NCBI GenBank assembly: GCA_030054035.1
Contig: JASGCS010000001.1
Coordinates: 406,280-470,279 of the forward strand
Direction: 5' to 3'
From: Candidatus Methylacidiphilales bacterium
GTDB lineage: Bacteria > Pseudomonadota > Gammaproteobacteria > JASGCS01
Length of the DNA stretch: 64,000 nucleotides
Positions 1 to 64,000 of this stretch are shown piece after piece. How positions within the stretch are numbered: position 1 is the stretch's first letter; every line of letters begins with the position of its first letter. The position numbers and the translations under genes are program-made. The notes below the pieces were generated by a model that was not told the DNA's origin, did not search any database, and was given only the letters and a program-made list of their open reading frames with translations.

Positions 1-769
1 GGCTTACTACTTTTATTAGACTTCTAGCGAATAGCAATTGATCTGAGCTTGGATTGAATTTATCAGTGATTTGATTTGGGCTACAAATGAGTATGAACTC
101 ACCGTTTAAATTTATTGCTCCATTTTTAATCATAGTTTCAAGAGCACTTGCGCTTCCACGAAATACCTGTTCATGTATTTTGGTAAGCTCTTTTACTAAC
201 GCAAGCTCTCTAGATGGCTCAAAATGATTAATCAATTCAATTACTTTAGTTACCATACGCTTTTGTAACAATAAAACTGATGTGTGTTGCAAGGCAAGGC
301 AGTAGATTAGATGGTCTTTTAGTTCTGAACTATTATCTGAAACAAAACCATGGTACTCAAATCTATTTAGGGGTAATCCCGATAAAACTAAAGCGCAAAT
401 TGGAGAGCAAGAGCCCGGTAAAACAGTAAAAGAAATCGAATGATTTATAAATGCTTTTAGTAATGGGTAGCCAGGATCATTGAGTAACGGTGTTCCAGCG
501 TCGCTTACCAAACCTATATGGTTTCCTTCAGAGAGTAAAGAAATTATTTCTGGTATTCTTTGTTTTTCATTACCTTCATGCAAGCTGTATAGCGGTACCT
601 TGATTCCATAATGAAGAAACAATTTTTTTGCAATTCTTGTGTCTTCTGCATAAATTCTATCTAATATTGACATTATCGAAACAGATCTATATGTCATGTC
701 ATCTATATTTCCAATTGGTGTTGATATAAAATAGAACTGGTGATGCAATATATTTTTATTTACACTCAT
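1..769 (-). CDS. rsmI: 16S rRNA (cytidine-1402-2'-O)-methyltransferase RsmI, 3' end outside window
   Basis: SAM-dependent methyltransferase of the tetrapyrrole-methylase fold that 2'-O-methylates C1402 in the ribosomal decoding centre. I translated the reverse strand from the edge and found, in order, STPIGNIDDMT (about residue 15), YAEDTR, GLVSDAGTPLLNDPG, VLPGSC and ELTKIHEQVFRG, all RsmI hallmarks. About 256 residues are visible, so only a short C-terminal tail is cut off. The ATG at 769 gives a usual-length N-terminus; a TTG at 748 is the alternative. It runs divergently from lpoA and the two start regions overlap, so each promoter must lie inside the other gene. The rsmI/lpoA/yraN/diaA neighbourhood is the standard gammaproteobacterial one. 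Confidence 0.95.
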   Translation of the reverse strand, partial: MSVNKNILHHQFYFISTPIGNIDDMTYRSVSIMSILDRIYAEDTRIAKKLFLHYGIKVPLYSLHEGNEKQRIPEIISLLSEGNHIGLVSDAGTPLLNDPGYPLLKAFINHSISFTVLPGSCSPICALVLSGLPLNRFEYHGFVSDNSSELKDHLIYCLALQHTSVLLLQKRMVTKVIELINHFEPSRELALVKELTKIHEQVFRGSASALETMIKNGAINLNGEFILICSPNQITDKFNPSSDQLLFARSLIKVVS

Positions 770-1951
770 ATACTTTTTTTTGTAACCTTGTTTTGGACAA
801 TATTTCCAAATTATGGAACAGCCACAGACAAGACTCCTGTTGCTATTTTACTCAATCATAACTCACTTAGCTATGAAATCACTGAGAGCTTTTTTAAAGG
901 ATTAAAGAGCGCTAATACAAGTAACAATACATTTACTTTTGAGCCGCATGACACTTCTCAATTAATCACGCTCCAGGAGTGGAGTGATTTTTTTGATTCA
1001 CTGCAGCGTAAAAATATTAAGTATTTTATCGGTCCTGTATTAAAAAACGAAGTGATTAAAGCGACTCAAGTATTAAACGATAAACACTCGGTAGGGATTG
1101 CACTTAATTACATTGAGCGCATCGAAACTGATATAAAAACTACATTACCAAATATATCGTATTTAAGTATTTCTCCAAAAGATGACATTGATATGTTAGT
1201 AAATTTACTTACACCATATTTAGGTAAACATATTGTGATCTTACCAGAAACTATTTCAAATAATGATTTTAATCTTCCTGAATATGATATATTTGAATTT
1301 TGGTATTATGACGAGAGCTCGGCTAATTTTAACGAATTAGTAAGCTATCTGCTTCACTCTGATTTAAGTCAAGCGAGAATGTTGCAATTAGTAGAAACGA
1401 TCGAAAATAAAGTAACGTTTCAACAACGCAGAAGGCAGGATATAAAAAGTATTACTATTTTAGGCTCAAATAAAAATATCGCAACAATTAAAAGTTTTCT
1501 TAATTACTATTACATTGATCAAGTTCCAATATTCATACCAATTACAATTCTAGATAAATGGAATATTAAATCAATTATTAATTATAAGGGATCGTTAATA
1601 ATGGGTTCAACTTGGCTCAATGATTATTCAACAAATTTAAAAAAACTAAACTTCAAAGAACTAGAAATTAAAAAGCTTAATCCATTTTTCTTTGCTCTTG
1701 GTTTTGATAGTATAACGTTATTATCAAATATAATTAAATCTAATCATGACCTCTCAAAACTACCAACCTTACTGGGTACATATATTTTTGATCCTAGAAG
1801 TGGGCGATTCAAGAGAAATGGAACAGTTTCGCTCATTGATACACAGTCGATCATTTCATTAAATCAAAATCAAATCTCTTTTCAACTACAAAAAAAATTA
1901 AACTACTATTACAAACAACGAAAACTTTTAATTAAGCCAAAAAATGAATAA
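743..1951 (+). CDS. lpoA: LpoA/LppC-like penicillin-binding protein activator, short form without lipobox
   Basis: Related to LpoA, the outer-membrane lipoprotein that activates PBP1A from the periplasm. A hydrophobic N-terminal segment (about residues 3-20) looks like a signal peptide. The rest resembles the C-terminal periplasmic-binding-protein-like lobe of LpoA (IGPVLKNEV near residue 97; a late GSTWLND; FDPRSGRFKRNGT near the end). At about 402 residues it is well short of the roughly 600-680-residue two-domain form, so the N-terminal helical domain appears to be missing. There is no cysteine anywhere in the protein, so it cannot be lipidated in the usual way. A GTG at 740 precedes the chosen ATG at 743. 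Its 3' end overlaps yraN by 8 nt. Assignment rests on context as much as on motifs. Confidence 0.75.
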   Translation: MQYIFIYTHILFFVTLFWTIFPNYGTATDKTPVAILLNHNSLSYEITESFFKGLKSANTSNNTFTFEPHDTSQLITLQEWSDFFDSLQRKNIKYFIGPVLKNEVIKATQVLNDKHSVGIALNYIERIETDIKTTLPNISYLSISPKDDIDMLVNLLTPYLGKHIVILPETISNNDFNLPEYDIFEFWYYDESSANFNELVSYLLHSDLSQARMLQLVETIENKVTFQQRRRQDIKSITILGSNKNIATIKSFLNYYYIDQVPIFIPITILDKWNIKSIINYKGSLIMGSTWLNDYSTNLKKLNFKELEIKKLNPFFFALGFDSITLLSNIIKSNHDLSKLPTLLGTYIFDPRSGRFKRNGTVSLIDTQSIISLNQNQISFQLQKKLNYYYKQRKLLIKPKNE

Positions 1952-2321
1952 CTTTATACGCTCACCGCAATCATCTTATATCAAGGGAAGAATTGCGGAA
2001 GAGATTGCGATGAGATATTTATGTAATCAAGGGGTGGAAATAGTAGCTCATAACACTCACTATCCTTTTGGAGAAATAGATGTGATTGGTAAATTTGAAG
2101 GAGTATTAATCGCATTTGAGGTTCGTTATCGTAGCAATGCAACTTTTATTAGCCCAATTGAAACAATAACAAAAAGTAAAGTTAAAAGGATTCTTAACTG
2201 TCTTGTAACTTACGCGAAAGAAAACTCAGCTTATAAAAATTTTAACCTGCGAATTGATATAATATGCATCACAGGTACATTACATAACCCCACTATCACA
2301 TGGATTCCAAATATCATTTAG
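1944..2321 (+). CDS. yraN: YraN/UPF0102 family putative endonuclease-like protein
   Basis: Small cytoplasmic protein of the YraN (UPF0102) family, 125 residues, which is the usual length. The family has a restriction-endonuclease-like core; here the expected acidic cluster is seen as E-I-A near residue 19, GEIDVI near residue 43 and FEVRYRS near residue 58. No function is firmly established for the family; a role in DNA uptake or recombination has been suggested for some members. It sits between lpoA (8-nt overlap) and the diaA-like gene (22-nt overlap), so it is cotranscribed and probably translationally coupled. Confidence 0.9.
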   Translation: MNNFIRSPQSSYIKGRIAEEIAMRYLCNQGVEIVAHNTHYPFGEIDVIGKFEGVLIAFEVRYRSNATFISPIETITKSKVKRILNCLVTYAKENSAYKNFNLRIDIICITGTLHNPTITWIPNII

Positions 2322-2911
2322 TCAAAGAAGAAATTTTTACAAATTTATTAAAATCCGCTCTAATTGACCAAGAAAAATGCAGGGGTATTATAGCTGGACA
2401 AATAACAAATCTAATTAAAATTGCTCAGCGTTGTATTCAAACTTGGCACAATGGTGGAAAAATTATAGCTTGCGGAAACGGTGGATCATCTGGTGATGCG
2501 CAACATCTAGCTTCTGAACTTCTTAATAAATACAAGCATGATCGGGTAGCGCTTGCCGCCATGGCAATCACATCTGATGCCCAAGTAATAACATCTATCG
2601 CTAATGATAGAAATTATTTAGAAATATTCTCAAGGCAACTACAAGGATTGCTCCAAGCTCAAGACACGCTGATAGTTTTTACCACAAGCGGCAACTCAAG
2701 TAACATTATTGAAGCAGTTAATACTGCAAAAAATAAGGGGGTAAATACTATTGCTTTTACAGGATTTGATGGCGGAAAAATCGCTAAAACACTTTCTGAA
2801 ACAGACATCGAATTAAGAATTGCTATTAATAACACCGCACGAGTTCAAGAAATGCATTTAACTTGCATTCATCTATTGTGCGAATACATGGATTATTGTT
2901 ATAGCAAATGA
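2300..2911 (+). CDS. diaA: SIS-domain protein, DiaA / phosphoheptose isomerase (GmhA) family
   Basis: Single SIS-domain sugar-phosphate isomerase fold, 203 residues. Seen: ACGNGGSSGDAQHLASEL (about residues 57-74), the loop TSGNSSNIIEA (about 134-144), and QEMHLTCIHLLCE near the C-terminus. These fit both GmhA (sedoheptulose-7-phosphate isomerase, LPS heptose) and its paralogue DiaA (DnaA-binding initiation factor). Position just after yraN matches diaA in E. coli; in many other proteobacteria the gene at this spot is annotated gmhA. Glu and His at the positions used for GmhA catalysis seem present, so isomerase activity is possible. It ends 2 nt from the converging sspA. Confidence 0.85.
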   Translation: MDSKYHLVKEEIFTNLLKSALIDQEKCRGIIAGQITNLIKIAQRCIQTWHNGGKIIACGNGGSSGDAQHLASELLNKYKHDRVALAAMAITSDAQVITSIANDRNYLEIFSRQLQGLLQAQDTLIVFTTSGNSSNIIEAVNTAKNKGVNTIAFTGFDGGKIAKTLSETDIELRIAINNTARVQEMHLTCIHLLCEYMDYCYSK

Positions 2912-2913
2912 TA

Positions 2914-3537
2914 TTATCTTTTTGATTTTCTACTCTTGATAGGAGAGTTTTTCATCAATTCGATTTCATGATTAAAATGTGCCAATATAGTAGCATGAGT
3001 TAAAAATTTATTTATATACCTATCTAATGGTGTTCTTGGTGTGACAGATATATTCCACGATCGCAACTTAATTAAATAGGGAAAAGCCGAACAATCAGCT
3101 AAGCTTAACTCCTTACCAAATAACCAATTGGAGCCCGTTACCCACTGAGAAAAAAGTTGTATCTCCTTTTGGAATAAACTCTTACTCTCCTTTTCACAAT
3201 TTTCAAGTCTAGCATACAATGGAAACCATTTATTTCTAAAGTACTTTAATAAAAATCTACAGCGTGCTTTATCTAACGGATCGTTGGGCATAAGCTGCGG
3301 ACAAGGGAACCGCTCATCTAGATACTCAAGCATGAGATCGCTATCATTAAAAACAAAAGTGCCGAAATTTTTTTCTCGGAGCGTAAGCACACCAGAAAAA
3401 TGGGATAGGTCTATGTCAGAATTTTTCTGAGGGCTATCTAGATCCACCTCTATAATCCTACATGGAATTTCCTTTTCATATACAACTAATCTAGCTCTAA
3501 GACTATCTGGATCATTGGGTAAAGTATACAGTTCCAT
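2914..3537 (-). CDS. sspA: Stringent starvation protein A-like (GST fold)
   Basis: SspA is a GST-fold protein that binds RNA polymerase under stress. Seen: an N-terminal thioredoxin-like half (MELYTLPNDPDSLRARLV), the linker LMLEYLDERFPCPQLMP (about residues 67-83), which is close to the SspA signature, then the helical C-terminal half. The usual NP-x-x-x-V-P-T-L stretch with its cis-proline is replaced by LSHFSGVLTL, so the GSH-type site is degenerate, in line with SspA not being a transferase. It lies 22 nt downstream of petC as in gammaproteobacteria, but no sspB follows; the next gene converges from the other strand. Confidence 0.88.
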   Translation of the reverse strand: MELYTLPNDPDSLRARLVVYEKEIPCRIIEVDLDSPQKNSDIDLSHFSGVLTLREKNFGTFVFNDSDLMLEYLDERFPCPQLMPNDPLDKARCRFLLKYFRNKWFPLYARLENCEKESKSLFQKEIQLFSQWVTGSNWLFGKELSLADCSAFPYLIKLRSWNISVTPRTPLDRYINKFLTHATILAHFNHEIELMKNSPIKSRKSKR

Positions 3538-3559
3538 ATTATTTTCAAGCTACCAAAGG

Positions 3560-4330
3560 TTAATTTCTTTTATTTTCCACTTCCTTCCAATATGAAAGAT
3601 GTAAGAAGTAGGTAACTATCGAAAGCAATACTAAAAACATCACTACCCAAATCCCAATACGCTCTCTTTCAGATTTAGATGGATCAGAAAGTACTGTTAA
3701 AAAATTTACTATGTCTAAAACGAAAGCATGGAACTCTGTTTTACTCAACAAACCTTCTTTATGAACAATTAAATTAGCGTTTTTTGTTTCACTATCTTCA
3801 AGATATTGGATACCTTGAATTTCCCAAAAAGGATTAGGCATTGCGACATCCTTAAAAATAACATTATTGAAACCAGTTTGTTTGGTGGTATCCCTATAAA
3901 AACCTGTTAAATATGAATATAACCAGTCTTTGTTTCTAACTCTTGTTATTAATGAGAGGTCTGGTACTTTTGTTAAATAAACTTGTATTGCATAATTTTC
4001 CTCAAGGCCAGCACTTACTTTTTCTCCATATTTTATTTTTTCACCAAAACTATCTAAAGGATAAATTAAGTATTTTTTAATTATTTCAGAAGAGTCAACT
4101 CCCATGCCAAGAATATTACCAAATTGATTATAGGTGGCATATTTTAGTGAGTGGCAACCTGAGCAATAATCCATAAAAGCTCGAGCTCCTCTCTGAAGCG
4201 ATGCTTTGTCACTAGTATTTATGGGGGCTGTTAGTAGCGTAACACCATCCTGACTAGCACCAGCAACACTAAATGAGTTTGCTATCAACCCTACAATAGC
4301 AATTAAGATTAACGGATTATAAAACTTCAT
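3560..4330 (-). CDS. petC: Ubiquinol-cytochrome c reductase, cytochrome c1
   Basis: Membrane-anchored c-type cytochrome of the bc1 complex, taking electrons from the Rieske protein and passing them to soluble cytochrome c. Seen: a signal peptide (residues 1-25), one haem-binding C-S-G-C-H at about residue 56, the axial-ligand region VAMPNPFWE near residue 165, and a C-terminal anchor helix (IGIWVVMFLVLLSIVTYFL) followed by positive residues. 256 residues is normal for the proteobacterial bc1-type protein. Last gene of petABC, overlapping petB by 4 nt. Confidence 0.96.
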   Translation of the reverse strand: MKFYNPLILIAIVGLIANSFSVAGASQDGVTLLTAPINTSDKASLQRGARAFMDYCSGCHSLKYATYNQFGNILGMGVDSSEIIKKYLIYPLDSFGEKIKYGEKVSAGLEENYAIQVYLTKVPDLSLITRVRNKDWLYSYLTGFYRDTTKQTGFNNVIFKDVAMPNPFWEIQGIQYLEDSETKNANLIVHKEGLLSKTEFHAFVLDIVNFLTVLSDPSKSERERIGIWVVMFLVLLSIVTYFLHLSYWKEVENKRN

Positions 4331-5538
4331 TTCATAATCCTAGTCGGTACAGGCTTGCACTTTTCATTTTTTGAAGTAAAAAACAATACGACAAAAAAAC
4401 TAAAATAAATGATAGTGCAGATTCTAGCAATGAAAGTGAACTGTGGAGTTACCGGCTGTAGACCCAAATATCCGAGCACGATAAAACTAACAATAAACAT
4501 GCCTAGTAATATTTTATAGAACATGCTTCGATAACGAATTGATTTAGTTGGGCAACGATCTAACCAAGGTACAAAAAACAAAATAGCTACAGCAGATCCC
4601 ATTGCTATTACACCAAATAATTTATCAGGTACCGCTCTTAAAATTGAATAAAAAGGAGTAAAGTACCAAACTGGTTTGATATGTGTAGGAGTGACGACAG
4701 TATTTGCAGCTATAAAATTATCGTGTTCTAAAAACAATCCGCCAAGTTCTGGTGCATAAAATACCACTATGAAAAATATTGTTAAAAATACTGCGACTCC
4801 GAAAATATCTTTAATAACATAGTAGGGATAAAAAGGAATGCCATCAAGCGGTTTACCATCGCTACCTAAATGTTTTTTAATTTCTATGCCTTCAGGATTG
4901 TTTGAACCCACCGTCCTCAAAGACATTAGATGAAGAAAAACGACTCCTAAAATTGCCATAGGTAAGGCAATCACATGCAACGCAAAAAATCTACTTAAAG
5001 TGCTCTCTGATACAACGAAATCACCTCTTAGATATTCAGTTAGCGTAGATCCCACAAAAGGGATTGCGCCAAATAATTCAGTTATTACCTGGGCGCCCCA
5101 ATAAGACATTTGCCCCCATGGTAATAAATATCCCATAAAAGCTTCTGCCATTAACAATAAATACAAAAACATTCCAATTACCCATAGTAATTCCCTAGGT
5201 TCTTTATAGGATCCATATAAAAAAGCTCTAAACATATGTAAATAAATTACAATAAAAAATGATGAGGCTCCAACGGCATGCATATATCGCATTAACCATC
5301 CCCAACTCACATCTCTCATGATATATTCCACTGAAGCAAAAGCGTCAGCTGCGCTTGATTTGTAATACATGGTCAAATAAATACCTGTAATTATTTGCAT
5401 TACTAGTACTAGTAATGCAAGAGAACCAAAAAAATACCAGAAATTAAAATTTTTTGGAGCAAAATAATCGACAAGCTGGCTCTTTGCAATACTAGCTAAG
5501 GGTAGTCTCTTTTCAACCCATTCAGAAAATTTTTTCAT
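4327..5538 (-). CDS. petB: Ubiquinol-cytochrome c reductase, cytochrome b
   Basis: Eight-helix diheme cytochrome b of complex III; 403 residues, usual length for the unsplit form. Two pairs of haem-ligand histidines are visible (MHAVGASSFFIVIYLHMF and HVIALPMAILGVVFLHLM). GYLLPWGQMSYWGAQVI marks helix C and the cd1 region. The Qo-site motif reads KPVWYFTPFYSILRAVPDK, that is PVWY rather than PEWY; PVWY is reported as characteristic of beta/gamma-proteobacteria. ATGA overlaps join it to petA and petC, so translation is coupled. Confidence 0.98.
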   Translation of the reverse strand: MKKFSEWVEKRLPLASIAKSQLVDYFAPKNFNFWYFFGSLALLVLVMQIITGIYLTMYYKSSAADAFASVEYIMRDVSWGWLMRYMHAVGASSFFIVIYLHMFRAFLYGSYKEPRELLWVIGMFLYLLLMAEAFMGYLLPWGQMSYWGAQVITELFGAIPFVGSTLTEYLRGDFVVSESTLSRFFALHVIALPMAILGVVFLHLMSLRTVGSNNPEGIEIKKHLGSDGKPLDGIPFYPYYVIKDIFGVAVFLTIFFIVVFYAPELGGLFLEHDNFIAANTVVTPTHIKPVWYFTPFYSILRAVPDKLFGVIAMGSAVAILFFVPWLDRCPTKSIRYRSMFYKILLGMFIVSFIVLGYLGLQPVTPQFTFIARICTIIYFSFFVVLFFTSKNEKCKPVPTRIMK

Positions 5539-6113
5539 GCACTTTTACCTATGATTAACTTATTGGATTGTATTGAATACTCTGGAATTTCCAAATTAAT
5601 TTGCGCCGGCACACCTTTATACACTCTACCTGATAGATCAAATTTTGATCCATGGCAAGGACAATAAAAACCCCCATACCAATCAGTACCCAAATCTGCT
5701 GGGGCAATTTCAGGTCGATACAATGGCGCACAACCTAGATGAGTGCATACTCCTAATAAAACTATAAACTCAGGTACCAATGATCTATATTTAGATTTAA
5801 ATTCTGCTTTATCTGGCTGGGTAGAATTTTTAGAACCAGAATCTGCGAGCAAATCTTCATGGGCGCTGAGTTGCTCAAGCATTTCTTTTGATCTGTGCAC
5901 AATGAATATCGGTCTGCCCTTCCATAATTTACGCATCATACGACCCATTTCTAATCCTGTAATATCTACCTCTACTGGAGCTGCGCCTACATATGCCTTA
6001 GCGCTTGGTTTTAGATACGATATGAATGGAACTGCAACGCCCACAACCGCAACCGATCCCATTGTCGCAACGGTACCAAGTAAAAACTTTCTTCTAGTTT
6101 GTAAATTTTCCAA
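5535..6113 (-). CDS. petA: Ubiquinol-cytochrome c reductase, Rieske iron-sulfur subunit
   Basis: Rieske [2Fe-2S] protein of the bc1 complex, 192 residues. N-terminal RRKFLLGTVATMGSVAVVG is a twin-arginine-type signal anchor (RR at 7-8). Cluster-binding boxes are C-T-H-L-G-C near residue 122 and C-P-C-H-G-S near residue 152, each supplying one Cys and one His plus the disulfide pair. First gene of petABC; hisD ends 36 nt upstream, and I see no convincing terminator or promoter in that gap, so it may be read from the upstream genes. Confidence 0.98.
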   Translation of the reverse strand: MENLQTRRKFLLGTVATMGSVAVVGVAVPFISYLKPSAKAYVGAAPVEVDITGLEMGRMMRKLWKGRPIFIVHRSKEMLEQLSAHEDLLADSGSKNSTQPDKAEFKSKYRSLVPEFIVLLGVCTHLGCAPLYRPEIAPADLGTDWYGGFYCPCHGSKFDLSGRVYKGVPAQINLEIPEYSIQSNKLIIGKSA

Positions 6114-6149
6114 AGCTGTCTACCAAAATAATATCCATTTTAACATAAT

Positions 6150-7445
6150 TTATCCCCTGATTTTAGAACTAAGCGCATGAGCCTCGAGACCTTCAGCAAA
6201 TGCAATAGTACTAGCAGTAATTGAAAGTTCTTTTGCTGCGCGAGCTGATAAATGTACAACATTTTGTCTCTTTTGAAAGTCGTAGGTTCCTAACGGAGAA
6301 CTAAATCTTGCGCTTCTATTTGTAGGTAACACATGGTTAGGGCCAGCACAATAATCTCCAAAAGACTCTGCACTTGAACTGCCTATAAATATTGCCCCAG
6401 CGTTAGTTATAAAACGAATGTATGTATTTGCTTTTAATAAATTTAAATGTAGATGTTCTGGGGCGATCAAATTGGATAGCTTTAAACTTTCATTAATACT
6501 TCTAGAAACAATCAACACACTTCCACGTATAAATGATTCTTGGATTATTTTATTTCTGCTTAAATGTTGAGAAATCTCAAGCAAATGTTTTTGTACTTGA
6601 CGAGCCTGGTCCATACTAGTTGTTATACCAATTGCTCTCGCCGAAATATCATGTTCAGCTTGAGCAAGTAGGTCTAGCGCTACAATTTTTGGGTTAGATT
6701 TTGCGTCAAATAAGATCACAATTTCGGTTGGGCCCGCGAGCATATCAATACCTACAACGCCAAATACTTGCCGTTTAGCTTCTGTAACATATTTATTTCC
6801 TGGGCCAGTAATTTTATCAACAGGGTTAATTGTTTTTGTCCCATACGCTAATGCAGCTATAGCTGAAGCGCCACCAATTTTATACATCTCATCAATACCG
6901 CACATCGAGGCGGTGGCAAGCACTAAAGGAGAAATAACACCATTTATCGCTGGGCTCACAGCGACTATTTTTTTTACCCCAGCATTTCTTGCTGGAATTG
7001 CATTCATCAACAGTGTAGAAGGATAGGAAGCTGTGCCACCTGGTACATAAATGCCAACTCTCTCAATCGGCATAATTCTCTGAGAACAATAGGAAGCTTT
7101 ACTTTCTTGAAGTGTGTATGGTTGTAATTTTTGTTTTTTTGCAAACGCATTTATACGCTGAAACGCAACAACTAATGATCGTTTAAGTAAAGGTGATAGC
7201 TTATTGTATGCACTATCCATCTCTTTTTTTGAAACCATAAGTTGGCTGCATTTTTTTGGCTTCCAATTATCAAAGGTTGTCACTTGTTTTAATAACGCAA
7301 AATCACCGTGATTTTTAATTTGTTGTATTTGGTTGAATACAACACGGCTTACGGTTATTGAATCTTTTCTAGAGGGTAAAATAATTTGCTGATTAAAATA
7401 ATTTTTGAAATTTACTTGTGAGGTAGATAGGATTCTAACTTTCAT
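6150..7445 (-). CDS. hisD: Histidinol dehydrogenase
   Basis: Catalyses the last two steps of histidine synthesis, L-histidinol to L-histidine with two NAD+. The 431-residue protein carries YVPGGTASYPSTLLMNAIPA, GPGNKYVTEAKRQVFG and DMLAGPTEI, then LAQAEHD and GPNHVLPTNRSARFSSPLG, with the zinc and catalytic histidines in place. Its ATG overlaps the stop of the DAHP synthase gene by 4 nt. In Pseudomonas-like genomes hisD directly follows hisG; here a DAHP synthase separates them. Confidence 0.97.
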   Translation of the reverse strand: MKVRILSTSQVNFKNYFNQQIILPSRKDSITVSRVVFNQIQQIKNHGDFALLKQVTTFDNWKPKKCSQLMVSKKEMDSAYNKLSPLLKRSLVVAFQRINAFAKKQKLQPYTLQESKASYCSQRIMPIERVGIYVPGGTASYPSTLLMNAIPARNAGVKKIVAVSPAINGVISPLVLATASMCGIDEMYKIGGASAIAALAYGTKTINPVDKITGPGNKYVTEAKRQVFGVVGIDMLAGPTEIVILFDAKSNPKIVALDLLAQAEHDISARAIGITTSMDQARQVQKHLLEISQHLSRNKIIQESFIRGSVLIVSRSINESLKLSNLIAPEHLHLNLLKANTYIRFITNAGAIFIGSSSAESFGDYCAGPNHVLPTNRSARFSSPLGTYDFQKRQNVVHLSARAAKELSITASTIAFAEGLEAHALSSKIRG

Positions 7446-8494
7446 GAATTTCTTTTACGCACAGCTTTATCTAACTTACTTAATAACTCAAGTGTACTTT
7501 CCCAACTAATACATGCATCAGTAATACTCACACCGTAAGTAAGGTTTTTAGAATCAGTTAACTTCTGATTGCCTTCATTTATATTACTTTCTATCATGGC
7601 CCCAAAGATACTATTACCACCTTGCTCAATATGAGCACAAATGGATTCAAGAACTATCGATTGATTTTTATAATTTTTATTACTATTGGCATGACTACAA
7701 TCAACCATAACATTTGGGTAAAGATTATGCTTACTAAGCAACTGACAGGCCTGATGTATAGATTGCTCGTCAAAGTTTGGTTGTTTGCCCCCCCTTAAAA
7801 TAATATGGGTAGACTTATTTCCTGTTGTTGAAAAGCTAGCTAACTTACCTTCGTCAGTGACAGATAAAAAAGTATGTGACTCACCTGATGAAACCATTGC
7901 GTCGACCGCTATCTGAATATTGCCATCTGTTCCATTCTTAAAACCTACTGGGGTGGATAGCCCAGAAGCTAATTGTCTATGACACTGGCTTTCTGTAGTT
8001 CTTGCGCCGATAGCGCCCCAAGTAATGAGGTCATTAAAGTACTGTGGTGTGATTAAATCTAAATACTCAGTGCCACATGGTACTTCCTCTTTGTTAATTT
8101 CAACTAATAAGGAACGAGCCATTCGTAAGCCTTTGTCTATGTTATAACTTTGATTGAGGTCTGGATCGTTTATTAGTCCTTTCCAACCTACGGTAGTTCT
8201 AGGTTTTTCAAAATACACTCGCATGATAATGTGCAAAGTATCCTTGTATTCCGATGATATTTGTTTGATTTTCTTCGCGTACGCTAAAGCAAGTTCGGTA
8301 TCATGTATCGAGCATGGGCCAACGATCACAACAAACCTAGGATCTTTTCTGGAAATAATTTGTACTGTAGTTTCTCTGGCGGATGACACAAAATCACACA
8401 AGCTTTGTGTGAGCGGGTAAGTTTTAATTAATTCTTTTGGAGTAACTAAATCGGCGTTGATTGATTTTATTCGTAAATCACTTGTTTGTATCAT
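7442..8494 (-). CDS. aroG: 3-deoxy-7-phosphoheptulonate (DAHP) synthase, class I
   Basis: Joins phosphoenolpyruvate and erythrose-4-phosphate in the first step of the shikimate pathway. The 350-residue class I enzyme shows VVIVGPCSIHDTELALAYAK (about residues 53-72), FEKPRTTVGWKGLINDP, GARTTESQCHRQLASG, VGFKNGTDGN and VMVDCSHANS, which supply metal- and PEP-binding residues. Which feedback type (Phe, Tyr or Trp) it is cannot be told. It is inserted between hisG (5 nt upstream) and hisD (4-nt overlap), linking aromatic and histidine synthesis in one transcript. Confidence 0.95.
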   Translation of the reverse strand: MIQTSDLRIKSINADLVTPKELIKTYPLTQSLCDFVSSARETTVQIISRKDPRFVVIVGPCSIHDTELALAYAKKIKQISSEYKDTLHIIMRVYFEKPRTTVGWKGLINDPDLNQSYNIDKGLRMARSLLVEINKEEVPCGTEYLDLITPQYFNDLITWGAIGARTTESQCHRQLASGLSTPVGFKNGTDGNIQIAVDAMVSSGESHTFLSVTDEGKLASFSTTGNKSTHIILRGGKQPNFDEQSIHQACQLLSKHNLYPNVMVDCSHANSNKNYKNQSIVLESICAHIEQGGNSIFGAMIESNINEGNQKLTDSKNLTYGVSITDACISWESTLELLSKLDKAVRKRNS

Positions 8495-8499
8495 AGCAG

Positions 8500-9129
8500 T
8501 TACCTAAGGTTAAAAATATTTTTTATTTGCTCGAGTTCATTTCTTTTTGTAATATAGGCAGCACGGTTAGCAATCAACCTTGCGCTTGAAAGAAAAAGCT
8601 CATCTTCAATTACTAAATTATGTGCTTTTAATGAATCCCCAGTATTACTAAGATCTACAATTGCATCCGCTAATCCGATTGAAGGCGCCATTTCAAGAGC
8701 TCCATGCAATATTACTGTATCAACATTTATTTTTTTAGCGAGAAAATAATTTTTAGTAATATTGGGATATTTTGTTGCTATAAGCAATGAAGAATAATTT
8801 GTAAAGATGCTATGTTTAGGCTTGGCGTACACCATTTTACATTTACTATTACCAAGATCGCTGAGTTCAATAATTCCACTACATTCATTTTCAAGCAATA
8901 TATCTTTACCAACTACTCCAAGATCTGCTACCCCTATATGCACTAGGGTTGTTACATCAATTGATCTAACTTTCACTAATGTTAATAATTTATTTGGGTG
9001 CTTGAATATTAATGATCTATCTGAAATTTCAAATTGATTGTTTGTAAAACCAAGTTGAATTAAATATCGCTGATTATCATTAAAAGTTCTGCCTTTTGCA
9101 ATTGCAATGGTTATTGGTTTGTTTTTCAT
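8500..9129 (-). CDS. hisG: ATP phosphoribosyltransferase, short form
   Basis: First step of histidine synthesis, ATP + PRPP to phosphoribosyl-ATP. 209 residues is the short HisG form, without the C-terminal regulatory domain; such enzymes work as a complex with HisZ, which is not in this window. Seen: ITIAIAKGRTF at the start, GVADLGVVGKDIL in the middle and the PRPP loop region APSIGLADAIVDLSNTGDSL. It begins inside the murA stop codon (4-nt overlap) as part of the mla-murA-his run. Confidence 0.95.
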   Translation of the reverse strand: MKNKPITIAIAKGRTFNDNQRYLIQLGFTNNQFEISDRSLIFKHPNKLLTLVKVRSIDVTTLVHIGVADLGVVGKDILLENECSGIIELSDLGNSKCKMVYAKPKHSIFTNYSSLLIATKYPNITKNYFLAKKINVDTVILHGALEMAPSIGLADAIVDLSNTGDSLKAHNLVIEDELFLSSARLIANRAAYITKRNELEQIKNIFNLR

Positions 9130-10388
9130 ACAGTAATTCTTTCAATTTGAGCACCGACTGCCTTAAGTTTATCTACTATTCTCTCATATCCACGGTCAAG
9201 ATGGTAAATATCTTTAATGATTGTTTCTCCAGACGCGACTAAGCCAGCAAGCACAAGCCCAGCTGAAGCTCTTAAATCTGTCGCTCGTAATTCAATCCCA
9301 TGTAATATCGTATTACCTGTAATATATGCCGTGTTTCCAGATAAAACAATATTCGCACCCATTTTATTTAAACTCTCAACATGTAAAAATCTGTTCTCAA
9401 AAATAGTCTCCTGTATTGTAGAATCCCCCATTGCGATGCAGTTTAGCACCATAAACTGTGCTTGCATGTCAGTTGGTAAGTAAGGATAAGGTTTTGTGGA
9501 AAAACTATGCGCGGTAAGCGGTTTCTGGGCAGAAACATGGAGATGTGTATTTGATTCACTATTTATCAAAACATTCATATTTCTTAGATGATCGATCACA
9601 GCACCCAAATGCTTAACTGGCGACGAAGTCAGAGTCAGCTCTCCTAAAGTAATCGCACCAGCAACTAAAAAAGTGCCACATTCGATCCTATCTGGAATTA
9701 TAAAATGCGTCGTATCTGCACCTAATCTTTGAACACCTTCAATTGATATAGATCGATCAGTATTTAAAGTTATTTTCGCGCCTTGTTCGTTTAGAAAATC
9801 TATTAGATCAATTACTTCAGGTTCTATTGCGACATTTCTAAGTGTAGTTTTACCCTGTGCTAAAACAGCTGCCATTATTAAATTTTCCGTACCAGTTACC
9901 GTTACTACATCAAAGGTTATTTCAGTGCCTCTAAGTTTAGTTGTTGTAGCGATCAACTTCTCAGGGTAGATTTCAAATTCAACACCTAATTGCTTTAACC
10001 CTTTAATATGTTGATCGATAGGCCTAATGCCTATAGCGCATCCGCCAGGTAAACCTAACTCTGCCTTACCATGTATAGCAAGTAGTGGGGCTAGTAAAAG
10101 TATCGAAGCTCTCATTGTTGAAGTTAACTCAACTGGAAGTTCAACATGCTTGCTTATAGTAGGATATAAAGTAGCCGAGTGGGAATTGCACTCAATATCA
10201 ACGCTGAGGAGCCTTAGCAATTGAAAGAATTTTTTAATGTCGTCTGAGTCTGGTATATTATCTAGCCGGACTGGTTGATCGCATAAAAGACTTGCGGCGA
10301 GAATAGGAAGTGCTGCATTTTTCGCACCAGCAATAGCAATAGTACCAGAAAGGGGGCGACCTCCTCGAATACGAATTGCGTTAGCCAT
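9126..10388 (-). CDS. murA: UDP-N-acetylglucosamine 1-carboxyvinyltransferase
   Basis: First committed step of peptidoglycan synthesis: transfers enolpyruvate from PEP to UDP-GlcNAc. 420 residues, full length. Seen: GGRPLSGTIAIAGAKNAALP at the N-terminus (lysine in AGAKNA), the flexible loop GLPGGCAIGIRPIDQHIKGL, which holds the fosfomycin-reactive catalytic Cys, and IFENRFLHVESLNKMGA near residue 330. It overlaps mlaB by 8 nt and hisG by 4 nt. A bolA gene often sits between mlaB and murA; here it is absent. Confidence 0.98.
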   Translation of the reverse strand: MANAIRIRGGRPLSGTIAIAGAKNAALPILAASLLCDQPVRLDNIPDSDDIKKFFQLLRLLSVDIECNSHSATLYPTISKHVELPVELTSTMRASILLLAPLLAIHGKAELGLPGGCAIGIRPIDQHIKGLKQLGVEFEIYPEKLIATTTKLRGTEITFDVVTVTGTENLIMAAVLAQGKTTLRNVAIEPEVIDLIDFLNEQGAKITLNTDRSISIEGVQRLGADTTHFIIPDRIECGTFLVAGAITLGELTLTSSPVKHLGAVIDHLRNMNVLINSESNTHLHVSAQKPLTAHSFSTKPYPYLPTDMQAQFMVLNCIAMGDSTIQETIFENRFLHVESLNKMGANIVLSGNTAYITGNTILHGIELRATDLRASAGLVLAGLVASGETIIKDIYHLDRGYERIVDKLKAVGAQIERITV

Positions 10389-10647
10389 TAATAAAGCTAT
10401 TTGAAAATAAATCCTGTACTCGATGTGCTTGAATTAAAGAGTTAATAAACGGAGGTACTGATTTATATGAAATTTTGTTTGCTTTTTTTTCCAATTCCAA
10501 TACAACTAAAAATGCAAGTAAACTTGAATTTGCAAACTGTACTTTACTAAAATCTAACAATAAATCTTCATTTAGATTGCTGTACTTTTGATATAAAGCT
10601 GAAATCTCTACTTGATCAACGCGAATTGGTAATTCTATAGTGGTCAT
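10381..10647 (-). CDS. mlaB: MlaB, STAS-domain subunit of the Mla lipid transporter
   Basis: Small cytosolic STAS-domain protein (88 residues) that binds the MlaF ATPase and stabilises the MlaFEDB complex. Seen: the STAS core LLLDFSKVQFANSSLLAFLV (about residues 29-48), with the conserved polar residues at the start of helix 1. It overlaps mlaC by 4 nt and murA by 8 nt. Sequence alone is weakly conserved in this family; the position gives the call. Confidence 0.88.
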   Translation of the reverse strand: MTTIELPIRVDQVEISALYQKYSNLNEDLLLDFSKVQFANSSLLAFLVVLELEKKANKISYKSVPPFINSLIQAHRVQDLFSNSFING

Positions 10648-11255
10648 TTTGATTTATCATTCTCAATTTTTTTTCTAAAATTGAGAAGTATTCCGTTAAT
10701 GCCAGAGCGTTGAATTTCATCATTTACCACATCACGATATGAGGCGACTAAACTTAACTGTTCAACTTTCATATCATATACCAACCAACCACTTTCCTTT
10801 TTTAAGAACAAAAAATCAACTGTAGTAGAACTAGACCCTGTGGGCTGGATAATTTTGATGGTGACAGTGGAGCGATTTTCTTGGTTTGTGGTTAGATATG
10901 GCTGAAATTGAATTATCTGATTCGAGAATTTTAAAAATGCATTTCCGTACACTTGCAACAAAAGTTGCTTAAGTAGGCCTGTAAATTCTTTGAACTGATC
11001 GGAGTTAATTGTTTTGATGTTTCTTGATAGCACTAATTTTGAGAACTGATCAAAATCAATCATAGGCACAATAATCGGATAAACTTTTTGTTTAATTATT
11101 TGCCTTCTCTTTTCTATATCAGTCTCGTTTTTAAGTAATTCAATCGTTTGATTTACAACTTGCTTAACGGTTAAAACTGTTTGATGTTCTTCAACTTCTA
11201 GAGCATAAGAAAATGTTACACAAAGTAAAGCTAAAGCTACAAATAATGGTCTCAT
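10644..11255 (-). CDS. mlaC: MlaC, periplasmic phospholipid-binding shuttle protein
   Basis: Periplasmic carrier that moves phospholipids between MlaA at the outer membrane and MlaD at the inner membrane. 203 residues with a signal peptide (MRPLFVALALLCVTFSYA). Family features visible: an N-terminal helical part, VPMIDFDQFSKLVLSR near residue 70, LLLQVYGNAFLKF, and the late strand pair FLFLKKESGWLVYDMKVEQLS followed by YRDVVNDEI. Coupled by 4-nt overlaps to mlaD and mlaB. Confidence 0.93.
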   Translation of the reverse strand: MRPLFVALALLCVTFSYALEVEEHQTVLTVKQVVNQTIELLKNETDIEKRRQIIKQKVYPIIVPMIDFDQFSKLVLSRNIKTINSDQFKEFTGLLKQLLLQVYGNAFLKFSNQIIQFQPYLTTNQENRSTVTIKIIQPTGSSSTTVDFLFLKKESGWLVYDMKVEQLSLVASYRDVVNDEIQRSGINGILLNFRKKIENDKSK

Positions 11256-11713
11256 TTTTCTGACTTCGATACTAAAAATTGCCCAATCAACTTCTCTAGC
11301 ACGACAGCAGATTGAGTGTATTGGATCTCAGAGCCTTCTTTGAGCATCCCTTCACTTGCTCCAGGCTCAATATTTATATATTGTTCGCCTAACAAGCCTG
11401 AAGTAAAAATAGCTAGCGAGGAATCTTCAGGAAATGAATATTTTTTAAATAGATGTAAAGTAACTAAAGCAGAGTAGTTTTTATTATCAAAAGCGATGGA
11501 AGCGACTCTTCCAACTAACACGCCACTAGATGTTACCGGAGATCTTGCGTGCAAAGTCCCAATGTTTGAAAAGTAAGCGGAAACTATATAAAACGGCTCT
11601 TTTTTCACCCCAGATCCATCACTAATTGAGACTGCAAAAAACATAATGCTCGCTAAAGAAGCTATAAAAAAGATTGCAACCCAATAAATTACGTATTTAG
11701 GAATTGAGTTCAT
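11252..11713 (-). CDS. mlaD: MlaD, MCE-domain subunit of the Mla transporter
   Basis: Inner-membrane anchored MCE protein; hexamers form the periplasmic lipid channel on top of MlaE. One N-terminal membrane helix (about residues 8-30), then the MCE domain with YFSNIGTLHARSPVTSSGVL and VGRVASIAFD, then YSFPEDSSLAIFTSGLLGEQYINIEPG and a short C-terminal helix. 153 residues, normal length. Overlaps mlaE and mlaC by 4 nt each. Confidence 0.95.
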   Translation of the reverse strand: MNSIPKYVIYWVAIFFIASLASIMFFAVSISDGSGVKKEPFYIVSAYFSNIGTLHARSPVTSSGVLVGRVASIAFDNKNYSALVTLHLFKKYSFPEDSSLAIFTSGLLGEQYINIEPGASEGMLKEGSEIQYTQSAVVLEKLIGQFLVSKSEK

Positions 11714-12474
11714 AGCGTAGAATTAGAAAACATGATTGAAGATAGTAAATAGTTTAACCCTAGGATACTTAAGGATGAATACACAACCGTATTAGTAGTG
11801 GACTTACTCATACCTTCTGGTGTGGGATCAGAATCAATCCCTTGAGCTAACGCAATCCAAGCACATGCAATTGCGAAAATAAATGACTTGATAATTCCAT
11901 TCATAAAATCTCCTTGAAAATCAAAACCATTTTTAACAGTCGTCCAAAATACCCCAGAATCTAGATTTAGTATAACACAACTTACAAAATAGCCACCCCA
12001 CAACCCTGCTGTAATAAACAACGAAGTTAACAATGGGAGCGAGATTATAGAGGCAAAAAATCTTGGACCATAAACAATTTCATTGGGATTTACCCCAATT
12101 ATTTCAATACTACTAATTTGTTCGGTAGCTTTCATAAGCGCTACTTCTGCTGTAATCGCAGAGCCAGATCTTCCAGCAAACAGTAGCGCGGATATTACTG
12201 GACCTATCTCTCTTGTCAGGGATAGTAACACCAAGACACCTACTGCCTCTTTTGAATTAAATTTAACTAGCGTATTGTATCCCTGTAATGCCAAAACCAT
12301 TCCAACAAATAATCCTGATACTATGATGATGATTGCAGAAAGTACTCCGATAACATACAGCTGTTTTACAAGTAATTTGTATCTACGTGGAATTGTTACT
12401 ACACTTACCAATATTGGAACAAGCAATAATACTCTTGTGCCAATGGTAGTAATGATTGTGTTAAATAATTTCAT
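11710..12474 (-). CDS. mlaE: MlaE, permease subunit of the Mla transporter
   Basis: Multi-helix inner-membrane permease of the MlaFEDB phospholipid ABC transporter. 254 residues from the ATG at 12474, which I prefer because family members begin close to this point; the frame stays open for 55 more codons inside mlaF, giving a charged, non-family extension. Seen: GMVLALQGYNTLVKF, LTREIGPVISALLFAGRSGSAITAEVA with EQISSIEIIGVNP, all typical of the permease family. It starts 14 nt before the mlaF stop. Confidence 0.95.
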   Translation of the reverse strand: MKLFNTIITTIGTRVLLLVPILVSVVTIPRRYKLLVKQLYVIGVLSAIIIIVSGLFVGMVLALQGYNTLVKFNSKEAVGVLVLLSLTREIGPVISALLFAGRSGSAITAEVALMKATEQISSIEIIGVNPNEIVYGPRFFASIISLPLLTSLFITAGLWGGYFVSCVILNLDSGVFWTTVKNGFDFQGDFMNGIIKSFIFAIACAWIALAQGIDSDPTPEGMSKSTTNTVVYSSLSILGLNYLLSSIMFSNSTL

Positions 12475-13279
12475 GGAATTGTTCTTTGAATAACTTTGCA
12501 TGATAATCAAATTGAACCGCGCCTTCAGCTGAACTATGCACAAATTGCCTAACCCAAGGATTACTCGTCGTTTGAAAATCGGAAGGGGTGCCTGACGCAA
12601 TGATTGTTGCGTCTGAAATCGCATATATATAATCAGCAATACTTAACAACTCAGTTACATCGTGAGATACAATAACTGAAGTTAACCCAAGCAATGAATT
12701 TAATTCAGATATTAATTTAAGTAAAACACCCATGCTAATTGGATCTTGTCCTGCAAACGGTTCATCATATAGTAATAATTCAGGATCCATAACAATCGCA
12801 CGGGCAAGGGCCACCCTCCGTGTCATACCTCCAGATAATTCAGATGGAAATAATGTAGCCGCTCCACGTAGTCCGACTGATTGCAGTTTTAACAGAACTT
12901 GCGCAACAATAACAGGTTCAGGTAACTTAGTATGTTCCCTAAGGGGAAATGCGACATTTTCAAAGACACTTAAATCATTAAGCAACGCGCCACTTTGAAA
13001 TAACATTCCAATTTTTTTTCTAATCTCAAACAAATTTGCAGATGAAATCTTATGAATATTTTTATTTCCATAAAGAACTGTACCTTGATCAGGGGATAAT
13101 TGACCACTCATTAACTTTAAAAGTGTTGTTTTGCCACATCCACTACTTCCAAGAATTCCAACTATTTTACCTTTAGGAACAGATAGCGATAAATTCTCAA
13201 ATATATATCGGTTGGCACGCTTAAATGACACTTGAGAAAATGTAATATATGTTTTGGTTTCGTTTAAATTATTTATCAT
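12461..13279 (-). CDS. mlaF: MlaF, ATPase subunit of the Mla transporter
   Basis: ABC ATPase that powers MlaFEDB. 272 residues with Walker A GSSGCGKTT (about residue 44), Q-loop LFQSGALLNDLSVFENVAFP, signature LSGGMTRRVALARAI, Walker B LLLYDEPFAGQDPI and the H-loop SHDV. The extended C-terminus, involved in contacts with MlaB and the partner MlaF in E. coli, is present. It is the first gene of a minus-strand run that continues to sspA; its promoter must lie in the 47-nt gap shared with the divergent mlaA. Confidence 0.97.
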   Translation of the reverse strand: MINNLNETKTYITFSQVSFKRANRYIFENLSLSVPKGKIVGILGSSGCGKTTLLKLMSGQLSPDQGTVLYGNKNIHKISSANLFEIRKKIGMLFQSGALLNDLSVFENVAFPLREHTKLPEPVIVAQVLLKLQSVGLRGAATLFPSELSGGMTRRVALARAIVMDPELLLYDEPFAGQDPISMGVLLKLISELNSLLGLTSVIVSHDVTELLSIADYIYAISDATIIASGTPSDFQTTSNPWVRQFVHSSAEGAVQFDYHAKLFKEQFHEII

Positions 13280-13326
13280 AAAATAAGAGAGTGTACTATG
13301 CTATAGCAATTAATAATATTTATTAT

Positions 13327-14070
13327 ATGTCAAATTTGTTTTTCTTTTTAATACTATGCACACTACTTACCAGCGGGTGCTCCATCCAACAATCTGAAAT
13401 TAAAGATCCTTATTTCAATAAGAACCAGCAATTATACGAGCAATTTGTTAACACCGATGAAAGTGTCTGGAAACCTTCAAGTGAATTTTACTCAAAAACT
13501 TTTGATTCGAGTGTACATACTACTGTGAATAACTTTTTTACGAACCTTGCTCAAATTAAATATGGATTTAATAATTTTCTACAAGGAAAATTTATAGTTG
13601 CGACTGAACAACTTGCTAGATTTGTAGTTAATACAATCTTTGGATTGTTTGGAATATTTGACGTGGCAAGTTCAATTGATTTAAAATCCCAACCGCAAGA
13701 CTTTGGTCAAACTCTTGCGCTTTGGGGGTATCGCAAAACTAATTTTTTAATTGTTCCAATTCTAGGACCAACTACTGAACGAGATGCACTGGGATATTTA
13801 TTTGATTTTTTTTTCTTAAGTCCACTTAGTTACAGTAACGCAGCTTTTGCCACTAAGTCAGCTTTAACATTTATAGATATAGTTGACACGAGACGCACAA
13901 ACTCAGATGCTATTGATTTTATTTATTCTTCAGGAATAGGAGAGGATAGTTATTCTTTCTTTAAGTCCGTTTGGTCAAGAAATAGAAATACGAAAATAAA
14001 TGAATTAATTAGTGCAGCTGGTATTAAAATAAATTCTCAGGATGACTTATACGAACTACTGGAACAATAA
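13327..14070 (+). CDS. mlaA: MlaA (VacJ), outer-membrane lipoprotein of the Mla pathway
   Basis: Outer-membrane lipoprotein that removes misplaced phospholipids from the outer leaflet and hands them to MlaC. From the ATG at 13327 the signal peptide is short and ends in LLTSGC, a good lipobox. Family features: DESVWKPSSEF, FFTNLAQIKYGFNNFLQGK, LARFVVNTIFGLFGIFDVAS, DFGQTLALWGY and PILGPTTERDALGYLFD. The frame is open back to a GTG at 13291, but that lies in the likely promoter: TATGCT at 13297-13302 within a TGCTATAGCA palindrome. Here mlaA diverges from mlaFEDCB, placing the whole pathway in one locus. Confidence 0.93.
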   Translation: MSNLFFFLILCTLLTSGCSIQQSEIKDPYFNKNQQLYEQFVNTDESVWKPSSEFYSKTFDSSVHTTVNNFFTNLAQIKYGFNNFLQGKFIVATEQLARFVVNTIFGLFGIFDVASSIDLKSQPQDFGQTLALWGYRKTNFLIVPILGPTTERDALGYLFDFFFLSPLSYSNAAFATKSALTFIDIVDTRRTNSDAIDFIYSSGIGEDSYSFFKSVWSRNRNTKINELISAAGIKINSQDDLYELLEQ

Positions 14071-14072
14071 AC

Positions 14073-15047
14073 ATGCTACTTGAAAGTCAAATAATAAAAA
14101 GAGCAAGTGAGATACTTACTATAGAATCAGAAGCTATTCAAGGAGTTCAAGCTTCTTTAGATCAGTCGTTTATCTCTGTCTGTAAGGAACTTTTTTCTTG
14201 TAAAGGTAAGATTATTTTACTTGGATTAGGTAAATCAGGAATTATTGCAAAAAAAATTGCCGCCACATTGTCTAGCACTGGCGCACCGTCATTTTTTATT
14301 CACGCTAGTGAAGCAATCCATGGAGATATTGGCATGATATCTAAACAAGATATAATTGTTGCAGTTTCACATTCAGGAGAAACTCAAGAAATCATCACGA
14401 CACTTTCTGTGGCAAACACGCTTGGTATAGTTAGTATTGCAATGACCTCTAATTCAAATTCAAGATTAGCTCAAATCGCAACGATGTGTATTCATATTCC
14501 TATTAACAGAGAAGCTTGTCAACACAATCTAGCTCCTACCGCAAGTACCACCGCAATGTTGGCGCTCGGTGATGCGATCGCACTAATATTATTTGAAATG
14601 AAAGGAATGACATCAGAAGACTTCGCCAGAACACACCCAGCAGGTACATTGGGGAAAAAACTTTTAACTACTGTAGAAAGCCTCGCACATTTTGGTAAAG
14701 ATGTACCTTCAGTTTCACCATCAGTTTTTATTATAGACGCGGCACTTGAAATGTCAAATAAAAGGCTAGGGTGCACACTAATTACTCACAACCAAGAAGT
14801 TGAGGGTATATTTACTGACGGCGATTTACGTCGTTTAATTCATAATACTACCAATCTTCAGACCACACAAATTTCAAATGTCATGAGTAAAAAATTTAAA
14901 AGTATCAATGCCTCTGAACTCGCCTCAAATGCGCTTCAAATTATGCGCATTTCAAAAATACAAGTACTTGTTGTTAATTCGGAGCGTCACGGAATAGGTG
15001 TTCTTAGCATCTATGACATAATCGACGCAGGATTATCTGATGAATAG
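14073..15047 (+). CDS. kdsD: Arabinose-5-phosphate isomerase KdsD/KpsF
   Basis: Converts ribulose-5-phosphate to arabinose-5-phosphate for Kdo synthesis. 324 residues: an N-terminal SIS domain (GLGKSGIIAKKIAATLSSTG; SHSGETQEI; HNLAPTASTTAMLALGDA) followed by two CBS domains (about residues 205-320, with FTDGDLRRLI). It starts 2 nt after mlaA and overlaps kdsC by 8 nt, the usual kdsD-kdsC-lptCAB order. Confidence 0.97.
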   Translation: MLLESQIIKRASEILTIESEAIQGVQASLDQSFISVCKELFSCKGKIILLGLGKSGIIAKKIAATLSSTGAPSFFIHASEAIHGDIGMISKQDIIVAVSHSGETQEIITTLSVANTLGIVSIAMTSNSNSRLAQIATMCIHIPINREACQHNLAPTASTTAMLALGDAIALILFEMKGMTSEDFARTHPAGTLGKKLLTTVESLAHFGKDVPSVSPSVFIIDAALEMSNKRLGCTLITHNQEVEGIFTDGDLRRLIHNTTNLQTTQISNVMSKKFKSINASELASNALQIMRISKIQVLVVNSERHGIGVLSIYDIIDAGLSDE

Positions 15048-15528
15048 CGGAATGTACAAACCTAATCTTATAAAAATAATAGGATTAGATTGTGACGGAA
15101 CGCTTACTGATGGAAAAATCAATCTCGGCAAAGATGGAGAGCAATTCAAATCATTTGATGTTAAGGATGGTTTTGGTATTGTCAACCTTATTCAAAATGG
15201 CAAAATAGTAGTTTTTATTTCTGCGAGAAAATCACCGATACTTGAGTATCGTGCAAATGAATTAGGTGTTAAACACTGTATTCAACACGCTTCTGATAAA
15301 GTATTAGAAATGCAGAAAATTACCTCATTGTATGGGGTAGATTTTAGAGATGTATGTTACATGGGCGACGATATACCTGACCTTCCACTTATAACTAGTG
15401 TAGGACTTGGCGCAGCCCCTCGCAACGCCCATCAAAAAATCTTAGAACAAGCGAAGTGGGTTAGTGCATTTGATGCTGGAAATGGGGCAGTGCGAGAGCT
15501 TTGCGATTTTATTTTACATGGTATTTAA
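15040..15528 (+). CDS. kdsC: 3-deoxy-D-manno-octulosonate 8-phosphate phosphatase KdsC
   Basis: HAD-superfamily C0 phosphatase that releases Kdo from Kdo-8-phosphate. 162 residues. Seen: the nucleophile motif LDCDGTLTDG (about residues 17-26; the family more often has DVDGVLTDG but both aspartates are kept), ISARKS (motif II), and YMGDDIPDLPLI (motif IV). It overlaps kdsD by 8 nt and lptC by 11 nt. Confidence 0.96.
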   Translation: MNSGMYKPNLIKIIGLDCDGTLTDGKINLGKDGEQFKSFDVKDGFGIVNLIQNGKIVVFISARKSPILEYRANELGVKHCIQHASDKVLEMQKITSLYGVDFRDVCYMGDDIPDLPLITSVGLGAAPRNAHQKILEQAKWVSAFDAGNGAVRELCDFILHGI

Positions 15529-15958
15529 ATACTTATTTTTTATTTTGGCGCTCTATGGTAGTTTTTTATGGGGGACAACTACCTATCTAATCGAAAATGA
15601 ATATTTAGATAAAAATCTACCAGAATTCGAACTACGAGAAGCTCATTTGTTATTAGCAAATATTGACGTTAAGCAATTTATTGACATTCACTCTGATTAT
15701 GTAATTTTTGAACATGATAAATTCTCCACCAGAAATAACACCGTGCTTACTGCAACTAAAAATACCAAAATACAATTTTCAATTTTAACCGAAGATTTCA
15801 TTTTAGACATAAATGAAAAAAAAGGATATAGTCGCAAACCTAGTACTATTACAATTTCAGATATTACTATTGATGCAAATAAATTACAAATTGATTTTCA
15901 GGATACCGATCATTTTAAAATTGACGCACAACAGGTAAAAACTAGCAATGAGTATTAA
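15518..15958 (+). CDS. lptC: LptC, inner-membrane LPS transport component
   Basis: Bitopic inner-membrane protein that receives LPS from LptBFG and passes it to LptA. From the ATG at 15518 it has 146 residues, starting directly with one membrane helix (VFKYLFFILALYGSFLWG) and then a beta-jellyroll-like region. The frame is open further upstream inside kdsC but that part adds no family feature. LptC is poorly conserved; the call rests on size, topology and position between kdsC and lptA. Confidence 0.85.
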   Translation: MVFKYLFFILALYGSFLWGTTTYLIENEYLDKNLPEFELREAHLLLANIDVKQFIDIHSDYVIFEHDKFSTRNNTVLTATKNTKIQFSILTEDFILDINEKKGYSRKPSTITISDITIDANKLQIDFQDTDHFKIDAQQVKTSNEY

Positions 15959-16406
15959 TAATATAATCATACTATTTGTCATAGGATTATTTAATTTTAA
16001 TTTACTTGCAGCAAATATCTACACCATTGAATCAAAGTATCTAACCATTCTTGCAAGTCAAGAAAAAATGCACTATCGCGGAAATGTAGTCTTAACTGCC
16101 TCTAATTTCATAATAAATTCATCAGAACTTGAATTCATTAAAAAAACAAGGGAAGATTTGATGCGGTTCACCAACTTAACCATCATCCAACTTTCAAAAG
16201 ATAAAAAACAAAAATTAACAATTTCAGGAGATAAGGCAGAATATTTTATTAAGGGTAAATTTATCATTACAGGTAATGTAAAATTTAGCGACGGAGAAAA
16301 CTCCATTCAAGCTCAAAAAATCACCTACAACAGTGTAAATAGAACGATCGAAGCAGTACAAGTGCAAGATAAACAAGTAAAAGTGGTCATAAAAGCCAAT
16401 GAATAA
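15948..16406 (+). CDS. lptA: LptA, periplasmic LPS transport protein
   Basis: Periplasmic bridge protein that carries LPS along its jellyroll groove to LptD. 152 residues with a signal peptide (to about residue 21, ending LLAANIY). The OstA-type beta repeats are seen in MHYRGNVVLTASNFIINSSE, then KLTISGDKAEYFIKGKFIIT and ITYNSVNRTIEA. It overlaps lptC by 11 nt and lptB by 8 nt. Confidence 0.92.
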   Translation: MSINNIIILFVIGLFNFNLLAANIYTIESKYLTILASQEKMHYRGNVVLTASNFIINSSELEFIKKTREDLMRFTNLTIIQLSKDKKQKLTISGDKAEYFIKGKFIITGNVKFSDGENSIQAQKITYNSVNRTIEAVQVQDKQVKVVIKANE

Positions 16407-17127
16407 ATCATTAGATATTTTTGAAATAAGAAAGTCTATTAAAGATAAAGTATTAGTGAACAATGTCTCGATAAGCCTGCATCCTGGAGAGATTGTAGGC
16501 TTACTCGGACCAAATGGAGCCGGAAAAACTACTTGTTTTTACCTAATCGCAGGTATTGAAAAAACCGAAAATGGAGTTATCAGACTTGATGATACAGATA
16601 TAACCGCAATGAATCTAGCGCAAAGAGCATTATCAGGCTTGGCATATCTTCCACAAGAAGCAAGTATATTTCAATCTTTATCTGTAGAAGATAATTTAAG
16701 AGTGGCAATAGAATTAATAGGTGTTACTGATGAAAATGAAATTACTAAAATTATTGGGACTTTTCTCGAGCAAATGCATTTAACCCATCTTGCAAAAACC
16801 CGAGGCACAAATCTTTCTGGAGGCGAGCGAAGACGAGTAGAGATAGCTCGCTTACTTTGCACCAATCCAAAATATATTCTTCTCGATGAACCGTTCGCTG
16901 GAATTGATCCTATTTCTGTAATAGAAACACAATATCTAATTGCACAACTATCAAGTAAAGGTATTGGAGTTCTTATCACGGATCATAATTATCGTGAATT
17001 ATTAAGTATCTGTAAAAGAGTTTATTTTCTTTATGAAGGATCTATACTTGTTGAAGGTAATGAAACAGAAATTACTTCGCACCCCATAGTTAAAAAAATT
17101 TATTTAGGTGAGTCTGAATTTAAGTAA
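16399..17127 (+). CDS. lptB: LptB, ATPase of the LPS exporter
   Basis: ABC ATPase that drives LPS extraction with LptF/LptG. 242 residues: Walker A GPNGAGKTT, Q-loop YLPQEASIFQSLSVEDNLRV, signature LSGGERRRVEIARLL, Walker B ILLDEPFAGIDPISV and H-loop TDHNYRE, all diagnostic for LptB. In many gammaproteobacteria rpoN follows; here leuC converges and the two genes overlap by 8 nt. Confidence 0.98.
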   Translation: MNKSLDIFEIRKSIKDKVLVNNVSISLHPGEIVGLLGPNGAGKTTCFYLIAGIEKTENGVIRLDDTDITAMNLAQRALSGLAYLPQEASIFQSLSVEDNLRVAIELIGVTDENEITKIIGTFLEQMHLTHLAKTRGTNLSGGERRRVEIARLLCTNPKYILLDEPFAGIDPISVIETQYLIAQLSSKGIGVLITDHNYRELLSICKRVYFLYEGSILVEGNETEITSHPIVKKIYLGESEFK

Positions 17128-18505
17128 TAAGTCGTAAGTCTTCTAAAGAAGGTATCCTTCCTATCACCGCCCCAAGCGCTACAATTAAAGGGCTGGCAAG
17201 ATGTGTTTTGACTTGGGCTCCTTGTCTGTTTTTAAAATTTCTATTTGTTGAGCTTAGCACCCTAGATCCTTTCGGAAACGACTCACCACCAGCAAAAAAA
17301 CAAAGTGAGCACCCTGACTCTCTCCACTCAAACCCAGCCTCTAAAAAAATTTTGTCAAACCCCTTTGCTTCAGCCATTTTTTTGACACGACTAGAACCTG
17401 GGACAATTAAAGCTTTCATATTTTTATTTATTTTTTTACCTTTCAGAAATGAGGCAACTAATTCTAAGTCACTAAATCTACTATTGGTACATGAGCCTAT
17501 AAAAGCACCTTGGATTGTTAATTGTTGGAGATATGAAACGCCTGAAAGTCCCATATATCCTATAACTTCAGGGTCAACGCTTGATTCGGCTGGTAAGGGT
17601 TGGTCAATACTTATATTTTGGTCGGGGGAAATGCCGTACGAAATTCGTGGTAAAAGATTCTGTAAAGTCATTGCATGATTATTCTCAAAGATAGCATCAC
17701 TGTCTGTTGAAAGCGAATGTATATATGTATGTAATTGGCTTGATTCCAAAGTAGCTCCGATTGGCGTGCTAAAGAAATATTCAGTAGTTATTTGATCGGG
17801 GGAAATAATCCCACTAAACGCCCCGAGCTCAACTGACATGTTACAAATAGTCATTCTACCTTCCAAAGGTATACTTTTTATCAATGAACCACAATATTCA
17901 ATTATCGCGCCATGACCAACTGATGTGCCATATTTTTGTAAAATAGCTAAAACGATATCTTTTGCGGTCGCATATTTGCTCAGTGTGCCATTTATTTCAA
18001 TCTTTATATTCTTGGGTCGAGTTACTGAAATAGTTCTGGTGATTAGTGCTTGCTCTGCCTGACTAGTTCCAATTCCAATCCCTAGACAACCTAACGCCCC
18101 TAAGGTACCTGTATGACTATCGGGGCACACAATAACTGAACCAGGAATTGCAATCCCTCTCTCCGCAACTACCACATGTGAAATTCCTTGATTTTCGTCA
18201 TTGATATCGTACAAATTTATTTTAAATTTATTTGCTAAAGACCTTGTTACCTGTATAGCAATTTCACTATGAGGAACTAAACCAAAATCTGTACGATTTG
18301 CAAAGGTATCAATTGCATGATCAATAATTGCATAAACTGATTCAGGTCTTCTAACCTGCAATGCTCGATCTTCGACACCTTGTAGCGCAATACCACCTGT
18401 CCTCTCATGTAATATAACTCTATCAACATATAATAATTGGATGTTAGAATTGTTGGAAGGTAACACATGTTCGTCCCAAATCTTATCAAAAATTGTTTTT
18501 GCCAT
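17120..18505 (-). CDS. leuC: 3-isopropylmalate dehydratase large subunit
   Basis: [4Fe-4S] aconitase-family enzyme of leucine synthesis (2- to 3-isopropylmalate). From MAKTIFDKIWDEHV at 18505 it has 461 residues, the normal size; a start 4 codons upstream (18517) is also possible, and the long open frame beyond that is not family-like. Cluster cysteines are seen in AFIGSCTNSR and GCSLCFF, with EGRMTICNMSVELGA in between. The C-terminus keeps RVLSSTNRNFKNRQG and the THLASP stretch. The small subunit leuD is not adjacent and not in this window. Confidence 0.94.
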   Translation of the reverse strand: MAKTIFDKIWDEHVLPSNNSNIQLLYVDRVILHERTGGIALQGVEDRALQVRRPESVYAIIDHAIDTFANRTDFGLVPHSEIAIQVTRSLANKFKINLYDINDENQGISHVVVAERGIAIPGSVIVCPDSHTGTLGALGCLGIGIGTSQAEQALITRTISVTRPKNIKIEINGTLSKYATAKDIVLAILQKYGTSVGHGAIIEYCGSLIKSIPLEGRMTICNMSVELGAFSGIISPDQITTEYFFSTPIGATLESSQLHTYIHSLSTDSDAIFENNHAMTLQNLLPRISYGISPDQNISIDQPLPAESSVDPEVIGYMGLSGVSYLQQLTIQGAFIGSCTNSRFSDLELVASFLKGKKINKNMKALIVPGSSRVKKMAEAKGFDKIFLEAGFEWRESGCSLCFFAGGESFPKGSRVLSSTNRNFKNRQGAQVKTHLASPLIVALGAVIGRIPSLEDLRLIT

Positions 18506-18573
18506 GATATCCGACATAATTGATTTTAATGCAAAATTATTAAAAATAATTGGGCAATAAAAAGTGTTAAAAA

Positions 18574-18582
18574 TGGTATAAT
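18574..18582 (+). promoter_or_regulatory. Probable extended -10 promoter of nrdA
   Basis: TGGTATAAT, a perfect extended -10 (TGn-TATAAT) ending 17 nt before the nrdA ATG. No good -35 at 17 nt spacing, as expected for an extended -10. The leader would be about 10 nt. Confidence 0.6.
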
Positions 18583-18597
18583 TGTATGCATACAATT
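18580..18597. promoter_or_regulatory. Perfect 18-bp palindrome over the nrdA -10/start region
   Basis: AATTGTATGCATACAATT is fully self-complementary. It overlaps the end of the -10 box and the predicted transcription start, a classic repressor-operator position. It does not match the NrdR box consensus that I know, nor LexA, ArgR or PurR sites. Confidence 0.45.
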
Positions 18598-18599
18598 CC

Positions 18600-21500
18600 A
18601 TGGCTAAATTCACCGATATTGATAACCTTGAAATAAACCACTCAAACCCTAATACAACTAAAGATTTACAAAGAGAAAACTTAGGTGGTATTTCTTTAAC
18701 TGCACCGGGAAAATACAGAGTAATCAGAAGAAATGGCAGGCTAACTGAATTTGAAATTTCCAAAGTGGAAACTGCTATGACAAAGGCTTTCTTAGCAGAA
18801 GAAGGAGGAATGGCAGCAAGTTCGGAAAGAATTCATGAGCTAGTTGCACAATTAAGCTTGCAAGTAACAAATAATTTATTCAAACGCCTACCCGATGGTG
18901 GGACATTTCACATAGAGGATATCCAAGATCAAGTTGAGCTTGCCTTAATGCGACAAGGCGAACACAAAGTTGCCAGAAGATATGTCCTTTATCGAGAAGA
19001 TAGAAGTAAACTTAGAAAATCAAGCGTTGATAATCAGACTAAACCAGTAATAAATGTAACATTATCTGATGGACATACCGTCGCACTACCGACCGAATTA
19101 TTACTTGCAATGATTAAGAATGCCGCAAACAATTTGGACGATGTGGATACTGGAATGTTGTATAGTGAAACAGTAAAAAATCTTTATGATTTAGTTCCTG
19201 AGCTAGATGTAATTAAGTCGGCAATTATGAGTGCAAAATCTCTTATCGAAAAAGAACCAAATTATTCTTATGTTGCTTCTCGCCTGCTCCTTAAGCTCTG
19301 CAAAATTGAAGCTTACAAAACTCTCTCAATGCCTGTGCCAGCAAGTATTTTTGAACCAATGCAAAATAGCTACCAAGGGTACTTCGAAAAATACATCGCT
19401 TATGCCATTTCGAAAGACTTACTCAGCCATGAGCTTGCCGAATATGATTGCGCTACACTTGCCAAAGTGTTAATTGAACAAAATGATTCTAAATTTAGCT
19501 ACCTGAGTTTACAAACACTTTATGATCGCTACTTTATTCATCATGGCACCAATCGAATAGAATTACCACAAGCGTTTTTTATGCGAGTTGCTATGGGTTT
19601 GGCACTATATGAGAAAAAATCAGAGCGCGAGCAATATGCCATTTTGTTCTATAAGACGCTTTCTAGCTTTCGTTTTATGTCAAGCACTCCAACCCTATTC
19701 AATTCCGGCACACTTAGACCGCAACTTTCAAGTTGCTACCTAACAACAGTACCTGATGATTTAAGTGGTATCTACGAAGCTATTAAAGAAAATGCCCTTC
19801 TTTCAAAATATGCTGGCGGGTTAGGTAACGACTGGACCTCTGTGCGGAGCATGGGATCGCATATAAAAGGCACTAACGGAAATTCACAAGGTGTTGTTCC
19901 GTTTTTAAAAGTAGCGAACGATACTGCCATTGCAGTGAATCAAGGTGGCAAAAGAAAAGGTGCGGTTTGTGCATATCTTGAAACATGGCATTTAGATATA
20001 GAAGATTTTTTGGAGTTAAGAAAAAATACAGGTGATGATCGTAGAAGAACGCACGATATGAATACAGCTAATTGGATTCCAGATCTTTTTATGAAGCGAG
20101 TGCATGAAAAGGGAGAATGGACGCTATTCTCACCTCATGAGACACCTGATTTACATGACATTTATGGCAAAGATTTTGAAAAACGCTATATGCAATATGA
20201 GCAAATGGTCGAACGAGGTGAGATCCTATTGTACAAAAAATTACCTGCATTGACTTTATGGAGAAAAATGCTCACTATGTTATATGAAACGGGACACCCC
20301 TGGATTACATTTAAAGATCCATGTAATATCAGATCACCCCAGCGACATGTTGGAGTGGTCCACTCATCAAATCTATGTACAGAAATCACACTCAACACAA
20401 ACAAAGAAGAAATTGCGGTCTGTAATCTAGGTTCGATAAATCTTAAAGAGCATATGACACCTGAAGGTTTAGATGAGGTAGCGCTCAAAGAGACCGTCTC
20501 TATAGCGGTTAGAATGCTCGATAATGTAATTGAATACAATTATTACAGTGTCGAAAAAGCAAAATTTTCAAATCTAAAGCATAGACCAATCGGTCTTGGG
20601 TTAATGGGGTTCACAGACTTGCTGTATCACTTACGAGTTCCTTATGATAGCGATAAAGCAATTGAAATATCTGATCAATCTATGGAAACAATTAGCTACT
20701 TTGCTATAGAAGCTTCTATGAGTCTTGCCAAAGAACGGGGTCCGTATCAAACATATCAGGGATCATTGTGGAGCAAAGGTATACTTCCAATTGACTCATT
20801 GCGACTCCTCGATAAAGAGAGGGATGGTTTTTTAAAAGTAAACTATAACTCAACAAAAGATTGGGATACGTTAAGGAAGAATGTTACCCAATACGGGGTT
20901 AGGAACTCAAATATAATGGCGATCGCCCCAACCGCGACCATTGCAAACATTTGTGGAGTATCCGCATCTATCGAGCCTACATACCAAAATCTGTATGTCA
21001 AATCTAATTTATCTGGTGAATTCACCTTAATCAATCCGTACCTTGTCACAGACTTAAAAAAGCACAATATCTGGGACGACGTGATGATTAATGATTTGAA
21101 ATATTACGATGGTAGTTTGCAAAAAATTGATCGCATTCCAAATGAAATTAAAAAACTTTATAAAACTGCATTTGAGATTGATCAGCGTTGGTTAATTGAA
21201 TGTGCTTCACGAAGACAAAAATGGATAGACCAAGCTCAGTCTCTTAATCTGTACTATGCAGATACTGACGCCAAAACACTAGACCTAATGTATCAATTAG
21301 CATGGATACGAGGACTAAAGACAACATATTACTTGCGAACCATTGGGGCAACTCATATTGAAAAAACAACTTTAGATTCTAGTAGAAAAAATACTTTGAA
21401 TAGAGTTACTTCAGCAGATAAAATTACAGAATTTGAAAATAAAACCAGTTGTGCGTTTGGAGCTGGAGCTAATGATCAAGAATGCGAGGTTTGTCAATAA
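18600..21500 (+). CDS. nrdA: Ribonucleoside-diphosphate reductase, class I alpha subunit
   Basis: Large subunit of aerobic ribonucleotide reductase. Starting at the ATG at 18600, 966 residues. An ATP-cone comes first (YRVIRRNGRLTEFEISKVE, about residues 40-58), then the barrel with LSSCYL (first redox Cys), SSNLCTEI (Asn, radical Cys, Glu), CNLGSINL (second redox Cys), ATATIANICG and TYYLRT (radical-transfer tyrosines), and a C-terminal C-E-V-C tail for reduction by glutaredoxin or thioredoxin. A TTG 6 codons upstream falls inside the -10/operator and is rejected. nrdB does not follow; a monothiol glutaredoxin does. Confidence 0.96.
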   Translation: MAKFTDIDNLEINHSNPNTTKDLQRENLGGISLTAPGKYRVIRRNGRLTEFEISKVETAMTKAFLAEEGGMAASSERIHELVAQLSLQVTNNLFKRLPDGGTFHIEDIQDQVELALMRQGEHKVARRYVLYREDRSKLRKSSVDNQTKPVINVTLSDGHTVALPTELLLAMIKNAANNLDDVDTGMLYSETVKNLYDLVPELDVIKSAIMSAKSLIEKEPNYSYVASRLLLKLCKIEAYKTLSMPVPASIFEPMQNSYQGYFEKYIAYAISKDLLSHELAEYDCATLAKVLIEQNDSKFSYLSLQTLYDRYFIHHGTNRIELPQAFFMRVAMGLALYEKKSEREQYAILFYKTLSSFRFMSSTPTLFNSGTLRPQLSSCYLTTVPDDLSGIYEAIKENALLSKYAGGLGNDWTSVRSMGSHIKGTNGNSQGVVPFLKVANDTAIAVNQGGKRKGAVCAYLETWHLDIEDFLELRKNTGDDRRRTHDMNTANWIPDLFMKRVHEKGEWTLFSPHETPDLHDIYGKDFEKRYMQYEQMVERGEILLYKKLPALTLWRKMLTMLYETGHPWITFKDPCNIRSPQRHVGVVHSSNLCTEITLNTNKEEIAVCNLGSINLKEHMTPEGLDEVALKETVSIAVRMLDNVIEYNYYSVEKAKFSNLKHRPIGLGLMGFTDLLYHLRVPYDSDKAIEISDQSMETISYFAIEASMSLAKERGPYQTYQGSLWSKGILPIDSLRLLDKERDGFLKVNYNSTKDWDTLRKNVTQYGVRNSNIMAIAPTATIANICGVSASIEPTYQNLYVKSNLSGEFTLINPYLVTDLKKHNIWDDVMINDLKYYDGSLQKIDRIPNEIKKLYKTAFEIDQRWLIECASRRQKWIDQAQSLNLYYADTDAKTLDLMYQLAWIRGLKTTYYLRTIGATHIEKTTLDSSRKNTLNRVTSADKITEFENKTSCAFGAGANDQECEVCQ

Positions 21501-21835
21501 TGGTACTAGACAAAAATGAGACATTAAATCGAATTAAAGAAATCGTTTCAAAAAACGAAATAGTAATTTTTATGAAAGGCACCCCACAATTTCCACAATG
21601 TGGATTTTCTGCTAAAGCATCTAAAGTTCTTGGCGAAGTTGGAGCACAGTATTATGCTGTTAATGTGCTTGAAGATTTAGCTATTTTTAAATTTCTTCCA
21701 GATTTTGCAGCATGGCCAACTTTTCCTCAAATCTACGCCAGAGGAGAATTGATAGGCGGATGTGACATATTGGTTGATTTATATAATTCAGGCGAATTAG
21801 CAGATATAATTAAAAATCAAGACGCTGCTAGCTAA
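21500..21835 (+). CDS. grxD: Monothiol glutaredoxin, Grx4/GrxD family
   Basis: CGFS-type glutaredoxin, 111 residues, involved in Fe-S cluster carriage rather than disulfide reduction. Seen: VIFMKGTPQFPQCGFSAKAS (active-site C-G-F-S), AAWPTFPQIYARGELIGGCD with the T-V/F-P and G-G-C-D glutathione-binding motifs. Its ATG shares the final A of the nrdA TAA stop (TAATG), so it is translationally coupled to nrdA. The start six codons upstream is also possible. Confidence 0.95.
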   Translation: MVLDKNETLNRIKEIVSKNEIVIFMKGTPQFPQCGFSAKASKVLGEVGAQYYAVNVLEDLAIFKFLPDFAAWPTFPQIYARGELIGGCDILVDLYNSGELADIIKNQDAAS

Positions 21836-21842
21836 CGAATAG

Positions 21843-22892
21843 TTAGGCTACCAATTGCCAACTAGCCACTTCTCCTGAACAAAGCGGCACCACCTTCTCC
21901 ACTCCAAACTCATAAACACTTGGTACATTCCAAGGTTTTTTTTGAAGCTCAATCATAGTTTTATTCATTGGGAGCTCATAAAAAAGCGCACCATGTTTGC
22001 TTAAAAAATCTTCTAAGGCGTACAATTTTCCAACTCTTTCAAAAATATCTGCATAAATACTAAGTGCTACAGGAGTATTAAATATACCAGCACATCCACA
22101 GCTTGTTTCTTTGGCACTAATCGCATGTGGGGCGGAATCTGTGCCAGCAAAAAACCATGGCAATCCAGAGGTTGCGGCCATAATCAGGGCGTTTTTATCT
22201 TCGTTGCGTTGAAGTAAGGGCAAACAATAAAAATGAGGGTGTATGCCATTATTAAAAATCGCTCTACGATCCAACAAGAGATGGTGCGGTGTGATAGTTG
22301 CATGTACTCTGCCCTTTTGCGACAGGATAAAATCAACAGAGGTTCTAGTGGTTATATGTTCCATAACAATTTTTAGGGTAGGATGGCGTCTCATGATAAC
22401 AGGAAGTATTTGTTGTATAAATAGCTTTTCACGATCAAATGGATCCACATAAGCAGAAACAACCTCACCATGCAACAATAGCACAGAGTTTGACTCAGCG
22501 ATAGCGGCAAGGATATTATCTAGGACAAGCAAATCTTTCACTCCATGATCTGAGTTAGTTGTTGCCCTGCTTGGGTAGTACTTAAATCCTCTAACGTTAG
22601 GAAGTTTAGTGCACCGGTACACTTCTTCAACACTGGTAGTTTCCTGTAAAAAAAGAGCATAATGAGGTTCAAACAACTTGCCCGGAGGATTTTTTAGCAA
22701 CAATGAATCAACTTGGGATTGGTACTCAGTAACAGCAATTGCGGTAGTAACCGGTTTCTTTAGGTTTGGCATGAGTAACGCTCGATAAAATTGAGAAGCT
22801 GTATGGGGAAGTGCGAAATTCAGCATCTCTTGTTCTCGCAGATGAGTGTGCCAATCATCAGGTTGACGCATTATAATGGATTGCAGGGTCAT
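21843..22892 (-). CDS. pyrC: Dihydroorotase
   Basis: Zinc amidohydrolase of pyrimidine synthesis (carbamoyl-aspartate to dihydroorotate), class II PyrC type, 349 residues. Seen: DDWHTHLRE (metal histidines), the carboxylated-lysine motif FKYYPSRATTNSDHGV, LLLHGEV, VMEHITTR and AGTDSAPH with the catalytic Asp. It diverges from mpl, the starts being 30 nt apart with a repeated TACTTTATAT element in the gap (22895-22904 and 22910-22919), and converges on grxD with a small hairpin over both stops. Confidence 0.97.
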   Translation of the reverse strand: MTLQSIIMRQPDDWHTHLREQEMLNFALPHTASQFYRALLMPNLKKPVTTAIAVTEYQSQVDSLLLKNPPGKLFEPHYALFLQETTSVEEVYRCTKLPNVRGFKYYPSRATTNSDHGVKDLLVLDNILAAIAESNSVLLLHGEVVSAYVDPFDREKLFIQQILPVIMRRHPTLKIVMEHITTRTSVDFILSQKGRVHATITPHHLLLDRRAIFNNGIHPHFYCLPLLQRNEDKNALIMAATSGLPWFFAGTDSAPHAISAKETSCGCAGIFNTPVALSIYADIFERVGKLYALEDFLSKHGALFYELPMNKTMIELQKKPWNVPSVYEFGVEKVVPLCSGEVASWQLVA

Positions 22893-22922
22893 GGTACTTT
22901 ATATATTAGTACTTTATATTTT

Positions 22923-24281
22923 ATGTTATCAAACAAGTCTGAAACGATTCATATTTTGGGTATCTGCGGAACCTTCATGGCGGGTATCGCGCAACTCGCA
23001 TTAAAAAAGGGCTACAGAGTAACCGGAAGTGATTCGCACTATCACGATCCAATTTATAGCCAATTAAAAGGCCTGTCTAAAACTTACGATCTCACGCTTT
23101 TTGAAGGTCATGCATATAAAGATATCTCTCCGTCAACAAGCATGATTATCGTTGGTAATGTAATGACTAGAGGTATGCAAGTTATTGAAGATATGTTGAT
23201 CGGCTCAATCCCATATACTTCAGGACCTCAATGGATGGGTTCGCATATATTAAATGGAAAAAAGGTCATTGCTATTGCCGGAACTCATGGTAAAACAACA
23301 ACTACCGCACTAGTTTCTTTTATACTTCAATCTTGTAAGATTGATTGTGGTTATTTAATTGGTGGAATACCCCTAAACAACAATCTCACTCACGCACATC
23401 TTGGAACTGATTACTTTGTCATTGAGGCTGATGAATATGATAGTGCATTTTTTGATAAGCGATCTAAATTTATACACTACAAACCTACAACGCTGCTAAT
23501 CAATAATCTAGAATTTGATCATGCTGATATTTTTGAGTCAATAGAAGATATTCAGACTCAATTTCATTTTCTCATTAGAACTATGAGCGCCAAGACAAAC
23601 ATATTTGCTAGAAGTGTTCCGTTCATAAAACAGTTAATAGCTAAAGGGTGCTGGTCAAATCTAGTATGGTTGCAATCTAAACAACATTGGTATGCCTATA
23701 AATCCAACCACCACATTATTATCACTTTTAAAAATAAAGTAATATCAAGACTATCGCTGACTGAGTATCCTTCTCTAGAGATTTCATGTAACTCTGAAAA
23801 TGTACTTTCTGCGTATGCAATTTGTACACAACTTGGAGTCTCCGTAACTGACATTGAAAAATATCTTAAAGAATTTAAACAAGTCACCAGACGGATGCAA
23901 AAAATTTACGAATCGCCCTCAATTGTTGTTTACGAAGATTTTGCCCATCACCCTACCTCAATCAAAATTAGCCTCGAATACCTCAAAAATTCTTTTAAAC
24001 CTGATGATACTGGCATCGTAATTGAAATGGGTTCAAATAGCATGAAAATGGGCACATGGGAACAAAAATTACAACTCCTAACCAAACCATATAAAGCCAA
24101 ATTACTCTCTAAAACACCACTTGCTGTAGTATCAAAAAAAACACTGGGAGCATTATTAAACTCGGTCAATGCTCAAGGTTCAAAAAAGAAAAAAGCGATT
24201 ATAATTATGAGTAATAAAAATATTGACCCGCTAAGGGTTAAAATACTAGAGCTAGTTAAAAGTTATGAGCGAAAAAAATAA
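22923..24281 (+). CDS. mpl: UDP-MurNAc:L-Ala-gamma-D-Glu-meso-DAP ligase
   Basis: Mur-ligase family enzyme that reloads recycled murein tripeptide onto UDP-MurNAc. From the ATG at 22923, 452 residues: IHILGICGTFMAGIAQLA, the ATP loop AGTHGKTTTTALV, the Mpl-type EADEYDSAFFDKRSKF, NNLEFDHADIF and DFAHHPTSI. The open frame runs 44 codons further upstream but through the promoter gap and pyrC antisense. With ampD (28544) it shows an active murein recycling route. It overlaps the following kinase gene by 17 nt. Confidence 0.95.
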   Translation: MLSNKSETIHILGICGTFMAGIAQLALKKGYRVTGSDSHYHDPIYSQLKGLSKTYDLTLFEGHAYKDISPSTSMIIVGNVMTRGMQVIEDMLIGSIPYTSGPQWMGSHILNGKKVIAIAGTHGKTTTTALVSFILQSCKIDCGYLIGGIPLNNNLTHAHLGTDYFVIEADEYDSAFFDKRSKFIHYKPTTLLINNLEFDHADIFESIEDIQTQFHFLIRTMSAKTNIFARSVPFIKQLIAKGCWSNLVWLQSKQHWYAYKSNHHIIITFKNKVISRLSLTEYPSLEISCNSENVLSAYAICTQLGVSVTDIEKYLKEFKQVTRRMQKIYESPSIVVYEDFAHHPTSIKISLEYLKNSFKPDDTGIVIEMGSNSMKMGTWEQKLQLLTKPYKAKLLSKTPLAVVSKKTLGALLNSVNAQGSKKKKAIIIMSNKNIDPLRVKILELVKSYERKK

Positions 24282-25578
24282 CCCCACTGAAGCAGTAGTT
24301 CCTAAAAGACTAGGAAGATATATGGTACGTGAACTACTTGGTTCAGGTACACACGGTAGCGTCTACAAAGGATATGATCCGTATGTTGGAAGAATGGTGG
24401 CAATCAAAATTGAAAAAATAACTGAAAGTCCCAACGAAGAAAGTTCTATACAAACCCATCAAAATTTATTCAAAGAAGCGCGCACTACTGGATTCCTCAG
24501 TCACCCCAATATTGTATCTTTATACGATGTAGGAGTCGAAAATAACATATATTTTATAGTTATGGAGTATGTTGAAGGTAACACATTGTCAGTATACTGC
24601 TCAAGTGAAAACAAGGAATTGAGTGACAACCCTCAAAGAGTAATTAAAATTGCTTATGATTGTTGTATTGCATTGGAATATTCACACACCAATAGAGTAT
24701 TACATAGAGATATCAAACCTTCCAATATCATGTTAACGAAAGAGGGGAAGCCAAAAATAATGGATTTTAGCATCGCACATAAAATCCAAAAAGAAGCAGA
24801 AGATCAACAAGTTATCGGCTCACCCACATATATGTCTCCTGAACAAATTCAGGGCAAGGCATTAACTCCAGCTACTGATCAGTTCTCTCTTGCAGTAGTT
24901 ATTTTTTATGTTTTAGCAAAACAGCCACCTTTTTACAACAGCAATATTAAAGAACTTTTTAAATTAATTCTAAAAAGCGAACCCCCCGAACTTCAATCAC
25001 TAAGACCAGATCTGCCTAAAGAGTTGAGTTTAATTTTAAGCAAAGCTATGAGTAAAAACCCTTCCGATCGTTTTCCCAATTGCCAAACATTTGGTAGTGA
25101 GCTCTTGGCACTTTACCGAAGTACTGAAAAATCTAGTTTGAATAAATCCCAACAACATGACGCAATAAGTAGATTGGCTTTCTTTAGTTATTTTAATCAA
25201 GATGAAATAGAATTATTTATTAATTCTTCCACGATGGTGCGTTCAAATAACGGCGATATACTATTTCAAGAAGGGCAAGAAACATACGATCTTTATGTTA
25301 TTATTTCAGGGGAAGTAGATATTATTAAAAATCAAACACTAATCGCCACTTTAAAAAGCGGAGAAGTGTTTGGAGAGATGACCTTCTTAGCTAAAAACTC
25401 CAATTTAAAGAGAACTGCCACAGCAAAATCACGCGGAGAATCTCTAATTCTTAAAATAGATACTCAGATTATTACCAATTTTCCTATTGAGGCACAACTT
25501 AATTACTACAAGGTATTCTGCGAGAATCTTGCTTACCGACTATCAATTACTACATCAAAATTAGCGTCAAAACGCTAA
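24265..25578 (+). CDS. Ser/Thr protein kinase fused to a cyclic-nucleotide-binding domain
   Basis: 437 residues, no membrane helix, so cytosolic. Residues about 18-285 are a eukaryotic-like kinase: glycine loop LGSGTHGSVYKG, K48 in VAIK, E71 in the alphaC helix, H147-R-D149 with N154, D167-F-S169 in place of D-F-G, and SPE at 191. All catalytic residues are kept; only the DFG glycine is Ser. Residues about 304-420 are a Crp-type domain with a phosphate-binding cassette-like FGEMTFLAKNSNLKRTATA (F369, E371, R383). Such fusions suggest kinase control by cAMP, c-di-GMP or another ligand. It overlaps mpl by 17 nt and its stop abuts argA. Targets unknown. Confidence 0.9.
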   Translation: MSEKNNPTEAVVPKRLGRYMVRELLGSGTHGSVYKGYDPYVGRMVAIKIEKITESPNEESSIQTHQNLFKEARTTGFLSHPNIVSLYDVGVENNIYFIVMEYVEGNTLSVYCSSENKELSDNPQRVIKIAYDCCIALEYSHTNRVLHRDIKPSNIMLTKEGKPKIMDFSIAHKIQKEAEDQQVIGSPTYMSPEQIQGKALTPATDQFSLAVVIFYVLAKQPPFYNSNIKELFKLILKSEPPELQSLRPDLPKELSLILSKAMSKNPSDRFPNCQTFGSELLALYRSTEKSSLNKSQQHDAISRLAFFSYFNQDEIELFINSSTMVRSNNGDILFQEGQETYDLYVIISGEVDIIKNQTLIATLKSGEVFGEMTFLAKNSNLKRTATAKSRGESLILKIDTQIITNFPIEAQLNYYKVFCENLAYRLSITTSKLASKR

Positions 25579-26817
25579 TTATTCAAATTTTTTAATCAGT
25601 ATTATTGAGTTCCTTTTACGGTCATATTTTTTTTGACGAACTAGAGGGAGTGATTCAAAACCAGTACGACGATAGCCAAGTCGAGTAAAAAAATCTTCAG
25701 CCTTAGTGGTGAGAACAAAAACTGTATGATATCCTAGTGCCACCAATTCATTTTCAGCTCTATTAATAAGCATTTTCACAATTCCTTTATTTGCGAACTC
25801 TTGTTGAACACAAACCGCGCCAAGTTCAGCCATATGTGAAGTGCGAAACAAAATTATCTCACAAGTCCCGACTAAGGCTCCCTCACTTATGGCAACTAGA
25901 AAACGGTTATAATTTTTTTCTAGGTACGCATCTGTTCTTTTTAAAAAATAATTTTTAGTATTTGGATTCATAAGCAACCATTTAATACTTGAAATATCTT
26001 GTTTAGTGGCTCTTCTAATTGAATGATGCGCACCCTTCCTAATCAACACGCCACTACCTGACTTAGTGTAAAGTTCAGTTAAAAGCCCATTGGATCGCAA
26101 ACCATTAACCAGATGCACGCGCTTAACATTACCATAAATCGCTTGTTCAATAATACTGGAAAGATTTTTATAATTTTTTATTCTTACTTTCAACCAGGAA
26201 GATATTTCATGAACCGTCACCTGAGAAGATAGTTGCGCTGAAAACAATGATCGTTTTGAAGAATAGAGTATTAATTTTTTTGCAGATAACGCTGTAGCAA
26301 AATCAACTGCTACTTGATAGGAGTTTAGTACCAATTGATTTGATTGATATGAAGCAATGGGTGAGTAAAGTAAAACTGACTTTCTAGCTGATTGTTTGAG
26401 AAGATCTGGACTGCGGATTAGAATTGTCCCTTGATAGCGATGCTCTATCCCTTCCACAACACCGACAGGTTTACATGAAACGGTGGCGGTCCCGTTTATC
26501 ACACTGTACTCATCACCCAAATACTTCTCTATTCTATAACGAACATCGCGAGATTCCCTTTGATAACGCTCAATATTTTTTTTTGGAACATGTGCTACTG
26601 CGTCAAAACTTGAACCATGCACCACTAACAAACGAGAGCCAAATCTATGGATTATCTTTATTTCTTTAACAATTGATTCCAGGACTGTATCGTGACAACA
26701 ATCTATAGGAATATGTATGACAAATAGCGCGGCATTATGATTTCGAACATACGGCGCGGCTTCTTGTAAAGTATTGAAGTACGCTTCATGGGTGTTAACA
26801 GTGATAGATTTTTTCAA
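25579..26817 (-). CDS. argA: N-acetylglutamate synthase
   Basis: First step of arginine synthesis, acetyl-CoA + glutamate. 412 residues: an N-terminal amino-acid-kinase-like domain (about 1-270, with LLVVHGSSFDAVAHV and the arginine-sensor fold) and a C-terminal GNAT acetyltransferase domain (about 275-412, with VGTCEIILF, LGAVCVQQEFANKGIVKMLI and FFTRLGYRRTGF). Its stop codon abuts that of the kinase gene directly. It starts 7 nt after the ilvD stop, so the two are likely cotranscribed, grouping Ile/Val and Arg synthesis. Confidence 0.93.
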   Translation of the reverse strand: MKKSITVNTHEAYFNTLQEAAPYVRNHNAALFVIHIPIDCCHDTVLESIVKEIKIIHRFGSRLLVVHGSSFDAVAHVPKKNIERYQRESRDVRYRIEKYLGDEYSVINGTATVSCKPVGVVEGIEHRYQGTILIRSPDLLKQSARKSVLLYSPIASYQSNQLVLNSYQVAVDFATALSAKKLILYSSKRSLFSAQLSSQVTVHEISSWLKVRIKNYKNLSSIIEQAIYGNVKRVHLVNGLRSNGLLTELYTKSGSGVLIRKGAHHSIRRATKQDISSIKWLLMNPNTKNYFLKRTDAYLEKNYNRFLVAISEGALVGTCEIILFRTSHMAELGAVCVQQEFANKGIVKMLINRAENELVALGYHTVFVLTTKAEDFFTRLGYRRTGFESLPLVRQKKYDRKRNSIILIKKFE

Positions 26818-26824
26818 TTTCGTC

Positions 26825-28510
26825 TCAACAATTGAGATCGGTTACTGCACCTAATGATGCGGAAGTAACACTAGCACGATATTTTGCCATAACACCATGA
26901 ATTTTTTTAAAGAGAGGATGCTTAAGTTTCTTTTTTCTTTTTTTCAATTCTGCTGGAGATACTTTAAGGATAAGTTCATTAGAGTTACTATCGATAGTAA
27001 TGGTATCACCGTTTTTAACTAAAGCCAACGGGCCTCCATCAAATGCTTCTGGGCTAATATGCCCAACAACAAACCCGTGAGTTCCCCCGGAAAATCGTCC
27101 ATCAGTGATTAAGGCAACATCTTTTCCCAACCCAGCACCCATTACTGCGGAAGTTGGAGCTAGCATTTCCCTCATTCCTGGACCACCCTTTGGGCCTTCA
27201 TATCTAATCACAATTACCATTCCAGCTTTAATTGATCCATTTAAAATTGCTTTCAAGGCTAATTCTTCGGAATTAAAAACCTTTGCAATTCCTGTAAATG
27301 TTAACCCCTCTTTACCAGTAATCTTAGCAACTGCACCGTCCGGAGCAAGATTTCCCTTTAATATGACTATATGACTATCTTTTTTAATTGGATTGCTTAT
27401 ATCGCTTACAATTCTCTGGTTTTCTGGATATTCTTGAACTTTGTTTAAATAATCACCTAAAGTTGTGCCATAAATTGTCTTGCATGAGGTATTAATAAGA
27501 TTTGCTAATGCTAGGCGCTTTAACAATGGTCCCAATCCGCCGATTTTAATAAACTCACTCATTGGAAATTCTCCAGATGGTCTGAGATTGCACAAGACTG
27601 GTACTTTTGCGCCTATCCTTTTAAAATCATCTAGATTTAGAGAAATTTTTGCTGAATGTGACATAGCTAATAAATGAAGAACAGCGTTAGTTGACCCTCC
27701 TAAAGCTATCACCGTTGTGATTGCGTTCTCAAAAGATTTTTTATTAATTATGCTCTTTGGGGTAATTCCCATCTCAAGGGCGTTATACAAAACACTACCT
27801 ATTTCATCGCATTCTATTTTTTTTTCTTTAGATATCGCTGTTCGTGATGACGAGCCCCAAGGTGATAGGCCCATAGCTTCAATTGCGCATGCCATGGTAT
27901 TTGCAGTATACATACCACCACAGGCTCCAGGACCTGGTATGGCTCGTTTTTCAATCTCTAAAAAATCAACTTCACTAATTTTTTTATTGCTAAACGCACC
28001 AACTGATTCAAATACTGACACTATATCAATGGGTTTATTATTATAGATGCCAGGCATAATAGTTCCGCCATAAATAAAAATTGATGGTCGTTGTAACCTA
28101 AATTGAGCAATCAGGCATCCAGGCATATTTTTATCACATGATCCAATGGTAACCAATCCGTCATACGCCAATCCGTCAGTTACAGTTTCTATTGAATCTG
28201 CAATAACTTCTCGTGAAATGAGTGAATATTTCATACCTTCATTTCCCATTGAAATTCCATCCGACATGGTTATAGTGTGAAAAAGCACTGGCTTGCAATT
28301 ATTTGCTTGTAATGATGCAACACAAAGTTTACTTAACTCGTCAAGATGCATATTGCAAGGAGTAACATTACTAGCGAGTGAGGCAACACCGACAATAGGT
28401 TTTTTAAAATCTTCATCTGAAAATCCAGTTGGTCGTAGCATCGCTCTACTTTGAGATCGAGTCGGGCCATCAAGTAGCCGCGAGGAGTATTTCCTTAAAA
28501 AAGTAGTCAT
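26825..28510 (-). CDS. ilvD: Dihydroxy-acid dehydratase
   Basis: Fe-S dehydratase of valine/isoleucine synthesis, 561 residues. Seen: [24 protein letters not shown] and [20 protein letters not shown] (cluster cysteines), and [19 protein letters not shown] near the C-terminus. The length matches the shorter IlvD form. It heads a small operon with argA and diverges from ampD with a 33-nt gap between the starts. Confidence 0.97.
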
Positions 28511-28531
28511 ACTTTATTTTTAATGTAATTA

Positions 28532-28537
28532 TATACT
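28532..28537 (+). promoter_or_regulatory. Probable -10 box of ampD, leaderless spacing
   Basis: TATACT ends 6 nt before the GTG of ampD, so a start about 7 nt downstream would fall on the initiation codon itself. No Shine-Dalgarno sequence is visible. The -35 is weak. Confidence 0.45.
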
Positions 28538-28543
28538 ATTTGC

Positions 28544-29095
28544 GTGCAAAGTCGCTATAGTATTTCTATACAGGGATGGGTATCTCCATCAACATGTATT
28601 CCATCACCAAATTATGACTCCAGGACACAAGATACCATAATTAACTGCATTATAATTCACGCAATTAGCCTTCCTCCTAAAAATACAGAAACTAAATGGG
28701 TAATTGATTTTTTTACTAATCAACTTGACCCAAGTAAGCATCCATATTTTGAAACCATGCATCACTTGAAGGTTTCAAGTCACTTCCTCATTGACCCAGC
28801 TGGAAATTTATTTCAATTTGTAAGCACCAATGATCGGGCATGGCATGCTGGGGAATCTGCTTTGGATGGAGATCCAAACTGTAATAATTATTCAATTGGA
28901 ATAGAATTAATAGGCAATGATGAAGAGCCATTTAAACCGTTTCAATACGAAACTTTGACGCAACTTGCAATCACACTAAGAAAATTTTACCCTTCAATAA
29001 CCAAGGAACGTATTGTGGGTCATTGTCATGTTGCGCCTAATCGAAAAACTGATCCTGGTCCTTTTTTTGATTGGGCTTTTTTGAATAAAATGTAA
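28544..29095 (+). CDS. ampD: 1,6-anhydro-N-acetylmuramyl-L-alanine amidase AmpD
   Basis: Cytosolic zinc amidase of murein recycling; cuts the peptide from anhydro-muropeptides. 183 residues with GTG start (no ATG in frame near the family start). Seen: [11 protein letters not shown] (zinc His), [36 protein letters not shown] (Glu) and [18 protein letters not shown] (zinc His and Asp). The last 59 nt overlap the 3' end of queH on the other strand. The product feeds Mpl, encoded 5 kb upstream. Confidence 0.96.
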
Positions 29096-29702
29096 TACCG
29101 CGTTTTATTCTTTCTCTCCCTTGCTTACTTCTGGACCGATTAGTGTCTCGTAATGAGTACACACAACCACAATATTCCTGTTGGTAAAATTCTTCGGCTT
29201 TAGCTATTTCAATCATCCTACTGGAACCACCCTGTTTGCGCCAATTAAAATCCCAATAGTGAAGGTCGGTATGGCGCGAAGCACACCAATTCCCTATCCG
29301 AGTAATTTGTTCAAAATCTTTCCACCTAGAAATACCTAAGCAACTAGTAAAATACTTAAACCCGTGTTCTTTTGCGTACTGTGCTGTGCGTTCAAACCGA
29401 AAATCAAAACAAACGCTACATCGCACTCCTCGTTCTGGTTCATTTTCAAGACCGGTTACTTTTGAAAACCATTGCTCTGTGTTATAGTCTCCATCTATAA
29501 ATGGCACTCCTAGTTTTTGCGCAAATGTTATATTTTCCCTCTTGCGTAACTCATACTCTTCTTTTGGATGAATATTGGGGTTATAAAAAAATACAGAGAC
29601 TTCTAGGTTTGATTTAACTAATAGCTCTAACACGCTGCCCGAACAAGGAGCACAACAACTATGGAGTAGGATTTTTTTTGAACCGTCTGGTAAAGTAAGC
29701 AT
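29037..29702 (-). CDS. queH: Epoxyqueuosine reductase QueH
   Basis: Last step of queuosine synthesis in tRNA, the non-QueG type. 221 residues (former DUF208). Cysteine motifs for the 4Fe-4S cluster and the metal site are all visible: HSCCAPCSG (about 16-24), [15 protein letters not shown] (about 92-106) and [14 protein letters not shown] (about 178-191), plus the [19 protein letters not shown] stretch. The lysine-rich C-terminal tail (about 25 residues) is encoded across from the AmpD zinc/Asp motif, so both products are constrained there. A queuosine precursor transporter gene, yhhQ, lies at 47246. Confidence 0.95.
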
Positions 29703-29739
29703 GAGATATTTTAATTCAACTTATCTATTAATTTTAGTT

Positions 29740-29745
29740 TATACT
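29740..29745 (+). promoter_or_regulatory. Probable -10 box of the hotdog thioesterase gene, leaderless spacing
   Basis: TATACT ends 6 nt before the ATG at 29752, the same geometry as ampD, and no Shine-Dalgarno sequence is seen. Confidence 0.4.
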
Positions 29746-29751
29746 AATACC

Positions 29752-30204
29752 ATGGATGGTATGACTTATGTTCACTCAATCAAGACTGGATTGATAGAGC
29801 CCCATCCACTCTCAAAAAAATTAAACCTAACTATAAACTCATTTACCAAAGGAAATGTTTATTGTAGCGCTACAATAACTAATGAATTTGCTAGCAAACG
29901 AGGAGTTTTGTTAGGTGGGATAACATCAATGATACTTGATATGGCAATGGGATTATCTCTGGTATCATGTTTAGGTGACAATATTGGAACTTATACTATT
30001 GAGATGAAAATAAATTTTTTTAAAACTATAAGAGTTTCTCTAAACACCATCCAAATTACTGGTACCGTTTTGCATTGTGGCAAAACACTTGGACATACTG
30101 AAGCTTGTATTTTAGATTCAAACCAAACACTGTATGCAAAAGCACTAGGTACATTTATAATTTTACCAGATGAAAAAATCGATGGGCTTGCGGGAATTAA
30201 ATAG
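29752..30204 (+). CDS. PaaI/YigI-type hotdog-fold thioesterase
   Basis: Small acyl-CoA thioesterase-like protein, 150 residues from the ATG at 29752; the 17 codons upstream run through the promoter. Seen: the hotdog helix region RGVLLGGITSMILDMAMGLSL, where G-G-x-x-x-x-x-D is the PaaI-type catalytic pattern, then TYTIEMKINFFKTI and the beta strand GKTLGHTEACILD with LYAKALGTF. Substrate unknown; family members act on various acyl- or aryl-CoAs. It ends 2 nt before tRNA-Gly and diverges from queH. Confidence 0.85.
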   Translation: MDGMTYVHSIKTGLIEPHPLSKKLNLTINSFTKGNVYCSATITNEFASKRGVLLGGITSMILDMAMGLSLVSCLGDNIGTYTIEMKINFFKTIRVSLNTIQITGTVLHCGKTLGHTEACILDSNQTLYAKALGTFIILPDEKIDGLAGIK

Positions 30205-30206
30205 TT

Positions 30207-30280
30207 GCGGGTGTAGTTCAGTGGTAGAATACTGGCTTCCCAAGCCAGTAGCGAGGGTTCGATTCCCTTCACCCGCTCCA
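30207..30280 (+). tRNA. tRNA-Gly (anticodon CCC)
   Basis: 74 nt with encoded CCA. The acceptor GCGGGTG pairs with CACCCGC, discriminator T73; D-arm GTTC/GAAT; anticodon stem CTGGC/GCCAG with loop TTCCCAA, anticodon CCC, reading GGG; T-arm GAGGG/CCCTT with TTCGATT. U73, C35 and C36 are glycine identity elements. Confidence 0.97.
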
Positions 30281-30299
30281 ATTTAACAACCAATTTAAT

Positions 30300-31286
30300 A
30301 TGAAAAAACAAATTTTTAGGCATCAAAGAAAAGACCTTGGAGTTTCTGGTGACCAAGCATTTAGGAGTGAAGAATTACTTGGTAAGTATACCGAGTCTGT
30401 TTATGCAGGAACAGTTAGTTTTTTACGCAGGAAATTAACTCGTGATCTTAAAGGTGCTGATATTGCTGTAACTGGAATACCTTTTGATAGTGCCACAACT
30501 GGTAGGTCAGGTGCAAGGCTTGGGCCTCGAGCAATACGAATTGCCTCAACCACATTAGCTGAATTAGATGCATTTCCACAGTCAATAGACCCTTGTTCAC
30601 TCCTAGCAATAGCAGATTACGGTGATTGTTATTTCGAGTTAGAACAATTGCACAATATTGTTCCTATTGCAGAAGCACATATAAAATCAATTCTAGCACA
30701 AGGTGCAATGGCTTTGACTCTTGGTGGTGATCATTTTATTACCTACCCTTGTTTGCGTGCATATCATGCGCATTACCCTCAATTAGCATTAATTCACTTT
30801 GACGCTCATCCTGATACTTGGGATGACGCAGGTGGCCTCAACCATGGCACCATGTTTACTCGCGCTGTTAATGAAAAGTTAATTGACCCGAATCACTCTA
30901 TTCAAATTGGGATTAGGACTTTAGTTGAGGATGATAGAGGGATAAAAATTGTTAGCGCAGAAGATGTTGGTTCACTAGGTGCACAGGCAGTCGCGGAAAT
31001 GATTATAGAGCGAACAGCAGGCTTACCCTGTTATTTGACATTTGATATTGATGCATTAGATCCAGCTTTTGCACCTGGCACAGGAACTCCAGTGAGCGGT
31101 GGATTAACTTCTAGAGAGGCGCTAAGTATAATCAGAAAACTTGCACCACTTTCCATTGTTGGAATGGACATAGTAGAAGTTGCTCCAGCATACGATCATG
31201 CTGAAATTACGGCATTAGCTGCCGCACATATTGCCTATGATGTTATTTGTTTAATTGCACAGAATAAGGCATCTCGTTCAGGTTAA
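30300..31286 (+). CDS. speB: Agmatinase / arginase-family ureohydrolase
   Basis: Manganese ureohydrolase, 328 residues, most like agmatinase (agmatine to putrescine + urea). Seen: SGARLGPRAIRIAS near residue 77, LGGDHFITYP (metal His), LIHFDAHPDTWDD (metal Asp-His-Asp) and LTFDIDALDPAFAPGTGTPV (metal Asps), followed by GGLTSREAL. Substrate cannot be proven, since guanidinobutyrase and other ureohydrolases share these motifs. No speA is near; a putrescine/spermidine-type binding protein lies at 57138. It starts 20 nt after tRNA-Gly and overlaps the converging ybgC by 4 nt. Confidence 0.88.
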   Translation: MKKQIFRHQRKDLGVSGDQAFRSEELLGKYTESVYAGTVSFLRRKLTRDLKGADIAVTGIPFDSATTGRSGARLGPRAIRIASTTLAELDAFPQSIDPCSLLAIADYGDCYFELEQLHNIVPIAEAHIKSILAQGAMALTLGGDHFITYPCLRAYHAHYPQLALIHFDAHPDTWDDAGGLNHGTMFTRAVNEKLIDPNHSIQIGIRTLVEDDRGIKIVSAEDVGSLGAQAVAEMIIERTAGLPCYLTFDIDALDPAFAPGTGTPVSGGLTSREALSIIRKLAPLSIVGMDIVEVAPAYDHAEITALAAAHIAYDVICLIAQNKASRSG

Positions 31287-31726
31287 CGGATTTCTTCTCG
31301 CGCACCACAAGCGATTAAAATAGGTTTTAAAATTTCTGGGATTACGATTGGTTTAAATTTTATAGTATCGACACAAGTTAGCTCAACTTGGCAGGTAAAT
31401 ATTTTTCTATCTTCATTTTCTGTTGGTTGAATTAAATACACATCTTGTTGCATCACTATAGTTGCTCTTCGGTATGAAATTGGGCAACATCCTACTTTTA
31501 GTAGATTTCCAAGTCGAGCTGGATATAAATATTGTGCGTCAATCTTCTTAATTACAGCAACGACATTGTAAGTTTTCTCTAATACTTCAAGAGGGATATT
31601 GTGAAAAAGAAAAAACTCAATTCGCGCATACTCAATAAATCTTAAGTAATTTGCATAATAAACCACCCCGCCACAATCTGTGTCACCATAATAGACTCTA
31701 CAGGTATGAAAAAATTGATTTTGCAT
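31283..31726 (-). CDS. ybgC: Tol-Pal system-associated acyl-CoA thioesterase YbgC
   Basis: Hotdog thioesterase of the 4-hydroxybenzoyl-CoA type, 147 residues. Seen: VYYGDTDCGGVVYYANYLRF (about residues 11-30) with the catalytic Asp of the Y-x-D-T-D motif, then RIEFFLFHNIPLE. Normally ybgC begins the tolQRAB-pal cluster; here it ends the ruvCAB run (14 nt after ruvB) and meets speB head-on, so tol genes, if present, lie elsewhere. Confidence 0.93.
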   Translation of the reverse strand: MQNQFFHTCRVYYGDTDCGGVVYYANYLRFIEYARIEFFLFHNIPLEVLEKTYNVVAVIKKIDAQYLYPARLGNLLKVGCCPISYRRATIVMQQDVYLIQPTENEDRKIFTCQVELTCVDTIKFKPIVIPEILKPILIACGAREEIR

Positions 31727-31740
31727 TTCTACTATTATAC

Positions 31741-32748
31741 TTACAGTAAGGGAGTGGTGGGGTTTGGATTTTGCATCCCAATGACACTATACCCTGCTGG
31801 AGTTATACTTCTTCCACGAGGACCTCTTACGATGAGTTCTCGTTTAAGTAAAAATGGTTCGACAATATTTTCAATGGTACCGCTATCCTCTCCTAACGTT
31901 GTCGCAATAGTTTCAAGACCAACCGGTCCGCCACGGTAGATGTTTGCAATTGTTTTTAAAAATCTTTGATCTAACTCATCTAATCCGTGGGTGTCAACAT
32001 GGAGCATGTGTAAGGTTTCTTCTGTTATCGCAAGTGAGACAGAAGTTTCCCCACGAACAAGTGTTACATCATGCACCCTTCGGAGCAATCTATTGGCAAT
32101 TCTTGGTGTTCCTCTTGAGCAACTAGCAATTCGCTGCGAGGCTTCAGGTGATATAGAAATATTTAAAATATTACTTGAACGATGTATTATTTTTTGAATA
32201 TCTTTTTCCTCATAATAATCTAACCTTTGCACAATACCAAAACGATCCCGTAGGGGTGAAGATAGCAAACCCGCACGAGTAGTGGCTCCAATCAAAGTAA
32301 ATCGAGGAAGATCTAATTTGATCGAGCGAGCCGAAGGTCCCTCGCCTATCATTAAATCCAATTGAAAGTCTTCCATAGCTGGATAGAGCACTTCTTCAAC
32401 ATGCGAAGATAATCGGTGTATTTCATCAATGAAGAGAACATCATGTGGTTTTAGGTTTGTTAATAATGACGCAAGATCTGCGGCTTTTTCTATGACTGGG
32501 CCAGAAGTGTGTCTAATCGTTGAATTAAGTTCTCTAGCCACAATGGTAGCAAGTGTAGTTTTTCCCAAACCAGGAGGGCCAAAAATAAGCAAATGATCTA
32601 GCGAGGAGTTTCTAAGTAAGGCTGCTTTAATAAAAATAGACATCTGTTGTTTCATTTCTGACTGTCCGACATACTCCTGTAAGGTAAGTGGCCGTAATGA
32701 TAAATCCGCTGGATCGTTTGCGGTATCAACAATTTTAGAGTCTATCAT
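31741..32748 (-). CDS. ruvB: Holliday junction branch migration ATPase RuvB
   Basis: AAA+ helicase motor of RuvAB, 335 residues. Seen: [12 protein letters not shown], Walker [11 protein letters not shown] (about residues 56-65), Walker [13 protein letters not shown] (about 103-114), sensor 1 [10 protein letters not shown], arginine finger region [14 protein letters not shown], sensor 2 [16 protein letters not shown] and the winged helix [11 protein letters not shown]. Overlaps ruvA by 4 nt. Confidence 0.99.
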
Positions 32749-33311
32749 TTCTGCAGTCCCTCTCGTATTAACTCCTCTAAACTTAACTGTTGATAATTAG
32801 GAATTGATTTAATTTTTTTTGTTGCTTCAGATAAACGAATTCCAAGTCCTACTAAAGCTCTAATCGCATCATGCGCGTTCTCACCTTGTACATCAACTTG
32901 CTCCTGCGAAATAGCAAAAAGTTTACCATGGAGCTCCAAAGCAATTCGTTCGGCGACTTTTTTACCTATTCCTGAAATGCTCGAGAGAGCAAGAATATTT
33001 TTTTTCTCGATATGTGTCGCGAGAACTGGAACCTCATACCCAGAGAGGATGGCAAGAGCTAATTTTGGGCCAACTCCAGAGACTGAAATTAGTTGACGAA
33101 ATAAACTTCGTTCCACAGCTAAATAAAAACCAAACAACAACCATTCATTCTCTCTGATTACTAAATGAGTAAAAAGAGATACCGTACTACCGAACTGGGG
33201 TAATTGAGATTTAGTGTATCGCGAGACAAAAAGATCTAAAGTAAGCCCATGAACATTTATTGATATCAAATCACCAGCCTCAACTAATACTCCTTGGATT
33301 TTACTTAGCAT
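32745..33311 (-). CDS. ruvA: Holliday junction binding protein RuvA
   Basis: Tetrameric junction-binding partner of RuvB, 188 residues from the ATG at 33311 ([11 protein letters not shown] aligns with the usual N-terminus; a GTG three codons earlier is possible). An OB-fold domain comes first, then two helix-hairpin-helix motifs ([17 protein letters not shown] and [19 protein letters not shown]), then the short C-terminal RuvB-binding domain ([19 protein letters not shown]). Overlaps ruvC by 11 nt. Confidence 0.98.
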
Positions 33312-33810
33312 AGCTATCACACGCTATGGCGCGATACGAGTGTGCGTGGCAAATACCCACTGCAAGTGCATCACTTGCGTCAACTTCCATCTTATTTCGT
33401 ATATTTAATATTATGCCGACCATATATTGCACTTGGTTCTTATCAGCACTACCATTACCTACCACAGATAACTTAACTTCTTTTGCGCTGTAAGTAAAAG
33501 TAAGCGGGCTGGCTTTGTACGCCTCACACATGCATATCCCTCTTGCGTAGCCAAGCATTAAAGATGATTTAGCATTTATACTCATGAACACATCTTCTAC
33601 TGCAATATGTTTTGGATTATACAATTGAAATATTTCTGCAAGTTGTTCTGATAGGAATAACAATCTTGCTCCCAATGGTTTTGAAGCATCTGGGCATATT
33701 ACCCCTGAAGCAATATGCTTGGTCGACACACCATCACTATCCATCACTCCATATCCAGTTTTCTTTAATCCTGGATCTATTCCAATTATTCTATTAAGAG
33801 GATCTGGCAT
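33301..33810 (-). CDS. ruvC: Crossover junction endodeoxyribonuclease RuvC
   Basis: Holliday junction resolvase, RNase H fold, 169 residues from MPDPLNRIIGIDPG at 33810; nine more upstream codons are open but outside family length. The four catalytic acids are visible: D in IIGIDPG, E in HIAVEDVF, and two D in VDASDALAVGICHA. It overlaps the yebC stop by 17 nt. Confidence 0.97.
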   Translation of the reverse strand: MPDPLNRIIGIDPGLKKTGYGVMDSDGVSTKHIASGVICPDASKPLGARLLFLSEQLAEIFQLYNPKHIAVEDVFMSINAKSSLMLGYARGICMCEAYKASPLTFTYSAKEVKLSVVGNGSADKNQVQYMVGIILNIRNKMEVDASDALAVGICHAHSYRAIACDSYAK

Positions 33811-34516
33811 TGGTATAAACCTCTTGTACATCATCAAGCGAATCTAATTTTTCTAACATCTTGTCAAGTTGCAACTGGCATTCGGCATCAATCGCAACAG
33901 TCGTAATCGGTTGCATCTCAATTAATTCGGCATCACTACTAAATCCCTTTTCGCGAAGCTTAGCAACTACCAATTCGAATGTATCAGGGCGAGTTACCAC
34001 TTCAACTCCGCACTCAGGTATAACAATTATGTCATCCGCACCTGCCTCAATAGCCACATCAAATAATTGTGTTTCAAGTGTCACATCGACAAAACGAATA
34101 ACCCCGATTTTCTTAAATAAGTACGAAACAGAACCACTCACACCAAGATTTCCATTGTGCTTAGTAAACACCGCTCGCACATCAGAAACAGTTCTTATTT
34201 TATTATCAGTTAAACAATCTACCATTATAGCGGCCCCACCGGGCCCATAACCTTCATAGACCGCTTCACTAAAGTCCGACCCTGCAATTTCACCCGTCCC
34301 TCGCTTAACCGCACGATCTATAGCATCTCTTGTCATATTTGCGTCAAGTGCTTTATGAATAGCGAGACGAAGACGGGGATTAGTTTCTTGATCTTTACCG
34401 CCTACTCTAGTTGCAGAAGTAATTTCTCTAATTAGCTTTGTAAAGATTTTTGCACGTTTTGCGTCTTGAGCGCCTTTGCGATGCTGAATATTTGCCCATT
34501 TAGAATGACCAGCCAT
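33794..34516 (-). CDS. yebC: YebC/TACO1 family protein
   Basis: 240 residues, standard YebC: MAGHSKWANIQHRKGAQDAK at the start, then ETNPRLRLAIHKALDANMTRD, EGYGPGGAAIMVDCLTDNK and a C-terminal SLDDVQEVYTN. Members were named transcriptional regulators, but more recent work ties the family to ribosomal translation of difficult motifs. Standard position just upstream of ruvC. Confidence 0.97.
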   Translation of the reverse strand: MAGHSKWANIQHRKGAQDAKRAKIFTKLIREITSATRVGGKDQETNPRLRLAIHKALDANMTRDAIDRAVKRGTGEIAGSDFSEAVYEGYGPGGAAIMVDCLTDNKIRTVSDVRAVFTKHNGNLGVSGSVSYLFKKIGVIRFVDVTLETQLFDVAIEAGADDIIVIPECGVEVVTRPDTFELVVAKLREKGFSSDAELIEMQPITTVAIDAECQLQLDKMLEKLDSLDDVQEVYTNARSS

Positions 34517-34519
34517 AAA

Positions 34520-36316
34520 TTATACTTTTTTTGATTCTTGAACGGCTAGATGTAGCTCCCTTATTTTTCTATTTGCCAAAGAACTTGGAGCATCGGTTAG
34601 CAAACAGACACCATTTTGATTTTTTGGAAATGCGATTAATTCTCGTATTGAATTTGCGCCACTAAGCAACATATATAAGCGATCAAGCCCCAAGGCTAAT
34701 CCACCATGAGGAGGAGCTCCAAAAGAAAGTGCGTTTAATAAAAATTGGAACTTACCTCTAATTTCTTCCTCTGATAAACCTAATATTGTAAAAAGTTTAT
34801 GTTGCTCAGAGACCAGATGATTTCTTATTGAACCACCACCTAACTCAACGCCATTTAACACTAAATCAAATGCATGAGATAATAAAGTCGAAGGGTCTCC
34901 TTTAAAATCTATTAATGATTCAGTGCACGCAGTAAATGGGTGATGCATAGCAACATAGCGTTTTTCTAATTCATCATACTCAACCAGTGGGAAATTAACC
35001 ACCCAACAAAATGAGAGCGCATCTGGATCGATAAGTTTTAAACTGTCGGCAATTGCACCTCTAAGCATGTGCATCGTTACATTAACTAATTTTGCATCTC
35101 CCGCACCAAAAAAAACCAAGTCACCGGTTTGCGCCGAACACGCATCTAAGATGGTATTGGTCAACTCCTCACCTAAAAACTTAATAATTGGTGATTGTAA
35201 CCCTGCTATTCCCACCTGTCGATCGGTGCATTTTATATAAGCCAACCCACCAGCTCCTTGTGCTTGGACCATTTCTGTATAGGTATCAATCTCCGAGCGA
35301 CTAAGCCTAACCGCTCCCTGGGGAACTCTCAAGGCTACCACACGAGAATTTTTTGCATTTGCACAGGTAGAAAAAATTTTAAATCCACAATTTTTAACCA
35401 GATTATCAATATCTACCAAATGTAATGGGTTTCTTAAATCTGGTCTATCTATTCCATATTTTCGCATTGATTCTTGATAGGTAATATGGGGAATAGGTTT
35501 TGTAAATTTTTTATTACCAAATCTTTCAAATAGATTAGTTACTACCAATTCAGTAATCTCCATTATTTCTTTTTGATCACAAAATGAGAGCTCAAGATCA
35601 AGTTGAGTAAACTCAGGCTGTCTATCACTTCTTAAATCTTCATCTCTAAAACAACGAGCTATTTGATAATAACGATTTAGCCCACCCACCATGAGTAGCT
35701 GTTTAAACAATTGGGGTGACTGTGGTAGTGCGTAGAACATTCCACGATGTAGTCTGCTCGGAACAACATAATCCCTAGCGCCTTCAGGTGTTTCTCTAGT
35801 TAGCATTGGAGTTTCCACTTCGCAAAAATCATGTTCTTGCATCATAGTCCTAATAAACATATTCGCCTGCGCTCTAAGCCTGAGCCTATTTTGCATATCA
35901 TTTCGGCGAATATCTAGATATCTAAATCGAAGTCTGGTTTCCTCATTAACTATAGATCCATCTAATGGAAATGGCAACACCTGAGATTGATTTAACACCT
36001 CACATTCAGACACCACTATCTCAATATGCCCGGTATTAAGATTGTCATTTTTCGTTCCTTCTGGACGATTTCTAATAACCCCAGTCACTGAAATTACCCA
36101 CTCAGATCGCAGCGACTGTCCGAGTCCATGAAGTGAGGTATTATCTGGATTAAAAACTATTTGTACTATGCCACTATGATCGCGCAGGTCAATAAATACA
36201 ATTCCGCCATGATCTCGCCAATGTTCAACCCATCCACTTACCTTTACTAAAGTCCCTATCTGGACTTTTCCACATTCTAAAGTAATATGGGTTCTAAATT
36301 TATTTTCCACGATCAA
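34520..36316 (-). CDS. aspS: Aspartyl-tRNA synthetase
   Basis: Class IIb synthetase, 598 residues, bacterial type with an insertion domain. Seen: OB-fold with GWVEHWRDHGGIVFIDLRDH, motif 2 region YQIARCFRDEDLRSDRQPEF, QSPQLFKQ, the GAD insertion (about residues 290-410) and motif 3 GLALGLDRLYMLL near the end. Whether it is discriminating (Asp only) or also charges Asn-tRNA cannot be judged by eye. It overlaps fmdB by 4 nt and yebC begins 3 nt after its stop. Confidence 0.98.
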   Translation of the reverse strand: MIVENKFRTHITLECGKVQIGTLVKVSGWVEHWRDHGGIVFIDLRDHSGIVQIVFNPDNTSLHGLGQSLRSEWVISVTGVIRNRPEGTKNDNLNTGHIEIVVSECEVLNQSQVLPFPLDGSIVNEETRLRFRYLDIRRNDMQNRLRLRAQANMFIRTMMQEHDFCEVETPMLTRETPEGARDYVVPSRLHRGMFYALPQSPQLFKQLLMVGGLNRYYQIARCFRDEDLRSDRQPEFTQLDLELSFCDQKEIMEITELVVTNLFERFGNKKFTKPIPHITYQESMRKYGIDRPDLRNPLHLVDIDNLVKNCGFKIFSTCANAKNSRVVALRVPQGAVRLSRSEIDTYTEMVQAQGAGGLAYIKCTDRQVGIAGLQSPIIKFLGEELTNTILDACSAQTGDLVFFGAGDAKLVNVTMHMLRGAIADSLKLIDPDALSFCWVVNFPLVEYDELEKRYVAMHHPFTACTESLIDFKGDPSTLLSHAFDLVLNGVELGGGSIRNHLVSEQHKLFTILGLSEEEIRGKFQFLLNALSFGAPPHGGLALGLDRLYMLLSGANSIRELIAFPKNQNGVCLLTDAPSSLANRKIRELHLAVQESKKV

Positions 36317-36711
36317 CCTGACCCGTCTTTTGGCTTGGTAGTTTCTTTTTTAATTTCTTGTTTGGCTTCTTTTTTAACCTCTTGCTTAGACTCCTTAGCC
36401 TCTTGTTTGGCCTCTTGCTTAGACTCCTTAGCCTCTTGCTTAACTTCTTTAGTATCTTGCTTAGCTTCTTGCTTGACCTCTTTTTTGGGGTCTTCTTTTG
36501 TGCTATTATTTGTACTATTAGAAGTAGGGGTGGGATTTTTGAAATCTGTTACATACCAACCAGTCCCTTTTAAATGAAATTTTGGTTTGGAAAGCTGCCT
36601 TACTAGCGTATCTAATCCGCAATTTGAACAGTGTGGTGGTTTTAGTTCATATTTAATAAGCAACTCCTCGCGATGATCGCAGTTAGAGCAAGAAAATGTG
36701 TAAATTGGCAT
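36313..36711 (-). CDS. FmdB-family zinc ribbon protein with Lys/Glu-rich repeat tail
   Basis: 132 residues. Residues 1-45 are the FmdB-type zinc ribbon (MPIYTFSCSNC, then HCSNCG; two C-x-x-C pairs). After GTGWYVTDF and an Asn/Thr/Ser linker, residues about 72-128 form a highly charged tail built of 11-residue units such as KESKQEAKQEA, a LEA-like or amphipathic hendecad pattern. Family function is unclear (regulatory zinc-ribbon). In beta/gamma genomes fmdB commonly precedes aspS, often with a DUF502 gene between; that one is absent here. Confidence 0.88.
   Translation of the reverse strand: MPIYTFSCSNCDHREELLIKYELKPPHCSNCGLDTLVRQLSKPKFHLKGTGWYVTDFKNPTPTSNSTNNSTKEDPKKEVKQEAKQDTKEVKQEAKESKQEAKQEAKESKQEVKKEAKQEIKKETTKPKDGSG
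36378..36455. repeat. 33-bp tandem repeat inside the fmdB-like gene
   Basis: A run of 27 identical bases centred on CTTAGACTCCTTAGCC recurs with a 33-bp (11-codon) offset, once near 36380 and once near 36413, with more diverged units on both sides. It encodes the KES/KQEA units and is a candidate for slippage-driven length variation. Confidence 0.7.
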
Positions 36712-36778
36712 ATCTGTTTTTAATATATATTAAGCTATTTTTATAATTATTTTATATATACCCATTGTGTAGTATATA

Positions 36779-36784
36779 TATAAT
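36779..36784 (+). promoter_or_regulatory. Probable -10 box of cysJIG
   Basis: TATAAT in a run of alternating TA, ending 11 nt before the cysJ ATG; leader of about 4-5 nt. It lies in the only intergenic gap (84 nt) between the divergent fmdB and cysJ genes. I see no clear CysB-like site by eye. Confidence 0.45.
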
Positions 36785-36795
36785 TTTACTTCACT

Positions 36796-38337
36796 ATGGT
36801 CAATCTTTCAAACTCTATTCCAAAAATAATCTATGCTGGCCAAGGAGGAAATGCCAAGTGGGTAGCAACAAAACTTAGTGAAGCGCTGGGGATCGCTAAC
36901 ATACACCACACTTTACTTGCATGCAACTCACTAAATACCATGACACTTTCACAAGAACGACAAGTGGTTTTCGTTATTAGCACTCAAGGAGAGGGAGAAC
37001 CGCCAGATAATGCAAGAGCGCTTTTCTCTTATTTACAATCAAAAAAAAACTATTCGTTGTCACAACTTAAATTTTCTGTATTTTCATTAGGGGATAAATC
37101 TTACCCATTATTTGCAAAAGCAGGAAATGATGCCGCAGAACTTTTGTTATCACGCGGGGCAAAACAAATTGAACCAACCACTCAGGCTGATACTGACTAT
37201 ATAAAGATTGTACCAGAATGGATTGCAAGACAATGCTCATTTCTAAGCGACGGGGTATTAAGCGCGGCGAGTAGTTATACTATTCCAAATTTGCATCGAG
37301 AAATCAGGTCGGTGGCGCTACCAATATTAGAAGTGCATGATCTTTGCGATTATCAATCTTCAAAAAAAGTAATCCATGTTGCATTAGATAACACCGAAGC
37401 GCAATTAGCATACCAACCTGGTGATAGCTTGCTGATTGACATACATACACCTTTTCATTTGCTTGAAAATATCGCATCGTATTTTAGTGATTCAACCACA
37501 GAACTGACAAATACATTACATTCAAAAGAAATAATGAGAACACACGGGACTGCCATTAATCAATACCAAAAAATTAATGGGTACTCACTTTCGCAATTTT
37601 CAGAAAAACAGTTAGACAATATAGATTGGATGCGAATTCTAACCACCTATCCCCCTCGGAATATGTCATTTAAACAATTCATTGAGCTTTTACCTAATAA
37701 ATCTGAAAGGCTATATTCAATTAGCTCATCACCAAATTATCATGTTGGAGAAATACATTTAACCATAAGACAATTTACTCGTGGCACTTTGTACGGAAGA
37801 GGGCTTGGTTCTAGTTATTATAGTGAATATCAAGATGCCTGTTCAGTTACGATAAAGCCAAATGAATCTTTCAGATTACCAGAAGATGAAACAGTACCAT
37901 TAATACTGATTTCTGCAGGAACTGGTTTAGCGCCATTTAGAGGATTTATATTTGAACTAATTGCGAGGCAAAAAAATAACAAAGTTTGGTTATTTTTTGG
38001 TGAGCAGACTAGGCATACAAATTTTTTATACCAAAAAGATTTACTAGAGTGGTTAGATACTAGACCAGGAGATAAGCTCTCAGTTTCATTTTCAAGAGAT
38101 GTTATCGCGCAAGGATACATTGATTCACAAATAATCAACAACGGAAAAGAAATACTTAGTTGGATAGAACAAGGTGCTAAATTATTTCTATGTGGATCAA
38201 AATCTACGCTTGCAGTCAGTGTGGAACAAAGTATAAAAAAAATCTATCAGCAACATAAATCACTTAGTACAGAAATGGCAGAAGAGGCATATAATCTACT
38301 TTTAACTAATGGAGTGTTAGTTCGCGATGTCTACTGA
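36796..38337 (+). CDS. cysJ: Sulfite reductase [NADPH] flavoprotein alpha-component
   Basis: Diflavin reductase that passes electrons from NADPH through FAD and FMN to CysI. 513 residues: flavodoxin-like FMN domain (about 10-150; STQGEGEPPDNAR and FSLGDKSYP, the first phosphate loop reads GQGGNA instead of SQTGNA), then the FAD domain (YQPGDSLLID, RLYSISSSPN) and the NADPH domain (ISAGTGLAPFRGFI, WLFFGEQTRHTNFLY, FLCGSK). It is shorter than the E. coli protein (599), mainly in linkers. Overlaps cysI by 11 nt. Confidence 0.93.
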   Translation: MVNLSNSIPKIIYAGQGGNAKWVATKLSEALGIANIHHTLLACNSLNTMTLSQERQVVFVISTQGEGEPPDNARALFSYLQSKKNYSLSQLKFSVFSLGDKSYPLFAKAGNDAAELLLSRGAKQIEPTTQADTDYIKIVPEWIARQCSFLSDGVLSAASSYTIPNLHREIRSVALPILEVHDLCDYQSSKKVIHVALDNTEAQLAYQPGDSLLIDIHTPFHLLENIASYFSDSTTELTNTLHSKEIMRTHGTAINQYQKINGYSLSQFSEKQLDNIDWMRILTTYPPRNMSFKQFIELLPNKSERLYSISSSPNYHVGEIHLTIRQFTRGTLYGRGLGSSYYSEYQDACSVTIKPNESFRLPEDETVPLILISAGTGLAPFRGFIFELIARQKNNKVWLFFGEQTRHTNFLYQKDLLEWLDTRPGDKLSVSFSRDVIAQGYIDSQIINNGKEILSWIEQGAKLFLCGSKSTLAVSVEQSIKKIYQQHKSLSTEMAEEAYNLLLTNGVLVRDVY

Positions 38338-39961
38338 AATTGAAAAATTAAAAATAAATAGTAATGCCTTACGAGGTACAATTAAACAATCTCTAAACAA
38401 TCCTATCACCTCTAGACTTGCAACCGGTGATGATCAGTTAATTAAATTTCATGGCATATACCAACAAGATAATCGCGATAGGAGAGAAGCAAGGGAGAAA
38501 ATACGCTTAGAGCCTGACCACTCATTTATGTTACGCATTCGAATACCTGCAGGGATAGTAACTTCAAAGCAATTAATTGCCATAAATGATATATCTGATA
38601 GCTATGGAGAAAAACATTACAAATGCACAACAAGGCAAACAATCCAGATTCACCACATCGCAAAACAAAATCTCCCCTCAGTTATTTCTCATTTACATTT
38701 GGCTGGCTTAGACTCTAAAGCTACATGCGGTGATGTGAATAGGAATATCACCACAGCTTCGCATACTCTCAAACCCGCCTTGCTTCAAGAATGCCTTGTT
38801 ATGGCACAAGAATTAAGTGATGCGTTTTTACCAACCAGTCAAGCCTATGAAGATTTATTTTTGGGTAACAATACTACTACTATGGTACCAGATGCAATGT
38901 ATCAAGATCGTTATTTGCCCAGAAAATTTAAAACCGCAATTGCCATTCCCCCAATCAATGATTGTGACCTTTTCACTAATGACTTAGGGTTTATAGTAAA
39001 TGGGGAAAAAGAAATAGAAAGCATTACGCTAGTATTAGGGGGAGGACTAGGGCATACATTTGGTAATGTAAAAACTTTTCCAAAGTTAGGTACACCGATA
39101 GGTAATTTCCCAAAAAAACATTTACCTGCTGTGATGAAAGCCGTACTTGAATTTCAAAGAGACTTTGGAAATAGAAATGACAGAAAATTATCCAGACTGA
39201 AACACACCATCGCTGAGCTTGGACTAGAGTTCACAAAAAAAGAATTAGAAAAAATATCATCAATCACATTTGACCCACCCATATTTCAAGCATTCACCAC
39301 TGGGCAGGAATGTTTTGGTTGGAACATTGATGAAAATGGTAAAAGTAGATATACGCTTAAATTACCATCGGGTAGAGTATCTGATCAACTATTTCCCTAT
39401 AAATCATTTATTCGACAGGTTGCCAGTGAGCTACAAGTAGATTGGAAAATAACTTCTTTCCAAAATCTTCACATCACAGCACCAGATGACAAAAACAAAG
39501 ATTTACTTAAGGCATTAATAAAACATTTTCGACTAGACACACAGCATAAAAGTGAGTTTAGCAAAGAGCTTTTTGGGTGCACAAGTTTTCCACAGTGCCC
39601 ACTCGCATTTGCAGAAGCAGAAAGGATAATTCCAAACCTTGAACATACAATCGAAGCGTTACTGCTAAAACATAACCTACTTGACTTGCAAATCTCAATG
39701 CGAGTTTCAGGATGTCCGAATAGTTGTGCTAGACCAGAATTAGCCGAAATTGGTTTAATTGGGAAATCAAAATCAAGGTACAACCTATATCTTGGAGCAG
39801 ACCGAGCAGGGACAAGAATGAATTTTCTTTTTCAAGAAAGTGTGACCTTAGAAGATATCTATAAGCAATTAGACAGTTTATTTCATCAATATTCAGTAAA
39901 TAAAAACCATCAAGAATATTTTGGAGATTTTTGTCATAGAACTATTCAATGTAACAATTAG
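38327..39961 (+). CDS. cysI: Sulfite reductase [NADPH] hemoprotein beta-component
   Basis: Siroheme/[4Fe-4S] enzyme that reduces sulfite to sulfide for cysteine synthesis. 544 residues. Cluster cysteines lie in FGCTSFPQCPLAFAEAER and SGCPNSCARPELAEIGLIGK; siroheme/sulfite-binding Arg-Lys residues are found in YKCTTRQTIQIHH and GDVNRNI. Standard cysJI pairing, followed 3 nt later by cysG. cysH is not in the window. Confidence 0.97.
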   Translation: MSTEIEKLKINSNALRGTIKQSLNNPITSRLATGDDQLIKFHGIYQQDNRDRREAREKIRLEPDHSFMLRIRIPAGIVTSKQLIAINDISDSYGEKHYKCTTRQTIQIHHIAKQNLPSVISHLHLAGLDSKATCGDVNRNITTASHTLKPALLQECLVMAQELSDAFLPTSQAYEDLFLGNNTTTMVPDAMYQDRYLPRKFKTAIAIPPINDCDLFTNDLGFIVNGEKEIESITLVLGGGLGHTFGNVKTFPKLGTPIGNFPKKHLPAVMKAVLEFQRDFGNRNDRKLSRLKHTIAELGLEFTKKELEKISSITFDPPIFQAFTTGQECFGWNIDENGKSRYTLKLPSGRVSDQLFPYKSFIRQVASELQVDWKITSFQNLHITAPDDKNKDLLKALIKHFRLDTQHKSEFSKELFGCTSFPQCPLAFAEAERIIPNLEHTIEALLLKHNLLDLQISMRVSGCPNSCARPELAEIGLIGKSKSRYNLYLGADRAGTRMNFLFQESVTLEDIYKQLDSLFHQYSVNKNHQEYFGDFCHRTIQCNN

Positions 39962-39964
39962 ATC

Positions 39965-41338
39965 GTGTTTTTACTTGGATTAAAACTAGAAGAATGTTCA
40001 ATAACAATAATCGGAGGAGGTGTTGTTGCTTTGTCAAAGTTAAGAACTGTATTACAATTTCAAGGCAAACCAAGAATTATCGCTCCAATAATACTTAAAG
40101 AAATTGTGTTACTCGCAAATGAGTATTCTCTACCAGTTGAACAGTGCAAATGGGAATGCTCATCAAAACCAAAGGCTTTGCTTACTATCGTCGCCACAGA
40201 TTCACAAGAAATTAATCAGGGAATCGCATTTGAAATAAAAAAAAGCGGCGCCTTGGTAGTGGCTGCTGATAATATTGAAAACAGCAATTGTTCCTTTGTA
40301 GCACTGATAAAGAGAGCTAATATGACCATTGGTATTTCATCGAGTGGTGTTGCTCCGGTCTTAGCTCAGACTATAAAAAAAAGAATTGAAGAACTTTTCG
40401 CTACCCATCTTGAAGATCTTATTACCATTCTTGCCTCAGCACGAGTAACGATTAAATCTAGATTTCCTTTACTGTCTACGCGTAGAGCATGGTATAAAAA
40501 TATTTTTTTAAAAATACCCCCATTCAATCCTACACTCCATAAATCAAAGCAAGAAATTATTACCATAATCGAACAATCTTTTTCCACTTCAGAAATGGTT
40601 CACGCCAAGGGATCTTTGACATTAGTTGGCGCAGGACCAGGGGCTAGAGATTTACTAACGCTACGAGCACTGCACGCTATTGAAAGTGCGGATGTCATCC
40701 TTTATGATTCACTTGTTTCTGAAGACACGCTCGCAACGGCCAGGCGAGATGCAGTTTGTATAAATACTGGAAAAAGACATGGCTTGCATCGGTACCATCA
40801 ACCAGAAATACACCAAGAAATTCTAAAATACACTTCGCAAGGATTACAAGTAATTAGATTAAAAGGTGGGGACCCGCTCTTATTCGCACAAGCGAGTGAG
40901 GAACTTCATTTTGCAAAAAAACATAACATCCCTTTCGCGGTTATTCCGGGCATTTCCGCACACACATCTGCTTGTGCACAACATGCCTTTCCAATAACTA
41001 AAAATGAAATATCAGATTCTGTATTAATCACCACTGCACATAATAATAAAAAACCCTTAGGTTGGTGGAAAGCACTGGTGAGAAAAAATCAAACGGTCAT
41101 TCTGTACATGTCAAGAGATAAACTTCTACCTATCGTTAAAAAAGTTACCGCGTTAGGAATACCTTTGAACACTCCAATCGCTTGTATAGCAGATAGTAGT
41201 TTGAGTACCCATGCGATATTAAAAACCACCTTTGGTGCTATAGCTAAAAATCAAAATATGCTTATGGAATACTTAGAACAAGCGAAAAATCAAAACAAAG
41301 CGGTCATTACAATTTTTGGCAATTCAATTAAAAAGTAG
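39965..41338 (+). CDS. cysG: Siroheme synthase CysG, trifunctional
   Basis: Makes siroheme for CysI from uroporphyrinogen III. GTG start, 457 residues. The N-terminal CysGB part (about 1-150) has the NAD loop IIGGGVVALSK, VAADNIEN and SSSGVAPVLAQTI (dehydrogenase/ferrochelatase). The C-terminal CysGA part (about 215-457) is uroporphyrinogen methyltransferase: LVGAGPGARDLLTLRAL, LYDSLVS (Asp as in E. coli D248), NTGKRHG (Lys as K270), RLKGGDPLLFAQASEE and VILYMSR (Met as M382). Two signature stretches are divergent (GPGA for GPGD; LLFAQAS for FIFGRGG), yet active-site residues stay. Confidence 0.93.
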   Translation: MFLLGLKLEECSITIIGGGVVALSKLRTVLQFQGKPRIIAPIILKEIVLLANEYSLPVEQCKWECSSKPKALLTIVATDSQEINQGIAFEIKKSGALVVAADNIENSNCSFVALIKRANMTIGISSSGVAPVLAQTIKKRIEELFATHLEDLITILASARVTIKSRFPLLSTRRAWYKNIFLKIPPFNPTLHKSKQEIITIIEQSFSTSEMVHAKGSLTLVGAGPGARDLLTLRALHAIESADVILYDSLVSEDTLATARRDAVCINTGKRHGLHRYHQPEIHQEILKYTSQGLQVIRLKGGDPLLFAQASEELHFAKKHNIPFAVIPGISAHTSACAQHAFPITKNEISDSVLITTAHNNKKPLGWWKALVRKNQTVILYMSRDKLLPIVKKVTALGIPLNTPIACIADSSLSTHAILKTTFGAIAKNQNMLMEYLEQAKNQNKAVITIFGNSIKK

Positions 41339-41346
41339 GATAAAAT
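41316..41346 (+). promoter_or_regulatory. Possible promoter of the cytochrome c4 gene inside cysG
   Basis: TTGGCA (41316-41321) and TAAAAT (41341-41346) are separated by 19 nt; the -10 ends 6 nt before the ATG, the same leaderless geometry seen at ampD. A GTAGGA just upstream of the -10 is an alternative ribosome-binding site for the operon transcript. Confidence 0.35.
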
Positions 41347-41352
41347 AACGCC

Positions 41353-41979
41353 ATGGTCTATAAACAATTTAAGGTGACGATTCTATGTTTAAGCGCTATA
41401 GTTCTCGTCTCCTCTACTAATCTATTTGCAGAAGAATCAATTGCGAGTGGCAAGGTAATTTTTGAAACCTGTAAAGGGTGTCACAGCATTAAAGGATATC
41501 AGTCCACATATCCTAGTTATCATGTTCCCTATCTGTATGGTCAGAACCAGACCTACATAACTACCGCGCTAAGAGGATATAGAGATGGGGCAAGGAAACA
41601 TGGGTCAATGGTCTTTAATGCAGGTTCTCTGAGCGATCAAGATATTCAAAATGTTGCGGTCTTCCTTTCAAGTGGTAACAGCCCTGCCTCAACAAACCCT
41701 CCGAACAATAAAATAGCATCAGTGCGCGGTAAAGAATTATACCAAGCAACATGCCTCTCGTGCCATGGTGAAAACGGAGTAACGCAAATGGAAAACACTC
41801 CACATCTTGCCGGTCAATACAAAGATTATTTGCGCAATGCCATCCAATCATATAAAAGCGGAATTAGGAACAATGCTATTATGGCAACTTTTGTAAGCCA
41901 ATTGACCGATAAAGATATTGAAGATATTTCATTGTATCTCAGCTCACTATCTGGTCCCCTCACCACAGCTCCGCGCTAA
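41353..41979 (+). CDS. Diheme cytochrome c4-type protein
   Basis: Periplasmic two-haem c-type cytochrome, 208 residues. Signal peptide to about residue 26 (VSSTNLFAEES). Two tandem class I haem domains: C-K-G-C-H (about 41) with Met in KHGSM, and C-L-S-C-H (about 135) with Met in NNAIM. Each half ends with DxDIQN/EDIxxxLSS. Likely electron carrier between the bc1 complex encoded at 3560-6113 and a terminal oxidase, as for c4 in gammaproteobacteria. Confidence 0.94.
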   Translation: MVYKQFKVTILCLSAIVLVSSTNLFAEESIASGKVIFETCKGCHSIKGYQSTYPSYHVPYLYGQNQTYITTALRGYRDGARKHGSMVFNAGSLSDQDIQNVAVFLSSGNSPASTNPPNNKIASVRGKELYQATCLSCHGENGVTQMENTPHLAGQYKDYLRNAIQSYKSGIRNNAIMATFVSQLTDKDIEDISLYLSSLSGPLTTAPR

Positions 41980-42765
41980 TTGACAAAACTGCATCTCCAT
42001 GATTCGGTCGGTACTGGACCGATACGAATAATATTATTACATGGGCTTTTTGGCGATGGCTTAAATTTAAGAGGGTTAGCGTCACTACTTCAAAACGCAA
42101 GTTGCTACAGTTTAGATTTACTTAACCATGGTAAATCTCCTTTGAGAGAAAATTCAAGCTTAGAGCAATATGCTCAAGATATTTACGAAACTACCATGCA
42201 CCTCCTTCCAGCAGTTTTTATTGGGCATTCGCTTGGCGCAAAATACACCATGCTTTTTGCCAATCAATACCCGGATAGTTGCCAAGCAGTAATTTCACTA
42301 GATATGATTAATCGTACTTACCCACTTGACTTCAAAAAAAATATCTTTCAATCTCTGAAGCTTCTGGGCACGCCACTTCCATCAAGGCAAATAGCAGATG
42401 ATCTCCTTACCCCAACTATACCTGACAAGAAGCTCAGAAGCTTTCTCATTAAAAACTTAACCTACCAAGAAACTATCAAAGCATATACCTTACGAATCTC
42501 ACTATCAGCCCTCGAACATGATCACAGACAATTAGTAACAGAGCTACCCATTAATAAAATTCAAGTGCCATCTCTATACCTAATGGGGAGCAGAGGGTAT
42601 AAACAAAATGATGATGGCAGGTACCTAGAAAAGTATCACCACAACGCAGAGTATCAAACTATAGATAACGCAGGCCATTGGCTACACGGTGATAATCCCG
42701 ATCAAACCGCAAAGCAAATTCAACGATTTATTGATTCAAGTATAATAACCCCTAAGGGGCGGTAG
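41980..42765 (+). CDS. Alpha/beta hydrolase, YbfF-like esterase
   Basis: 261 residues with a TTG start that directly follows the stop of the cytochrome gene. Seen: oxyanion region LLHGLFGDGLNLRGLA, DLLNHGKSP, the nucleophile elbow FIGHSLGAKYTM (Ser) and the catalytic His in DNAGHWLHGDNPDQ. Order and motifs resemble E. coli YbfF, an acyl-CoA/ester hydrolase of uncertain natural substrate. The last three codons and the TAG stop lie inside tRNA-Ala, the stop being made of tRNA positions U8-A9-G10. Confidence 0.88.
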   Translation: MTKLHLHDSVGTGPIRIILLHGLFGDGLNLRGLASLLQNASCYSLDLLNHGKSPLRENSSLEQYAQDIYETTMHLLPAVFIGHSLGAKYTMLFANQYPDSCQAVISLDMINRTYPLDFKKNIFQSLKLLGTPLPSRQIADDLLTPTIPDKKLRSFLIKNLTYQETIKAYTLRISLSALEHDHRQLVTELPINKIQVPSLYLMGSRGYKQNDDGRYLEKYHHNAEYQTIDNAGHWLHGDNPDQTAKQIQRFIDSSIITPKGR

Positions 42766-42831
42766 CTCAGTTGGTAGAGTGTCGCGTTCGCAATGCGAAG
42801 GTCGGGAGTTCGATCCTCCTCCGCTCCACCA
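42756..42831 (+). tRNA. tRNA-Ala (anticodon CGC)
   Basis: 76 nt with encoded CCA. Acceptor GGGGCGG pairs with CCGCTCC and includes the G3-U70 wobble that is the alanine identity element, with A73. Anticodon stem TCGCG/TGCGA, loop TTCGCAA, anticodon CGC, reading GCG. T-arm GGGAG/CTCCT with TTCGATC. Its first 10 nt overlap the end of the upstream hydrolase gene. Confidence 0.96.
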
Positions 42832-42885
42832 AATACTCACATCATCAAGATAAAAAAAATTAGCATAATACTATAAAATAGTGCT

Positions 42886-43893
42886 ATGACATATATACTT
42901 TTAATTGCATCATTGTTATTACTCGTACTCGCGGCAGAAATCTTAACCAACGGTTTTGAACATTTTGGCATGAGATTAAAAATCTCTGAAGGAGTAACTG
43001 GTTCTATATTCGCGGCTGTGGCTACTGCCCTACCTGAAGCAACTGTACCATTGGTTGCAATTTTTGGAAGTGCCGGAGGAAGTCAAACCTCTAATGATAT
43101 TGGTATCGGAGCTATCCTTGGCGCACCGCTGATGCTTTCTACACTTTCAATTTTTTTAATGTCGGCTTTTGTGGTTAAACAACGAACACTAACAGGTTAT
43201 GTAACCCCTGAGTACACTGGCATTAAACGAGATTTAATATTTTTTATAATTTTTTATTTGTTCGCCACCTTAGCTTTTTTTATCCCGCATGAAAGAATGG
43301 AGATAAAAATAATTATCGCTTCCATAATGGTACTAGGCTATGTGCTATATTTGAAACAAACCATTCAGGCTTCAAATAAATTAGTAGATCAAGGGCATGG
43401 TACTTCTGCAGATCACCCATTATTATTCACGCGGGTAACTAAACTACCAACTAATTTATTAACAATTATCATTCAATTAATACTTGCCTTTATCCTTATG
43501 ATTTTTTCGGCAGAAATTTTCATCGATGGAATTAAAACAGTTTCATTACAATTTGATATCTCTCCATTACTACTTTCATTGGCAATAGTTCCAGTAGCAA
43601 CTGAGCTTCCTGAGAAAGTTAATAGCATTTTATGGATAAGAAAAGGTAAAGATACCTTAGCGTTTGGCAATATCACCGGAGCACTTGTCTTTCAGGGATC
43701 ACTATTACCTGCGATTGGGATATTGTGCACTCCATGGAATCCTAACCCACTCACGATACTCTCCTCTATCATTACCATATTTGCAAGTGTATGGCTTTTA
43801 TTCATACATTCAAATAAAGGGTTTAAGATTAGTAATTTGCTAGTTTGTGGGATTTTTTATATCACCTATTTTGTGATTATCGCTTTCCAATAA
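42886..43893 (+). CDS. Sodium/calcium exchanger (CaCA) family membrane protein
   Basis: 335 residues with about ten membrane helices. The two inverted alpha repeats are clear: FAAVATALPEATVPLVAIFG near residue 45 (conserved acidic residue in the helix break) and VPVATELPEKVNSILWIRKG near residue 235 with GNITGALVFQGSLLPAIG. Probable cation/Ca2+ antiporter; ion not provable from sequence. A TATAAA/TAAAAT box (42872-42879) lies 6-8 nt before the ATG, again a very short leader. It is followed by trpB2 after 23 nt. Confidence 0.88.
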   Translation: MTYILLIASLLLLVLAAEILTNGFEHFGMRLKISEGVTGSIFAAVATALPEATVPLVAIFGSAGGSQTSNDIGIGAILGAPLMLSTLSIFLMSAFVVKQRTLTGYVTPEYTGIKRDLIFFIIFYLFATLAFFIPHERMEIKIIIASIMVLGYVLYLKQTIQASNKLVDQGHGTSADHPLLFTRVTKLPTNLLTIIIQLILAFILMIFSAEIFIDGIKTVSLQFDISPLLLSLAIVPVATELPEKVNSILWIRKGKDTLAFGNITGALVFQGSLLPAIGILCTPWNPNPLTILSSIITIFASVWLLFIHSNKGFKISNLLVCGIFYITYFVIIAFQ

Positions 43894-43901
43894 ATTTTTA
43901 A

Positions 43902-43907
43902 TATAAT
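43902..43907 (+). promoter_or_regulatory. Probable -10 box of trpB2
   Basis: TATAAT ending 9 nt before the trpB2 ATG, so the leader would be about 3 nt. No good -35 was found at 16-18 nt. Confidence 0.4.
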
Positions 43908-43916
43908 GGTGTACAG

Positions 43917-45287
43917 ATGAAAAAAATATACCTTGCTGAGAATGATCTTCCACGAAGTTGGTATAACATTCTTGCGGATTTAGAAAATAAGCCATTGCCC
44001 CCACTTCACCCAGTTTCCAAGCTACCAATCGGCCCTGCAGATTTGTCGCCTATTTTCCCTATGGAGCTTATAAAACAAGAAGTAAGTTCAGAGCCCTTTA
44101 TTGAAATACCTGACGAGGTAGTTAATAAATATTTAATTTGGAGACCTAGCCCACTTATAAGAGCTACAGAATTTGAAAAAGCCCTCGGTGGGTCAGTTTC
44201 CATTTATTATAAATATGAAGGTACAAGTCCCGCAGGGTCGCATAAACCTAATACTGCATTGGCTCAAGCATACTATAACAAAAAAGAAGGAGTTAAAAAA
44301 TTAACCACCGAAACCGGTGCGGGACAATGGGGTACGGCACTTTCTTTCGCCTGCCAACAATTTGGATTAGCGTGTGAAGTATACATGGTGAAAATCAGCT
44401 TTGATCAAAAACCTTATAGAAAAATATTGATGAATTCTTTTGGAGCAAAAGTAATCGCCTCACCAAGTAGAGACACACAGGCAGGAAAAAAACAGCTTGA
44501 ACTAAACCCTCAATCAAATGGTAGTCTTGGAATTGCAATTTCAGAAGCAATAGAAATGGCTGCCCAAGATGAGCACACAAAATACTCACTTGGATCTGTA
44601 CTTAATCATGTCTTAATGCATCAAACCATAATAGGCCAAGAGGCAAAAAAACAACTTGAAATCGTAGGTGAATATCCTGATATCATTATCGCTCCTCTGG
44701 GAGGAGGTTCTAATTTTGCTGGAATCTGTTTTCCTTTCTTAAGAGATGTCATAAAAAGAAATAAAAAAACCAGATGTATTGCCGTTGAACCAGCCTCTTG
44801 TCCTAAGCTAACTAAAGGAAAATTTCTATATGATTTTGGTGATACTGCAGGCTACACTCCGTTATTACCCATGTACACGCTTGGGCATAATTTTAATCCC
44901 GCCGCCATACATGCAGGTGGTTTGCGTTATCATGGAGCAAGTGTGATCATAAGCCAACTACTTAAAGACAAACTTATAGAGGCCTCGGCTATTCAACAAC
45001 TAGAGTGTTTTAAGGCTGGGTTATTATTTTCACAGACCGAAGGTATACTTCCCGCACCAGAAGCTAGTCATGCTATCGCTCAAGTAATTAGAGAAGCAAA
45101 ACAAGCACAGCTTGAGGGCAAGAAAAAAACCATACTTTTTAATTTATGTGGACATGGGTATCTAGATCTACAGGCGTATCAAGACTTTTTTGAAAATAAA
45201 TTAACTGATCATGAGCTTTCCGAAGCTGATTTAGTTAATACTATTAAAGAACTAGAGCAACTACAACCAAAAACAATAGGAGTATAA
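43917..45287 (+). CDS. trpB2: Tryptophan synthase beta-like PLP enzyme, TrpB2 type
   Basis: 456-residue PLP enzyme of the TrpB2 class (distinct from the usual TrpB1). Seen: the TrpB2-specific N-terminus DLPRSWYNILADL and HPVSKLPIGP, IWRPSPLIRA, the PLP lysine in GSHKPNTALAQAYY, TTETGAGQWGTALSFA, PLGGGSNFAG (phosphate loop), YTLGHNFNPAAIHAGGLRYH and CGHGYLDLQAY. No trpA is near. TrpB2 enzymes condense indole and serine and may salvage indole or act on O-phosphoserine. The class is most common in archaea and some bacteria. Ends 1 nt before the peroxiredoxin ATG. Confidence 0.93.
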   Translation: MKKIYLAENDLPRSWYNILADLENKPLPPLHPVSKLPIGPADLSPIFPMELIKQEVSSEPFIEIPDEVVNKYLIWRPSPLIRATEFEKALGGSVSIYYKYEGTSPAGSHKPNTALAQAYYNKKEGVKKLTTETGAGQWGTALSFACQQFGLACEVYMVKISFDQKPYRKILMNSFGAKVIASPSRDTQAGKKQLELNPQSNGSLGIAISEAIEMAAQDEHTKYSLGSVLNHVLMHQTIIGQEAKKQLEIVGEYPDIIIAPLGGGSNFAGICFPFLRDVIKRNKKTRCIAVEPASCPKLTKGKFLYDFGDTAGYTPLLPMYTLGHNFNPAAIHAGGLRYHGASVIISQLLKDKLIEASAIQQLECFKAGLLFSQTEGILPAPEASHAIAQVIREAKQAQLEGKKKTILFNLCGHGYLDLQAYQDFFENKLTDHELSEADLVNTIKELEQLQPKTIGV

Positions 45288-45288
45288 A

Positions 45289-45921
45289 ATGGCAGTAAAA
45301 AAGAAAATCGCGACTAAGAAAAAAATACTTGCTAAAAAGAAAATTGTTACTAAAAAGAAAGCAACATCAAAGAATAAAGTTGTAGCAAAGAAGAAAACTG
45401 TTACTAAAAAGAAAATCGCGACTAAGAAAAAAACTCTAAGCACGGTTAGCCAGCAACCATCTAACCCAATTCCAAGCATCGGAAACCCCGCACCAGACTT
45501 TGAGTTTATTCATCAAGGCCGAAGCGAGAATATCGGTGATTTCGCAGGAATTATTGTCCTCTATTTTTACCCAAAAGATGACACCCCAGGTTGTACTATT
45601 GAGGCAAATGGCTTTAATAAAATCGTTTCACAGTTAGCTGACCGGCAAGCAATAGTTGTTGGGGTATCTCCAGACTCAGCTGTTTCTCACGCAAAGTTCA
45701 AAGATAAATACAGCTTGTCTTTTTACCTAGTCCCAGACACCGATCAGACAGTCTCCAAAAAATATGGTTGCTGGGTAGAAAAGTCTATGTATGGTAAAAG
45801 TTATATGGGTGTAAGTAGGACTACTTTCATTATTAAGAATGGCATTATCACACATGTGTTCACAAAAGTTTCACCTAACGAACACGCGGAAGAAGTACTC
45901 TCTGCGGTGAACTCATTATAA
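45289..45921 (+). CDS. bcp: Peroxiredoxin (BCP/PrxQ type) with lysine-rich H1-like N-terminal tail
   Basis: 210 residues. Residues about 3-49 are repeats such as KKKIATKKK and AKKKIVTKKK, almost only K, A, T, V, I; this resembles histone H1/AlgP-type DNA-binding tails. Residues about 60-210 are a complete Prx domain: GNPAPDFEF, YFYPKDDTPGCTIEANGF (peroxidatic Cys about residue 102), SPDSAVSHAKF, PDTDQTVSKKYG, EKSMYGKSYMGVSRTTFII. The alpha2 resolving Cys five residues on is Asn; the only other Cys is at about 161. GGAG at 45279-45282 is a good ribosome-binding site. Likely DNA-associated peroxide defence, by inference. Confidence 0.9.
   Translation: MAVKKKIATKKKILAKKKIVTKKKATSKNKVVAKKKTVTKKKIATKKKTLSTVSQQPSNPIPSIGNPAPDFEFIHQGRSENIGDFAGIIVLYFYPKDDTPGCTIEANGFNKIVSQLADRQAIVVGVSPDSAVSHAKFKDKYSLSFYLVPDTDQTVSKKYGCWVEKSMYGKSYMGVSRTTFIIKNGIITHVFTKVSPNEHAEEVLSAVNSL
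45298..45433. repeat. Degenerate repeats encoding the lysine tail of the peroxiredoxin
   Basis: A block of 28 identical bases (core GAAAATCGCGACTAAG) occurs at 45298-45325 and again at 45406-45433, with diverged copies between. This suggests internal duplication of an original K/A/T unit. Confidence 0.7.
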
Positions 45922-47253
45922 CAAGCTTACTAACTGTTTAACATGGGCACGAAGTTCAGGGACCGCTGTAGCTTCATAATACTTGGCTTTTAAAAGCGGG
46001 CCGAGATAGAGTAAATTTTTATTAACTTCGCCTCTACTGTTTACAGTTCGGTAAGTGTTTGTGACTTGCAAACCAAGGTTGTGAGAATCTGGAATAATAG
46101 TACCTTGTTTAACTAATTGCTCTATGAGCGGATCTTTTTCTTTTGTAATATCTACATTTGGTCCTGTGCAATTAATAATGCAGTCTGCCCTAATAGTTGG
46201 AATTTTTTTTGAGCTAGTGCTAACTTGTATTACCCCATTAATCATTGTCGCCGAAATACAGTTAGCTTTATAAAAAGTAACAAGCTTATTTTTTATTGCT
46301 TCAGTAATTTTTGCATGTAACTGCGGAGAAATTCTATGTCTATGAGTTTCCCAAAAAGGTGCGATTTTTTTTAAAAATTTTGACTGTTCAACAATAGATA
46401 AACTTTGCCATAATTCAGGGGTTATTTTTCTGAGCTCAATAAATAGGTCTCTCCAGTCTCCACCATTATTTCTGACCTGGGAAAGGGTCATTCTAAATTG
46501 ATGTAATTTTAATCGTAGAGAAGATTGACGGATGATTGAATCGCATGATACAGCTACCTCAGGAATTACATGCAAGCCTCTATGCGGTTGAGGGAGCACA
46601 CCATTTCTAGACATTGCGACAATACTTTTTATTCCTTTATCTAACAACAATGAAGCAATATCTAAAGCGGTTAACCCTGAACCAATAAGTAACACGTTTG
46701 CTGAAGGTGAAATGGTAAGTAACTTATTGGCTTGAGAGGCAGGGTGCCATGGGTCACTAATACAATTACTGCTACTTTCCCAAGGTAGGTTAGTAATTCC
46801 CTGTGGTATTTTTGAAGGAAAGTTTCCTAAGGCAAGTATCGCAAGATCTACTTGATGCATATCATCTTTATCAGTTACTATGTGGGCAGATTCATGATTA
46901 GTTTGAATTGCAATTACATTAGACCTTACCACAGTAAGAGAAGGTGTTTTGACAAAATAGGATCTTAAATACTCTCCATATAATTTTCTAGGAACAAAAT
47001 CTTCCGGATGGTATGTATAACCTTGTTCACAAAGCCAAAGATAAAAATCATTTTCTTGCCCATCTATCATGCCCATTCTTCCGGCTGGAACATTTAGTAA
47101 GTGAAAAGGAGAGTTCGTACCATAGGCAACCCCACTTCCGATAAGTGAAGATCGAGAATATATCGTTATGCTGGAATTAGGAAATTTTTTTCTAAGTGAG
47201 TAGCATAATGCCACTCCACAAAACCCCGCTCCAATAATCGCTATTTTATCCAT
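45916..47253 (-). CDS. FAD/NAD(P)-binding oxidoreductase, YdhS/NAD_binding_9 type
   Basis: 445 residues from MDKIAIIGAG at 47253; upstream codons overlap yhhQ and look non-family. Seen: dinucleotide fold AIIGAGFCGVALCYSLRKKF, GVAYGTNSPFHLLNVPAGRM, which is typical of the family, a second nucleotide loop VLLIGSGLTALDIASLLL and the late NCTGPNVDI. Substrate unknown; related proteins include hydroxyacylglutathione-like annotations and YdhS. It is translationally coupled to yhhQ (8-nt overlap) and converges on the peroxiredoxin gene (6-nt overlap). Confidence 0.85.
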   Translation of the reverse strand: MDKIAIIGAGFCGVALCYSLRKKFPNSSITIYSRSSLIGSGVAYGTNSPFHLLNVPAGRMGMIDGQENDFYLWLCEQGYTYHPEDFVPRKLYGEYLRSYFVKTPSLTVVRSNVIAIQTNHESAHIVTDKDDMHQVDLAILALGNFPSKIPQGITNLPWESSSNCISDPWHPASQANKLLTISPSANVLLIGSGLTALDIASLLLDKGIKSIVAMSRNGVLPQPHRGLHVIPEVAVSCDSIIRQSSLRLKLHQFRMTLSQVRNNGGDWRDLFIELRKITPELWQSLSIVEQSKFLKKIAPFWETHRHRISPQLHAKITEAIKNKLVTFYKANCISATMINGVIQVSTSSKKIPTIRADCIINCTGPNVDITKEKDPLIEQLVKQGTIIPDSHNLGLQVTNTYRTVNSRGEVNKNLLYLGPLLKAKYYEATAVPELRAHVKQLVSLL

Positions 47254-47917
47254 GCAATGAAAAAATAGAGTAGCGAATTCCCCTATCATAGGTGTCAATT
47301 TTTTCAGTTTTCTTCACCCACACAATTAACAAGATTGTGATCGGCATAAGGACACACTCTATCCCGAACTTGACCACAGTTTCCGAAGTAATTATTTGTA
47401 AAATCACCGATGCATGGTAGGTTCCATAAAAAGCGATGCATACAAACACCACACTATCAATGATATGAGCAACGATAGATGAAACCAATACTCTAAGCGA
47501 AATAAATTTACCTTCTGAGCGTACTTTCATTTTGCTTACTATTATAGAATTTGCAAATTCACCACAAAGGTAAGCTAGAGAAGATGCGATGACAATCCGT
47601 GGGGTCTGCCCGAGGACCTGCACAAAAGCCTCCTGATTCTGCCATTCAGGAATGCTTGGAAGCATAATAATAATTTGAAATACCATTGATGCAAGGACCA
47701 TTGAGAATAGCCCTAACCAAATGATTTTTCTACTTTTTTTAAACCCATAGACCTCAGTAACTAGATCACTGATAATGTAGGCAAATGGAAAAATGATGTT
47801 AGCGGCACTAATAGAAAAGTAACCCACAGGCATAATTTTTTGTGCGGTAATCATTGATATAACCATAGTTGTTGAAAGCAGCACTGCCCAAATGGCATAA
47901 AGTTTGTGTGTTTGCAT
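47246..47917 (-). CDS. yhhQ: Queuosine precursor transporter YhhQ
   Basis: Inner-membrane protein of the VUT/COG1738 family, 223 residues, about six helices. E. coli YhhQ imports preQ0/preQ1. Seen: NIIFPFAYIISDLVTEVYGFKKSRKII with the family Asp-Leu-x-T-E-x-Y-G motif, ASSLAYLCGEFANSIIVSKMK and SSIVAHIIDSVVFV. With queH at 29037 it supports queuosine use in this cell, by salvage and probably by synthesis. The FAD enzyme gene overlaps its end. Confidence 0.93.
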   Translation of the reverse strand: MQTHKLYAIWAVLLSTTMVISMITAQKIMPVGYFSISAANIIFPFAYIISDLVTEVYGFKKSRKIIWLGLFSMVLASMVFQIIIMLPSIPEWQNQEAFVQVLGQTPRIVIASSLAYLCGEFANSIIVSKMKVRSEGKFISLRVLVSSIVAHIIDSVVFVCIAFYGTYHASVILQIITSETVVKFGIECVLMPITILLIVWVKKTEKIDTYDRGIRYSIFSLHG

Positions 47918-47931
47918 AGAAGTTAGGTTAT

Positions 47932-47946
47932 TATAATGTGCAAGGA
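47932..47946 (+). promoter_or_regulatory. -10 box and Shine-Dalgarno of corA
   Basis: TATAAT at 47932-47937 contains the first in-frame ATG of corA, which argues against that start. AAGGA at 47942-47946 sits 7 nt before the ATG at 47954, which decides for 47954. Confidence 0.5.
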
Positions 47947-47953
47947 TAAAGTT

Positions 47954-48922
47954 ATGTTAATCAACGCTACAGTTTACCAAAACGGAAAAAAAATAAAAGA
48001 TTGCAACCTAGATGAAGTGCGGTCATATAGCAAACAACAAAAGCACTTTACCTGGATAGCCCTCGCAAACCCAACTTTTGAAGAAATGACATTGATGCAA
48101 GATATCTTTGACCTGCACCCACTTGCCGTAGAAGACTCCTTACGAGGAAACCAAAGAGCAAAATTAGAAGAATACGATAATACCCTATTCACGGTGCTTC
48201 AATTACCTGAAATTGATGGGGCAAGTTTACATATTGGCAATCTTTGTATTTTTGCCGCTAACAATTTTTTACTTTCAATTCGTATACATAGCAATATCAC
48301 CTATCACCATGTACGCCTCCAATGTGAAAAAGAAACCGAGCAGTTCAAAATTGGCCCAGGTTACATTTTATATGCATTAATGGACGCAACCGTAGATCGT
48401 TATTTCCCACTCCTGCAGTGGTTTGAAAATGAACTAGAGACTGTGGAAGCTGACATTTTCTCCTCAAACCATAAAACCAGAGTAAATACGCTAAGACTTT
48501 ATAATTTAAAACAGCAAGTCGCTTCTCTAAAGAATGTTGTTGCGCCACTCATTGAAGTAGCGTTTAAACTCTATGGTGGAAGAACTCACGCACTATGCAA
48601 GAACTTGGAAGAATATTTCAGAGATGTCAATGACCATCTCAATAAAATAAATTTTGATATTGACAACCTTCGGGAAACTATTGCAACTGCGATACAGGTT
48701 TCATTGTCAATGGTTGCAATTGAAGACAACGAGATAACAAAAAGACTTGCGGCCTGGGCTGCAATTTTTGGTATACCAACAATTCTAGCAAATATTTGGG
48801 GGATGAATTTTAAATATATGCCAGAGCTAGAATGGAAATACGGGTATGTCTTTGCGATTTTCTTAATATTTGGGGTAAGTATATGGCTGTACACTCGGTT
48901 TAAGAAACATAAATGGATATAG
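47954..48922 (+). CDS. corA: Magnesium/cobalt transporter CorA
   Basis: Pentameric Mg2+/Co2+ channel, 322 residues from 47954. The large cytosolic domain includes DIFDLHPLAVEDSLRGNQRAK and a long helical stalk (about residues 185-270). It ends with two membrane helices separated by the signature Gly-Met-Asn in NIWGMNFKYMPELEWKYGY, then a basic tail. It diverges from yhhQ and is followed closely by dsbB. Confidence 0.96.
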   Translation: MLINATVYQNGKKIKDCNLDEVRSYSKQQKHFTWIALANPTFEEMTLMQDIFDLHPLAVEDSLRGNQRAKLEEYDNTLFTVLQLPEIDGASLHIGNLCIFAANNFLLSIRIHSNITYHHVRLQCEKETEQFKIGPGYILYALMDATVDRYFPLLQWFENELETVEADIFSSNHKTRVNTLRLYNLKQQVASLKNVVAPLIEVAFKLYGGRTHALCKNLEEYFRDVNDHLNKINFDIDNLRETIATAIQVSLSMVAIEDNEITKRLAAWAAIFGIPTILANIWGMNFKYMPELEWKYGYVFAIFLIFGVSIWLYTRFKKHKWI

Positions 48923-48930
48923 GCTACCCG

Positions 48931-49422
48931 ATGAATTTATTTACTTCAATTCCAATCTTGCAATCACTAGTAATTGCATTTGTTTCATTTTTTGGATTTA
49001 TTTTTGCAATTTTTCTACAAATCACCGCAGGCTACCTTCCATGCCCTCTTTGTATTATGCAACGATATAGTTACGGTGTGATATTTCTACTGGCACTTTG
49101 TGCAATTTATTGGTACCAAAATACTAAGGTGAAAATAATGCATTTCTTTTTGCTCCTAGTTAGCTTAATCAGTGTGTGTATTGCATTAGCTCATCTTTAT
49201 ATCAGATACGGAAAGGCACCAAGTCAAGAATGCATAGCTGATCCCCTTGAGCTTGCCCTAAATTCATTTTGGTTCGCTAAATGGTTTCCCACGATGTTTT
49301 CATCCTTAGGGAGTTGTGTGGACATAAGTCCGCCCATACTTGGATTAGATATTATCATATGGTCAGCACTAGGATCTGGCACGATGTTAGTTTTCAGCGT
49401 TTTTTTATTTATTAAAAAATAA
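48931..49422 (+). CDS. dsbB: Disulfide bond formation protein B
   Basis: Inner-membrane quinone reductase that reoxidises DsbA. 163 residues from the ATG at 48931, four membrane helices. Cysteine pairs: first periplasmic loop P-C-P-L-C-I-M-Q-R, where the arginine contacts quinone, and second loop with C in SQECIADPLE and C in LGSCVD. The start six codons earlier overlaps corA and is less likely. Its stop abuts that of the converging tautomerase gene. Confidence 0.94.
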   Translation: MNLFTSIPILQSLVIAFVSFFGFIFAIFLQITAGYLPCPLCIMQRYSYGVIFLLALCAIYWYQNTKVKIMHFFLLLVSLISVCIALAHLYIRYGKAPSQECIADPLELALNSFWFAKWFPTMFSSLGSCVDISPPILGLDIIIWSALGSGTMLVFSVFLFIKK

Positions 49423-49818
49423 TTAGAAATTATTTCTCAAGCTACCAAGCCGGTAATCAGGCGCTACGAATTCAGCAATTTGTAAAGTGGCACCCCATGG
49501 GACAGTCGAAGTAGCTAATATTTCACATTCACTATTGATACGCTGCGTTAGATCAAAACCAATTGACTCAATTAACTCTTTACTCCGACCTGGTGCAATG
49601 ATTAAATGGACAAATAAAAATGGGTAGGCTCTTTTACCATCTGCAACTGAATCATACTCGGCCTTAAGAGCAAAGACTCTAATCGCACCCAAGGGGAACA
49701 CGGCTTTTCCAGAACTATCCTTCATGCATGCTAGGCAGTCTCTCAGGGCTTCGCAGAGTAGTGCAATGTTAAGATGCTTGGCAATCTCTTGATTGTATTG
49801 TATTGTGGCATGTGGCAT
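49423..49818 (-). CDS. 5-carboxymethyl-2-hydroxymuconate isomerase-like tautomerase
   Basis: 131 residues of the CHMI/HpaF-like branch of the tautomerase superfamily. Pro2 (MPHATIQYN) would be the catalytic N-terminal proline after Met removal; PLGAIRVFALKAEYDSVADG and FLFVHLIIAPGRSKEL fit the family. HpaF works in 4-hydroxyphenylacetate breakdown, but no other hpa gene is near, so the physiological substrate is open. Probably cotranscribed with the upstream VTT gene (4-nt gap). Confidence 0.8.
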   Translation of the reverse strand: MPHATIQYNQEIAKHLNIALLCEALRDCLACMKDSSGKAVFPLGAIRVFALKAEYDSVADGKRAYPFLFVHLIIAPGRSKELIESIGFDLTQRINSECEILATSTVPWGATLQIAEFVAPDYRLGSLRNNF

Positions 49819-49822
49819 ATCG

Positions 49823-50407
49823 CTAGACTACCACACGAAAAATAACAACAAAAAGAATAAAAAATAATCCAAGCGCAACTAAAATATGAATAAAATATTT
49901 TTTTAGAATTTGTTCAATTTGATCATTAAATTTATAGATCAGGTATGCGGCGGTGAAAAATCTCATACCCCGTGAAATGGAAAGGGCAAAGATAAATACC
50001 AACAAATTGATTTCTTGACTGCCAGCAACAAATGATGTAAAGAGGATAGGAAGCGGTAGGGCGCCGAGGATAAATACTGCATAAAAACCCCATTGGGATA
50101 ATTGCTTTTTGACCGATATTTCATCATAGCCGAGCGAAGGAAAGCTAGTTAAAATATCAGCAATTTGAATTGTAAAAAATCTACTCAATAAATACACCGA
50201 AACAGCTCCAGAAACAGTACCTACTAATCCGACAAAGGCCATATAGGCCCATTTTTTAGGTTGGGCTGTGCAAATTGGAGTCAGCAGTACTTCAACGGGA
50301 GGAAGCCAAGGAAAAAAAGCATCAAAATAGCCGTTAGCTAAAAGATAGTAGTGTGCATGGCTACTCTTGCACTTTTCTAATAGATATTCAACTAATTTGT
50401 GTAACAA
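49823..50407 (-). CDS. yqaA: YqaA-type VTT/SNARE-associated domain membrane protein
   Basis: 194 residues, TTG start, four or five membrane segments. Seen: PWLPPVEVLLTPICTAQPKK near the N-terminus (re-entrant loop region with conserved Pro and Glu), VGTVSGAVSVYLLSRFF and VFILGALPLPILFTSFVAGS, matching the YqaA branch of the DedA/VTT family. These proteins are thought to act in lipid or ion movement across the inner membrane; no firm role. A 79-nt gap separates it from clpB upstream and holds a TGCTAA/TTAGCA inverted repeat (50434-50456) without a T-run. Confidence 0.85.
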   Translation of the reverse strand: MLHKLVEYLLEKCKSSHAHYYLLANGYFDAFFPWLPPVEVLLTPICTAQPKKWAYMAFVGLVGTVSGAVSVYLLSRFFTIQIADILTSFPSLGYDEISVKKQLSQWGFYAVFILGALPLPILFTSFVAGSQEINLLVFIFALSISRGMRFFTAAYLIYKFNDQIEQILKKYFIHILVALGLFFILFVVIFRVVV

Positions 50408-50486
50408 TGGTGTGAGTTATGGTAATCAGATCTTTTAATTGCTAAGCTAAGGTATTTTAGCATAATAGACCCACATAACTAAATAA

Positions 50487-53087
50487 TTACAACACCTTGC
50501 CGTTTTGACTAAACACAACTTGCTCAGGCACCTCTACAGACTGTGCTATGATTGGTAAAGCAGGGTCTAGAGTAGATGAAAGTATTATTTTTGAAAATGG
50601 GTTCTCTAAATAATGGGTGATAGTTCGTTTTACTGGTCTTGCGCCATAGTATGGATCATATCCATGTTTCGCAATTAACGAAGCAACCGAATCTTCAAAG
50701 GTAATAAGGTAACCAAGTTTAGCAATTTTTTGGGTGAGTGAGGCAAGTTGGATATCTACAATTTTTTTAATTGATTGCTCGCTTAAACTATTAAATACAA
50801 TACATTCATCAATACGATTAATAAACTCAGGTCTAAAATATTTTTTAATTTCTTTGATAACTTCAGCACTCATGTGCTCATACTGTTGTTGTGCGGTATT
50901 GGTAGCTTGATAAGATTGTATAATCTCACTGCCTATATTTGATGTCATAACAATTATGGTATTACAAAAATCTACCGTATGGCCATGGCTATCACTTAAT
51001 CGGCCATCATCTAATACCTGTAACAAAATATTAAATACATCGGGATGGGCTTTTTCAATTTCATCAAGCAGTACCACACTAAAGGGACGACGGCGAACTT
51101 TTTCAGTCAACTCACCTCCTTCTTCAAACCCAACATAACCTGGAGGTGCTCCAATCAATCGAGCTACCGAATGTTTTTCCATATACTCAGACATATCTAT
51201 TCTTATAATCTGTTGTTCATCATTAAACAAAACTTCAGCAATCGCTTTACATAACTCAGTTTTTCCAACTCCGGTTGGGCCAAGAAATAAAAAACTACCA
51301 TTTGGTTTGTTGGTATCGCTTAATCCTACTCTAGACCTTCGGATTGCTTCTGAAACTGCAGTTACAGCCTGAGATTGATCTATGACACGCATCGCAAGTC
51401 TGGTATCTATCTGGAGTAGTTTTTCGCGTTCAGTTTCACGCAATTGCTCTAGGGGAATAGCTGTCCAGCGCGAGACTATCTTTTCAATGTCATGGCTATC
51501 AACGATAGTGTTGAGCATGGGGTTAGCATTTTTAGTTTTTAATTGTTCAGCTAATTTTCTTTCAAGTTCAGGAATGGTGCCATACTGTAACTGACTCATT
51601 AACTCTAAATTAGAAACCCGACGGGCCTGATCCAGTTGTAGGGTGGCATGCTCAAGCTTTTCTTTAATATGCGCAAATGCACGAACTTCATTTTTCTCTT
51701 TTTGCCATACACTATCTAAAACCTGAAACTCTGATTCTAATTTTTGAATTTGCTCTTCTAATAGCTGTCGTCGTTTTACACTTGATTCTGAGGTTTCTTT
51801 TCGTAATGCTTGATCTTCAATTTTTAATTGAATGAGTTTTCTATCTAAGCGGTCCAATGTCTCTGGTTTGGAATCTATTTCCATACGAATCATGCTAGCC
51901 GCTTCATCAACTACATCAATTGCCTTATCAGGCAGCTTCCTGTCTCCAATATAACGAGATGATAACTCTACCGCACTAACTATCGCATCATCGCTAATAG
52001 ATATTCCGTGATGCAGTTCGTATTTTTGTTTTAGGCCTCGTAAAATCGCAATGGTTGCTTCTTTGCTTGGTTCTTCTACCAGCAAGCGTTGAAATCTTCG
52101 CTCAAGTGCAGGGTCTTTCTCAACATATTTTTTATATTCATCTAAAGTCGTAGCACCGATGCAATGCAATTCGCCTCTAGCAAGTGCAGGTTTTAGCATA
52201 TTACTCGCATCCATCGCACCATCACTTTTTCCAGCACCGACCAGGGTATGCATCTCATCAATAAATAGAATAGTTTCTTGTTGCAACTCACTTAATTCTT
52301 TTAATAATGCCTTTAGTCGTTCTTCAAATTCACCTCGGTACTTTGCCCCTGCGATCAAGGCGGCAAGGTCTAATGAAAGTAACTTGTGACTGCTTAAACT
52401 TTCTGGGACCTCGTTATTGACAATGCGTTGAGCAAGCCCTTCCACAATTGCAGTTTTCCCAACTCCAGGATCTCCAATCAGCACAGGGTTGTTTTTGGTT
52501 CTTCGAAGAAGGATTTGAATAGCTCTGCGAATTTCTTCATCTCGCCCAATCACTGGATCGAGTTCACCTTTTTTTGCTCGTTCAGTTAGATCAATAGTAT
52601 ACTTTTCAATCACTCCTCGTGACGACTCAGCACCAACAGAATCCACCACCCCGCCTTTGCGTTCCTCTTGTAGCGCTACCAGATACGGCTTTTCAAGGAT
52701 GGAAAAATCTTTTAGAATCTCTGACTCAGGAATTGCCATTGAAAATAATGCTGGAATAATCCAATCAGTGCTGAGCAGAGTATCTCCAGATTTGTTTCCT
52801 AACGAATCAGCAGTGGTAAGTAATTGTACCAATTTCTGATGTATTCGTAATTGAGTTGGATTTGAAACTTTGGGATACTTTTCTATCAATTGCAAAAGTG
52901 CTTTTTGGAATTGCTCTGTTGCGGCACCAAGTTTTTTAAGTATCCTGCTCGCACTAGTTTCTGGTTCTGCGATCAAGGAGTAGAGTAAGTGCCCGACTTG
53001 TAATTCGCTGTGAGTGTATCGCTGCGCTAACTGCTGAGCTGACTGTAGTACTGATTGAAATAATGATGTGCTTTTTTCTAACTGCAT
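50487..53087 (-). CDS. clpB: Protein disaggregase ClpB
   Basis: Hsp104-type AAA+ chaperone, 866 residues from the ATG at 53087. N-domain (about 1-150, with the repeat-type [15 protein letters not shown]), first AAA+ ([33 protein letters not shown]), the coiled-coil middle domain (about 395-520) and second AAA+ ([45 protein letters not shown]). The starting frame is open for nine more codons. Order rluD-pgeF-clpB is as in E. coli. No clear sigma-32 promoter is seen in the 30-nt gap to pgeF. Confidence 0.98.
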
Positions 53088-53117
53088 AGTTATAGAGTGT
53101 GGCTTAACTATCAAATT

Positions 53118-53786
53118 TCAAGTACACACTCCAATACCATGATAATTTCTGCAGTTTCTATCACCCCGACGATAAGAATAATAATTCTCGCGCATGAGAA
53201 AAGTATCCGCACCACCACCACTTATTTCTGATACACCATGAACGCGCAATTGATTGACCACCAGTGCATATAAAGAGACTTGGAAATTACCACTTGCGTT
53301 CTGTCTAACCGCATACGTTCCACTATCCCAAATTATTAATTGATCTGCAACATCTTTTTTAACTTCAAAGCTAGTGTATCCAATATGAGGACCGATCCAA
53401 ACTTGACACTCAGCAAGAGGGATATTTCGCAACTGCAATCCCTGTAACGCATGCATAACTATATTTGACGCGACTCCTCGCCATCCGGCGTGAATTACTC
53501 CAATAACTCCTGACTTGGGGTGGTGAATCAGAATTGGCACACAGTCAGCCGTAGCAATGACAAGCAGACAATTAATTTTACTCGTAAATATCGCATCAGC
53601 TTCAATTGAATCACTTAAAAAGTCCTCGGGATACCAAACAACTCTGGTCCCATGTACTTGCTTAGAAAAAATCGGCATCGCACCCCATACCTGCGCAATG
53701 CCATCCAAACCAATGCCTTTAGAAAAAGTTCGTGCAATTAGTTTTTCAGTTTCAAACGGCGCATGGTCATACTTATACTTACTCAT
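53118..53786 (-). CDS. pgeF: Purine nucleoside phosphorylase / peptidoglycan editing factor YfiH (laccase domain)
   Basis: 222 residues of the YfiH family. Seen: KQVHGTRVVW (metal His), ATADCVPILIHHP (metal Cys), VIHAGWRGVASNIV (metal His) and IGPHIGYTSFEV. Proteins of this family were called polyphenol oxidases; newer work gives adenosine deaminase/phosphorylase activity and a murein-editing role (PgeF). Overlaps rluD by 4 nt. Confidence 0.95.
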   Translation of the reverse strand: MSKYKYDHAPFETEKLIARTFSKGIGLDGIAQVWGAMPIFSKQVHGTRVVWYPEDFLSDSIEADAIFTSKINCLLVIATADCVPILIHHPKSGVIGVIHAGWRGVASNIVMHALQGLQLRNIPLAECQVWIGPHIGYTSFEVKKDVADQLIIWDSGTYAVRQNASGNFQVSLYALVVNQLRVHGVSEISGGGADTFLMRENYYSYRRGDRNCRNYHGIGVCT

Positions 53787-54712
53787 GGACTGAGTGTCTG
53801 TAATAATTTTTGATAGTCATCAGGCAAAGTAGATTCTATGACTATCTCTGAATCAAGACCAAATGGTTTCCAAGACAATCTCCAAGCATGGAGCGCGACC
53901 CGATTAAAGCCAAGTAAACTATCCCTTGCTTCCGGCTTTAAACCTTTTTGCACATGTTTTTTACCGTATAATTTATCTCCAACCAGAGACATGCTTTTAG
54001 CCTCAAAATGCGCTCTAATTTGATGGGTACGGCCACTTTCTAACTGAATGAGTAGCTCTGTCGCACCGGCAAGCCTATGCAGAACACGAAAATGAGTGAT
54101 GGCTTCCTTTCCTCCTTCCACCACTTTTCGTTTGAGTCTATTTCTAGAATCCCTGGCAAGAGGTAGATTTATAGTTGAGCCACTAATTACCGTGCCATAC
54201 ACGATGCCACGATATTCTCTTTTTATTTCTCTTCGTTGTAATAATTTGGTTAAATAATCATGTGCCTCAAGATGTTTAGCTACCAAAAGCAAACCACTGG
54301 TATCCTTGTCAAGTCGATGCACTAGCCCTCCCCTGGGTACCTGGCGTAAATAGGGGTAGGCATAAAGTAATCCTTGGAGTAAGGTGCCATGCGACACTCC
54401 TGCACCAGGATGGCAAACCACACCAGGAGTTTTGTCTACCACTAAAACATTTTCATCTTCATGTGCGATGGTTATCTCTAGTGGTTCGGCATCATTTTCA
54501 ATAAAATCACTGGTGATAAACCACACTGCAACCTGTTCACCGTTTCCAACTATGGTGTTTTTTGTTGCAGGTTTACCGTTAACCAGTATGGTGTTATTTT
54601 TTATCGCGAGTTGGATATAACTCCGAGAGAAATTTGGAAGCTGACTAGCCACAAATAAATCGAGGCGAGTAGCCTCTCCGCTCGCAATAAAATCATAAGT
54701 GTGCTTAGCCAT
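53783..54712 (-). CDS. rluD: 23S rRNA pseudouridine synthase RluD
   Basis: Makes pseudouridines 1911/1915/1917 in helix 69 of 23S rRNA. 309 residues: S4 RNA-binding domain (about 14-75, RLDLFVASQLPNFSRSYIQL), then the synthase domain with GGLVHRLDKDTSGLLLVAKH (catalytic Asp) and ESGRTHQIRAHF, PLVGDKLYG region and FNRVALHAWRLSW. It diverges from bamD, starts 22 nt apart, as in E. coli. Confidence 0.97.
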   Translation of the reverse strand: MAKHTYDFIASGEATRLDLFVASQLPNFSRSYIQLAIKNNTILVNGKPATKNTIVGNGEQVAVWFITSDFIENDAEPLEITIAHEDENVLVVDKTPGVVCHPGAGVSHGTLLQGLLYAYPYLRQVPRGGLVHRLDKDTSGLLLVAKHLEAHDYLTKLLQRREIKREYRGIVYGTVISGSTINLPLARDSRNRLKRKVVEGGKEAITHFRVLHRLAGATELLIQLESGRTHQIRAHFEAKSMSLVGDKLYGKKHVQKGLKPEARDSLLGFNRVALHAWRLSWKPFGLDSEIVIESTLPDDYQKLLQTLSP

Positions 54713-54719
54713 TGTCTCT

Positions 54720-54725
54720 TATAAT
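54720..54725 (+). promoter_or_regulatory. Probable -10 box of bamD
   Basis: TATAAT ending 9 nt before the bamD ATG, inside the 22-nt gap to rluD. The predicted leader is 2-3 nt. Confidence 0.45.
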
Positions 54726-54734
54726 ATATCGCAT

Positions 54735-55505
54735 ATGAAGATAATTTATCTTATTCCGTTATTGCTCGTCGCTTGCACAAACATCCAGCCAAACCTCAAT
54801 ATTGAAAACGCCCAAAACCCACAAGAATTATACTTGACCGCTAAAGAGGCCTTTAAAAGAAGTCGCTACGACCTCGCTTTGCAGTCCTTAGAAAAACTTG
54901 ATACCAATTTTCCTTTTAGTCCCTTTAGCGATCAAGTTAAATTAAATCTTGCCTATGCTAGATTTAAATCTAATAAACACATAGAAGCAATCAGTTCATT
55001 AGATCAATATCTTCAAGAGAAACCATATAGCCTACAAGCACCGTACGCTTGGTATTTGCGAGGACTTTGTTATCAGGAATGGTCGATAGGATATTTTACT
55101 CAGCAACTTGGAGAAGCCGATAGAAGTAAGTATGACTTAGTTTCCCTCAAAAGAGCCTACGCAAACTTTGAACAGATCATTAAAATTTTTCCTAAGAGTA
55201 TTTATAGTTTGGACTCTGCGTACCGTATGAAGATCATTAAAGAACAATTAGCCATAGCTGAAATTCAAGTAGCTGAATATTATTTGAATAGACAAGCCTA
55301 CATTGCAGCCATAAATCGAGCATTACATAACTTAACCGTTTACCAAGGTGCAACTAATAATAACAGGGCACTGGAATTATTGATCCAAGGCTACCTAGGA
55401 CTTAATAGAAAAAAAGAAGCTAGAGAAGCCTATCGTGTCCTTGAACTTAATTTTCCCAATTACGCTACTTTAGCAGAACTTCAAAAACTTACAAAGCTTG
55501 ATTAA
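54735..55505 (+). CDS. bamD: Outer membrane assembly lipoprotein BamD
   Basis: Essential lipoprotein of the BAM complex. 256 residues from the ATG at 54735, signal peptide ending LLLVAC (lipobox, Cys about residue 13). Five TPR-like helix pairs follow: ELYLTAKEAFKRSRYDLALQ, FSDQVKLNLAYARFKSNKHI, APYAWYLRGLCYQEW, the DLVSLKRAYANFEQIIKIFP stretch and later VAEYYLNRQAYIAAINRA, all close to BamD. It ends 3 nt before the converging nadE. Confidence 0.95.
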   Translation: MKIIYLIPLLLVACTNIQPNLNIENAQNPQELYLTAKEAFKRSRYDLALQSLEKLDTNFPFSPFSDQVKLNLAYARFKSNKHIEAISSLDQYLQEKPYSLQAPYAWYLRGLCYQEWSIGYFTQQLGEADRSKYDLVSLKRAYANFEQIIKIFPKSIYSLDSAYRMKIIKEQLAIAEIQVAEYYLNRQAYIAAINRALHNLTVYQGATNNNRALELLIQGYLGLNRKKEAREAYRVLELNFPNYATLAELQKLTKLD

Positions 55506-55508
55506 GAT

Positions 55509-57107
55509 TTAAGATTGATTAAACTTTAATCCGATTGGGTACTGGTAATCATATTGAAATGATTGTTTTGTAACTCTCGGAGCGGCACAGCTTTGTGCGC
55601 GCTTAAAATGCGCAGCGTGTAATTTACTATGCACTTCACTAACTTTACTTTTTGCGACAGGCAATTTTTTTAACGCTGACTGAGCAGTAGCACCAGGTAC
55701 AAGTAAAGCCTCAATAATTGGATCTAGCTCATCATAAGGGAGCAATGAATCGCTATCTTTCTGACCGAAGCGCAATTCAGCAGTGGGCTCTCTTGTGAGA
55801 ATTCCTTCAGGGATTACCTCACCATTGCGATTACGAAATCTAGCTAATTTATAAACCCAGTGCTTGGTTAAATCACCAATTGGAGCAAAGCCCCCGCAGG
55901 TATCACCATACAGAGTGGCGTATCCCATCGCTGCTTCACTTTTATTGCCTGTGGCTAAGAGCATAGACTTTTGTTGATTAGCGATTCCCATTAGTATCAT
56001 GCCTCGAATTCTTGCTTGAATATTCTCAAGCACTATTTCTGAAGTGGCCCCGGCAAATAAATTACCAAACATCCCCTCAAATTTACTATGTAATTCACCA
56101 ATAGAAACTATGGACTTTTTTAAACCCAGTCGCACAATCAAAGCTTCGTACAACATTTGAGATTGTTCAGAGGTAAACTTACTAGGTAAAAACGCAGCAT
56201 AGACATTATTAGCCCCTAATGCATCTACAGCGAGACAGGCGACCAGTGCAGAATCTACACCACCAGAAAGTCCCAAGACTACCCCTTGACAACCAGTTGA
56301 AGTTACTTTTTCTTGCAGAGAGAATACCAAGGCACTCCAAAGCGATTCCTCAATAGACACGCTTGACACTCCTCCACTAACAGAAATTTTCTTATCTAAA
56401 TGACAAACTAAGATTGACTCAGTACAGGTCGCACTTTTTCCAAGCAATGTGCCTCCTGCGACAACTAAGCTCCCTCCATCAAATATCAAACCATCTTGAC
56501 CGCTTAGCCCATTAACAAAAAATATTGGGCATTTAATCAACTGAGATTTCTTTTTCAACTCCGCTTCTCGCAGAGGAGCCCTATCAACAAAATAGGGTTG
56601 CATTGCCACATGCAACAATACATCACATTTATTTTTATACCAGCCAAGAATTTTATCGTCGCTTATTTCATAACAAATGCATATACCACAGTCCAGGCCA
56701 CCTAATGAAACTACAGTGCCTTTTTTACCTGCAGCAAAAAATCTGCCTTCACCCAATACCCCTTTTACATTAAATATCTGTTTGTCATGCCTCGCTAAAA
56801 GTTTACCCTTGCCAAACACATACACCGAATCATAGAGATTGCCACGGTCAAAACCAACTCCTCCGACTACGATAAAATAATTTTTGCTTAATTTTTTAAC
56901 CTGTGCCAAGGCATCATCGTGCATTTGCTTAAACTCAGAACTATACATCCATGCACCAACCAAACCTCCGCAGAGATACAGCTCTGGAAAAACAAAAATC
57001 GCTCCAGCATCGCCTTCTGACACGATCCCGGCAAGCTGACCAACATTGTAATCAAAAGCACCGAGCCTACTTAAAGGACTTACCAGTCTAATCTGAGAGC
57101 GTTTCAT
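55509..57107 (-). CDS. nadE: Glutamine-dependent NAD+ synthetase
   Basis: 532 residues: N-terminal nitrilase-like glutaminase (about 1-245; FVFPELYLCGG with the catalytic Glu, KGVLGEGRFF, CGICICYEI with the catalytic Cys) and C-terminal NAD synthetase (about 270-532; P-loop LGLSGGVDSALVA, LATGNKSEAAMGYATLYGD, GGFAPIGDLTKHWVYKLARF, REPTAELRFGQKDSDSLLPY). The first 30 residues are shorter and less usual than in relatives. It lies 30 nt downstream of the polyamine-binding protein gene. Confidence 0.95.
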   Translation of the reverse strand: MKRSQIRLVSPLSRLGAFDYNVGQLAGIVSEGDAGAIFVFPELYLCGGLVGAWMYSSEFKQMHDDALAQVKKLSKNYFIVVGGVGFDRGNLYDSVYVFGKGKLLARHDKQIFNVKGVLGEGRFFAAGKKGTVVSLGGLDCGICICYEISDDKILGWYKNKCDVLLHVAMQPYFVDRAPLREAELKKKSQLIKCPIFFVNGLSGQDGLIFDGGSLVVAGGTLLGKSATCTESILVCHLDKKISVSGGVSSVSIEESLWSALVFSLQEKVTSTGCQGVVLGLSGGVDSALVACLAVDALGANNVYAAFLPSKFTSEQSQMLYEALIVRLGLKKSIVSIGELHSKFEGMFGNLFAGATSEIVLENIQARIRGMILMGIANQQKSMLLATGNKSEAAMGYATLYGDTCGGFAPIGDLTKHWVYKLARFRNRNGEVIPEGILTREPTAELRFGQKDSDSLLPYDELDPIIEALLVPGATAQSALKKLPVAKSKVSEVHSKLHAAHFKRAQSCAAPRVTKQSFQYDYQYPIGLKFNQS

Positions 57108-57137
57108 TAATTAGCGAATTTCTCGGAACACGGATAA

Positions 57138-58229
57138 TTACTTAATGCTAGATTTAAATTTCGTAAATAGTTCTGTAACATAGCGCGTTATCTCTTGATC
57201 ATCCTGTTTAGTCGGAAACAATGTGCTCATTATTTTCTCATTGGGATAGACGACTGGATTATTTTTAATCTTATCATCAATCAATGGCAATGATTCCTTA
57301 TTAGCATTAGCGTAATTAATATAATTACTTAAATTCGCAGATACCTGAGGCTCAAGTATATAATTAATAAACAAGTGGGCTAATTCAGGATTAGGCGCAT
57401 CAGCAGGAATGGCAATGGTATCAAACCAAACAATACTGCCTTCTTTGGGAAGAATATACTCAACCTTAAAATTATTGTTAGACTGCGCCACTAACTCTTG
57501 TGATTGGAGAATATCCCCGTTATAAGCTAAAGAAATGCATATCTCCCCTGAAGCCAAGTCATCTTTATACTTCGTGCTATCAATATATCTAACATAGGGA
57601 CGAATGCTCATGAGTAGTTTTTGCGCTTTATCAAGATTTTCTTTTGTTTTCACTTTATAATCCAAACCAAGATAATGCAATGCTAAAGTATACAACTCAG
57701 CATCGTCTAACAACCCTACCCCACAATCACCAAGCTTTTTCACAACAGACGCATCAAAAAGTAATTTCCAACTATCCAGAGGTACATTTCCAAGTCGCTT
57801 CTTTACTTTTTCAGTATTTATACCAATGCCTAAAGAACCCCACATAAAGTCAACAAGATATTGATTTCCAGGATCATAGGCTTGCAACTTTTCCGCAATA
57901 ACTGGATCTACATTCTTTAGATTAGGGATTTTACTCTTATCCAACTTCAAGAGCAACCCACTGCTAATAAATCGTTCAGCAAAATTAGCGGAAGGTACAA
58001 CAATGTCATACCCAGATTTACCAACAAGTAACTTTGCCTCTAGTACCTCATTAGTATCATAATTATCAAGCACAACTTTAACTCCAAATCTCTTTTCAAA
58101 TTCAGGCAAAGTAGTCTCATCGTTATAGCCATTCCAATTATAGACATGTAAGACCTTATTTGTCTCTTCATTCTTAGTGCAAGAAATTAGAACGACCACA
58201 AAACTCAACAATAATGCAACTCTTTTCAT
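57138..58229 (-). CDS. Spermidine/putrescine-type periplasmic binding lipoprotein
   Basis: Solute-binding component of PotD/PotF type, 363 residues. Signal peptide with lipobox VVVLISC (Cys about residue 17), so lipid-anchored. Seen: LHVYNWNGYNDETTLPEFEK, which is the PotF/D opening, YDIVVPSANFAERFI, FMWGSLGIGIN and SLAYNGDILQ. No potGHI permease or ATPase genes are in the window. It may be linked to the agmatinase gene at 30300 by shared polyamine metabolism (inference). Confidence 0.9.
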   Translation of the reverse strand: MKRVALLLSFVVVLISCTKNEETNKVLHVYNWNGYNDETTLPEFEKRFGVKVVLDNYDTNEVLEAKLLVGKSGYDIVVPSANFAERFISSGLLLKLDKSKIPNLKNVDPVIAEKLQAYDPGNQYLVDFMWGSLGIGINTEKVKKRLGNVPLDSWKLLFDASVVKKLGDCGVGLLDDAELYTLALHYLGLDYKVKTKENLDKAQKLLMSIRPYVRYIDSTKYKDDLASGEICISLAYNGDILQSQELVAQSNNNFKVEYILPKEGSIVWFDTIAIPADAPNPELAHLFINYILEPQVSANLSNYINYANANKESLPLIDDKIKNNPVVYPNEKIMSTLFPTKQDDQEITRYVTELFTKFKSSIK

Positions 58230-58274
58230 ACAGGTATCTCCTTACTATTAACCTATGCATTATATAATAACTTA

Positions 58275-59330
58275 ATGAGAGACTTAATAAAATATTTATT
58301 CTGTATTACATTGTACTTACCTATTTTCCCGGTATTTTCTCAAACTGAGATTATCGTTAATGGATTGCAAATCCCCTGGGCAATTACCGATATCGGCAAA
58401 CAAAGATTTCTCATCACAGAACGAGCAGGCAGGATTATCCTCGTAGAACTACAAAACAAAACAAAAAAAGTAGTGCTTAGGCTACCTCAAGTCATAGCCA
58501 AAAGCGAATCAGGCCTACTCGGAATTGACACTGATAAAAACTTTGCCAACAATGGCTTCCTATACATTGCATTTACACATTATGACAAAAAGAAAAACCT
58601 AGTCAATGCACTTGCTAAACTTTACTGGGATGAATCAACTTCAACATTACATTTCCACAAAATACTATTAGATAATGTAGAGGGAGCAAGATGGCATAAT
58701 GGTGGTAGAGTAAAAGTAGGACAAGATGGACATATTTACTGGAGCACTGGGGACGCCACCAACCCAGACCTAGCCCAAGACCTCACCTCTCTCAATGGCA
58801 AAATACTCAGAATCTCCACCGATGGAACTATACCAACAGATAACCCATTCAACAACTACATCTACAGCTATGGCCATCGCAATGTTCAAGGACTAGCATG
58901 GCATCCCACCAACAATCAACTCTACGCCACAGAACATGGGCCTTCAGGGATACCCAAACTCAACTGCTGCCAAGATGAAATAAACCAAATTCACAAAGGA
59001 GCAAACTACGGCTGGCCAATCATCACAGGATCTCAATCCAAAACCAACCTACAAACACCAATCATACACAGCGGCAACGATACCTGGGCACCCTCAGGCA
59101 TGACCATTCCAACCACAGGCAAATGGCAACACAACATAATCTTCACAGGACTAAGAGGACAATCAATCTATCAAGCCACAATCACACAACTCAAAGCATA
59201 TTTCACCAATCAATTCGGAAGAATTAGAGACATCATAGAAGCCAAAGACAAGCAACTCTACTTTATCACCAACAACCAATCAGAAGATGAAGGATACGAC
59301 AAACTCGTCAAGATAATTACAGTACCTTAA
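58275..59330 (+). CDS. PQQ-dependent aldose sugar dehydrogenase-like protein
   Basis: Soluble periplasmic six-blade beta-propeller of the Asd/YliI type, 351 residues, signal peptide to about residue 22. Seen: LITERAGRIIL, SGLLGIDTD, ARWHNGGRVKVGQDGHIYWS, GHRNVQGLAWHP, EHGPSGIPKLN, DEINQIHKGANYGWP and the last DTWAPSGM, which cover the PQQ and Ca sites. Coding-strand composition is unusual: for example 59041-59100 contains 6 T and 22 C, whereas other genes here are T-rich. This points to recent transfer or a different mutational history. No pqq genes are near. Confidence 0.9.
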   Translation: MRDLIKYLFCITLYLPIFPVFSQTEIIVNGLQIPWAITDIGKQRFLITERAGRIILVELQNKTKKVVLRLPQVIAKSESGLLGIDTDKNFANNGFLYIAFTHYDKKKNLVNALAKLYWDESTSTLHFHKILLDNVEGARWHNGGRVKVGQDGHIYWSTGDATNPDLAQDLTSLNGKILRISTDGTIPTDNPFNNYIYSYGHRNVQGLAWHPTNNQLYATEHGPSGIPKLNCCQDEINQIHKGANYGWPIITGSQSKTNLQTPIIHSGNDTWAPSGMTIPTTGKWQHNIIFTGLRGQSIYQATITQLKAYFTNQFGRIRDIIEAKDKQLYFITNNQSEDEGYDKLVKIITVP

Positions 59331-59342
59331 TTTCAGAAGTTA

Positions 59343-59696
59343 TTAAGCTCTGACAGCCTTTGTAGTTCTAGGGGATAAGGCAAGTTTAGTTTTTATTTTT
59401 CTAATTATTACATCTTCGAGCAACTGTACTCTATCATGCATGGAATCTTGTCTTTCAGAAATCCGAGCAATATCTACTCTAACCGCATGAATATCATTAG
59501 CAACATCTTTAAACCCCTTGGCCATTTCAGATCTAATCTCTTTAATCTCCTTGAACATTTCTTCAAGCTTTTTCTCAAGAGATGTATGGCCGAATTCCAC
59601 TAATTTAAACTTATACATACCATAAGCAAACAGTAGCAATATTGCAAAATTATCCTTTGATATTTCTATAATGAAATTAAGTAGGGCATTATCCAT
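59343..59696 (-). CDS. Small membrane-anchored coiled-coil protein, unknown function
   Basis: 117 residues, no family recognised. One N-terminal membrane helix (NFAILLLFAYGMYKF, about residues 16-30) is followed by a charged helical region with heptad pattern (LEKKLEEMFKEIKEIRSEM, about 40-58, and VRVDIARISERQDSMHDRV, about 72-90), and a basic tail. It resembles many small anchor/coiled-coil proteins near mobile or variable genes. It converges on the sugar dehydrogenase gene with 12 nt between the stops; both may belong to one inserted block. Confidence 0.6.
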   Translation of the reverse strand: MDNALLNFIIEISKDNFAILLLFAYGMYKFKLVEFGHTSLEKKLEEMFKEIKEIRSEMAKGFKDVANDIHAVRVDIARISERQDSMHDRVQLLEDVIIRKIKTKLALSPRTTKAVRA

Positions 59697-59790
59697 ATAT
59701 TCTTCCTTTTATTATAACGATATTTATGCGCATATAAAATTCTAATCTAAAGAAAAAACATGGGTACATTTCTGATTTTTTTACAAATTT

Positions 59791-59906
59791 TGACCTTACC
59801 CCATCGTCTGTACCATTTCTTCAATGAAATTATTAGTCATTTTGGCTTATAGTGATTTACCAGAAAACTCAGCGAAGATTTGGCACAGGTATAGGGGGCA
59901 GGGTCA
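59791..59906. repeat. REP/MITE-like element, imperfect 25-26 bp inverted repeats
   Basis: Left arm 59791-59815 starts TGACCTTACCCC and ends CTGTACCA; right arm 59881-59906 read backwards starts TGACCCTGCCCC and ends CTGTGCCA. Roughly 20 of 25 positions pair. The 65-nt middle has no gene. GGGGCAGGGTCA ends resemble the REP sequences handled by RAYT/Y1 transposases. The remainder of the 325-nt gene-free stretch 59697-60021 holds only the pilA promoter. Confidence 0.6.
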
Positions 59907-59988
59907 AGCTCTCTGCTTGCATAGTCCCTCATTTTATTGTATTAGGGTAGGATATGTGATAAAAAATATGGTGTTTTGGATTTTTCTA

Positions 59989-60015
59989 TGGTATAATTAA
60001 TAAAAATAACAGGAG
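59989..60015 (+). promoter_or_regulatory. pilA: Extended -10 promoter and ribosome-binding site of pilA
   Basis: TGGTATAAT (59989-59997) is a perfect extended -10, identical to that of nrdA. AGGAG (60011-60015) lies 6 nt before the ATG, one of the best ribosome-binding sites in the window, as fits a highly made pilin. I see no sigma-54 type GG-N10-GC site, the usual pilA promoter in Pseudomonas. Confidence 0.65.
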
Positions 60016-60021
60016 TTTATC

Positions 60022-60597
60022 ATGAACTATAAAAATAAAAATAAAGGTTTTTCACTAGTTGAATTAATGATAGTCGTTGCTATTATCGGTATTCTTGCAT
60101 CTATTGCAATACCACAATACAATAACTATATCGCAAGATCACAGGTTACAGAAGCTATGACTTTAGGTGCAGCTGCTAGAACCTCGATTGAAGAATGGGT
60201 TTCTTCAAATGGCGGCGCAGCAGTTCCTCTAAATCTGCTGGTTACAGCCGGTGCTAGAATTAATGGAACTTATGTTGAGTGTATCATCATTGATAAACTT
60301 AATACTAACCCCGCAGCTTGTGCAGATCCAACCGACGCCACAGTGAATATTTTGACCCCAGATGGTGTCGGCTTGTATATTCACATTAGATTCAGAAATA
60401 ATACAAATGCAAACCTAGCAGGCAATTCTATCACAATGGCAAGGTCAGCGCCAAGTGGTGTATGGGCATGTGGTAATATTGGAATTACTTTTACCCCAGC
60501 TGCAGCTGCAGGACAACAAGAAACTGTAGGAGCAGCAGCAGCTGACGGTGCGAACGATGTCGAAAGACAGTTCAGACCAGCAGCATGTCAGCAGTAA
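60022..60597 (+). CDS. pilA: Type IV major pilin PilA
   Basis: Class IVa prepilin, 191 residues. Short leader MNYKNKNKG, cleavage before F10, then FSLVELMIVVAIIGILASIA, the polymerising helix with mature Glu5 (E14). The globular part has four cysteines (87, 100, 150, 189), the last two bracketing the C-terminal D-region loop. The C-terminal half is Ala/Gly-rich. It stands alone with its own promoter and terminator upstream of pilBCD. Confidence 0.95.
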   Translation: MNYKNKNKGFSLVELMIVVAIIGILASIAIPQYNNYIARSQVTEAMTLGAAARTSIEEWVSSNGGAAVPLNLLVTAGARINGTYVECIIIDKLNTNPAACADPTDATVNILTPDGVGLYIHIRFRNNTNANLAGNSITMARSAPSGVWACGNIGITFTPAAAAGQQETVGAAAADGANDVERQFRPAACQQ

Positions 60598-60620
60598 ATT
60601 AGTATATTTTTAAGATTTAA

Positions 60621-60649
60621 AAAAACCCCGACTGTATGTCGGGGTTTTT
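60621..60649. terminator. Intrinsic terminator after pilA
   Basis: Perfect 12-bp stem AAAAACCCCGAC / GTCGGGGTTTTT with loop TGTAT and a following T-rich run. The A-run on the other side makes it bidirectional in form. It is the only strong intrinsic terminator I found in the window. Confidence 0.93.
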
Positions 60650-60685
60650 GTTTTATATGGTATATAAATGCTAAAATAATGGGGT

Positions 60686-62434
60686 ATGTCAATCAACAAA
60701 CCCCTGTCAGCGACTTCTTCAAGTTCAGCAATATCTGGCTTTGCTATTGGTGGTTTGCCGAAATTACTTATTGCTCAAAAGAAATTAGATGAGTTTCAGG
60801 TTAGAGAACTAATTCAAGCAGCAACCGATTCAAAGAAATCTTTTATAGAGGTGTTGTTAGAGAAAAAAGCATTAAGTGCGCTAGAAATTGCAGAAGTGGT
60901 GTCAGTATCTATGGCATTACCAATCTATGACTTAGATACATTTCAATTTTCTTTTCAACCAGAAACAAGTAAATTAATCACCCAAGATTTTTGCAAACAA
61001 CATTTTATTATTCCATTGCTTAAAAGGGGTGAGATTTTATTCGTTGGGGTTGTCGATCCTTCTATAATCAGTGAGCAACTAGATCAGATTAAATTTAAAA
61101 CCAATCTAAATATAGAGCCGGTTGTTGTTGAACTTGATAAGCTAAAAAAAGCTATTGAGAAAATGGACTCTGCCGGTGGCGATAAGATGGATGACCTAGA
61201 TGATGACTTAACGAATTTAGACATCACTCAGTCTAACGAAGCGGTAGCTGATGCGGCTTCTGAAGTTGAAGACACCCCTGTGGTTAAGTTTGTCAACAAA
61301 ATGCTCCTTGATGCGATTAATAAAGGCGCAAGCGATATCCACTTTGAGCCCTATGAAAAATTCTACCGAGTACGATATAGAGTTGATGGCGAATTGATGG
61401 AAGTGGCAAAACCACCTTTAAACCTTACTCAAAAATTAACTGCGCGCATAAAAGTTATCTCAAACATGGATATTTCCGAGAGAAGAGTTCCGCAGGATGG
61501 AAGAATAAAATTAAAACTATCAAACACTAGGTCTATTGATTTTAGGGTAAATAGTTGCCCGACTATTTTTGGGGAGAAAATCTGCCTTAGAATACTAGAC
61601 GCTAGTAGTGCTATGCTCGGGATTGACGCATTAGGCTACCAGCCCGTGCAAAGAGAAGCCTATTTAAAAGCACTTTCTCTTTCTGAAGGAATGATCTTGG
61701 TTACTGGCCCAACTGGTTCTGGAAAAACTGTCTCGTTATATACTGGTTTAAATATTTTAAATACGGTAGATGTCAATATTTCCACCGCAGAAGACCCAGC
61801 GGAAATTAATTTACCTGGAATAAACCAAGTTAATATGAATCCAAGAGCAGGATTGGATTTTGCCTCTACCTTGCGAGCGTTTTTGCGACAAGATCCAGAT
61901 ATCATAATGGTTGGGGAAATTAGAGATTTAGAAACAGCTAGTATTGCGATTAAAGCCGCACAAACCGGACATTTAGTTTTATCTACACTACACACTAATG
62001 ACGCGCCACAAACTCTTGATCGCTTAGCTAATATGGGAGTTCCAGCATTTAGTATAGCAACCGCAGTTAAATTGATCATCGCACAACGACTGGCGAGAAA
62101 ATTGTGTAAATGTAAAGTTCCATTTGATATACCACATACCACATTACTCAAAGAAGGATTTCTACAAAGCGATCTAGACGCAAAACCAACTATTTACAAA
62201 CCGGGAGGATGCGACATTTGTGGTGGTTCTGGTTATAAAGGTAGAACCGGTCTCTATCAAGTAATGCCAGTCAATGATGAAATGGCTCGAACCATTATGG
62301 CTGGTGGAAATTCCATTCAAATTGCCGACATCGCTAGAAAAAATGGAGTTGATGACATACGAAGGTCTGCAATTAAGAAAGTCTTAGAAGGAACTATTAG
62401 TCTAGAAGAAGCAAATAGCGCAAGCTCAGGATAA
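60686..62434 (+). CDS. pilB: Type IV pilus assembly ATPase PilB
   Basis: Extension motor of the type IV pilus, 582 residues. N-terminal MshE-type domain (about 20-160), acidic linker (DDLDDDLTNLD), then the T2SS-ATPase core: ASDIHFEPYE, RVPQDGRIK, Walker A GPTGSGKT at 341-348, Asp box EDPAE, Walker B IIMVGEIRD and His box HLVLSTLHTND. The zinc-type tetracysteine motif reads C474-K-C476 and C509-x-x-C512, the first pair being one residue shorter than the usual C-x-x-C. Confidence 0.97.
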   Translation: MSINKPLSATSSSSAISGFAIGGLPKLLIAQKKLDEFQVRELIQAATDSKKSFIEVLLEKKALSALEIAEVVSVSMALPIYDLDTFQFSFQPETSKLITQDFCKQHFIIPLLKRGEILFVGVVDPSIISEQLDQIKFKTNLNIEPVVVELDKLKKAIEKMDSAGGDKMDDLDDDLTNLDITQSNEAVADAASEVEDTPVVKFVNKMLLDAINKGASDIHFEPYEKFYRVRYRVDGELMEVAKPPLNLTQKLTARIKVISNMDISERRVPQDGRIKLKLSNTRSIDFRVNSCPTIFGEKICLRILDASSAMLGIDALGYQPVQREAYLKALSLSEGMILVTGPTGSGKTVSLYTGLNILNTVDVNISTAEDPAEINLPGINQVNMNPRAGLDFASTLRAFLRQDPDIIMVGEIRDLETASIAIKAAQTGHLVLSTLHTNDAPQTLDRLANMGVPAFSIATAVKLIIAQRLARKLCKCKVPFDIPHTTLLKEGFLQSDLDAKPTIYKPGGCDICGGSGYKGRTGLYQVMPVNDEMARTIMAGGNSIQIADIARKNGVDDIRRSAIKKVLEGTISLEEANSASSG

Positions 62435-62439
62435 AAATT

Positions 62440-63651
62440 ATGGCTGGAAAAAAAGTATTTGTATATAAAGCAAAAAATAAAAACGGTAGAGAAGTTAAAG
62501 GTGAAATAGAAGCCATAACTACAGAATTTGCAAAACTGCTCTTAAACAGACAAGGCTATATTATCAGTAGCATAAAAGAAAAAAGTAGTGGTTTTTTTGG
62601 TGGTAAAAATAAAGTCAAAGCCGAAGAAATTGCCATCGTATTGCGCCAAATCGCAACCATGTTAAACTCAGGTATCACCATTGTTCAAGCGTTATCAATA
62701 ATTGCACTTGGAAATCCCAATCGCGAATTGCAAAAATCCTTACTAGATATTAAAGGAAATATAGAAGGAGGATCTCAGCTCTCGCAAGCCTTATCTAGAC
62801 ACCCACAATTATTTGACTCGCTGTCAATTAGCTTAATTGCAGCAGGGGAAAAATCTGGCTCACTAGATAAATTGATGGATAAACTTGCAGTCTATAAAGA
62901 AAAAAACGAAACTTTAAAAAAGAAAGTTAAAAAAGCCATGAACTATCCAATTGCGGTAATCTTAATCGCGGTTTTAGTAAGTACATTACTTTTAGTCAAA
63001 GTTGTTCCACAATTTGCCAGTATTTTTGCTGGATTTGGTGCTGAACTCCCCGCCTTCACTCAAGTTATAGTAAATGCCTCAAATGCATTAGTGAAATACT
63101 GGCTCATTATTGTTGTCGCAATTGTAGTTATATATATTCAAATTAAAAAACTTTCACAAAATTCTGAAGCATTTAAATTATGGGTTGATGTGACTGTATT
63201 AAAACTACCAGTGGTAAAAAAAATTGTGCGTGGAAGTGCAATCGCAAGATTCGCGAGAACTTTAGCTACCATGTTTGCGGCTGGGGTTCCACTCACTGAA
63301 GCATTAGTTAATGTAGCCCCAGCAACCGGAAATCGGCTTTATGAAAGAGCGGTGTTACAAGTCGCAAAAGATATTGCACAAGGAGATCAGATGCAAACAT
63401 GCTTAAAGAGACATCGTCATTTATTTGATGAGTTTGTCATCCAACTAGTACAAATCGGAGAAGAGGCCGGCTCATTAGAAAGTATGCTCAATAAAGTTGC
63501 GGATTATTACGAAACTGAAGTTGACACGCTCGTAGACTCAATGTCTAGTTTAATGGAACCAATAATTATAAGTATCCTTGGAATCATGGTCGGGGGTTTA
63601 GTGGTAGCAATGTATCTACCAATATTTAAACTTGGATCAGTAGTTGGTTAG
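62440..63651 (+). CDS. pilC: Type IV pilus inner-membrane platform protein PilC
   Basis: Polytopic platform protein that couples PilB to the pilus, 403 residues. Two GspF/PilC domains: VLRQIATMLNSGITIVQALS then AAGEKSGSLDKLMDKLAVY (first), and FARTLATMFAAGVPLTEALV then QIGEEAGSLESMLNKVADYY (second), with membrane helices about 170-195, 215-235 and 370-400. It lies 5 nt after pilB and overlaps the pilD start. Confidence 0.97.
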   Translation: MAGKKVFVYKAKNKNGREVKGEIEAITTEFAKLLLNRQGYIISSIKEKSSGFFGGKNKVKAEEIAIVLRQIATMLNSGITIVQALSIIALGNPNRELQKSLLDIKGNIEGGSQLSQALSRHPQLFDSLSISLIAAGEKSGSLDKLMDKLAVYKEKNETLKKKVKKAMNYPIAVILIAVLVSTLLLVKVVPQFASIFAGFGAELPAFTQVIVNASNALVKYWLIIVVAIVVIYIQIKKLSQNSEAFKLWVDVTVLKLPVVKKIVRGSAIARFARTLATMFAAGVPLTEALVNVAPATGNRLYERAVLQVAKDIAQGDQMQTCLKRHRHLFDEFVIQLVQIGEEAGSLESMLNKVADYYETEVDTLVDSMSSLMEPIIISILGIMVGGLVVAMYLPIFKLGSVVG

Positions 63652-64000
63652 TGCTACTGTAATATTACTTTCCTTATGTGTTGGCTCTTTTATTGGGATG
63701 CTGTGCTATAGACTACCCAACATCTTGCAAAAATATTGGGCTAAAGATTGCAAAGAATATTTGGCTGAATATGAAATAAGTGAAATTAATAAAGTTAAAA
63801 ATCTAGGACTTGCCCTCCCCTCCTCACACTGCCCAAACTGCAATACCCCGCTACGAATTATTGATAATATCCCGATACTATCATATTTATTATTACAAGG
63901 AAAATGCCATTACTGTAAAAAAACTATCGCAATTGACTACTTTATCTGCGAAATAAGTACCGTTATTCTAGCCATCTACCTCTTTAATCAATATGACATA
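63644..64000 (+). CDS. pilD: Prepilin peptidase PilD, 3' end outside window
   Basis: Bifunctional leader peptidase/N-methylase; only the first 119 residues are visible. It must start with the TTG at 63644, because a TAG precedes it in frame and no ATG lies before the conserved part. Seen: a first membrane helix with VGSFIGMLCYRLPNIL, then NLGLALPSSHCPNCNTPL and IPILSYLLLQGKCHYC (the zinc-type four-cysteine cytosolic loop). The catalytic aspartates lie past the edge. Overlaps the pilC stop by 8 nt. Confidence 0.95.
   Translation, partial: MVSATVILLSLCVGSFIGMLCYRLPNILQKYWAKDCKEYLAEYEISEINKVKNLGLALPSSHCPNCNTPLRIIDNIPILSYLLLQGKCHYCKKTIAIDYFICEISTVILAIYLFNQYDI

Follow-up and report, generated by a model that had tools for sequence, protein, structure and literature searches.

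Why slow peroxiredoxins of the PrxQ/BCP type are kept alongside much faster peroxidases is a standing question. In Dps proteins with a Lys-rich N-terminal tail, the tail is joined to a peroxide-detoxifying core and DNA is protected. Among BCP-type enzymes, PfnPrx (merozoite capping protein 1) of Plasmodium has a Lys-rich C-terminal region, and yeast Dot5 carries a signal that targets it to the nucleus. Two reports describe PfnPrx (PF10_0268) as a nuclear 1-Cys peroxiredoxin of the BCP subfamily that is present in chromatin-associated fractions (PMC3337327, PMC4053738). DNA-binding and chromosome proteins are overrepresented among prokaryotic proteins with Lys-rich low-complexity regions (PMC6821194). 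A partial coverage of the literature yielded no published description of Lys-tailed bacterial peroxiredoxins.

In this study, a gene for a PrxQ with a Lys-rich N-terminal tail was analyzed in a stretch of 64,000 nucleotides from a Candidatus Methylacidiphilales bacterium (the window). The protein is neither a new family nor a new role for the superfamily. A first-pass annotation of the same DNA had proposed that a chromosome-tethered peroxidase protecting DNA would be a new role, which does not hold, since PfnPrx is already a chromatin-associated 1-Cys peroxiredoxin of the BCP type, and the yeast protein (Dot5; PDB entry 2a4v) is nuclear. What is new is that bacterial PrxQ have acquired Lys-rich tails widely and repeatedly, in a family-specific manner. 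The features of the locus are as follows.

43917..45287, + strand: upstream gene for a TrpB-like PLP enzyme, its stop codon lying 1 nt ahead of the PrxQ ATG
45278..45282, + strand: AGGAG ribosome-binding site, within the 3' end of the trpB-like gene and 6 nt ahead of the PrxQ ATG (sequence)
45289..45921, + strand: whole gene for a PrxQ/BCP-type peroxiredoxin with a Lys-rich N-terminal tail, 210 aa (sequence, Pfam match)
45298..45441, + strand: Lys-rich tail, residues 4-51, eight 18-bp/6-residue units KKKxxx (sequence; AlphaFold2 [AF2] pLDDT 52-58)
45442..45477, + strand: linker TVSQQPSNPIPS, residues 52-63 (sequence; precedes the Pfam match starting at residue 64)
45478..45912, + strand: AhpC-TSA/PrxQ domain, residues 64-208 (Pfam, AF2 pLDDT 92-98, PDB fold neighbours BCP/PrxQ)
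45592..45594, + strand: peroxidatic Cys102 in PKDDTPGCT (invariant in a 78-row alignment)
45607..45609, + strand: Asn107 at the position of the alpha2 resolving cysteine, CP+5 (Cys here in 126 of 206 relatives, absent in 80)
45769..45771, + strand: Cys161, the sole other Cys, beside Trp162 (one other relative of the 206, L030, has Cys here)

The gene runs from an ATG at 45289 to a stop codon at 45919-45921 in the open-reading-frame read-out, and the coordinates and length given in the first-pass annotation are exact. Because the trpB-like stop codon lies 1 nt before this ATG and the AGGAG motif lies 6 nt upstream of it, the two genes are probably co-transcribed as operon partners and there is good support for codon 1 as the start. 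Initiation near residue 60, which the annotation had named as a result that would remove the tail, is very unlikely given the ribosome-binding site at codon 1 and a codon scan that found no ATG, GTG or TTG between codons 1 and 143, the only start-like codons there being the rare ATT, ATC and ATA; codon 143, the next ATG/GTG/TTG codon, is already within the peroxiredoxin domain. A frameshift, which it had also raised, need not be invoked. An artefact of either kind was rejected: the reading frame is intact, and tails lie in frame on other PrxQ as well. At its stop codon the gene overlaps that of a convergent downstream gene by 6 nt (45916-45921).

Pfam, the NCBIfam ranking and PDB comparisons of sequence and of fold all place the protein among the peroxiredoxins of the PrxQ/BCP type. 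Residues 64-189 match the AhpC-TSA model PF00578 (E = 1.3e-28), NF006960 and NF053650 head the NCBIfam ranking, the best PDB sequence matches are BCP, with 36-40% identity to solved PrxQ, and BCP/PrxQ structures are the first PDB fold matches of the AF2 model. The NF006960 score is 117.3 bits against a cut-off of 140 bits, a threshold that identifies an equivalog rather than delimiting the PrxQ subfamily; falling below the NCBIfam PrxQ equivalog cut-offs, the protein is a divergent member. Pro95, Thr99, Gly101, Cys102 and Arg177 are invariant in the alignment, so that the PxxxTxxC active site and the conserved Arg are present. These elements and the fold are shared with Escherichia coli BCP, Xanthomonas PrxQ, Burkholderia 5enu and Sulfolobus Bcp1, whereas none of these has the Lys-rich N-terminal tail and the window protein has no alpha2 or alpha3 resolving cysteine (CR). 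In a tree of PrxQ domains the window protein (L001) groups with two Verrucomicrobiota sequences (L051 and L058; SH-aLRT 90), apart from the PrxQ of its own class; its branch is long (1.01), and acquisition by horizontal transfer is possible. The second peroxiredoxin of the genome (L002, G000:C1:64285-64656, - strand) is more distant and tail-less, with an 82-residue C-terminal extension resembling the Prx6 type.

The described systems differ from this protein in several respects. PfnPrx is likewise of the BCP type and is listed as 1-Cys, a mode that is probable here; however, PfnPrx is eukaryotic, is associated with chromatin rather than a nucleoid, and has a tail of unrelated sequence. The yeast nuclear thiol peroxidase 2a4v (Dot5) is a BCP-type fold neighbour of the AF2 model with 27% identity; it is nuclear by name, its solved form is a truncated mutant, and it is distant in sequence. 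Dps resembles the window protein in combining a Lys-rich tail with a peroxide-removing core, whereas its fold is ferritin-like and its chemistry unrelated, so that the likeness is one of working only; the window protein belongs to AhpC-TSA and not to the ferritin-like family PF00210.

The cysteine anatomy in the first-pass annotation is borne out, with Cys102 as the peroxidatic cysteine (CP), Asn107 at the alpha2 CR position and Cys161 as the only other cysteine. Its further suggestions, that the missing CR is unusual and that it is tied to the tail, were not sustained: absence of the alpha2 CR from 80 of the 206 sampled PrxQ makes this state ordinary, and a link between the tail and loss of the CR was rejected, since the alpha2 CR is kept in 16 of the 19 PrxQ with tails. 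A tail without a CR is the rarer combination, found in the window protein and in that of another genome of the class (G238). The alpha3 CR of Xanthomonas XcPrxQ, Cys84 (located from a C84S entry in the alignment), corresponds to Lys138. With both the alpha2 and alpha3 CR missing, the enzyme probably operates in a 1-Cys mode, in which the sulfenic acid would be reduced by an external thiol. Cys161 might instead be a non-canonical CR, in which case the enzyme would be an atypical 2-Cys peroxiredoxin, as Cys161 is the sole cysteine besides Cys102 and adjoins the conserved Trp162. This is distinctly unlikely: position 161 is usually Val or Ala among the 206 distinct relatives, only one of which has Cys there, the known alternative CR positions (CP+5 and alpha3) are empty, and CP is the only cysteine in 18 of the 206.

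The first-pass annotation described the N-terminus as K/A/T repeats; it is correct that Lys-rich repeats are present, but they are in fact Lys triplets spaced by three I/V/A/T/L/S residues, with no Arg. The units are KKKIAT, KKKILA, KKKIVT, KKKATS, KNKVVA, KKKTVT, KKKIAT and KKKTLS. Residues 1-50 include 23 Lys and no Arg, Asp or Glu, and 23 of 24 Lys are in phase with the hexapeptide period, a value reached in 0 of 200,000 random reorderings of these residues. Among the 47-residue stretches of the window the tail ranks first in Lys with 23 (next best 16), and the 1.7-Mb genome has no second KKKx3KKKx3KKK array when 0-1 mismatch is allowed. The calculated pI is 9.9 for the full protein and a near-neutral 6.0 without the first 50 residues. 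No secondary structure is predicted for the tail in the AF2 model, and the tail matches no Pfam model, including histone H1-like, above chance. Its composition (Lys, Ala, Thr and Val, free of acidic residues) is that of histone H1-like and AlgP-type Lys-rich bacterial tails; unlike Hc1, Hc2 and AlgP, it is fused to an enzyme and has a triplet-Lys hexapeptide repeat without a Pfam match.

To establish how widely such tails occur, the PrxQ domain alone, a query blind to tails, was used to collect 80 loci from public genomes, and a strict cut of at least 8 Lys in 30 residues with at most one acidic residue was applied. Five of the 80 loci pass this cut, and one further PrxQ (L033) is short-tailed; the sources are two Planctomycetota, a Leptospirales MAG, an unassigned bin, Chrysopegis, in which the extension is short (25 residues), and Archangium, in which the tail is C-terminal. 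Overall, Lys-rich PrxQ tails were found in Myxococcota, Planctomycetota, Spirochaetota, Kryptonia, the unassigned bin and one genome of the same class as the window, so that the domain-architecture search proposed in the first-pass annotation finds the window tail not to be unique. In Planctomycetota, four of the 30 best PrxQ loci pass the strict cut; further tailed examples came from loci picked for long frames and form a biased set. Tails are present on 22 of the 30 best PrxQ matches in Myxococcota, 21 of them C-terminal and some longer than 150 residues. The 22 tails in these Myxococcota loci (L263-L292) are Lys/Ala/Pro-rich, of a PAKKA type, and are a phylum-wide trait. For the class to which the window belongs, 56 PrxQ loci were examined and none is tailed; the only case noticed there besides the window is that of G238 (L149), with an N-terminal tail of 60-odd residues containing 'KKKSRSKKSAAKK...'. 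Plasmid records contain relatives, including Turneriella bcp, none of which is tailed.

The tails are recurrent and specific to the family, being present on PrxQ and absent from AhpC of the same phyla. The Lys-rich cut is passed by four among 2,928 further frames of these loci; among the control frames, that in L062 was rejected because it reads a Lys/Glu-rich protein out of frame. None of 60 AhpC loci, drawn from Planctomycetota and Myxococcota, has a tail at the same cut, and the difference within Myxococcota (22/30 PrxQ against 0/30 AhpC) gives a Fisher p of 8e-10, a value that ignores the shared ancestry of the sequences. The tree of PrxQ domains, 205 in number, requires at least 17 changes of tail state (nine for N-terminal and eight for C-terminal tails), an approximate count, as it is a quick tree with many open forks in which gains and losses are indistinguishable. 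The occurrence of unlike tail sequences at both ends and in several phyla points to convergence on a Lys-rich composition, and tails at either end with this number of changes would fit selection on charge rather than on sequence or on a signal.

This recurrence suggests that the enzyme is held on DNA or on another negatively charged surface. On balance, we infer that the tail tethers a cytoplasmic 1-Cys PrxQ by charge to nucleic acid, most likely the nucleoid, such that peroxide is removed near DNA. Cys102 would reduce peroxides and its sulfenic acid would be reduced by the external thiol, while the disordered tail, with a charge of about +23, would hold the enzyme non-specifically on the nucleic acid; peroxide, including lipid or DNA-derived hydroperoxides, would then be cleared where Fenton damage would strike DNA. 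The nucleoid is favoured by the Lys composition, the position-independence of the tails, the survey of prokaryotic Lys-rich regions (PMC6821194) and the precedents of PfnPrx and 2a4v. No Dps was found in the genome, which is 96% complete, the only PF00210 match being rubrerythrin-like. Against the tether, the tail is encoded by a tandem array with an 18-bp unit, and such arrays can grow by neutral expansion; moreover, few tails occur in the class of the window.

What counts against a tether specific to DNA is that RNA, ribosomes, polyphosphate and anionic membranes are likewise ligands of poly-Lys. The tail may bind one of the other polyanions (RNA or ribosomes, or polyphosphate), which would localize PrxQ or tune its activity; composition alone cannot select among polyanions, and Lys-rich disordered peptides have been reported to bind RNA and occur in ribosomal proteins (PMC6821194). 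However, the enrichment of Lys-rich regions in the same survey is strongest for DNA and chromosome terms, and the precedent of a chromatin-bound BCP points to DNA, making this reading unlikely. Docking on anionic membrane surfaces, where lipid hydroperoxides would be reduced, appears quite improbable: although organic and fatty-acid hydroperoxides are among the substrates of PrxQ/BCP enzymes, neither an amphipathic pattern nor an acylation motif can be made out in the tail, its period is exactly six with Lys triplets, and AF2 predicts disorder.

The tail could also be a functionless, neutral expansion of an 18-bp minisatellite. A tandem array, the differences in tail sequence among lineages and the lack of tails on most PrxQ of the class are what such an origin would leave. 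However, the Lys codons appear to be kept while the spacers drift: between units, Lys codons show 26 synonymous and 7 non-synonymous differences, all 7 from one Asn codon, against 10 and 64 for spacer codons. These pairwise counts are non-independent and so an indication rather than a test that the Lys triplets are under selection. In addition, PrxQ has gained tails many times, N-terminally as well as C-terminally, whereas AhpC and the neighbouring genes have not, and a neutral origin is most unlikely.

Returning to the nucleoid tether, a broader and more tentative proposal is that bacterial PrxQ may be a recurrent nucleoid-guarding peroxidase, independently fused at either end to histone-H1-like tails, in Myxococcota almost as a rule, and thus a counterpart of the eukaryotic chromatin-bound BCP and of tailed Dps. 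Were the tails to bind DNA, many bacteria would have a spatially organized oxidant defence, with a peroxidase on its most vulnerable client. The specificity for PrxQ and not AhpC, together with repeated gain, constitutes a natural experiment, and a comparison of tailed and untailed PrxQ from related myxobacteria would test whether PrxQ adds location rather than rate.

Two other low-complexity sequences were observed in the genome. An FmdB-like zinc-ribbon protein in the window (36313-36711, - strand) has a C-terminal (KQEAKQE/SKQEAK)n repeat, a second low-complexity tail that is charge-balanced. A 23-aa Lys-rich open reading frame, MATAKKKAVKKTAKKKTTAKKKK (L119, 1513-1584, - strand; G000 contig C2, near 150,645-150,689), has the same composition as the PrxQ tail and no Pfam match; with an AAAGG ribosome-binding site and a GGGACATA/TATGTCCC-T7 terminator, it is possibly a free-standing histone-H1-like peptide, below the usual gene-length cut-offs.
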